Source of the DNA: a virus
Virus record (IMG/VR): IMGVR_UViG_3300032173_000031
Location: 1-28,107 of that record
DNA: 28,107 nt
Direction: 5' to 3' (one strand)
Numbering within the stretch: position 1 is the first letter of the stretch; each line of letters starts with the position of its first letter. Positions 1-28,107 of this stretch are shown piece by piece. Both the position numbers and the translations under genes were made by a program. Below the pieces are notes generated by a model. The model was not told where the DNA came from and ran no database searches. It saw only the letters and a list, made by a program, of their open reading frames with translations.

Positions 1-257
1 GACAGCTCCGCCCAGTACTGCCGGCCAAAGACGGCGGCGCGCTCGAGCTCGTCGACCTCGACCTGGAAGCGCTCGGCGATCTCCGCGAAGGGCGGCTCCT
101 CGCCGCGCGCCACGTACGCGAGCGCGGCGTGCTTCGCCGTGCCCTCGTTGGCCTCGTCGCTCTGAGGGTTGTAGGGCGTCGCTGTAGGCTCGAGCGAGCC
201 TGCGCATGCGAGCGCCGCATCTGCTTTGCTGCCACTGATTTTGACCTGCGTGTCCAT
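1..257 (-). CDS. PD-(D/E)XK (Cas4/RecB-like) nuclease, N-terminal part
   Basis: Only the first 85 or so codons lie in the window; the frame stays open to position 1. The N-terminus reads KISGSKADAALACAGS, followed about 17 residues later by DEANEGTAKHAALAYV. This arrangement (Ser-x-x-x-x-x-x-x-Cys-x-Gly-Ser, then an EGTAxH helix) is the usual opening of phage PD-(D/E)XK exonucleases of the DUF2800/Cas4-like group; the catalytic D and ExK residues would lie beyond the window. The family processes DNA ends in recombination and replication. I chose ATG at 257 because AGGAG lies 7 bases upstream; an in-frame ATG at 263 is too close to it. It is the last visible gene of the minus-strand operon that starts at 1138. 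Assignment rests on the N-terminal pattern alone. Confidence 0.6.
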   Translation of the reverse strand, partial: MDTQVKISGSKADAALACAGSLEPTATPYNPQSDEANEGTAKHAALAYVARGEEPPFAEIAERFQVEVDELERAAVFGRQYWAEL

Positions 258-354
258 TCTCATGCTCCTGTCGTAGTTGGTGGCTAGCGGTTCGGAGGAC
301 TCGTGACACCCACCCGCTCGCCACCGTCGCGCGCCCGGCGACATTGCCGGCGCG

Positions 355-552
355 CTATCTCGATCCGTGCACCGCCCACGCGAGGGCGACCGCCGCAGCG
401 AGGCCGAGGCACCAGAGCGCTAGGTGCAGCCAGGGCACCGGGGCGAGTTCGCCGCTGAACCCGGTAAGCACCTCGGCTCGTTTGCATGGCTGCTCGTCGC
501 GCACCACGTGCAGCGCGGCCTCGCGAGCGGTCCACGGTAAGCGCTGGCTCAT
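355..552 (-). CDS. Small single-span membrane protein
   Basis: A 65-residue protein, not recognised. Residues 1-40 are polar, with MSQRLPWTAREAALHVV at the start. A hydrophobic stretch near the C-terminus (about residues 42-60, LHLALWCLGLAAAVALAW) is a good transmembrane helix, followed by the short tail AVHGSR. It would sit in the inner membrane with a cytoplasmic N-terminal part if the basic tail does not force the opposite orientation. The start overlaps the stop of the receiver-like gene by four bases (ATGA, 549-552), so translation is probably coupled. Lying between a receiver-like protein and a nuclease, it could be a partner of either, but nothing in the sequence shows this. About 100 bases without a gene separate it from the nuclease start. 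Confidence 0.6.
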   Translation of the reverse strand: MSQRLPWTAREAALHVVRDEQPCKRAEVLTGFSGELAPVPWLHLALWCLGLAAAVALAWAVHGSR

Positions 553-845
553 GATGCACCTCGCAGCGCGGCGTCGAGATACGAGGAGCCGTCGCACTTG
601 TTGACGACTCGATGGCCAGCCGGGACGCTTCCCGGCGAGGCCGTGTACACGACCGCGTTGGGCGCGCGCCGCAACATCTCGGGGCCGTGCGGGTGCCAGT
701 CGGTCAGCACAGCCTCGCCCGGCTCCGGGTCGATGGGCTCGGTCGACGTGCGTACGTCCCATCCGAGTCGGCGCATGGCCGGAGCCACGGCGCGCAGGGA
801 CCACAGGTCGTCATCAACGATCAGGAGCTGACGTGCGCCGCTCAT
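549..845 (-). CDS. Stand-alone CheY-like receiver protein
   Basis: A 98-residue protein that keeps the landmarks of a two-component receiver domain in order. LLIVDDD (about residues 7-13) gives strand 1 with the acidic Asp pair. AVLTDWH (about 45-51) places the phosphoacceptor-type Asp at the end of strand 3. VVYTAS (about 65-70) supplies the strand 4 Thr, and VVNKCD (about 80-85) the strand 5 Lys. Receivers are usually about 120 residues, so this is a compact version with shortened helices and no output domain. If it folds as it reads, it could be phosphorylated by, or compete for, a host histidine kinase; that role is inference. The ATG at 845 overlaps the upstream stop (ATGA, 842-845), which fixes the start against longer in-frame readings. 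It is the second gene of the minus-strand operon controlled from about 1187. Confidence 0.65.
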   Translation of the reverse strand: MSGARQLLIVDDDLWSLRAVAPAMRRLGWDVRTSTEPIDPEPGEAVLTDWHPHGPEMLRRAPNAVVYTASPGSVPAGHRVVNKCDGSSYLDAALRGAS

Positions 846-1138
846 TTGCCACCGCCCGTCTTCGTCTTCTTCGCTTGCGCGCGGTCGGCCGCGCAGGCGT
901 CGAGAGCCGCCTCGGTGTCGTGCTCCCAGCAGCCGTAGAACTCGCCCTGGTCGCCGCAGGTGCACTCGCGCAGCGCGGCGGACGCTTCGTCGCGGGCCTC
1001 GCCCAGGAGCCGCTCGAGCGTCGCCTGCAGACCGTCACGGGCGATGCGCGCGCGCGGGTCGTACGCCTCGCCAGCGTCGTCGCTACCGTCGCCGTGGTTG
1101 CGACCGAAGGTGTGCATGGGGTTCTCGAGCTGTTGCAT
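842..1138 (-). CDS. Hypothetical Cys-rich acidic protein
   Basis: A 98-residue protein of unknown function and the first gene of the leftward operon. Features seen: a His/Gly/Asp-rich start (HTFGRNHGDGSDD), a helical middle part (LQATLERLLGEARDEASAAL), and a cluster CTCG...YGC..H...C that could bind a metal. The tail is Lys/Gly-rich (KKTKTGGGK). GGAGG lies five bases upstream of the ATG at 1138 and supports that start. A sigma70-type promoter with an operator overlapping its -10 box lies about 26-54 bases upstream. The gene is coupled by an ATGA overlap to the receiver-like gene, so the two are probably made together. I found no family I could name. Confidence 0.6.
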   Translation of the reverse strand: MQQLENPMHTFGRNHGDGSDDAGEAYDPRARIARDGLQATLERLLGEARDEASAALRECTCGDQGEFYGCWEHDTEAALDACAADRAQAKKTKTGGGK

Positions 1139-1156
1139 GGCGTGCCTCCGATACGA

Positions 1157-1169
1157 TAACGCTACGTTA
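1157..1169. promoter_or_regulatory. Operator palindrome (AACG-N3-CGTT), left operon
   Basis: TAACGCTACGTTA is a 13-base palindrome around a 3-base centre. It shares the AACG-N3-CGTT core with the three sites at 2091-2163 between the divergent HTH genes, and it overlaps the -10 box of the leftward promoter. It is probably bound by the CI-like and/or Cro-like protein, which would place the left accessory operon under lysogenic control. Confidence 0.6.
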
Positions 1170-1192
1170 GCAAATCAGTGTGCTGCTGTCAA
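1164..1192 (-). promoter_or_regulatory. Leftward promoter of the accessory operon
   Basis: On the minus strand a perfect -35 box TTGACA (1187-1192) is followed after 17 bases by TAACGT (1164-1169), a weaker -10 box. It faces the minus-strand genes starting at 1138. The -10 box lies inside the operator palindrome at 1157-1169, so a bound repressor would block it. Seen in sequence; activity is inferred. Confidence 0.6.
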
Positions 1193-1210
1193 AACAAAAT
1201 GTTAGCAGAC

Positions 1211-1236
1211 GCGATCGTGAGGATTGAAACGATCGC
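1211..1236. repeat. Inverted repeat upstream of the lipoprotein gene
   Basis: GCGATCGT (1211-1218) and ACGATCGC (1229-1236) are perfect inverted repeats separated by 10 bases. There is no T run after the second arm, so an intrinsic terminator is unlikely. It could be a protein-binding site or an RNA hairpin in a leader. TTGAAA at 1224-1229 with TAGTGT 18 bases later (1248-1253) is a weak candidate rightward promoter for the lipoprotein gene and would share this region. Confidence 0.4.
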
Positions 1237-1288
1237 CGGAGGGTCGGTAGTGTTTTCGTGCGACTACCAGCAATAAAAGAGGGCGGCG

Positions 1289-1690
1289 ATGAAACGACTT
1301 TGGATTGCGGCGCTACTACTTCATGGATGTGGGGCAGATGGGATTTCTGACGGTACCTACGCCGTCACGGGCACGCGCACGACCAATACGTGCGGCACCG
1401 CGGTCCCCATCTCCTATGCCGCCACATGGACGATCGCTGAGACGGATGGGAGTTGGACCGCTCACGTAAAGGAGACGGGGGCAACGCTGAGCGGCACCGG
1501 CAGTTCCACGAGCGTGACGCTGGCTGGTGCGGTCGTCGTGTCTGGTGCCTGTGACCTCTACGAAGAGGACTCAGTTTCCATCATCGCCAACGGGGCTGGC
1601 GGTTTCTCTGGTGATGCGAACGTGGCGCTAAGGGACTGCACCGGAGCCCGCTGCACGGCCGCGTACAGAGTGAACGGCTCGCCCAAGTAG
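1289..1690 (+). CDS. Prophage lipoprotein (probable moron)
   Basis: A 133-residue protein with a bacterial lipoprotein signal: MKR, then the hydrophobic LWIAALLL, then the lipobox-like HGC with Cys at about residue 14. The mature part is Thr/Ser/Gly-rich and looks like a small beta-sheet domain. It has four further cysteines that could form disulfides (TCGTA, ACDLY, DCTGARCTA). It would be exported and anchored in a membrane. It sits beside the repressor gene, on the opposite strand from it, with only four bases between the two stops. GAGGG lies about 6 bases before the ATG. Lipoproteins beside the repressor are often made in the lysogen and alter the host envelope, for example by excluding other phages; that role is inference. 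No specific family recognised. Confidence 0.6.
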   Translation: MKRLWIAALLLHGCGADGISDGTYAVTGTRTTNTCGTAVPISYAATWTIAETDGSWTAHVKETGATLSGTGSSTSVTLAGAVVVSGACDLYEEDSVSIIANGAGGFSGDANVALRDCTGARCTAAYRVNGSPK

Positions 1691-1698
1691 CGCGCTAC
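1687..1698. repeat. 12-base palindrome spanning two convergent stops
   Basis: GTAGCGCGCTAC is a perfect palindrome that holds the stop codons of both the lipoprotein gene (plus) and the CI-like gene (minus). It is too short and lacks T runs, so it is not a convincing bidirectional terminator. Confidence 0.35.
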
Positions 1699-2081
1699 TC
1701 GGCGGCCTCCGCGCTCGCCCGGTGGGCCATCAGCAACAGCGAGTAGCTCTGCAGGGTGTGTTGTCTCCCCGGCATTCTGGCCGAGGCGAGAAACGTGCGC
1801 TCCTGCGGCGCAGCCCCACTTCCGATAGGCGATGCAAGGAACTCGAGCAGGGTCGCATTGGCCTGCGGTTCCTCTGTGCACAGGTCCGCGACGGTGACCC
1901 CGAGCGCCTCCGCTATCTTCTCTAGGGTGTCCCAGCGCGCATTCGGGCGAGCGCCAGACTCGATCATGCCGACCGAGGATAGGCCGGCGTGACCGGCGAG
2001 CTCGGTCTGAGACCAGCCGCGCTGGCCGCGTAGGCGCTTCACGTTACGTGCGACGATTGCCGCCGGGCTCTTCGGCACCAT
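1695..2081 (-). CDS. CI-like HTH repressor without peptidase domain
   Basis: A 128-residue protein with an N-terminal XRE/HTH_3 domain (about residues 8-65): IVARNVKRLRGQRGWSQTEL, then the recognition region LSSVGMIESGARPNAR and the helix TLEKIAEALGVTVADL. The roughly 60-residue C-terminal part shows no S24 (LexA-type) peptidase Ser or Lys motifs, so RecA-driven self-cleavage is not expected. It is the divergent neighbour of the Cro-like gene and shares most of its HTH sequence, so both probably bind the operators at 2091-2163 and 1157-1169. I took ATG at 2081. AGAGGG abuts it with no spacing, so the message may be leaderless, as for lambda cI, or the adjacent GTG may be used. A promoter is not obvious. 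Lysogeny maintenance is inferred. Confidence 0.75.
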   Translation of the reverse strand: MVPKSPAAIVARNVKRLRGQRGWSQTELAGHAGLSSVGMIESGARPNARWDTLEKIAEALGVTVADLCTEEPQANATLLEFLASPIGSGAAPQERTFLASARMPGRQHTLQSYSLLLMAHRASAEAAE

Positions 2082-2090
2082 CCCTCTGTA

Positions 2091-2103
2091 GAACGAATCG
2101 TTC
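2091..2103. promoter_or_regulatory. Operator 1 of the repressor/Cro region
   Basis: GAACGAATCGTTC is a perfect 13-base palindrome with the AACG-N3-CGTT core. It lies 10 bases before the start codon of the CI-like gene, where binding would block that gene's own expression. Confidence 0.65.
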
Positions 2104-2115
2104 TCACCAGGCGAA

Positions 2116-2126
2116 AACGATTCGTT
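2116..2126. promoter_or_regulatory. Operator 2 of the repressor/Cro region
   Basis: AACGATTCGTT carries the same half-sites as operators 1 and 3. Its centre is 24 bases from operator 1 and 34 bases from operator 3. It lies just upstream of the -35 box of the rightward promoter. Confidence 0.6.
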
Positions 2127-2135
2127 AGTTTGTTG

Positions 2136-2165
2136 TTGACACGAACGATAACGCTTCGTTATCAT
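2136..2165 (+). promoter_or_regulatory. Rightward early promoter (PR-like)
   Basis: TTGACA (2136-2141) matches the -35 consensus. After an 18-base spacer comes TATCAT (2160-2165), five of six -10 bases. Initiation 7-8 bases downstream would fall at about 2173, the A of the ATG of the Cro-like gene, so the message is probably leaderless. Operator 3 fills the spacer and touches the -10 box, so a bound repressor would shut it off. Confidence 0.7.
2147..2163. promoter_or_regulatory. Operator 3, inside the rightward promoter
   Basis: GATAACGCTTCGTTATC is a 17-base palindrome around a 3-base centre, the longest of the four related sites. It occupies the spacer and part of the -10 box of the rightward promoter. 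Confidence 0.65.
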
Positions 2166-2172
2166 GTTCTGC

Positions 2173-2397
2173 ATGTCAACCACCGAACGAGAGAACGTGC
2201 TCGGCACAAACATCAGGCGGCTGCGGCTCGCTGCTGGTCTCACCCAGGAAGAGCTGTCGGCCAAGGCGGATGCAACGTCGGTAGCCATGATCGAGGCCGG
2301 CCAGCGTCCGAATGCCAGGCACGACACGGTGGAGAAAATCGCCAAGGCGCTCGGCGTTGAGCTCTCCGAACTGTACCGCGCGCCGAGCGGCGACTAG
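2173..2397 (+). CDS. Cro-like XRE HTH regulator
   Basis: A 74-residue protein that is almost entirely one XRE/HTH_3 domain: ENVLGTNIRRLRLAAGLTQE, then LSAKADATSVAMIEAGQRPN with the recognition helix, then TVEKIAKALGVELSEL. Its recognition region closely resembles that of the divergent CI-like protein (MIEAGQRPNAR against MIESGARPNAR), so the two are paralogues that should compete for the same sites. An ATG at 2164 overlaps the -10 box. The ATG at 2173 coincides with the expected transcription start and has no ribosome binding site, which suggests leaderless translation. It is the first gene of the rightward early operon and probably represses the CI-like gene and itself during lytic growth. 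Confidence 0.75.
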   Translation: MSTTERENVLGTNIRRLRLAAGLTQEELSAKADATSVAMIEAGQRPNARHDTVEKIAKALGVELSELYRAPSGD

Positions 2398-2419
2398 CGC
2401 GGCGTCCGAAAGGGGGCGT

Positions 2420-2887
2420 GTGTCGTGGCTCATTGCGGAATCGTACACGGAAGGGCCTGCGCAACGTGCGTCAACTCTCGCACGCACCGTGCGCAAGGGG
2501 GCATGGGTGCCTGAACAACTTGGGCTGCGTTACGACGCCCGCTACCAATCCCGAGAGTTGTGGGACGTGCTGCTCTCCGAGTTGCGTACGATCGTCGACG
2601 CGCTCGGCCTCAAGCAAGTCGCCTACGACCTCGACGTTCAGCCGAGCGTTCTGGCCCACGCCCTGGCAGAGCGCGACCGCCACTACGTCCGCGCCGACTG
2701 GTTGCCGTACCTGCTTGAGCACGCACCGAGCGACCGCGTCGTATCGCTCATCGCAGGATGGCGCGGTCTCGAGGTCAAGCCACGTCTCGTGCTCACCCCA
2801 GAAGAGAAGCTCCGCCGCATCGAGAGCGCACTCGAGGCAATGCCCGAACTCGGCGACCTCGTCCGCAGGAAGGCGGGTCTGGCATGA
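2420..2887 (+). CDS. Putative CII-like phage regulatory protein
   Basis: A 155-residue protein. The middle (about residues 48-90) reads LLSELRTIVDALGLKQVAYD, followed by LDVQPSVLAHALAERDRHYV, a helix-turn-helix of the kind found in CII/CP76-type phage activators. The next segment, ADWLPYLLEHAPSDRVVSLI, fits the family's trailing helices. The C-terminal 45 residues are helical and charged (EEKLRRIESALEAMPELGDL), perhaps for oligomerisation. The GTG at 2420 follows AGGGGG by three bases and lies 22 bases after the Cro-like stop, the position of cII in lambdoid phages. The function, activating lysogeny genes, is inferred from fold and place and is uncertain. Confidence 0.5.
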   Translation: MSWLIAESYTEGPAQRASTLARTVRKGAWVPEQLGLRYDARYQSRELWDVLLSELRTIVDALGLKQVAYDLDVQPSVLAHALAERDRHYVRADWLPYLLEHAPSDRVVSLIAGWRGLEVKPRLVLTPEEKLRRIESALEAMPELGDLVRRKAGLA

Positions 2888-3108
2888 GCAAAGCCGTCGT
2901 CCACATCGACACCGAGCTGCACGAGCGCGTCAAAGCGCACTGCGTCTCTCGCGGCCTCATGATGGGCGAGTTCGTCTCTCGCACCATCGGCGAAGCGCTC
3001 GACCGAGCCAAGAAGCCACTGCCGAAGCTCGATCAGCCGCTCTCGGCGCGCATGACCAACGAGCCCGAGCCGTGGGAACGGCCCGCCTTCTATGAGGTCC
3101 GGCGATGA
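2884..3108 (+). CDS. Ribbon-helix-helix (Arc/CopG-type) protein
   Basis: A 74-residue protein starting with AVVHIDTELHERVKAHCVSR, a beta strand followed by the first helix of a ribbon-helix-helix fold, then GLMMGEFVSRTIGEALDRAK as the turn and second helix. The domain covers about residues 3-45; a Pro-rich acidic tail follows (residues 46-74). Such dimers bind short DNA operators and act as repressors, or as antitoxins when a toxin gene is adjacent. No toxin-like partner is seen, so an early-operon regulator is more likely. The start overlaps the previous stop (ATGA, 2884-2887) and the end overlaps the next start (ATGA, 3105-3108). Confidence 0.6.
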   Translation: MSKAVVHIDTELHERVKAHCVSRGLMMGEFVSRTIGEALDRAKKPLPKLDQPLSARMTNEPEPWERPAFYEVRR

Positions 3109-3329
3109 CCAGTTACCAGCGCCTCAAGCAGTCCCTCGCCGAGGCCGAGAGCACCCTGGCCGAGGCTCGGCCGCGGCTGTTGCGGCTCGCGCTCGCGCAC
3201 GCTGAGAATTGGCCGCAGCGCCACAACGACTGCGCATGCCAAACCTGTCGAGACGCCCGCGCCGTGCTCGGCCTCGAGCGCAAGAGAGTCGCCAAGCCGA
3301 TACAAGGGCGACTGCGGGGTGTGGCGTGA
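3105..3329 (+). CDS. Hypothetical small protein with CxCxxC motif
   Basis: A 74-residue protein, not recognised. Residues 1-35 form an amphipathic helix rich in Ala, Glu and Leu (YQRLKQSLAEAESTLAEARP). The centre holds HNDCACQTCRDA, where three cysteines and a histidine could bind zinc. The tail is basic (ERKRVAKPIQGRLRG), which would suit nucleic acid binding. It is embedded in the early operon by a four-base ATGA overlap upstream and a GTGA overlap with the methyltransferase downstream. It may assist the methyltransferase, but only the coupling supports that. Confidence 0.5.
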   Translation: MTSYQRLKQSLAEAESTLAEARPRLLRLALAHAENWPQRHNDCACQTCRDARAVLGLERKRVAKPIQGRLRGVA

Positions 3330-3928
3330 CGAGCCTGCAGCTTCTGCTGCCCGGCTCGCCGCCAGCGCTCAAGCGCGCCGCGTCGCAGTGGTTGACCCCG
3401 AGCGACCTTGCGGCTCGCATGGTCGAGTGGGCCGGCGTGCGTCCTGGAATGCGCGTGCTCGAGCCGAGCGCCGGTGACGGCTCTATCGTTGCGCCGCTGC
3501 TCGCCGCTGGCGCCGATGTCGTGGCCGTCGAGGCGGACAAGACGTTGACGTGGAAGCTCGTAGACATGAAGACGCGCAGCGACTTCGAGCTGCGCCACTT
3601 TGACTTCTTGCAGCTGAGCGACCTCGGAGCGTTTGACCTGGCGGTCATGAACCCGCCCTATGAAAACGGCCAGGACCTCGAGCACGTGCTCCATGCTCTC
3701 GAGTTCGCGCCGCGCGTCGTCGCGCTGCTGCGGCTCGTCTTCCTCGCCGGCCAGGAGAGAGGCAGGGGGCTGTGGTCCAAGCACACCCTTCGCCGGCTCG
3801 CCGTTCTCTCGTCGAGGCCGCGCTTTCGCGGTGATGGCGACGACGACCCAAAGAGCGACTTCGCACTTTTCGACATCGAGCGCGGCCGCGCCAATCCTGG
3901 CCCGGCCGAAATCACATGGTGGCCATAG
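3326..3928 (+). CDS. DNA N6-adenine methyltransferase
   Basis: A 200-residue class I methyltransferase. The SAM-binding motif I is MRVLEPSAGDGSIV (about residues 44-57). An acidic residue ends the next strand (VVAVEAD). The catalytic motif IV is DLAVMNPPYENG (about 105-116), the NPPY form typical of N6-adenine or glutamine methyltransferases. It starts at a GTG that overlaps the previous stop (GTGA, 3326-3329). At this length there is little room for a target-recognition domain, and no restriction endonuclease lies nearby. It is therefore probably an orphan enzyme that modifies phage DNA against host restriction or alters regulation. Target sequence unknown. Confidence 0.75.
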   Translation: MTSLQLLLPGSPPALKRAASQWLTPSDLAARMVEWAGVRPGMRVLEPSAGDGSIVAPLLAAGADVVAVEADKTLTWKLVDMKTRSDFELRHFDFLQLSDLGAFDLAVMNPPYENGQDLEHVLHALEFAPRVVALLRLVFLAGQERGRGLWSKHTLRRLAVLSSRPRFRGDGDDDPKSDFALFDIERGRANPGPAEITWWP

Positions 3929-3949
3929 GCCACGAGAACAGGAGACCAG

Positions 3950-4018
3950 ATGGAGACGATGACTCTTCCTTGCCGATTGACCTCGCCCGAGCTCGACTCG
4001 AAGCGCGCCACGCCGTGA
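3950..4018 (+). CDS. 22-residue leader-type peptide before rusA
   Basis: A very short frame reading METMTLPCRLTSPELDSKRA then TP. It is worth listing because AGGAG (3940-3944) stands five bases before its ATG, the best ribosome binding site in this stretch. Its TGA also overlaps the GTG of the RusA gene (GTGA, 4015-4018), the same coupling used throughout the operon. It probably serves to bring ribosomes to rusA, which has no ribosome binding site of its own. It could also be a genuine microprotein. Confidence 0.4.
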   Translation: METMTLPCRLTSPELDSKRATP

Positions 4019-4560
4019 CAGCGGCGGGGGATTCATGGACGTGGACGGTGCCGGGCGAGCCCATCGGTCAGGGCCGCCCGCGCGCCATCTACAAGCCGGG
4101 CCTCGGCGTGCGCATGTACACGCCGAAGAAGTCCGACTCCTGGTGCGGCCGCGCCATCGAAGTCTTCGCCAGCCATTGGGATGGCGGGCCGAGCGACCAG
4201 GCCTTTGAACTCGAGGTGCGCGCCGTCTTCGCCAGGCCGAAGCGGCTCATGCGCAAGAGCGACCCCGAGGGCCGTGTTCCACACCTCGGACGTCCAGACG
4301 TCGACAACGTCGCGAAGGCGGTCATGGATGCGCTCACCAAGGCGGGCGTCATCCGTGACGACGCGCAGGTGTGCGGGCTGCACGCGACGAAGGCCTACGC
4401 AGGGAAGAGCGAGGGGCCGTGCGTCGAGGTGACGATGCGCGCGGTCGACGGTGCCCGCGTTTCACCGCGCAAGGTGCGTGAGTTGCGGCCAGTGCAAGAG
4501 ACGCTCGTATTGCAGACGCCAGCGCCGGCGGCGCCAGCTCTGCCAGAGGTCGATTTCTAA
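4015..4560 (+). CDS. rusA: RusA-type Holliday junction resolvase
   Basis: A 181-residue protein. The N-terminus WTWTVPGEPIGQGRPR is the usual RusA opening. The core RPDVDNVAKAVMDALTKAGV then IRDDAQV carries the conserved aspartates that bind the catalytic metals. RusA cuts four-way junctions made during phage recombination and replication, clearing branched DNA before packaging. Usual length is about 120-130 residues; here a C-terminal tail of about 45 residues, Pro/Ala-rich, is added. I place the start at GTG 4015 because it is coupled to the 22-codon frame upstream and begins just before the family's conserved opening. An in-frame ATG at 3916 would add 33 residues but lacks a ribosome binding site and overlaps the methyltransferase. 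Confidence 0.8.
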   Translation: MTAAGDSWTWTVPGEPIGQGRPRAIYKPGLGVRMYTPKKSDSWCGRAIEVFASHWDGGPSDQAFELEVRAVFARPKRLMRKSDPEGRVPHLGRPDVDNVAKAVMDALTKAGVIRDDAQVCGLHATKAYAGKSEGPCVEVTMRAVDGARVSPRKVRELRPVQETLVLQTPAPAAPALPEVDF

Positions 4561-4574
4561 GATTGCTTGAGCGC

Positions 4575-4592
4575 GCCCCTGCTGAGCGGGGC
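4575..4592 (+). other. Short hairpin between rusA and the replication gene
   Basis: GCCCC (4575-4579) and GGGGC (4588-4592) can pair around an 8-base loop. It lies in the 44-base gap before the replication gene. There is no T run, so it is more likely an mRNA structure than a terminator. Confidence 0.3.
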
Positions 4593-4604
4593 CGAGGTAA
4601 TTGA

Positions 4605-5528
4605 ATGGCAAGGGGACGGATGCTCAACAAGAGCATCAGCTACAACAGAGACGTTGCGACTCTCACCAACAAACTTGGTGGACTCGCTGGCCTCGTCTGG
4701 ACGTGGATGATCGCTCACCTTGACCGCGAGGGGCGCATGCATGGCGACCCTGCCGTCATCAAGGGCACCGTCGCACCGAGGATTGACGGCATCACGCCGG
4801 ATCTCATCCGGCAGATGCTCGCCGAGGCCAATGAGCTCGGGCTCATCGTCTGGTACGAGGCCGATGGAGAGCGCTACGTCGCCTTCCCTGGCTTCGACCA
4901 CCAACAAGTCGGGCTCCGCAAGGAGAGGGAGCCCGAAAGCGACCTACCTTCACCGATCTCCCCAGGACCAGCCCTCACGCGGATCGCAGATCCGGCAGAT
5001 TGCCGGCAGACTGCCGTCAATGATCCGCCTGAAGGGAATGGAAGGGAAGGGAAGGGAATGGAAGGGAAGTATGCGCCGCGGTCTTCGACCGCGACGCCTG
5101 CGGCGGGTTCGGCTTCGCCTTCGGGGACGCCGGCCGGCCAGGCAGCCATATGCATTCCGCTCGTGACAGGGGACGAGTACCCGATCACCGAGGCCACCGT
5201 GGCCGAGTGGTCTGGGGCTTACCCTGCGCTCGACGTGATGCAGGAGCTGCGCAAGATCCGCCAGTGGAACCTCAGCAACCCGAGGAACCAGAAGACAAAG
5301 CGCGGCGTGCGCGGGCACATCACCGGATGGCTCGCGAGGGAACAGGACAGCGCGAGGCCTCTGTTGGCCCCCGGGCAGCGAACGCTGCCGGCGGCTGCGA
5401 CGCCTCATCCCGCGAAGACGGGCGCTCTCGCGAAGATCCCTCCGGAGAGCGAACGCCACGTGACAGACGCGAAGGCCGGGATCGCGGTCGTGATGGAAGC
5501 CCTGGCCGGCAAGATGGCGATGACGTGA
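4605..5528 (+). CDS. Phage replication initiator-like protein
   Basis: A 307-residue protein with two likely domains. The N-terminal part (about 1-110) reads as the winged-helix domain of phage replisome organisers: ATLTNKLGGLAGLVWTWMIA, then DLIRQMLAEANELGLIVWYE and YVAFPGFDHQQVG. A low-complexity linker (about 110-185) follows. The C-terminal part contains EWSGAYPALDVMQELRKIRQ, then GVRGHITGWLAREQ (about 195-250), the block that ends many phage O-like replication proteins. Such proteins bind the origin and load the host helicase. GAGG stands 7 bases before the ATG. The linker DNA holds inverted and tandem repeats that look like the origin itself, as in lambda O. No helicase loader gene is seen, so host proteins probably complete the replisome. 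Confidence 0.65.
   Translation: MARGRMLNKSISYNRDVATLTNKLGGLAGLVWTWMIAHLDREGRMHGDPAVIKGTVAPRIDGITPDLIRQMLAEANELGLIVWYEADGERYVAFPGFDHQQVGLRKEREPESDLPSPISPGPALTRIADPADCRQTAVNDPPEGNGREGKGMEGKYAPRSSTATPAAGSASPSGTPAGQAAICIPLVTGDEYPITEATVAEWSGAYPALDVMQELRKIRQWNLSNPRNQKTKRGVRGHITGWLAREQDSARPLLAPGQRTLPAAATPHPAKTGALAKIPPESERHVTDAKAGIAVVMEALAGKMAMT
4992..5016. repeat. Two inverted repeats beside the putative origin
   Basis: CCGGCAGATTGCCGG (4992-5006) and CGGCAGACTGCCG (5004-5016) are perfect palindromes with short centres, overlapping by three bases. They share the CGGCAG half-site. They lie 15 bases before the tandem repeats and inside the replication gene, so they could be initiator-binding sites. 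Confidence 0.5.
5031..5070 (+). repeat. Iteron-like tandem repeats, probable replication origin
   Basis: Two adjacent 20-base copies of GAAGGGAATGGAAGGGAAG plus one variable base (5031-5050 and 5051-5070) differ only at the last position. Each copy is itself two near-identical 10-mers (GAAGGGAA then TG, GG or GT). The tract is almost pure purine and could also form a G-quadruplex or triplex. Iterons inside the initiator gene are the lambda origin plan. It encodes only a Gly/Lys/Glu linker, so the DNA, not the protein, may be under selection. Confidence 0.5.
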
Positions 5529-5561
5529 TTTCAACCGCGCCCACGGGCGCAAGGAGACGTG

Positions 5562-5777
5562 ATGATTACCGAGGCAGAAATCAAGAACTGGTTCACCTAC
5601 CACGCGCCAGGAGCCAACGACCCGGCGCATTACGATGCCATCCGCGAGGCCGGGAAGGCGCTGGCGAGTGCCATCGTCGAGCACATGCCACCAAGTGCCG
5701 ACCAGGCTGCAGCTGTGCGCAAGGTGCGAGAGGCGGTGATGACCGCCAACGCGGCTGTCGCCTGCCAGGGGCGATGA
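5562..5777 (+). CDS. acb2: Acb2/Tad1-hairpin-like anti-CBASS sponge
   Basis: A 71-residue protein matching the small Acb2 family from memory of its conserved pattern. FTYHAPGANDPAHYDAIREA (about 11-30) gives the FTYH-P-n-Y-xx-IR block. GKALASAIVEHMPPS (about 31-45) continues the first long helix up to the P-x-S turn. VREAVMTANAAVA (about 55-67) gives the EAVMxANAAIA signature of the second helix. Acb2 proteins form hexamers that bind cyclic di- and trinucleotides and so keep CBASS effectors from being activated; they act in the cytoplasm early in infection. AAGGAG stands five bases before the ATG at 5562; a GTG at 5559 is less likely. It lies between the replication and packaging genes. Binding of a given nucleotide cannot be read from the sequence. 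Confidence 0.8.
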   Translation: MITEAEIKNWFTYHAPGANDPAHYDAIREAGKALASAIVEHMPPSADQAAAVRKVREAVMTANAAVACQGR

Positions 5778-5818
5778 GTGACAACTATCGGATGAGTATG
5801 GCAACATGGGGTCGGTGA
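5774..5818 (+). CDS. Possible 14-residue coupling peptide
   Basis: ATG at 5774 overlaps the stop of the Acb2-like gene (ATGA). The frame MSDNYRMSMATWGR ends in a TGA that overlaps the next ATG (TGATG, 5816-5820). AGGGG lies three bases upstream. It may only relay ribosomes from one gene to the next. Confidence 0.25.
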   Translation: MSDNYRMSMATWGR

Positions 5819-6027
5819 TGACTTTGCAGCAGGCACTGAGAGACGCGAATCTTGTACTCGAGCGGTCCCGAGAGACGCGGAGGCGCCTTGCCTGCGTCCT
5901 CCCGGCGCCGGCACGGCTGCACCTGTGCGGCATCAGCCGCCGGCACGTGGAGCGCTATCGGCAGGCGATGCTGCGCGCTGCCGACATGCTCACGCCCGAC
6001 TGCGCCGACCTGTCGCGGGTGAGCTGA
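5818..6027 (+). CDS. Hypothetical basic protein
   Basis: A 69-residue, Arg-rich protein, not recognised. It looks helical (LQQALRDANLVLERSRETRR, then SRRHVERYRQAMLRAADMLT) with a short Pro-containing break between the halves (VLPAPARLHLCGI). The ATG at 5818 overlaps the stop of a 14-codon frame and has GGGG five bases before it; an in-frame ATG at 5806 would add four residues. Its last stop base is also the first base of the terminase small subunit start (TGATG), so it is cotranslated with the packaging genes. A DNA-binding accessory role is possible from its charge only. Confidence 0.5.
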   Translation: MTLQQALRDANLVLERSRETRRRLACVLPAPARLHLCGISRRHVERYRQAMLRAADMLTPDCADLSRVS

Positions 6028-6479
6028 TGCGCGGAGTGGGCACAGGGTTGACGCCGAAAAAGAAGGCGCGATTCCTCTCGGAACTCGCCGACTGCCCAAA
6101 CGTGACCGCCATCGGCGACAAGCTGCGCGTGTCGCGCACGACGCTCTACCGAGAGCGCGAGGCGGACCCCGAGTTCGCGGAGCAGTGGGACAAGGCTCGC
6201 GCCATCGGGCTGGAAGCCGCAGAGGATGAGGCGTGGAGGCGCGCCATCGAGGGCGTGGACGAGCCCGTCTTTTACCAGGGCGCCACGTGCGGTGCGATCA
6301 AGCGGTACTCCGACACCCTGTTGATCTTCATGCTCAAGGGCGGCAAGCCCGAGAAGTATCGAGACCGCATGGACCTTGGTAGCGACCCAAAGCGCCCACT
6401 GTTGACGCGGAAGGTTGACGAATGTACAACCGATGAACTCATGGCAATCGCCTCCGGCGGGATAGTTGAGCGGAAATAG
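6027..6479 (+). CDS. terS: Terminase small subunit
   Basis: A 150-residue protein. The N-terminal helix-turn-helix (about residues 8-50) reads KKKARFLSELADCPNVTAIG, then KLRVSRTTLYREREADPEFA. The middle helix EQWDKARAIGLEAAEDEAWR is the oligomerisation part. The segment YSDTLLIFMLKGGKPEKYRD (about 95-115) is a signature of this terminase small-subunit group. The small subunit forms a ring that recognises the packaging site and stimulates the large subunit ATPase. A TGATG overlap joins it to the gene before, and the next gene starts right after its stop. The large subunit follows about 1.7 kb later, with five small genes in between, one of them on the other strand. Confidence 0.75.
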   Translation: MRGVGTGLTPKKKARFLSELADCPNVTAIGDKLRVSRTTLYREREADPEFAEQWDKARAIGLEAAEDEAWRRAIEGVDEPVFYQGATCGAIKRYSDTLLIFMLKGGKPEKYRDRMDLGSDPKRPLLTRKVDECTTDELMAIASGGIVERK

Positions 6480-6812
6480 GTGCCAACCCACTTCATTCCA
6501 CCTACCGACAGCCGCACCGATGGTTGGTTCCGCGACCTCGATGGTCGACTGACGACCAGCAAGTATCAGGACGAGTCGAAAACCTACGTCTTTGACTTCG
6601 CCGACCGCCTCGCGGGCGAGACCATCGCGTCCGTGACCTGGACGCTCAACGGGCCGACCAACGACGCGAGCAGCAATGACACGACGACGGCGACCATTCG
6701 CGTCGGCAAGACAGGCACGGGCGATCTCAAGATCGTCACGAGCGGCGGCCAGACGCTCATCGAGCGCTTGCGGTGGCGCGGCATCGACAACGGAGTGCGC
6801 GACTATGCCTAA
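6480..6812 (+). CDS. Small Ig-like structural protein (fibre adaptor-like)
   Basis: A 110-residue protein starting at a GTG directly after the terminase small-subunit stop. The core reads KTYVFDFADRLAGETIASVT, then WTLNGPTNDAS and TTATIRVGKTGTGDLKIVTS, then a C-terminal RLRWRGIDNGVRDYA. A DFxDxLxxGETIxSxxW segment followed by short beta strands is common in small phage proteins with an immunoglobulin-like fold. These are often labelled head-tail or fibre-tail adaptors. I infer a virion or connector role. GAGCGGA is a weak ribosome binding site. Its end overlaps the next start by eight bases. Confidence 0.45.
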   Translation: MPTHFIPPTDSRTDGWFRDLDGRLTTSKYQDESKTYVFDFADRLAGETIASVTWTLNGPTNDASSNDTTTATIRVGKTGTGDLKIVTSGGQTLIERLRWRGIDNGVRDYA

Positions 6813-7347
6813 ACCGAGCAGCCTTCTCGACATCGTTTCAGGACAGATGGCGGCGCGCGGCGCGCGCGGGACAGGAAGCCCCCTCGACGAGCTGCGCGCG
6901 AACGCTGCGGCGCAGTCCGCCGCCGGTGCGTCGCCCGCGGCCGCGGGCATCCTCTCTGCGCGCGTGGCTGCGAAGAAGAAGCGCGACGCAGCGAGTGGCG
7001 CTCCGGTTGACGAGAACAAGCCCCTGTGGGACTTGCTCGACCAGCGCGTGATCTGGTCGCGCACGCCCCGTGGCGTCGATCACGACGCGGGCCAGTTCGG
7101 CGTTGAGGCGCTCGTTCCCGACGTCGCGAACCGCTACCGCGCCCGGCTGCAGGCAACGGACTCCGATGCCGATATGGCCAAGCGAGCGGGACCGCGGCAA
7201 CTTGTCGGCGTTGATTTGTCCGGCCTCGATCCGGCTCAGCAAGATCTCATCAAGCGCGCCCTCAACCCGAAGTACTTCGACGAACTCGAGGACGCGCGCA
7301 AGCGCGCACAGGCCCAGGTGGACGCAGATGGCGTACCGAATCGCTAG
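6805..7347 (+). CDS. Hypothetical phage protein
   Basis: A 180-residue protein that I do not recognise. Residues 1-70 are Ala/Gly/Arg-rich and probably disordered (SGQMAARGARGTGSPLDELR). The middle has KPLWDLLDQRVIWSRTPRGV, then a charged helical tail ending in LDPAQQDLIKRALNPKYFDE and LEDARKRAQAQVDADGV. The start ATG at 6805 lies within the end of the previous gene, an eight-base overlap. It lies in the packaging module between the two terminase subunits. A minus-strand lipoprotein gene ends one base after its stop. No signal peptide or membrane segment is seen. Confidence 0.5.
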   Translation: MPKPSSLLDIVSGQMAARGARGTGSPLDELRANAAAQSAAGASPAAAGILSARVAAKKKRDAASGAPVDENKPLWDLLDQRVIWSRTPRGVDHDAGQFGVEALVPDVANRYRARLQATDSDADMAKRAGPRQLVGVDLSGLDPAQQDLIKRALNPKYFDELEDARKRAQAQVDADGVPNR

Positions 7348-7348
7348 G

Positions 7349-7642
7349 TCAGCTGGAATGGCTGTCCAGGAAGTCGGAAGAGAGTCGCTCAACCGCAGCC
7401 GGCTGGCGCCGAATTGGCTCCGGCTTCCGGTCGCGTATGTCGTCGTAGCGATGCTCGCGCATGTACTTGCACATGGCGATGGTACAGTGAAACGGCATCT
7501 CCACCTGGTCGTCGCCCTTCCACGGCTTCGTGTAGCAGACACCATGGGCGTAGCCCTCGAGCCGCGCCTCGACGGTGTCGGGCATCGGTGGCGCGACGGG
7601 GTGCGCACAGGCGACGATAGCCAAAGCGAGAAGGGTTCCCAT
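7349..7642 (-). CDS. Minus-strand lipoprotein inserted in the late operon
   Basis: A 97-residue protein with a lipoprotein signal MGTLLALAIVAC, Cys at residue 12, then HPVAPPMP and a soluble part with three more cysteines (GVCYTKP, HCTIAMCKYM). It runs against all its neighbours. Minus-strand codons are strongly G/C-ending, and the lipobox is convincing, so I prefer it to the plus-strand reading of the same DNA. The start at 7642 gives the best signal peptide; an ATG at 7693 would add 17 residues. No clear ribosome binding site or promoter is seen. An envelope lipoprotein on the wrong strand suggests a moron expressed in the lysogen, perhaps for superinfection exclusion. Function unknown. Confidence 0.55.
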   Translation of the reverse strand: MGTLLALAIVACAHPVAPPMPDTVEARLEGYAHGVCYTKPWKGDDQVEMPFHCTIAMCKYMREHRYDDIRDRKPEPIRRQPAAVERLSSDFLDSHSS

Positions 7643-7680
7643 GCACTGCCAAGCGTAGCACGGAGAGGAAAGCGGACACC

Positions 7681-7917
7681 ATGAGCAGACCATCCTGGAA
7701 CATCGACGGGCAGCATGCGGCGAAGGTGAAGGGGATTTACCTACAGCCGTTCAACGGCGGCCATGCGGCCGTCTTCTCTGTCGAGTTCGACCGCAACGTG
7801 GAGGTGAACGCCAAGGAGTTCGGCTTCATCCTCGACGACGCGCAACTCGAGCGCCTGGCGAAGTTCATCAACCTCACCCACGCACAGCAGCTGATCACCA
7901 TCCCGAGGGTGCAGTGA
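7681..7917 (+). CDS. Hypothetical small protein
   Basis: A 78-residue protein, not recognised. It looks like a small alpha/beta domain: KVKGIYLQPFNGGHAAVFSV and EFDRNVEVNAKEFGFILDDA suggest beta strands, and LERLAKFINLTHAQQL a final helix. GGAGAGGAAAG upstream gives a good ribosome binding site for the ATG at 7681. The previous gene lies on the other strand, so transcription must either cross it or start in the 38-base gap. The stop overlaps the next start (GTGA, 7914-7917). Confidence 0.5.
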   Translation: MSRPSWNIDGQHAAKVKGIYLQPFNGGHAAVFSVEFDRNVEVNAKEFGFILDDAQLERLAKFINLTHAQQLITIPRVQ

Positions 7918-8132
7918 AGTGGTATGGCGTCGTCAACGGGGTGCGGCTCGACCGTGTCGTGCGCGTCCTGGCCGAGATGGAGGTCAAGACGGACGTGACG
8001 CCGGTAGAGGCAGCGATCGCCGACCGCGTGCGCCCGCTCGTCGCGGCGATGCGCGCCAAGGGCTATGGGGTGCGCGAGGTCGCACGGTTCGCTAAGCGCG
8101 AGGCCGCCATGCTGGCCGCCGAGCAGACGTAG
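7914..8132 (+). CDS. Hypothetical small protein
   Basis: A 72-residue protein starting at a GTG that overlaps the previous stop. It begins with KWYGVVNGVRLDRVVRVLAE and ends in RPLVAAMRAKGYGVREVARF, AKREAAMLAAEQT. The last part resembles a short helix-turn-helix (a helix, the turn GYGV, a helix), but no family could be named. It lies 14 bases before the terminase ATPase gene and is probably cotranscribed with it. A small packaging accessory is possible. Confidence 0.45.
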   Translation: MKWYGVVNGVRLDRVVRVLAEMEVKTDVTPVEAAIADRVRPLVAAMRAKGYGVREVARFAKREAAMLAAEQT

Positions 8133-8146
8133 CCACCGGTCGACAT

Positions 8147-9049
8147 GTGGCCATCACCCCGCAAGAGGCCGCGCAGGCCATTCTGAGGCGCCAGGCGGCG
8201 CGCGACAGGCTGTTGCCGTTCGTCGAGTACACCCACCCCTGTTGGGGCTCGGGGGCGCATCACCGGCGCATCTGCGAGGCCATGGAGAAGTTCGAGAGCG
8301 GCGAGATTCGCCGGTTGATGATCTTCGCTCCGCCGCGGTGTAGCAAGAGCGAGATCGCGAGCCGCCGGTTCCCGGCGTGGTACTTGGGACGACATCCGGA
8401 TCACCAGGTCATCAGCGCCAGCTACGGCGACGAGCTCGCGCACGACATCGGGCAGGATGTGCGCGACATCCTGCGCGACCCGTACTACCAGCACATCTTT
8501 CCGGGCGTCGAGCTGCGCGCCGACTCGCAGGCCGCGGGCCGCTGGCGAACGACGGGGGGAGGTATCTACGTCGCCGCCGGCGTCGGCGGGCCTATCGTCG
8601 GCCGCGGAGCGCACAGAGCGATCATCGATGACCCGATCAAGGGCCGCGAGCAGGCCGACTCGCTGCGCATGCGCGAGATCGCATGGCGCTGGTACTGGGG
8701 CAATCTCCACACGCGCCTGATGCCGGGCGGCGGGATCCTGCTGATGATGACCCGATGGCACGTCGACGACCTCGCCGGCCGGCTGCTCAAGACCGAGGGC
8801 GAGCTTTGGACCGTGCTCGAGATGCCAGCGATCTCCAAAGAGGACACCGAGCAGCCAGAGGCGCTGTGGCCAGAGTGGTTCCCCCTCAGCGAGATGCGGC
8901 AGCTCCGCGGGCAGATGACCAAGGCGGGCCGAATGCGCGAGTGGTACGCGCAGTACATGCAACGGCCCACGGTAGACCAGGGAACCTACTTCCGGCGCGA
9001 GTGGTTCGCGGAAAGGTGGAAGCATGGCGACGCTACCCGAGTCGCTTAG
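8147..9049 (+). CDS. terL: Terminase large subunit, ATPase domain
   Basis: A 300-residue protein holding only the ATPase half of a large terminase. The P-loop is FAPPRCSKSE (about 60-69), a variant of the usual PPRHGKSE. The segment RRFPAWYLGRHPDHQVISAS is typical of the family. Walker B is AIIDDP (about 158-163), and MMTRWHVDDLAG (about 200-211) carries the coupling motif. It hydrolyses ATP to push DNA into the prohead at the portal. The family normally continues into a nuclease domain in the same protein; here that domain is in the next frame, which overlaps by 26 bases. The frame ends with WKHGDATRVA. Dropping one base near 9030 would read WKHGELPESLRIYMASDF, the usual family junction. The start is a GTG with no strong ribosome binding site. 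Confidence 0.8.
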   Translation: MAITPQEAAQAILRRQAARDRLLPFVEYTHPCWGSGAHHRRICEAMEKFESGEIRRLMIFAPPRCSKSEIASRRFPAWYLGRHPDHQVISASYGDELAHDIGQDVRDILRDPYYQHIFPGVELRADSQAAGRWRTTGGGIYVAAGVGGPIVGRGAHRAIIDDPIKGREQADSLRMREIAWRWYWGNLHTRLMPGGGILLMMTRWHVDDLAGRLLKTEGELWTVLEMPAISKEDTEQPEALWPEWFPLSEMRQLRGQMTKAGRMREWYAQYMQRPTVDQGTYFRREWFAERWKHGDATRVA

Positions 9050-9620
9050 GATCTACATGGCCAGCGACTTCGCCGTGCGCGAGGCCGCTGAGGGCGTGGA
9101 TCCGGACTTCACCGAGCATGGCGTCTACGGCATAGGCCCCGACGACCGCGTCTACGTCATCGACTGGTGGCACGGACAGGTAACCGCCGATGTATGGATA
9201 GATGCGCTGCTCGATCTCGTGAAGCGCCACAAGCCGCTGTGTTGGTTCGGGGAAGCCGGCGTCATCCGCAGAGCCATCGAACCTCAGCTCAACCGCCGCT
9301 GCAGCGAGCTTGGTGTGTACTTCCAGCAGGAGTGGGTTGCCCCGATAGCCGACAAGGCGGTGCGCGCACGCGCCTGCCAAGCATGGGCCTCGATGGGGCG
9401 TGTGATATTTCCGGAGACAGATTGGGCAGGGAGGGTCGTAGAGCAACTCATCGCGTTCCCGGCCGGTGAGCATGACGACGCTGTCGATGCGCTAAGTTTG
9501 CTGTTCCTGGTGATTGACAACGCGCATCCCGCGATAGTACGAACTCAGGACAAGAAGCGCGAGGATAGATGGCAGACGTCGACGGGAAGAGCACCAGTAA
9601 GGGCTTGGAGAGTCAAGTAA
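9024..9620 (+). CDS. terL: Terminase large subunit, nuclease domain
   Basis: A 198-residue protein carrying the RNase H-like nuclease half of the terminase. The first catalytic Asp is in YMASDFAV (about residue 15). DFTEHGVYGIGP and VYVIDWWHGQ follow, and the acidic cluster GEHDDAVDALS (about 149-158) completes the site. In an intact terminase this domain cuts the concatemer at the start and end of packaging. It has its own ATG with GGAAAGGTGG just upstream, so it can be translated separately after the ATPase stop. The alternatives are a programmed +1 frameshift, a recent one-base insertion, or a sequence error in the 26-base overlap. Its end overlaps the portal start by 52 bases. Confidence 0.8.
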   Translation: MATLPESLRIYMASDFAVREAAEGVDPDFTEHGVYGIGPDDRVYVIDWWHGQVTADVWIDALLDLVKRHKPLCWFGEAGVIRRAIEPQLNRRCSELGVYFQQEWVAPIADKAVRARACQAWASMGRVIFPETDWAGRVVEQLIAFPAGEHDDAVDALSLLFLVIDNAHPAIVRTQDKKREDRWQTSTGRAPVRAWRVK

Positions 9621-11740
9621 CCCTCCGGCGTCTGGTGAAGTGGTACGAAGAAGCCGACGAAGTCACCCACTCCGAGCGCGAGACAGCCGAGACGGCTCGC
9701 AACTATTACGATGGCGAGCAGTGGACCGACGACGAGAAGACCGAGCTCGAGCGGTGCGGCCAGCCTGTGGTCACGAGCAACCGCATCGCCCCCAAGGTCG
9801 ACTTCCTCATCGGCGGCGAGATCGAGACGCGCATTGACCCGAAGGCTCTGCCTCGCACGCCGGCCGAGGAATCGGGAGCGCAGGCCATCACGGACGCGCT
9901 GCGCTATGCAGCCGGACGCGAGGGCGCGAACTTCGACAAGACCCGCACCGCCGTGGCTGGCGAACTCTTCGTGGAAGGCCTGAGCGCGGGCCTGCTCGGC
10001 GTCAAGGTCGACGGCAAGCGGGTGCGTCTCACGCTCGACCACGTCCCGTACGACCGCTTTTGGCGTGACCCGCGCTCGCGGATGCCGCTGCTCGAGGACG
10101 CGCGCTATCTTGGCGTCGTCACGTGGCTCGCCGAGGACGACGCCGTCGAGAAGTACGCCAAGTATCCCGGTGCCGAGGCCCTCATCCGCAACGCGTCGAC
10201 AGCCTCAGGGTCCGCGCTCCCGGGAGAGGCGCACCAGGACCGCCCAGAGAGCTGGTACGATGCCAAAGAGGGTGGGCGGATCAAGGTCGCTGAGTGCTAC
10301 TGGCGCGAGGGTGGGCAGTGGTGGCTCGCGCACTTCGTGCGCCATGAATTTCTCATCAAGCCCATGCTCGTGCCGTTCGTGGATGAGGACGGCAACACCT
10401 GGTGCCCGCTTCGCCCGGTCTCGGCGAAGACGTCGCGAACCAACGACCGCTACGGGCCGGTCAAAAACATGCTGTCGCCCCAGGATGAGATCAACAAGCG
10501 GCGCAGCCTGCTCCTGCATGCCCTGATGCAGCGCCGCGTGATCTACGAGACCGGAGCGATCGACAATGTTCAGGACTTCCAGACCGAGTTGGCCAAGCCG
10601 GACGGCGCCGCCGAGGTCAGCGCCGGCGCGCTCGTCGGCGGCAAGGTCAAGGTCGTCGAGAACGTCGACATGGCCGGCGGCCAGGCGCAGCTGCTCGCCG
10701 AGGCCAAGGCCGAGATCGACGCGACGGGCCCGAGCGCTCCGGTCATCGCCGGGGACAAGTCGGCGAGCGGCATCGCCATCCTGCGCAAGAAGCAAATCGG
10801 CAACACGGAGTTGCGCGGGCTGTTCGCCAACATCGAAGAGTGGCAGCACGGCGTGATCCTCGGCTTCTGGTGGCTGATCCGCCAGTACTGGCCCAGCGAG
10901 ATGTGGCTGCGCGTCGGGGACGACGAGAAGAAGAGCGGCTATCGCTTCGTCGGCCTCAATCGGCGCATGACCAAGGCGGCGCGCCTGCAGGAGCTCGTCA
11001 AAGATGGCGTGCACCTGGTCGATGCTCTCGAGATGGTCGGCCTTGAACCGGAGGCTATCCAGTCGACGATCGAAGAGGCGAAGAACCAGGCCCAGCAGCT
11101 TATCGCGCTCGAGGCGAAGAAGCGCGGGCTCGACGTCAACAACCTGCCCCCCGAGATGCAGCAGCTAGCCCAGCAAGAGGGCGCGAAGGCGTTCGAGATG
11201 TTCCTCATGCGCTCGCCGGCGCTGCGTGGAGAGTTCATCGCCAACGACGTGTCGAGCATCGGCGTCGACATCATCCTCGAAACCTCTCCCGACATGGCCA
11301 TCGTCCAGGAAGAGCAGTTCGAGATGCTGGCCGACATGGCGGCCAAGGGCGTCTTCAACCCCGCGATGACCCCGATCCCGGTGATGAAGATGCTGCTCGA
11401 GGCCTCGCAGCTGCGCGACAAGCGCAAACTCATCGCCCAGATCGAAGAGATGTCCAAGCCGCAGGATCCCGCGGCCGCCCAGGCGCAGGCGCAGGCCCAG
11501 CAGCAGCAGGTGGCCATGCAGATGCAGTCGATGCAGGCGGAGCTCGCGAAGCTCATGGCCGAGATCGACAAGATCAAGGCCGAGACGGCACGAACGGTGG
11601 CGGAAATCCCCGGCCTGCAGTCCGCGGCGCAACTCCACGAGGCGAACGCGATGCACAAGGCCGTCGAGGCCGGGCAACGATCCGTTCCGCAGATGCAACA
11701 ACCCCCTGCCATGGCGGCAGGGTTTGCAAGGAGACAGTGA
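9569..11740 (+). CDS. P22-like portal protein
   Basis: A 723-residue protein, very close to the 725 residues of P22 gp1. Family segments seen include RNYYDGEQWTDDEKTELERC (about 46-65), VTSNRIAPKVDFLIGGEIET (about 70-89), HVPYDRFWRDPRSR (about 158-171) and DRYGPVKNMLSPQDEINKRR (about 292-311). The C-terminal 130 residues hold a Gln/Ala-rich stretch and a long coiled coil (QAELAKLMAEIDKIKAETAR), which fits the helical barrel of P22-type portals. Twelve copies form the DNA entry vertex, the docking site of the terminase and later of the tail. It overlaps the nuclease-domain gene by 52 bases and is followed by a coupled start at its own stop. Confidence 0.85.
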   Translation: MADVDGKSTSKGLESQVTLRRLVKWYEEADEVTHSERETAETARNYYDGEQWTDDEKTELERCGQPVVTSNRIAPKVDFLIGGEIETRIDPKALPRTPAEESGAQAITDALRYAAGREGANFDKTRTAVAGELFVEGLSAGLLGVKVDGKRVRLTLDHVPYDRFWRDPRSRMPLLEDARYLGVVTWLAEDDAVEKYAKYPGAEALIRNASTASGSALPGEAHQDRPESWYDAKEGGRIKVAECYWREGGQWWLAHFVRHEFLIKPMLVPFVDEDGNTWCPLRPVSAKTSRTNDRYGPVKNMLSPQDEINKRRSLLLHALMQRRVIYETGAIDNVQDFQTELAKPDGAAEVSAGALVGGKVKVVENVDMAGGQAQLLAEAKAEIDATGPSAPVIAGDKSASGIAILRKKQIGNTELRGLFANIEEWQHGVILGFWWLIRQYWPSEMWLRVGDDEKKSGYRFVGLNRRMTKAARLQELVKDGVHLVDALEMVGLEPEAIQSTIEEAKNQAQQLIALEAKKRGLDVNNLPPEMQQLAQQEGAKAFEMFLMRSPALRGEFIANDVSSIGVDIILETSPDMAIVQEEQFEMLADMAAKGVFNPAMTPIPVMKMLLEASQLRDKRKLIAQIEEMSKPQDPAAAQAQAQAQQQQVAMQMQSMQAELAKLMAEIDKIKAETARTVAEIPGLQSAAQLHEANAMHKAVEAGQRSVPQMQQPPAMAAGFARRQ

Positions 11741-12648
11741 TGAAGAGGTTCCTGGTGCTCTCTGCCGCCGTCATGGCGGTGCTTCTCTCCAGCCCGGCCT
11801 TTGCCGGCAACACTCAGGCCGACCCGGACGTGTTCCGCGCCGCCGGTCGCACGGGCGCCTTCGCTGGCCGCTCGGATGGCGTCTACCAGGAGGTCAACTC
11901 CAAGGGCGTCTACATCCTGAGCAACGGCACGGCGGCGGCGCCGCTCGGCCAAGGACTCTACGAGGATTTTAGCAAGTGGGGCGCGGGCAAGGGCCTGTCG
12001 CAACTCGCGTGGAGTACCGGCCTAACCGTGGCGGGCCTGACGACCACCGTCCCCGCAGTGCTGACGCTCGGCGATGGCATGCTCCTGATGTGGGCGTCGG
12101 TCGTCACGGAGACGCTCGCCCCTGCGATGGTGGCTACCGGCCTGGATATCTCGGCCGACCTGGTCGACAACGACGGCTTGGAGTTGTTCAGCGGCGTGCT
12201 GGGTGCCTCGGGCCGACCGTTCATCGTCGGCAAGGACCCGGCGTTCCAGTTCTGCGCGACGATCAAGCTCACCGACGTGAGCGGCTCGGACTTCATGTTC
12301 GCGGGCTTCCGCATCGTTGCCGCGATGAACGCCACGCCCACCTACACGGACTTCGCCGCCATCGGCAGCGTGTCCGGGGACATCTACCTCAAGACGAACC
12401 TCAACAGCGGCGGCATTACCAGCACCGACACCACCGACAACTGGGCAGATGCGGAGACGCACAAGCTCTGCACACTCGTCTCCGCAGCCGGCGTGGTGAC
12501 CTACAAGACCGACAACGCCGCCCCGACGACGGTCGCAGCGTTCACTCTCGACGACGGCGACGCGGTTATACCGTTCGTGCACCTGCGGCATGACGCGGAT
12601 GTCGCGGAGTCGACTATCATCACCAAGTGGGAAGTCTCCTACCAGTAA
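11740..12648 (+). CDS. Lectin-like virion protein with signal peptide
   Basis: A 302-residue protein. Residues 1-22 look like a Sec signal peptide: MKRF, a hydrophobic LVLSAAVMAVLLSS, then PAFA before GN. The rest reads as a beta-sandwich: GRSDGVYQEVNSKGVYILSN, QGLYEDFSKWGAGKGLSQLA, then DNDGLELFSGVLGASGRPF and DFMFAGFRIVAAMN. This pattern is seen in jelly-roll or concanavalin-like proteins beside phage capsid genes; I infer capsid decoration. A signal peptide is odd for a virion protein, since heads assemble in the cytoplasm. AAGGAG stands five bases before the ATG at 11740, whose A is the last base of the portal stop. A GTG at 11737 is also possible. Confidence 0.5.
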   Translation: MKRFLVLSAAVMAVLLSSPAFAGNTQADPDVFRAAGRTGAFAGRSDGVYQEVNSKGVYILSNGTAAAPLGQGLYEDFSKWGAGKGLSQLAWSTGLTVAGLTTTVPAVLTLGDGMLLMWASVVTETLAPAMVATGLDISADLVDNDGLELFSGVLGASGRPFIVGKDPAFQFCATIKLTDVSGSDFMFAGFRIVAAMNATPTYTDFAAIGSVSGDIYLKTNLNSGGITSTDTTDNWADAETHKLCTLVSAAGVVTYKTDNAAPTTVAAFTLDDGDAVIPFVHLRHDADVAESTIITKWEVSYQ

Positions 12649-12771
12649 TCGAGAGTTCGTTTGACGGTTGCTGAGATAGTATGGCAACCTATGCAGTAAG
12701 TACGGGTGCCGCCAACCCTCTCAATGGGCGATTGCGCCGCCGGCAACACGGGCGAGAAAAGGGCAACTATC

Positions 12772-13596
12772 ATGGGTATCGCAGCGGAAATGGCAGCCAA
12801 GCAAGCAGCGGAGGCACCTCCTCCGCCAGCAGCGGACAGCAGCCAAGGTGCCTCGGCGTCTCCGGCCGATAACTCGGGAGTTGGGCACCCTGACTTTGCT
12901 CCGCCGCCGAAGACCAGCCAGCAAGCTCCGGCTGAGTCGCAAGGCTCCGATCTGCACGAGCCCAAAACCGTGCCCTATGCGGTTGCGAAGGCAGAGAGGG
13001 AGAAGCGGCAGAAGATCGAGCTTGAGCACCAAAGGGCGCTCGGAGAGCTTGAGGTTTTGCGGCGGCAAGGTCCGTCGCGCATCGAACCGGAGAAACCGGC
13101 GGCATTGTCGAAGGCGGAGCTCGAGGCCCAACTCTGGCAAGACCCCGTTGGCTTCCAGGAGGCGCGCACGCGCGAGATCCTGAGAGCTGAGAGGGCGCAA
13201 GAGTGGCAAGAGAGGCTGTCCGACGATGTTGCCGAGATGCGCGACGAGCACGAGGACTACGACGAGATGGAGGGTGTGTTCGCTCAGCAAGCGAAGCTCG
13301 ACCCGACCATGAATCGTCGCCTCCTGCGCCAGACGCGGCCGGCTGAGTACGCCTATCGATGGGCCAAGCGGTTCGTCGAGAAGCAACAGACCGGCGGCGC
13401 GAAGGAAAAGGCACTCACCGCCAAGATCCAAGAACTCGAGAGCAGGCTCAAAGAGCAAGAGACGATCGACTCCGCGACTCAAGTACCACACAGCAATGCC
13501 GGCGCCACGGGCGCAGGCGTCAGTGCGGCAGAGCCACGGGCACAAACGGGAGTGGACGCAGCGCTCTATTCGAAGCATCGGCGCAAGTCCTACTAA
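12772..13596 (+). CDS. Scaffolding protein
   Basis: A 274-residue, highly charged, mostly helical protein between the portal and major capsid genes, the position of P22 gene 8. Residues 1-65 are Ala/Pro/Ser-rich and disordered. KTVPYAVAKAEREKRQKIEL then EHQRALGELEVLRRQ (about 65-100) starts the coiled coil seen in podovirus scaffolds. LEAQLWQDPVGFQEARTREI and EYAYRWAKRFVEKQQTGGAK follow, and a C-terminal coiled coil (LTAKIQELESRLKEQETID) precedes a basic end (SKHRRKSY) suited to binding the coat protein. Scaffolds guide prohead assembly and then leave. I chose ATG 12772, preceded by AAAAGGG; a GTG at 12706 would add 22 residues. Codon use here is less G/C-biased than in neighbours. Confidence 0.7.
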   Translation: MGIAAEMAAKQAAEAPPPPAADSSQGASASPADNSGVGHPDFAPPPKTSQQAPAESQGSDLHEPKTVPYAVAKAEREKRQKIELEHQRALGELEVLRRQGPSRIEPEKPAALSKAELEAQLWQDPVGFQEARTREILRAERAQEWQERLSDDVAEMRDEHEDYDEMEGVFAQQAKLDPTMNRRLLRQTRPAEYAYRWAKRFVEKQQTGGAKEKALTAKIQELESRLKEQETIDSATQVPHSNAGATGAGVSAAEPRAQTGVDAALYSKHRRKSY

Positions 13597-13636
13597 CCCC
13601 CGCCCGTGACCATCGCCGCAGAGAAGGCGGAGAGTC

Positions 13637-14719
13637 ATGGCAAACACGAGCGTAGCCGCTGCGAACAACGTTCAGCAGTGGTCCAAGGAATTCTACACCG
13701 AGTGGATGCGCGACAACGAGCTCGAGCCCTACATGGGCACGAGCGACGATGCGCCGATCCAGGTCATCAACGAGCTCAAGACCGTCCCCGGTGACCAGAT
13801 CACCGTTTCGATGGTTTCGCGGCTCACCAATGCCGGCGTCACCGGCGACTCTACGCTGTTCGGCAGCGAGGTCGCACAGGGCAACTTCGGCCACAAGATC
13901 ACGATCGACCAGCTCCGCAACGCGGTGTCGGTCGGCAAGATGGAGCAGAAGAAGACCCACATCCCTCTGCTCAATGCGGCCAAGAAGACCCTCAAAAACT
14001 GGCGCATGGACAAGGCACGCGAGGAGGTGCTTGTCGCGCTCGGCTCGCCGAACGCGGACGGCAGCACCGCCTATGCGAGCTGCTCCGAGGCGCAAAAGGA
14101 CACGTGGGTTACCGCTCAGTACACGGGTGACCGCGTCCTGTTCGGCGCCGCGGTGGGCAACTACTCGGCGGCCGACCACTCGGCCTCGTTGCTGAACGTC
14201 GACAGCACGAACGACATCCTGCAGCCGGCCATCGTGTCGCTCGCCAAGCGCGTCGCACGCCGCGTCGCGACCACCAAGCCCAACATGCGGCCCATCCGCG
14301 TGGACGGCGGCGGCGAGTGGTTCTTGCTGCTGGTTCCGAGCGTCGCGTTCCGCGACATGAAGATGCACGCGACCACCGTCGCCGCTCACCAGGGCGCTGG
14401 CGTCCGCGGCGAGAACAACCCGTTGTTCCGCGACGGTGACATCGTTTGGGATGGCGTCATCATCCACGAGGTGCCCGAGATCTCGACCATCGCCGGCGTC
14501 GGCGCAGCGGGCATCGCTGTCGCCCCCTGCTACATGCTCGGCGCGCAAGCGGTGGGCTTCGCCATCGGCGAGGAGACGCACGCCATCTTCGACGAGTACG
14601 ACTACGGCAACATCAAGGGCCGTGGCGTCTCCGAGATGCGAGGCGTGGACAAGCTGATGTTCAACGGCGTCCAGAACGGCGTGTTGACCCTCTACGTGTC
14701 CGGCGTCGCCGACACCTAG
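13637..14719 (+). CDS. Major capsid protein (N4 gp56/DUF4043-like)
   Basis: A 360-residue protein directly after the scaffold. It reads SKEFYTEWMRDNELEPYMGT, then GDQITVSMVSRLTNAGVTGD and NFGHKITIDQLRNAVSVGKM. The segment KMEQKKTHIPLLNAAKKTLK then NWRMDKAREEVLVALGS (about 98-135) is typical of the N4-gp56/DUF4043 capsid group. The C-terminal half has GDIVWDGVIIHEVPEISTIA and a closing GRGVSEMRGVDKLMFNGVQN. The family folds as HK97 and forms the shell. GGAG lies six bases before the ATG. A strong hairpin follows its stop, which may protect this message, as expected for the most abundant product. Confidence 0.8.
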   Translation: MANTSVAAANNVQQWSKEFYTEWMRDNELEPYMGTSDDAPIQVINELKTVPGDQITVSMVSRLTNAGVTGDSTLFGSEVAQGNFGHKITIDQLRNAVSVGKMEQKKTHIPLLNAAKKTLKNWRMDKAREEVLVALGSPNADGSTAYASCSEAQKDTWVTAQYTGDRVLFGAAVGNYSAADHSASLLNVDSTNDILQPAIVSLAKRVARRVATTKPNMRPIRVDGGGEWFLLLVPSVAFRDMKMHATTVAAHQGAGVRGENNPLFRDGDIVWDGVIIHEVPEISTIAGVGAAGIAVAPCYMLGAQAVGFAIGEETHAIFDEYDYGNIKGRGVSEMRGVDKLMFNGVQNGVLTLYVSGVADT

Positions 14720-14732
14720 TAGCTCGTGAGCT

Positions 14733-14767
14733 GGGCGGGCGCTGGTCGTTGTGGCTGGCGCCCGCTC
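14733..14767 (+). other. Strong RNA hairpin after the capsid gene
   Basis: GCGGGCGC (14735-14742) and GCGCCCGC (14758-14765) pair perfectly, and outer G-C and G-U pairs extend the stem. It lies 13 bases after the capsid stop. No T run follows, so it is probably an mRNA stabiliser or partial attenuator, not a full terminator. Confidence 0.5.
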
Positions 14768-14795
14768 TCTCACCCAACCGACAAGAGAGAGTGCG

Positions 14796-15224
14796 ATGAA
14801 GGTCATCTACCAAGGCATCACGAAAGAGCACCAGAAGGCGGCCATCGAGTCCGAGCTTGCAGCGGCGGTCCCGCCCGAGAAGCGCGGCGAGGAGAAGAAG
14901 TACGAGATCGACCGCGACGACCACGAGACGATCAAGGAGCGCAAGCGCGAGGCCCGCAAGGCCTGGTTCGCGCAGAAGCGCGCCGACCTCGAGAAGAGCT
15001 TGGCGGGCATGGACGCCGAGCGCGAGATCTACGGCATCGTCTTCAGGAAGGGCGAGCCCGTCGAAGTGCCGACGAGCAGCGACCTGGTCAAGGTCGACCT
15101 GGATCCGAAGACGGGCAAGCCGACCGGCCGCAAGACGAAGCTGGACGTCCTGATCGACTCCGGTGTGCTGTCGCTCGCGGCCGAGAAGAAGCCGCGCGGC
15201 GCCGGGGCGCCCGCGGAGGGCTAA
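14796..15224 (+). CDS. Hypothetical capsid-region protein
   Basis: A 142-residue, highly charged protein between the capsid and connector genes. The first part is helical (KVIYQGITKEHQKAAIESEL, then KREARKAWFAQKRADLEKSL). The second part contains REIYGIVFRKGEPVEVPTSS, suggesting a small beta domain, and ends in a Lys/Ala-rich tail (AAEKKPRGAGAPAEG). It may be a minor head protein, but I do not recognise the family. GAGAGAG lies upstream of the ATG at 14796. The next gene starts one base after its stop, with GGAGGG inside this gene's last codons. Confidence 0.5.
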   Translation: MKVIYQGITKEHQKAAIESELAAAVPPEKRGEEKKYEIDRDDHETIKERKREARKAWFAQKRADLEKSLAGMDAEREIYGIVFRKGEPVEVPTSSDLVKVDLDPKTGKPTGRKTKLDVLIDSGVLSLAAEKKPRGAGAPAEG

Positions 15225-15225
15225 C

Positions 15226-15579
15226 ATGGCGACCTGGTCAAAAGCTGAGCTGGCAGCTGCGGTGCTCGAGCGCCTTGGCGCGAAGGCGGCGGGGCAGCCG
15301 GCATCGGCAGAGGACCAGGTGAAGACCGAGGCGGCGATTGACTCGGTGCATGCCGAGTTGCGCCGCCTCAACAAGGCTCCGTTCGCGCTCGCCACGATCC
15401 CTGAGTGGGCACAGCTCGCGCTCGAGGAGTACATGGCCGGCCGCCTCTCTGGCGTGTTCGGGATCACCGGCCAGCGGCGCATCGAAGTCGAGAACGACGC
15501 GGCGCGGGGATGGCAAACGCTGTGCGCGCAGACGTCAGCGGGCCGCCCCCGGGCGCCCATTCGCGCTAGGCACTTCTGA
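15226..15579 (+). CDS. Head-tail connector, P22 gp4-like adaptor
   Basis: A 117-residue protein. It reads KAELAAAVLERLGAKAAGQP, then ASAEDQVKTEAAIDSVHAEL and LNKAPFALATIPEWAQLALE, a helical pattern common to podovirus adaptor proteins that sit under the portal. A short tail (VENDAARGWQTLCAQTSAGR) follows. P22 gp4 is about 166 residues, so this is a smaller version and lacks the longer C-terminus. GGAGGG before the ATG at 15226 supports the start. The stop overlaps the next ATG by one base (TGATG). The role, closing the filled head and making a platform for the tail hub, is inferred from pattern and gene order. Confidence 0.55.
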   Translation: MATWSKAELAAAVLERLGAKAAGQPASAEDQVKTEAAIDSVHAELRRLNKAPFALATIPEWAQLALEEYMAGRLSGVFGITGQRRIEVENDAARGWQTLCAQTSAGRPRAPIRARHF

Positions 15580-16052
15580 TGAACGAGCACGTGGTTGAGG
15601 TCCGGCCGGCAGTCGACGCCGATCTTGATGACGTCCTCGCCATGGCGCGCGACTTCTACGCGGCCGCGGGACTCGGCAAGGTGTCGCCACGCAATGACGA
15701 CTACCTGGGCGCGTTGCTCTGCACGTGCATGCTCGAGGACGGGCGCGCGCTCATCGTCGCGACGGTGGACGCCAAGCCGTCAGGGTTCATCTTGCTCACC
15801 ACGTCGCCGCACTCCCTCTGCCCAGATGCGCAGGTGGCTCACGAGCTCGCCTGGTACATCAGGCCCGATTGCCGGGGCCATGGCCTGGGCTCTCGCCTGC
15901 TGTCCGCGGCGGAGGCGTGGGCCAAGGAGCAGGGCGCCCAGGCGCTCTACATGGTGGCCCTCGGCGCCAGCGAGCCGCAGAAGGTCGGCCGCGTCTACAT
16001 CAACAAGGGCTACCGCCTACTCGAGACCATCTACGCAAGGAGCCTGCAATGA
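15579..16052 (+). CDS. GNAT-family N-acetyltransferase
   Basis: A 157-residue protein with the GNAT fold. The N-terminus VEVRPAVDADLDDVLAMARD is the usual first strand and helix. The acetyl-CoA loop is IRPDCRGHGLGSRLL (about residues 93-107), matching R/Q-x-x-G-x-G/A. AEAWAKEQGAQALYMVAL and VYINKGYRLLETIYAR complete the domain. It transfers an acetyl group to an amine, but the substrate cannot be read. It is coupled to both neighbours (TGATG at 15577-15581 and ATGA at 16049-16052) inside the virion operon, which is unusual for an enzyme. It may modify a virion protein or enter the cell to alter a host protein. Domain assignment is firm; the role is open. Confidence 0.8.
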   Translation: MNEHVVEVRPAVDADLDDVLAMARDFYAAAGLGKVSPRNDDYLGALLCTCMLEDGRALIVATVDAKPSGFILLTTSPHSLCPDAQVAHELAWYIRPDCRGHGLGSRLLSAAEAWAKEQGAQALYMVALGASEPQKVGRVYINKGYRLLETIYARSLQ

Positions 16053-17278
16053 TCGCAACGGGAACCGCCCTCGCCATCACGGGCGGGGTCATTGCGGCGA
16101 AAGCCGGGCTCGACTACTACCAGCGCCGCAAGCAGGGACAGGCTCAGGAGAAGGCGGACGCCCAAGCCCGGGCAGACACGCAAGCCGCACAACAGCAGCG
16201 CATCGAGGCCGGCAAGCAGGGCTCGGATCTCATCGAGCAAGCCGGGACGCAGGCCAGCAACCTGCTCACCCAGGCCGAGGCGAAATCACGGCAGGCATTG
16301 CAAGCCGGCGACACGCGTGCTGCTCAGCTCTGGTCGCAGAGGGCAGATGCGGCGCGAGCGAACCTCAACAAGGGCTTCTCCGGCGCCGAGTCGCGACTGA
16401 ACTCGTCCTACGACGCAGCGGCCGGCCAACTCGATGCCGGATACGCCGGCGCCGAGTCGCGACTGAGCGGTCTGTCCGGTCTCGGCCACTACGGAGAAGA
16501 CGCCGTCAAGACGCCCCTCGGCGCGAATTTCGAGCAAGACCCCGGATACAAGTTCCGTCTCGAGCAGGGTAACCAAGCGCTCTCGCGCGCCACGTCCGCA
16601 GCCGGCGGCCGCCTCAGCGGAGCGGCGCTCAAGAAGCTCACCGAGTACAACCAGGGCTTCGCGTCGAACGAGTTTGGGCAAGCGGCGCAACGCGATCTCG
16701 CCATCCGCAACATGCAGATGCACCTGGGCGACGTCGGCTACCAGGCAACCTCCGGCCTCGCCAACCTGTCCGAGCGCCGCGGGTCTGCGCAATCTGGCCT
16801 GTCCGAGCGCCGCGGGTCATCTCTGGCGAATGTCGACATGGCGCGCGGCTCGTCCCTTGCCAACATCGACAGCGCCGAAGGGTCGTACCTGTCCGGACTG
16901 GCGGCCAACGAGGGAGCACAGCTGGCCAACCTGTCCACGGGCCTCGGCAGCAACCTGGCGCAGATCGGCACCAACACGGCGGCCGCTCGAGCGAACTCGC
17001 TGAACAACGTGGCAGCCGGCAACGCGCAGCTCACCATGCAGGGCATCGTGCCATCCCGCTACGGCAGTGTTCCTTATGCCGGGGCGGGGCTGCAGGCCGG
17101 CAGCAACCTGCTTGGCGACCTCGGCAACCTCGCCATGTTCGGGGCGTCGTCAGGCGCTTTCGGTGGAGGAGGAGGGGGCTACGCCGACCCATACGGCGGA
17201 GCTGACGTTGGACGCGACCCAAGCAGGCTGAACGACATCTACGGCACCGCGTACGCCCCTGCGGGCTACTACCAGTAG
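16049..17278 (+). CDS. DNA ejection protein, P22 gp7-like
   Basis: A 409-residue protein. Residues 1-25 form a hydrophobic N-terminus (ATGTALAITGGVIAAKAGLD) that could enter a membrane. A Gln/Ala-rich coiled coil follows. The diagnostic part is FEQDPGYKFRLEQGNQALSR, then GRLSGAALKKLTEYNQGFAS and NEFGQAAQRDLAIRNM (about 155-230), a block shared by gp7-like ejection proteins. Residues 240-310 carry short repeats (LSERRGS twice, then RGSSLANVDMA and GSSLANIDSAE). The C-terminus is Gly/Tyr-rich. Such proteins are packed in the virion and leave with the DNA to build a channel across the envelope. Two further ejection-type genes follow. The start overlaps the GNAT stop (ATGA). Confidence 0.7.
   Translation: MIATGTALAITGGVIAAKAGLDYYQRRKQGQAQEKADAQARADTQAAQQQRIEAGKQGSDLIEQAGTQASNLLTQAEAKSRQALQAGDTRAAQLWSQRADAARANLNKGFSGAESRLNSSYDAAAGQLDAGYAGAESRLSGLSGLGHYGEDAVKTPLGANFEQDPGYKFRLEQGNQALSRATSAAGGRLSGAALKKLTEYNQGFASNEFGQAAQRDLAIRNMQMHLGDVGYQATSGLANLSERRGSAQSGLSERRGSSLANVDMARGSSLANIDSAEGSYLSGLAANEGAQLANLSTGLGSNLAQIGTNTAAARANSLNNVAAGNAQLTMQGIVPSRYGSVPYAGAGLQAGSNLLGDLGNLAMFGASSGAFGGGGGGYADPYGGADVGRDPSRLNDIYGTAYAPAGYYQ
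16380..16466 (+). repeat. Pair of 21-base direct repeats in the ejection gene
   Basis: The same 21 bases (starting CCGGCGCCGAG) occur at 16380-16400 and 16446-16466, coding twice for GAESRL. A second shorter pair at about 16768 and 16799 codes for LSERRGS. They reflect internal duplication in the protein and could allow length changes by slippage. Confidence 0.55.
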
Positions 17279-17288
17279 AGGCCCGCCA

Positions 17289-18545
17289 ATGTCTGATTTC
17301 GATCCGGTCAAGTTCTTCCTCCTCGGTCGCCAGGCGCGAGTGCAGGAAGAGGCGCTCAAGGGCGAGCAGATCAAGCGCTCGATGCTCGAGCAGATCCCGG
17401 GCGCGCGCGCGCAGTACTTCGAAGGCAACGGCTCAGCACTGCAGCAGCTGGCGCCCGACGAATGGTCGCAGCTCGAGACCCATCGCGTCAGCCGCGCGGC
17501 TGCGCAGGACAAGGCCGCAGCAGACACCACCGAGCGAGCCCGGCAAAAGAACCTATACGAGGCGCAAGGCATGCTCGGGGCGCTCACCGAGACACAGCGG
17601 AGCCCGCAGGCATGGCCGCGGCTGGTCGCGATTCTCGAAGGAACCGGACGCGCGGAGCGAGGCTCTCTGCCGCCGGAGCCTCCGCCGCCCGAGGCGCTCA
17701 GCCAGATGGTCAACGAGCAAAAGCGGGTGATCTCCATCCTCGCCACCCCCGAGGTCACCCCGATGATGAAAGAGGCCCTCGGCGCCCACGGCTACGGGCC
17801 CGGGATGGAGGGCTCTGGGCTGCGCGACCCGGAGGTCCAGAAGGCCATCGCCGACATGTGGGAGGCGAGCAAGCGCGGCAAGACGATGCCGCAGAACCAG
17901 GTGCAAGTCGTCAATCAGATGCCCAGCGCGGGTCTCGAAAAGGCCGTCCGGGGGAAGACCGAACAGAACATCATCGACGACTCCGTACTCCTCACGAACC
18001 TCGACAAGCTCGACGGGCAGATGAAGCCGGAGTTCCTAACCCTCGGTGGACGGGCGAAGGCCGCGCTGCTGAAGGGTGCCGACTACGCGGGCGTCAAGCT
18101 GTCGCCCGGCAACGTCGACTACATCAGCCAGCGCCGGGCCGCAGAGGAGACCGTGGGCCAGGTCTGGAACGCCTACAGGCAACAGGTCACAGGGGCCTCG
18201 GCCAGCGACTCTGAGCTCGTCCGCCTGCAGAAGACCACCCTCAACCCCGACCTGGGGCCGTCCGAGTTCGCTGCCTCGCTCAAGAACTTCCGCGACGCGG
18301 TGGCGATCCGCTTGCGCATTCACCGCAAGGTTCTCCGCGAAGGCCTCAGCCTGCGGCCCGAGGAACAGGGGCAGATGGTGGCTGACCTGGCGGCACAGGG
18401 CGAGCAAGCCAGATCACCCGCAGACCGAATCGCTCGCCTCCGCGACCTCAAGTCGCGCAACCTGACCCCCAAGCAAGCGCTCGATCAGCTCGTGCGCGAG
18501 GGCTACGTCGACGACTCAGGGGCGGACGGAGGCGACGGTGGCTGA
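17289..18545 (+). CDS. Putative second DNA ejection protein
   Basis: A 418-residue protein between the gp7-like and the large gp16-like genes, so by order the counterpart of P22 gp20. The N-terminus is helical (FDPVKFFLLGRQARVQEEAL, then KGEQIKRSMLEQIPGARAQY). A Pro-rich hinge (LPPEPPPPEALSQ, about residue 125) separates it from a helical C-terminal half with GNVDYISQRRAAEETVGQVW, then NAYRQQVTGASASDSELVRL and LGPSEFAASLKNFRDAVAIR. The last part is a common closing domain of phage internal virion proteins. No membrane segment is seen. AGAGG lies 7 bases before the ATG. Its end overlaps the next start by eight bases. Family assignment is by context and pattern. Confidence 0.55.
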   Translation: MSDFDPVKFFLLGRQARVQEEALKGEQIKRSMLEQIPGARAQYFEGNGSALQQLAPDEWSQLETHRVSRAAAQDKAAADTTERARQKNLYEAQGMLGALTETQRSPQAWPRLVAILEGTGRAERGSLPPEPPPPEALSQMVNEQKRVISILATPEVTPMMKEALGAHGYGPGMEGSGLRDPEVQKAIADMWEASKRGKTMPQNQVQVVNQMPSAGLEKAVRGKTEQNIIDDSVLLTNLDKLDGQMKPEFLTLGGRAKAALLKGADYAGVKLSPGNVDYISQRRAAEETVGQVWNAYRQQVTGASASDSELVRLQKTTLNPDLGPSEFAASLKNFRDAVAIRLRIHRKVLREGLSLRPEEQGQMVADLAAQGEQARSPADRIARLRDLKSRNLTPKQALDQLVREGYVDDSGADGGDGG

Positions 18546-21081
18546 CCTCACGTGGGACGAACTCGAGGCCAAGGTCGGCGGTGGCGCCGCGCCCGGTGGC
18601 CAGGCAGCAGCCGTGCCTGTGGCGCGGCCGTCCCAGGCCGACACATGGGCCGCTCTCGAACAGCGCCTTGGGGGACAGCGCCAAGCGTTCGGACAGGCGC
18701 GGGCCGAGAAGCCTCCGACGCTGCTCGACGAGGACCGCGAAGCGGCGATCCAGGCAGTCGCGCAGAACAAGATCGACGACAAGCAGCTGCTCGCCAACAC
18801 GATGGCCGCGCTGCAGTCTCGCTACCCCGTCATCGCCCCCGGCGAGGACGACTCGGGCGCGCTCATGGGAATCACCGCCGCCGACAAGGACGGCAGCATC
18901 ACAGTGATGGTCCCCGACGCACTCGCCGAGATCTACCGCGGCGCACACAAGATCCTGCGCGCTCAGGCGGAGCAGCAGCCCGAGATCGGGAGCTTCGCGG
19001 CGCGCGCCGGGGCGGGGCTCAAGGCGAGCCCGAACGGCGCCATCAACTACTTGCAAAACCGCTTCCCAGATGCGCAAATCATCCCCGACGTAGACGAAGA
19101 CGGGACGCTGACCGGCAACGCCATCATTCGCGAGCCGGGCAAGCCCCCGCGGTACCTGGACCGCAAAGACCTATGGACGTTGGGCGACGTTGCGGACCTG
19201 TCGGGGGATGCGCTTGAAACGAGCGTTGGTACAGCTGGTGCTGTCGGTGGGGCTCTGCTTGGGGGTCCAGCTGGCGCTGTGGCTGGCGGTGCTGTTGGTG
19301 GCGGCCTTGGTGCCGCCGCTCGGCAGGTGGCTTCTGCGACTCTACCCGGAGCAGACAACCTCTCCACAGGTGATCGACTCGTCAATATTGGCCTCTCGGC
19401 GGGACTAGGCGCCGCCGGCGAGGCCGCCGCCATCCCCATCGCAGTTGGCGCCCGCGTAGTCGGCCGGACCATGCTCCAGGGGGCGAGACGCGTCTATGGC
19501 GTGCTCCCCGAGGCCGTCCCGGGCGTGGCCGCCGCTCGGCGATCGGCAGCCACCACGGAGCTCGCCAAGACGGTCGGGATCGACGTCGGCGGCCAGGCAT
19601 CGCAGGGCCTGAAAGCGACGACCACCAAGAAGTTCTACGAGCGGACGCAGGAGATCGAGCAGACGCTTTCCGCCCTGAACGTCGACGACCCGGTCAAGTT
19701 CACGGTACCCGAGGCGACGGGCAGCAAGTATGGCCTCGGCGTGCAGCGCGTGCTCGCACAGACCCCCGAGACGATGGACGAGATGGCGATGATGAAGGCG
19801 CGCAAGGCCGCATCCATCTCGAAGGCCGCTGATCGCATCGTCGACCTCGTGGCGGCCAACCCGGACGAGCTCGGGGACGCCACCGTGGGAGAGGCGACGG
19901 CCGGCACGGTGAGCAAGTACATCGGCGCGGCCCGCGAAGCCCGCTCGGCCACCGCCGGGCCGATCTACCGCGCCTCGAGCGAAGCTGGCGGCGGCGCGCG
20001 CAACACCATCACCGACTCCACGCGCAAGGCCCTCGGCGACATCATCGAATCCAACAAGTTCAATCCGGCCAAGACGGAGTCCCAAGCCCGCGCCGTCCTC
20101 GACAAGCTCACCCAAGCGGGCACGAAGAAGGGTGGCCGTGTCACCATCGACGACATGCAGAACCTGCGGTCGCTATTCGTCGGCATCCAGTCGGGAGAGT
20201 TGACGCCCATCGAGGGCCTGGCGGTGGCGAACCAGCGCCGGCTGGCGGGCAAGGTGCTCGACGCCATCGAGACCGATCTCACCGCAACCGAGGGCACCGT
20301 CAACGGCGAGGCCGCGACTCTCCTTCGCAAGGCCAACTCGACTTGGCGGGAGATGTCGAAGCCGATCAACGAGGCGGCCACGGACGTGCTGAACCGGATC
20401 CTCAAGCTCGACCAGGCGGGCGCCGGAGAGTCAGTGGTGGGGCGCGTGATGTCGATGAGCGGAAAGCAGCGCCGCGGCTTGTTCGACATCCTCGAGAAGA
20501 CCGACCCGGCCGTCGCCAAGAACCTGCGCGCGCAAGTCCTGCTCGGCGTCTATGAGTCGGGCGGCAAGATGCGCGCCGCCACCGAGTTCGGGCGTGATGT
20601 GCTCAACGAGTCCACGACGACCGGCATGCGACCCGTGACGCTGGCCAACTCGCTGCGCAAGAACGCCGACCTACTCGGAGAGCTCTTCGGACAGGATCTG
20701 CGCACGCGAAAGAACCTGCTTGCACTTGTCGGCGGGCTCGACCGTCTCGGGAGCGGGCCCGGGATTGAAGGCTCTGACACGATGTTCAAGAGCCTGGTGC
20801 AACTCACATCGCGATTCGGTGGCGGAGGTGGTGATCTCGTGTCGCAGGCGGCGCGCGCCGCGGCCAAGGCCATCGACCGTCGCCTGATGTCGCCGCAGGC
20901 GATGATGGAGGCGCTGTCGACGCCCGAGGGGATCGCGAGCGTCGAGACCATGATCCGGCCGCTCATCAGCAAGACGCCGCCGACCGTCGACATGCTCCGC
21001 GAGTCCATCTCCGCCATGGGCCGGCTCGCCGGCGAGGCGACCTTGGTCGACCCCGAGCAGAAGCCGAGGATGAGGCAGTGA
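18538..21081 (+). CDS. Large DNA ejection protein, P22 gp16-like
   Basis: An 847-residue protein starting at a GTG that follows GGAGG and overlaps the previous stop by eight bases. It begins ADLTWDELEAKVGGG, then ADTWAALEQRLGG, a repeat of W-x-x-L-E. The centre (about 229-310) is hydrophobic and glycine-rich: VGTAGAVGGALLGGPAGAVA and GGAVGGGLGAAA, then SAGLGAAGEAAAIPIAVGAR, a glycine-zipper likely to enter membranes. The C-terminal 500 residues are helical and charged. This suits an internal virion protein that lines the trans-envelope channel during DNA entry. Codons for residues 224-289 end mostly in T or A, unlike the rest of the gene, and a second frame is open there (see 19208-19408). 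Confidence 0.65.
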   Translation: MADLTWDELEAKVGGGAAPGGQAAAVPVARPSQADTWAALEQRLGGQRQAFGQARAEKPPTLLDEDREAAIQAVAQNKIDDKQLLANTMAALQSRYPVIAPGEDDSGALMGITAADKDGSITVMVPDALAEIYRGAHKILRAQAEQQPEIGSFAARAGAGLKASPNGAINYLQNRFPDAQIIPDVDEDGTLTGNAIIREPGKPPRYLDRKDLWTLGDVADLSGDALETSVGTAGAVGGALLGGPAGAVAGGAVGGGLGAAARQVASATLPGADNLSTGDRLVNIGLSAGLGAAGEAAAIPIAVGARVVGRTMLQGARRVYGVLPEAVPGVAAARRSAATTELAKTVGIDVGGQASQGLKATTTKKFYERTQEIEQTLSALNVDDPVKFTVPEATGSKYGLGVQRVLAQTPETMDEMAMMKARKAASISKAADRIVDLVAANPDELGDATVGEATAGTVSKYIGAAREARSATAGPIYRASSEAGGGARNTITDSTRKALGDIIESNKFNPAKTESQARAVLDKLTQAGTKKGGRVTIDDMQNLRSLFVGIQSGELTPIEGLAVANQRRLAGKVLDAIETDLTATEGTVNGEAATLLRKANSTWREMSKPINEAATDVLNRILKLDQAGAGESVVGRVMSMSGKQRRGLFDILEKTDPAVAKNLRAQVLLGVYESGGKMRAATEFGRDVLNESTTTGMRPVTLANSLRKNADLLGELFGQDLRTRKNLLALVGGLDRLGSGPGIEGSDTMFKSLVQLTSRFGGGGGDLVSQAARAAAKAIDRRLMSPQAMMEALSTPEGIASVETMIRPLISKTPPTVDMLRESISAMGRLAGEATLVDPEQKPRMRQ
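19208..19408 (+). CDS. Candidate nested membrane-protein gene
   Basis: A 66-codon frame shifted by one base inside the gp16-like gene. It reads MRLKRALVQLVLSVGLCLGV, then QLALWLAVLLVAALVPPLGR and WLLRLYPEQTTSPQ, that is, a basic start, one or two membrane helices and a polar tail. In this frame nearly every codon ends in G or C, as in real genes here. In the host frame the same stretch is rich in GGT, GCT, CTT and GTT codons, and normal usage returns almost exactly at the nested TAG. That double signature suggests two coding frames under selection. The ATG at 19208 is preceded by GGGGG with no spacing, and a TTG at 19190 is an alternative start, so initiation is weak. Function unknown; a small lysis or entry-related membrane protein is possible. 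Confidence 0.4.
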   Translation: MRLKRALVQLVLSVGLCLGVQLALWLAVLLVAALVPPLGRWLLRLYPEQTTSPQVIDSSILASRRD

Positions 21082-22469
21082 GCGAGCTCGTTCCCATCCC
21101 CTGGGCCACCCAGAGCACCAAGGCGCAATCGGGCGTCGTCTCCGCCGAGCGCTTGGTGAACTGCTACCTGGAGGTCAACCCAGCGAGCAGCAAGGGTCCG
21201 GTCGCGGTCTACGGCGACGCCGGGCTCAAGCTGTGGGGGGCGATTGGCGCGGGCCCAATTCGCGGGTCGCTGCTGAAAGGCGAGAACCTGTTCGTGGTGA
21301 GCGGGACCGAGTTGTACGCCGTTACCGCCGATAAGGTGCTTGCGTTGATCGGCACCATCCCCGGCAACGGCGACGTCGCTATGATCGCCAACGCGACGCA
21401 CGTCGGCATCGCGACGAATCTTGGCTTCTGCGCTGCGACCCTCGACGCGGCTCCCGTGCTGGTTGACGGCAACCGCTACACCTCGGCCGCATACATGGAT
21501 GGCATCGGCATTCTGGCGCTGGCGGACTCGGAACAGTTCTTCGTCACCGGGGTCGATGACATGTTGACGATCAACCCCCTCGACTTCTCGAGCGCCGACA
21601 CGTTCGCCGACATGCTCGCTGCCGTGGCGCAGATCAACCGCGAGCTCGTCCTGCTCGGAGCCGAGACGCTCGAGCACTGGTACCCCTCTGGTGATGCCTA
21701 CTTCCCCTTCGCGCGCACGCCCGGCGGCGTTCGCAACGTCGGATGCGCGGCGGCCGGCTCCGTGGTCGTCAGGGCGGACCAGGTGTTCTGGCTCGCAAAC
21801 GACGGTGCCGTCTACTCCATGTCCGGCTACCAGCCCAAGCGCATCAGCACACCCGGCATTGAGCGGGCGATCAAGGCCCTGCCCGCGAAAGAGCTGGCGA
21901 GTGCCGTGGCCTACGGGGTGGAAGGTCACGACCACTACGTGCTGAACTTCATCACGGCGTCGTTCGCCTACGACATCACGACGGGCCTGTGGCGGGACCG
22001 TGCCACCTACGACAAGCCGCGGTGGCGAGTTCAGAGCTACGTGCGCGCCTTCGGTCTCGACCTGGCAGGCGACTTTGAGAGCGGCAACCTATACGAGCTC
22101 GACCCGCAGACCTACGACGACAACGCGCAGCCGTTCGTGCGCACCATGCAGAGCGCGCCCATCCATGGCAGCGGCAGGCAGTTGGTCATGCACAAGTTGT
22201 ACATCGACTGCGAGATGGGCGCCGTGCAGAACGCCGGCGGCACGGCGTATGAAGACCCGCAGTTCATGCTGAGTTGGAGCGACGACGGGGGTAAAACCTG
22301 GTCGGCGGAGCTCACGCGATCCGCAGGCAAGACAGGAGAGGCCACGCGGCGCGCCGTATGGACGCGGCTTGGTAGGTTCTACCAGCGCACGATTCGCCTC
22401 TCGATCTCGGACAAGACAAAGCTCGCCGTCGTCGGCGCTTATGCCGAGATGGAGCAACTCGCCCTATGA
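21078..22469 (+). CDS. Tail hub / packaged-DNA stabilisation protein, gp10-like
   Basis: A 463-residue, mostly beta protein. The opening VPIPWATQSTKAQSGVVSAE then RLVNCYLEVNPASSKGPVAV is characteristic of P22 gp10-like proteins, which continue as a beta-propeller with repeated short blades: LKGENLFVVSGTELYAVTAD, ALADSEQFFVTGVDDMLTIN and QVFWLANDGAVYSMSGYQPK. P22 gp10 is about 472 residues, so the length fits. It plugs the filled head below the connector and holds the tail needle or fibres. The GTG start overlaps the previous stop (GTGA, 21078-21081), and the end overlaps the next start (ATGA, 22466-22469). Confidence 0.75.
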   Translation: MSELVPIPWATQSTKAQSGVVSAERLVNCYLEVNPASSKGPVAVYGDAGLKLWGAIGAGPIRGSLLKGENLFVVSGTELYAVTADKVLALIGTIPGNGDVAMIANATHVGIATNLGFCAATLDAAPVLVDGNRYTSAAYMDGIGILALADSEQFFVTGVDDMLTINPLDFSSADTFADMLAAVAQINRELVLLGAETLEHWYPSGDAYFPFARTPGGVRNVGCAAAGSVVVRADQVFWLANDGAVYSMSGYQPKRISTPGIERAIKALPAKELASAVAYGVEGHDHYVLNFITASFAYDITTGLWRDRATYDKPRWRVQSYVRAFGLDLAGDFESGNLYELDPQTYDDNAQPFVRTMQSAPIHGSGRQLVMHKLYIDCEMGAVQNAGGTAYEDPQFMLSWSDDGGKTWSAELTRSAGKTGEATRRAVWTRLGRFYQRTIRLSISDKTKLAVVGAYAEMEQLAL

Positions 22470-23347
22470 CGCTCCACTTCCCGAACTTGGCCGCGCCCAT
22501 CGCAGGCAAGGAACCCATCACGCCCGCCTGGGCGAAGTACCTACGCGAACAGTTTCTCCCGACGCGCACGACTGCCGACATCGCCGATTCGACCAACGCC
22601 CGCTACTGCACCGACGCCCAGAAGACCGTGCTCGGCAACACGAGCGGCACCAACAGCGGCAATGAGACCACCACTACCGCGGGGACGCTCGTCGACGGCG
22701 CGACGGCGAAGACGACGCCGGTCGACGCGGACAACGTCGCTATCACGGACAGTGCGGCGAGCCACGTCCTCAAGAAGCTTACGTGGGCCAACCTAAAGTC
22801 GACGCTCAAGACGTACTTCGATGGATTGTACGCTGTCACCGCCAAGGGTGTCACCAATGGCGATTCACACGACCACAACGGGGGTGATGGGGCGCAAGTC
22901 AACCATACCACGCTGGCGAACATAGGAACGAGCACCCATGCTGCGATCGACACGCACATCGCGGATCTTGGTGTTCACACCAACGGGCTAGTAATGCTCA
23001 CTGACTCCACGGCGCGAACTTACACGGCGGGGACATGGTACACCATCGGCGCCGCCTTCCCTGTGGACCTCTTCGGGACGTGGGCCGTGATGGTGAACGT
23101 GCAGTACGACGGAACCAACTATCACCAGCACCTGGGCTCGTGCATCCTATCGGCGTTGTGGTGGAAGGCCAGCGGGACGCAGGGCAACCCCGGCTTCTGG
23201 ATGGAGCAGCATAGCGGTAATGATTTCACAGGGTACGCGAGATTTGCGGCTGGTCAAGCGAACCGCGCGATAGAGATCACATTCTCCGCAAACGTCGTGG
23301 TTTGGGCCGGTGGATGCGTGACCGTCGTCGCCAAGAAGTTGATCTAG
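22466..23347 (+). CDS. Tail fibre protein
   Basis: A 293-residue protein. The N-terminal third contains TADIADSTNARYCTDAQKTV, then AITDSAASHVLKKLTWANLK and STLKTYFDGLYAV (about 90-125), a collar segment very common in phage tail fibres. GDSHDHNGGDGAQVNHTTLA then NIGTSTHAAIDTHIADLG (about 131-170) is a His-rich fibre segment. The last 120 residues read as a beta-sandwich receptor-binding tip (SALWWKASGTQGNPGFWMEQ). It probably binds the cell surface and attaches to the hub made by the gene it overlaps (ATGA). Receptor unknown. Confidence 0.65.
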   Translation: MTLHFPNLAAPIAGKEPITPAWAKYLREQFLPTRTTADIADSTNARYCTDAQKTVLGNTSGTNSGNETTTTAGTLVDGATAKTTPVDADNVAITDSAASHVLKKLTWANLKSTLKTYFDGLYAVTAKGVTNGDSHDHNGGDGAQVNHTTLANIGTSTHAAIDTHIADLGVHTNGLVMLTDSTARTYTAGTWYTIGAAFPVDLFGTWAVMVNVQYDGTNYHQHLGSCILSALWWKASGTQGNPGFWMEQHSGNDFTGYARFAAGQANRAIEITFSANVVVWAGGCVTVVAKKLI

Positions 23348-23369
23348 TAAGGAAAGGAAAGGTTGACCC

Positions 23370-24569
23370 ATGCAGAAGTCCGTCAGAGCCTTGCTCGTCC
23401 TCTCCCTGTCGCTTTGGGCCGTCTCGGCTCCGGCGTCGAATCTCACCATCCCCAAGTTCCGCGCGCAGACCATCACCGGCGCGGCCATCCCGAGCGCCAA
23501 GCTCTACTTCTACCTACCCACCACGACGACGCCGAAGGACACCTACTCGGACTCGGCGTTGACGGTGCCGAATGCCAATCCTGTCGTCGCCGATGGCAAC
23601 GGCTGGTTCGGCGAAATCTGGATGACAGCGGCCGAATACAAGATCGTGATGAAGGACGCAGCCGGAGCGACGGTCTGGACGTGCGACCACTACTACCCGG
23701 CATATTCTGCGCTCAACAACCAAATCACGGCGTCGAGCTCCACCGCCACCGCAGCGCTCACCGCCACGAACAGCAGCAGTGGATCCGCCATCGTCGCCAC
23801 GAACAGCGGATCCGGTTACGGCATCACCTCCACGGGGGCCGGTAGCGGGTACGGCGTCTATACGACAGGCGGCGCAGGCGGTGGCATCGGACTGCAGGCT
23901 CGCGGAGGTGCGACGAACGGCAAGGGCGCCAGAATCTACGGCGGGGCCTCGGACGGAGACGGGCTGTACGTCCTGGGCGACGGCACCGGCTACGGCATCC
24001 AGGCCATCGGCGGGCATACCAGCGGCATCGGCGGCGACTTCTACGGCGGCGCTACTAACGGCACTGCCGGTAAGTTCACCGCCGGATCTGGCAACGGCAC
24101 CGGCGTCGTCTCGGTCGGGACGGGGACCGGCAAAGGAGGGACGTTCACCGGCGGGCCGACGAGCGGTGCCGGCATCACGGCGACAGGCGGCGAGCCTAGC
24201 GGCACAGGGGGTGTTTTCCTCGGGGGCACGACAAACGGCACCGGTATCTCTTCGACCGCGTACGGCAGCGGCACGGCCGTCTATGCCGAATCATCCACAG
24301 GTGGAGGTTATGGGGTCAACGCACTGGCCCAGGAGACCGGCATCGCCATCAAGGCGACCGCGACAGACGGTTACGCTCTCTATGTGGATGGCGACAGCAC
24401 GTCGCCGATCAAGCCGCTCCTGCATCTGACCCCGCAAAACTCGTATCCGTCTGGGGCTGTCGTGGTGGGCGACATTTATGTCACCACCGCCGGAGTCCTG
24501 AAAATTTGCACGGTAGCCGGTACTGGTGCGGGCGCGACATGGACCACTGTCGGGGTCCAGACCCCGTAA
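23370..24569 (+). CDS. Tail fibre/spike-like protein with signal peptide and Gly repeats
   Basis: A 399-residue protein in three parts. Residues 1-23 form a Sec-type signal (MQKSVRALLVLSLSLWAVSA, then PAS). Residues 25-110 are a head-binding domain typical of tailspikes: GAAIPSAKLYFYLPTTTTPK, ALTVPNANPVVADGNGWFGE and EYKIVMKDAAGATVWTCDHY. Residues 120-335 are about sixteen Gly/Thr/Ser-rich repeats of about 13 residues of the form GG-x-x-xGTGG-x-F (for instance GGHTSGIGGDFYGGATNGTA), probably a beta-helix or fibrous stalk. A short C-terminal beta domain ends the protein. AAGGAAAGGAAAGG gives a very strong ribosome binding site. The signal peptide is unusual in a virion protein. No enzymatic residues are recognisable in the repeat part. 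Confidence 0.6.
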   Translation: MQKSVRALLVLSLSLWAVSAPASNLTIPKFRAQTITGAAIPSAKLYFYLPTTTTPKDTYSDSALTVPNANPVVADGNGWFGEIWMTAAEYKIVMKDAAGATVWTCDHYYPAYSALNNQITASSSTATAALTATNSSSGSAIVATNSGSGYGITSTGAGSGYGVYTTGGAGGGIGLQARGGATNGKGARIYGGASDGDGLYVLGDGTGYGIQAIGGHTSGIGGDFYGGATNGTAGKFTAGSGNGTGVVSVGTGTGKGGTFTGGPTSGAGITATGGEPSGTGGVFLGGTTNGTGISSTAYGSGTAVYAESSTGGGYGVNALAQETGIAIKATATDGYALYVDGDSTSPIKPLLHLTPQNSYPSGAVVVGDIYVTTAGVLKICTVAGTGAGATWTTVGVQTP

Positions 24570-24582
24570 CGGAGCAACGCCG

Positions 24583-24963
24583 ATGGCCGAGACCTGCGCA
24601 CTGCCAGTTCCGCCGAAGCATCCCCGCTGGGTGTCCATCAAGGGAGCGCTTGCCGACTTGACGCCATCGCTCGGGACCGTGGTTGTCGTTGCGGGGCTCT
24701 TCGCCGGCGCTTCGGCTATCTGGCTCGGGTCGCGTGGCTTCGCCACGGCGGACCATGTCGACGACAAGATCGCCGCCGCGCAGAGGGCCGAGTCCGAGCA
24801 CCGCGCCGAGCTCGAACGCCGCCTAGGCGAGCGCCTGGGAAAGATCGAGGCCGTCAACCAGGCTGTCGGGGACGCCAACATTCGCGACCATGGCGAGATC
24901 AAGCAGTCCATGGGCAAGGTGCAGGATCTCTTGCTGCAGCTGCTGCGCGAGGGCCGCAAGTGA
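24583..24963 (+). CDS. Membrane-anchored coiled-coil protein of the lysis cassette
   Basis: A 126-residue protein. A polar N-terminus (about 1-30) is followed by one transmembrane helix (LGTVVVVAGLFAGASAIWLG, about 29-48) and a long coiled coil (KIAAAQRAESEHRAELERRL, then GERLGKIEAVNQAVGD, about 65-100). This could be a holin-like or inner-membrane spanin-like protein, or a hemolysin XhlA-type lysis factor, which shares the layout of helix plus coiled coil but in reverse order. CGGAG lies nine bases before the ATG at 24583. Its stop overlaps the GTG of a 33-codon membrane-peptide gene. Role inferred from context with the amidase. Confidence 0.5.
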   Translation: MAETCALPVPPKHPRWVSIKGALADLTPSLGTVVVVAGLFAGASAIWLGSRGFATADHVDDKIAAAQRAESEHRAELERRLGERLGKIEAVNQAVGDANIRDHGEIKQSMGKVQDLLLQLLREGRK

Positions 24964-25061
24964 CCGCGCTCGAGGCAAGAGATCTGATTGGCGTCGGGGT
25001 GGCGCTGCTGCTCGCGCTCACCGCCGGCATCGTTCTCAACGCGCGGGGGCCGCGGCTATGA
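24960..25061 (+). CDS. 33-residue single-span membrane peptide (pinholin-like)
   Basis: A short gene coupled on both sides: its GTG overlaps the previous stop (GTGA, 24960-24963) and its TGA overlaps the amidase ATG (ATGA, 25058-25061). The peptide has a charged start (TALEARDLIG), a hydrophobic helix (VGVALLLALTAGIVL, about residues 11-26) and a basic end (NARGPRL). Position directly before the endolysin and a single helix suggest a small holin or a regulator of one. No family is recognised at this length. Confidence 0.5.
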   Translation: MTALEARDLIGVGVALLLALTAGIVLNARGPRL

Positions 25062-25663
25062 TCCTCAACCGCATCGCAGAGGTGCAGGCGCCCAACAGCC
25101 GCGCTCTGCCGCGCCCTCTGCGTCATGTCGTCGTGCACAAGACCAGCCTGTCGCAGATCGAGCCGCACAATCCACGCCCCGTGCCCGACGCCGACCTCGA
25201 CGTGGTCACGCTGGCCGCCGCGTTCTGCCGCGGGCCGATGGCATCGTACACCCGCGGGCTCTTCCCGTATCACATACTGGTGCTGCCCTCCGGGGTCATC
25301 GAGCAGGCCTTGCCGCTCGACATCCAGGCAGCTCACGCAGGAGCCCACAACGCCTACTCGCTGGCCGTCGCCGCGGTGGGTGAGCACGGCCCCCTGACTG
25401 GCAGCCAACAGCGAGCGCTGATCGTCGTGTGCGCTGACCTGATGCGCCTCGAGCGCGTGTCTCTCGCGGGTCACATCGATCTACCGGATGCGAGCCGCGA
25501 CCCGCGCAAGATCTGCCCGGGGCCGCACATCCACATGCGCGAGCTCGTCACGTCCGTCCGCGAAATCCTGCCGCCCGACTGGCGCGTCCGCGACCGCGAC
25601 TACGTGGCGCGCGAGCTCGAGTCGAGAGGCTACCAACTGCATGCCGCCATCAAGGCGGCGTAG
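25058..25663 (+). CDS. Endolysin, N-acetylmuramoyl-L-alanine amidase
   Basis: A 201-residue Amidase_2/PGRP-type enzyme that cuts the bond between muramic acid and the stem peptide. Zinc ligands can be placed: His in RHVVVHKTSL (about residue 26), His in AGHIDLPDAS (about 139) and Cys in RKICPGPHIH (about 151), the usual His-His-Cys set. FPYHILVLPSGVIEQALPLD and AAHAGAHNAYSLAVAAVGEH are family segments. There is no signal peptide, so a holin is needed for release. The start overlaps the membrane-peptide gene. The end of the protein (about 165-201) is helical and has no recognisable cell-wall binding domain. Confidence 0.8.
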   Translation: MILNRIAEVQAPNSRALPRPLRHVVVHKTSLSQIEPHNPRPVPDADLDVVTLAAAFCRGPMASYTRGLFPYHILVLPSGVIEQALPLDIQAAHAGAHNAYSLAVAAVGEHGPLTGSQQRALIVVCADLMRLERVSLAGHIDLPDASRDPRKICPGPHIHMRELVTSVREILPPDWRVRDRDYVARELESRGYQLHAAIKAA

Positions 25664-25674
25664 GAGACCACACA

Positions 25675-26022
25675 ATGGAAGCTGCCGCCAACGTGCTGCT
25701 GGCCATCGTCATCAAGACCGAGAACATCGTGGTTGTGTGCTCGGTGGCAATCGCCATCACGACAGCGCGCCGGGTGCTCCCGGAACTGTTCGCGCGCCCG
25801 CTCGTCATCCGCCTCCTACCCCTGCTGCCGCTCATGCTCTGCACCGCGGCGCTGTGGATCCCATGGGTCGGGGCTCCCGCGGGCGCAGGCGCGCGCGCGC
25901 TACTCGGATGCTTGCTGGGGTCGTTCGTTGGGCAGGCCTACAAGGTGCTGCGGCAGACTGGACGCCGGGCACCCCCCGTAGCCGCTGGAGTTGACCCGCC
26001 GCCGCAGGCGCCCGCGCCATGA
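25675..26022 (+). CDS. Holin-like membrane protein
   Basis: A 115-residue protein with three probable membrane helices: ANVLLAIVIKTENIVVVCSV (about 5-27), LVIRLLPLLPLMLCTAALWI (about 43-63) and AGAGARALLGCLLGSFVGQA (about 69-88). The tail is basic and Pro-rich (RQTGRRAPPVAAGVDPPPQA). Size, number of helices and position directly after the endolysin fit a class I holin. A four-base ATGA overlap joins it to the spanin-like gene. GGAG lies about nine bases before the ATG. Confidence 0.55.
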   Translation: MEAAANVLLAIVIKTENIVVVCSVAIAITTARRVLPELFARPLVIRLLPLLPLMLCTAALWIPWVGAPAGAGARALLGCLLGSFVGQAYKVLRQTGRRAPPVAAGVDPPPQAPAP

Positions 26023-26762
26023 CCCGCGCGGTCATCATCGCGATGCTTGCCGGACTCGCGGCGGTTGGAGCGCTGGCGTACAAGCTCAACCGTGGAGCCG
26101 AGGCGCAGGCCGAGCTCGCGCGCATGGCCGAGGCGGGCAGACTCAGCGCCCAGGGGCTCGTCGTCGAAGAGCGCCGGCAAAAGAATGCTCTCCGGGCCGA
26201 TCGCGACCGACTCGCGGCGGAGAACCCCGAGTTGCGCGCGGCACTTGAGCGCGCAGAGAAGGCGGCGCGCGGCGCCCGCGTGGTCTCGGTGGTGAGTGCG
26301 TCGACGGGGTCGGCCACGGCCACCGGAGAGCCTCGTCCCCCAAGTCCAGTCGCCACCGCCTCAATCGTAACCCCAAAACAGGAAGCCCCGTGTCTGCTCG
26401 CCCCCGGTGACCGCGTTGAGGTCCGCGTCGACCAGGTGACGCTCGAGACGCGCGCCGGCAATCGCGTGCTCGTCGGCGCCGCCGCCGCGTGGCGGCTCGA
26501 CCCCGGGCCCGTGGCGCAGCTCGTCAGTGGGACGTGGCAGGCCGACGTGACAGAGGCGCTCGGCTCTGCCGTGCCTGAGGCGCTGGGCGCCCGCTGGGGC
26601 GCTGGCGTCGCCATCATGGGGTCAGCGCATGGACTCGCACCAGCCATCGCGCTGGCGGCCCCGCCCCTGCGGGCGCTGGGCCTGTCCATGGAGCTATCCG
26701 TGGCGGCGGGCTGGGGCACGGAAGGGCCGGCTGGCTCCGCCATGCTGCTCGTCAGGCCGTAG
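26019..26762 (+). CDS. Spanin-like (Rz-type) membrane protein
   Basis: A 247-residue protein. An N-terminal signal anchor (AVIIAMLAGLAAVGALAYKL, about 4-23) is followed by a charged coiled coil (about 25-85: EAQAELARMAEAGRLSAQGL, LRADRDRLAAENPELRAALE), the layout of Rz. Rz proteins are about 150 residues; here a Pro/Ser/Thr linker (about 95-120) leads to an extra 125-residue domain (DRVEVRVDQVTLETRAGNRV, then ALAAPPLRALGLSMELSVAA), perhaps a small beta barrel or outer-membrane-contacting part. No embedded Rz1 lipoprotein frame was found, so it may act alone as a long spanin. The start overlaps the holin-like gene (ATGA). It is the last gene of the late operon and converges with the minus-strand genes. 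Confidence 0.5.
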   Translation: MTRAVIIAMLAGLAAVGALAYKLNRGAEAQAELARMAEAGRLSAQGLVVEERRQKNALRADRDRLAAENPELRAALERAEKAARGARVVSVVSASTGSATATGEPRPPSPVATASIVTPKQEAPCLLAPGDRVEVRVDQVTLETRAGNRVLVGAAAAWRLDPGPVAQLVSGTWQADVTEALGSAVPEALGARWGAGVAIMGSAHGLAPAIALAAPPLRALGLSMELSVAAGWGTEGPAGSAMLLVRP

Positions 26763-26958
26763 CGTCGGCACACGGCGCGCCGGTGACGTGCATCGTCGGG
26801 TGCCCGCGCTCGAGTAGGCAGATGCGGGAGCCAATCCACGCCCCGCAGACGCTAGGCGGCTTCAGGGGGGCGACTCGAGAAGCGCCCAGCCTCTGTTTGC
26901 CCCTTGGCGCGCAGCTTGCGGCGCTCTGCGACGCGCTCGCGGCGGTCCCACCTGCCAT
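26752..26958 (-). CDS. Small Cys/His protein (start uncertain)
   Basis: The C-terminal 35 residues look genuine: VCGAWIGSRICLLERGHPTM then HVTGAPC. The pattern CG-x6-C-x4-GHP-x2-H is common in small phage and actinobacterial proteins and could bind zinc. The only ATG in frame far enough upstream is at 26958, with a weak GAGACG before it, giving 68 residues and a 107-base overlap with the gene at 26852-27211. The real start may be closer, at a non-ATG codon near 26870. It ends 11 bases inside the spanin-like gene on the other strand. No function can be given. Confidence 0.35.
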   Translation of the reverse strand: MAGGTAASASQSAASCAPRGKQRLGASRVAPLKPPSVCGAWIGSRICLLERGHPTMHVTGAPCADATA

Positions 26959-27211
26959 CGTCGTCTCGTTCAAGGCCTCGTTTGTCGCTGCGCGCGATCT
27001 CGTCCGCCTCGGCGAGGGCCTGGCGGGGCGAACTCGCCTCGGCGCCGGGGATTGCTCGGAGCACGGTAGCGATGGTCTCGAGGGCATGGTCGGCAGCCTC
27101 CCAGCGGATCCAGCTCGAGCCGTCCGCCGCATAGGGTGTCTGGTCGTGACACAGGACAAGCGTGCCGCCGTCAGGCAGCCGCAGCACGACATCGAAGACC
27201 GGGGCGGTCAT
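26852..27211 (-). CDS. Hypothetical phage protein
   Basis: A 119-residue protein, not recognised. The first half is a small beta-containing domain (APVFDVVLRLPDGGTLVLCH, then DQTPYAADGSSWIRWEAADH). The second half is very charged and helical (DEIARSDKRGLERDDDGRWD, then RRERVAERRKLRAKGQTEAG), which would suit nucleic acid binding or disorder. The ATG at 27211 overlaps the stop of the upstream frameshifted gene (ATGA, 27208-27211). This is the kind of overlap used by real genes in this phage and supports both assignments. Confidence 0.5.
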   Translation of the reverse strand: MTAPVFDVVLRLPDGGTLVLCHDQTPYAADGSSWIRWEAADHALETIATVLRAIPGAEASSPRQALAEADEIARSDKRGLERDDDGRWDRRERVAERRKLRAKGQTEAGRFSSRPPEAA

Positions 27212-27877
27212 GCGGACTCGGTGCGGCGGGCCGCGGGAACGCTACCAGCAATCGCCAGCAGCACGTCTCTAAACTCCTGCGGTGTGCGACTGGCGAGACG
27301 CTTCCCTACGCGAGGTAGGCGGTCGGCCCTGTCTCGACCGAGGTCCGATATCTGGGCGGTAGCTCTGCGAGGGTTGCGACGCGTATGATTCCCGCACCAA
27401 ATCACCCACGCCTTGACGTCTTGGTCGGCGACGAATCCCCAGCGCAGAGCTGGCAGCAACGTCACTCCGTAGGCGTAGAGCCAGGTCGACTTCTTGGCAG
27501 GGTGGCCGTAGCGCCCCTGCTCGACGCTGCACGCCCAGCCGCCACAGATGCCGCGCACCCATCCGCCGTGGCGCGGTGGCTCCGGTAGCTCGTACGTGTG
27601 CCAGGCGTCGCTGTGCGCCGGATGCTCCAGCACCCCCCCCCCACTTGCGCACAGCCGCGAGAGCAGAAGCGAAGCACCCACCATCGTCGCCCCGCTTATG
27701 CCCCCAGCGCGCCTCGACGAGCCCGGCGAGACGGCACCAGCGAGCGCACGGTGGGTGAGCCACTACCGGGTGCGGCCCGGCATATAGTCGCGCGTCGCGC
27801 TGCTCGTCCCATGGGTCGACGCAATCGAGCCCGAAGTAGGAGCCCCCCCTCTCGACGTAGAGCGCGGCGATGGTCAT
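27208..27877 (-). CDS. Phage protein with HPPC/EHP motifs, frameshifted at G10
   Basis: The gene is whole only if one G is removed from a run of ten (27633-27642). The first frame reads TIAALYVERGGSYFGLDCVD, then VVAHPPCARWCRLAG and CFASALAAVRKWGG. After the run the second frame continues VLEHPAHSDAWHTYELPEPP, then GRYGHPAKKSTWLYAYGV and RTPQEFRDVLLAIAGS. With nine G the join is KWGGVLEHP, which matches the usual form of this widespread phage family, about 220 residues long. HPPC and EHP resemble the PPC and ENP-type motifs of cytosine-5 methyltransferases, but the SAM-binding motif is not clear, so I do not claim activity. ATG 27877 overlaps an upstream stop (ATGA). Either a sequence error, a true pseudogene or a slippage switch. 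Confidence 0.6.
27633..27642 (-). repeat. Homopolymer run G10 (C10 on plus)
   Basis: Ten identical bases lie in the reading frame of the gene above, exactly where the frame breaks. Such runs change length easily in replication and in sequencing. Confidence 0.8.
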
Positions 27878-27956
27878 GACCGAACCCGCCGCGCTATCAC
27901 GACGACCGTGCCGCCGCCTGCTGCTTGCCGCTGTGCCACCGGCGTGCCAGTCGCAC

Positions 27957-27970
27957 CACGCTCGAGCGTG
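27957..27970. promoter_or_regulatory. 14-base palindrome upstream of the right minus-strand operon
   Basis: CACGCTCGAGCGTG is a perfect palindrome about 80 bases upstream of the ATG at 27877 and about 40 bases from the tRNA fragment. It does not match the AACG-N3-CGTT operators. It could be a regulator site or an integrase/excisionase accessory site at the prophage end. Confidence 0.35.
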
Positions 27971-28008
27971 CTTTCCTTGTGTTTCCGCGGCGATGGGAGT
28001 AGGAGCGA

Positions 28009-28058
28009 GCGGACTTTTAATCCGTTGGCCCCGGGTTCGAATCCCGGACGACCCACCA
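28009..28058 (+). other. 3' part of a tRNA-Lys (TTT) gene: attachment site
   Basis: The anticodon arm (GCGGA, loop CTTTTAA, TCCGT; 28009-28025) and the T arm (CCGGG, TTCGAAT, CCCGG; 28031-28047) are complete. They are followed by the 3' acceptor strand ACGACCC, the discriminator A and CCA (28048-28058). The 5' acceptor strand (expected GGGTCGT) and a proper D arm are absent upstream, so this is not a working tRNA. Such 3' fragments mark where a phage integrated into a tRNA gene, the intact copy lying at the other prophage end. The bases after 28058 hold no recognisable gene and are probably host DNA. Confidence 0.7.
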
Positions 28059-28107
28059 TCAAACCCTTATCTTTAGCCACTTTCAGCCGCTTCTTGCTGT
28101 GCGCCTG

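Follow-up and report, generated by a model that had tools for sequence, protein, structure and literature searches.

Single-domain receivers that act on histidine kinases have been described in bacteria, e.g. FixT (PMC7078487) and Osp (PMC9430884). Both work by inhibition of the kinase rather than as a phosphate sink, and neither was observed to be phosphorylated (PMC7078487, PMC9430884). Few phage proteins that act on two-component systems are known. PIT4, produced early by Pseudomonas phage LSL4, binds histidine kinases, and the 2023 paper on it states that no phage protein had previously been reported to interact directly with a component of a two-component system (PMC10714779). CheY-like proteins are encoded by the Alteromonas phages V22 (gp30) and A5 (gp11). 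These have chain lengths of 147–149 residues, are recognised by IPR001789, and their genes are found in the host-recognition (tail fibre) module (PMC10579305). A further group of phage-borne receiver-like domains, cREC (PF20274), has been proposed to function in counter-defence in jumbo phages by acting on nucleotide signals (PMC7824862).

The mini-receiver gene and its genomic setting

The window, i.e. the whole stretch of viral DNA that was analysed, has a length of 28,107 bases. Its positions 845–549 encode a 98 amino acid protein on the minus strand, here termed the mini-receiver, with the sequence MSGARQLLIVDDDLWSLRAVAPAMRRLGWDVRTSTEPIDPEPGEAVLTDWHPHGPEMLRRAPNAVVYTASPGSVPAGHRVVNKCDGSSYLDAALRGAS. 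The preliminary description placed a 98-residue receiver without an output domain at this location, and the minus strand translation agrees in each respect: the motifs VDDD (aa positions 10–13), LTDW (47–50), VVYTAS (65–70) and VVNKCD (80–85) are all present and no output domain is found in the 98 aa chain. The plus strand of 549–845 is interrupted by a stop codon, and the described protein is encoded on the minus strand only. The mini-receiver gene and the features around it are as follows.

Positions 1–264, minus strand: first part of an exonuclease gene that the contig edge interrupts (phrog_69, E = 1.5e-4; start codon approximate)
Positions 355–552, minus strand: downstream open reading frame of 65 aa, whose start overlaps the mini-receiver stop codon by ATGA
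Positions 549–845, minus strand: mini-receiver gene, 98 aa (ATG at 845–843, stop codon TGA at 551–549)
Positions 842–1138, minus strand: gene upstream in the same operon, encoding 98 aa of no known family and overlapping the mini-receiver gene by ATGA
Positions 1695–2081, minus strand: CI-like helix-turn-helix (HTH) repressor, from library search
Positions 2136–2165: sigma70-like promoter at the Cro-like gene
Positions 2164–2397, plus strand: Cro-like HTH gene, divergent from the repressor, from library search

The first three leftward genes (1138–842, 845–549 and 552–355) are linked by ATGA overlaps, the mini-receiver having such an overlap at each end. The upstream gene has a Shine-Dalgarno-like GGAGG ahead of its ATG. 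The 65 aa open reading frame has no Pfam or PHROGs match and displays a hydrophobic stretch at its C-terminal end that is probably membrane-spanning. The exonuclease segment also shows a weak match to DUF2800. The record is apparently a fragment, as its left edge truncates this gene. Genes for RusA, a replication protein, terminase, portal and capsid are located rightward of the repressor/Cro pair, and the predicted gene order is that of a temperate phage whose early operon runs leftward; the open reading frame list of the record contains no integrase. The record is also without a HATPase_c kinase, thus any partner kinase of the mini-receiver would be the host's.

Codon usage was scored with a model trained on ten genes of the phage. 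The mini-receiver frame has a score of 0.195, the sole positive value among the six frames (RusA of the same phage scores 0.212), and its GC content by codon position is 0.72/0.56/0.81. A chance open reading frame is unlikely because codon usage is positive only in this frame and because of the ATGA overlaps. The supposition of a spurious open reading frame in GC-rich DNA, with motifs that arose by chance, could draw on the lack of any library family match and on the further long open reading frames that overlap 549–845 on both strands. However only one frame of the six looks coding, the overlaps with both neighbours would have to be fortuitous, and the receiver match described below is not reproduced by shuffled sequences or by the reversed query. 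This explanation is in the main refuted and is hardly credible.

Several other features of the record can be mentioned. An open reading frame at 2312–2887 (plus strand), which overlaps the Cro-like gene, shows a weak CII-like match that is below the cut-off (Phage_CP76, E = 0.0056). Beside the repressor, positions 1289–1690 (plus strand) encode a 133 aa protein whose start resembles a signal peptide and which contains a possible lipobox (LLHGC); it has no match in Pfam or PADLOC and could be a lysogenic-conversion or exclusion lipoprotein. A DNA methyltransferase-like protein at 3209–3928 (plus strand; phrog_799, E = 3.8e-20) possibly gives protection from host restriction. A GNAT acetyltransferase is encoded among the structural genes at 15579–16052 (plus strand; phrog_1249, E = 1.8e-26), and a 399 aa protein at 23370–24569 (plus strand) with a long glycine-rich stretch of G-x-G-type repeats is perhaps a tail fibre or spike. 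A second IMG/VR contig (L002/G380) is 99.5% identical across window positions 5908–26861 only, which stops short of the mini-receiver gene. The right end of the phage is variable, because this contig carries unrelated sequence to the right of position 26861. Near that end, an open reading frame at 27874–28080 (minus strand) contains GRPGFEPGANGLKVR, which we take to be typical of wrong-strand read-through of a tRNA gene. ARAGORN finds no tRNA at 27874–28080, and the open reading frame may mark an attachment site that contains part of a tRNA. Host prediction by way of the capsid protein gave nothing in 379 genomes of one phylum (the sample described below).

Relationship to bacterial receivers

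The mini-receiver has no match in library searches of Pfam, PHROGs and NCBIfam, nor in a defence library. Pfam Response_reg (PF00072) gives no match at E 1, nor at E 10 on the record. A search of 84,980 species genomes gave a single accepted match and this is a true receiver, from Myxococcales, with 47% identity to the mini-receiver over beta1-alpha1-beta2. The Myxococcales metagenome-assembled genome then seeded a sample of 379 genomes of one phylum, of which 28 matched at E 0.01; better matches may exist outside this phylum. Receiver genes were present at 15 of the 29 matched loci, and the reversed mini-receiver as query gave four matches, none of them to a receiver. The printed receiver alignments share the same register at the VDD motif and some extend to beta3 or beta4.

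Comparisons with receiver profiles point in the same direction. Against a profile of 32 receivers, drawn from one genome irrespective of similarity to the query, the hhalign score is 30.9 and the maximum among 300 shuffles is 21.3. A full-length global alignment to this profile gives z = 5.8, a value that none of 400 shuffles equals. A first HMM contained sequences picked for likeness to the query and its score is discounted as evidence; an HMM of receivers not picked by similarity gives a modest score, 8.7 bits compared with 7.9 for the highest of 20,000 shuffles. Homology with receivers over most of the length is thus well supported by sequence comparison. The earlier assignment to the receiver family holds by the genome searches, the 32-receiver profile and the closest-relative profile (see below), and weakly by the fold. 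Since both the Pfam threshold and the complete fold are missed, the mini-receiver is a divergent, contracted variant of the receiver family and not a regular PF00072 member.

The nearest relatives, which come from the Myxococcales-seeded sample, are KPW-type receivers, either single-domain or kinase-linked (L098, L111, L113, L115, L101, L110, L123). The four that were compared directly (L098, L111, L101 and L110) have 35%–39% identity with the mini-receiver over aligned columns. The residues D, D, D, T and K are colinear in the KPW receivers and the mini-receiver, and the C-terminal helix pattern after the Lys is alike. The KPW receivers however have chain lengths of about 115–118 residues with full alpha2, alpha3 and alpha4 helices, compared with 98 in the mini-receiver, and have KP where the mini-receiver has KC. 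All five nearest bacterial relatives that were checked are located directly downstream of a histidine kinase gene on the same strand, and these kinases display HisKA and HATPase_c domains, mostly with PAS.

Searches of IMG/VR, phage records and plasmids revealed no relative of the mini-receiver. Peptide patterns and two TDW-motif DNA patterns gave no close relative in viral contigs, nor did tblastn in phages and plasmids, where the weak plasmid matches included two response regulators at chance E-values. Close relatives were also not found in 14 related viral records, or when the nearest bacterial receivers served as queries against viral contigs. Matches of a full receiver in INPHARED are mostly to unannotated or bacterial-looking records. 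The receivers detected in IMG/VR by a generic receiver query either continue beyond the receiver or run into the contig end, and none among these contigs is a stand-alone short receiver. The contracted form has been found in no other phage, and its status as a single orphan sequence limits the claim.

Active-site residues and the contracted fold

The codons of the putative active-site residues are located as follows.

Positions 810–815, minus strand: D11 and D12, acidic pair where beta1 ends, in register throughout the profile alignments
Positions 699–701, minus strand: D49, expected phospho-acceptor at the end of beta3, from profile alignments
Positions 642–644, minus strand: T68, switch Thr at the end of beta4, from profile alignments
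Positions 597–599, minus strand: K83, at the end of beta5 where the conserved Lys is expected, from the closest-relative alignment

The profile alignments place D11, D12 and D49 firmly, as the acidic pair after beta1 and the Asp after beta3. The closest-relative profile matches D11, D12, D49, T68 and K83 to D, D, D, T and K, and the placement is the same at all four gap penalties (gap-open 6–12). For the C-terminal half, a profile was made from six receivers that had been found via the N-terminal half only (L101, whose match ran further, was omitted). When the first 54 residues are fixed and the rest is shuffled, one of 600 shuffles reaches the score against the closest relatives, and T68 and K83 are both placed in eight of 600. 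Against generic receivers the C-terminal half is weaker (12 of 400 shuffles). There a Ser or Thr occupies the Thr column in 38% of the C-terminal shuffles, which makes T68 alone weak evidence, and K83 is unplaced with the appearance of an alternative register that lacks the Lys. MAFFT misaligned the C-terminal half against OmpR-type receivers. In these alignments the placement of K83, and partly that of T68, depends on the receivers chosen. The preliminary description had all phosphorylation residues kept. This stands for D11, D12 and D49; for the full set it is probable and not certain, because generic receivers leave T68 weak and K83 unplaced. In addition, the cis-Pro after the conserved Lys is replaced by Cys (KC), and the two positions that follow D49 are Trp and His.

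The shorter chain length is reflected by alignment gaps in alpha2 (6 residues), the beta3-alpha3 loop (2–3), alpha3 (4) and alpha4 (about 6–7). Alpha1 is retained and alpha4 is lost. The deletions are all in frame and within helices or loops, and the strands and the active site remain. A single-sequence model, which is of low confidence (pLDDT 62.6), displays the order beta1-alpha1-beta2-beta3-alpha3-beta4-alpha5 without alpha2 and alpha4 and with beta5 not resolved. The gaps in the model are at the same places as those in the alignments and the complete (beta-alpha)5 fold is absent. Comparison with the CheY-type fold, as proposed earlier, does give a receiver-like result for this model, i.e. 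receivers are 48 of the top 50 structural neighbours, with Z about 5 and 3.2–3.9 Å over 65–80 residues. The fold comparison backs the kinship weakly and is support, not proof, because by the tool's range a Z of about 5 can reflect a common arrangement.

In receivers, contact with the kinase is made by alpha1 and the beta5-alpha5 loop, and the signal is relayed onward by alpha4-beta5-alpha5. The mini-receiver retains the parts that contact the kinase, and alpha4, which is part of the usual output face, is lost.

Proposed role and comparison with known systems

The best explanation, which we consider evenly balanced between true and false, is that the phage makes the mini-receiver early and that the protein docks on a host histidine kinase as a phosphate sink or as an inhibitor. 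According to this proposal, a contracted single-domain receiver would be expressed from the leftward early operon of a phage of temperate type, and its retained alpha1 and active-site face would dock on the phospho-His domain of the host kinase. There phosphate would be drained onto D49, or the kinase would be blocked, and the host's own response regulator would then be less phosphorylated during infection or lysogeny. Kinase binding, phosphotransfer and the effect on the host are the parts that we infer. Docking on a host kinase is favoured because the bacterial relatives adjoin kinases, the phage record is without one, and FixT, Osp and PIT4 provide precedents. Loss of alpha4 with alpha1 kept, together with the kinase-adjacent relatives, fits a protein that meets a host kinase, and the early-type operon with an exonuclease beside the repressor/Cro pair counts for it also. 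Against it are the weakness of T68 and K83 with generic receivers, the Cys in place of cis-Pro, the Trp and His after D49, the weak structure model, and a Response_reg comparison that falls short of E = 10. A domain without alpha2 and alpha4 may also be unstable alone and, with no phage relative, selection on the active site has no evidence. A more specific suggestion, possible and on balance doubtful, is that the phage pared a kinase-partner receiver to a minimal domain, which would serve the virus specifically to drain phosphate from two-component signalling or to block its kinases. Such a domain would have kept the kinase-docking, phosphate-accepting side, and its output face would be without the alpha4 part.

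A receiver-derived adaptor without a kinase role, in which the fold is kept as a small module that binds a phage partner, would account for the contraction of four elements, the loss of cis-Pro and the orphan status, and the ATGA-coupled neighbours are of no known family and one has a hydrophobic stretch. Its partner might be, for example, the co-encoded 98 aa protein, the putatively membrane-associated 65 aa protein or the repressor. An adaptor need not keep the five active-site residues however, and an alignment of all five with their counterparts in the closest receivers is possible. An adaptor seems rather unlikely. It is improbable that the gene is a functionless, decaying fragment of a host receiver gene acquired by the phage. 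Its single occurrence, internal deletions and modest codon score (0.195) would be expected of a fragment, but the deletions are in frame and confined to helices and loops, strands and active site stay, the frame is open and the ATGA coupling is intact on both sides. A cREC-type counter-defence enzyme acting on nucleotide signals is disfavoured and very improbable. The cREC domains are, like the mini-receiver, phage-borne, short and receiver-like with retained Asp residues. Unlike it, they pass from DDxR straight to a Gly-Trp strand with no alpha1, which the mini-receiver keeps, and they carry SxDHDLG and HSAN motifs; DDxR, SxDHDLG and HSAN are all absent from the mini-receiver. The hhalign score against seven cREC sequences (8.4) is below the shuffle mean (11.5), and PF20274 gives no match at E 10. 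Membership in cREC was rejected, as neither the Pfam nor the local cREC profile was reached.

With respect to docking on a host kinase, FixT and Osp resemble the mini-receiver in being receivers without an output domain, and differ as bacterial receivers that act as feedback inhibitors. Because they inhibit the kinase, uptake of phosphate, as suggested in the preliminary description, is only one of two possible modes. PIT4 may have a function in common with the mini-receiver, and the available part of the paper reports no receiver fold for it (PMC10714779). V22 gp30 and A5 gp11 are likewise phage-encoded members of the receiver family but have 147–149 residues compared with 98. Thus phage CheY-like proteins are already known, and the contracted 98-residue form is what sets this locus apart. 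A receiver of this length would be unusually small; it would show which parts of the fold are required for contact with a kinase, and would serve as a natural decoy of compact size.
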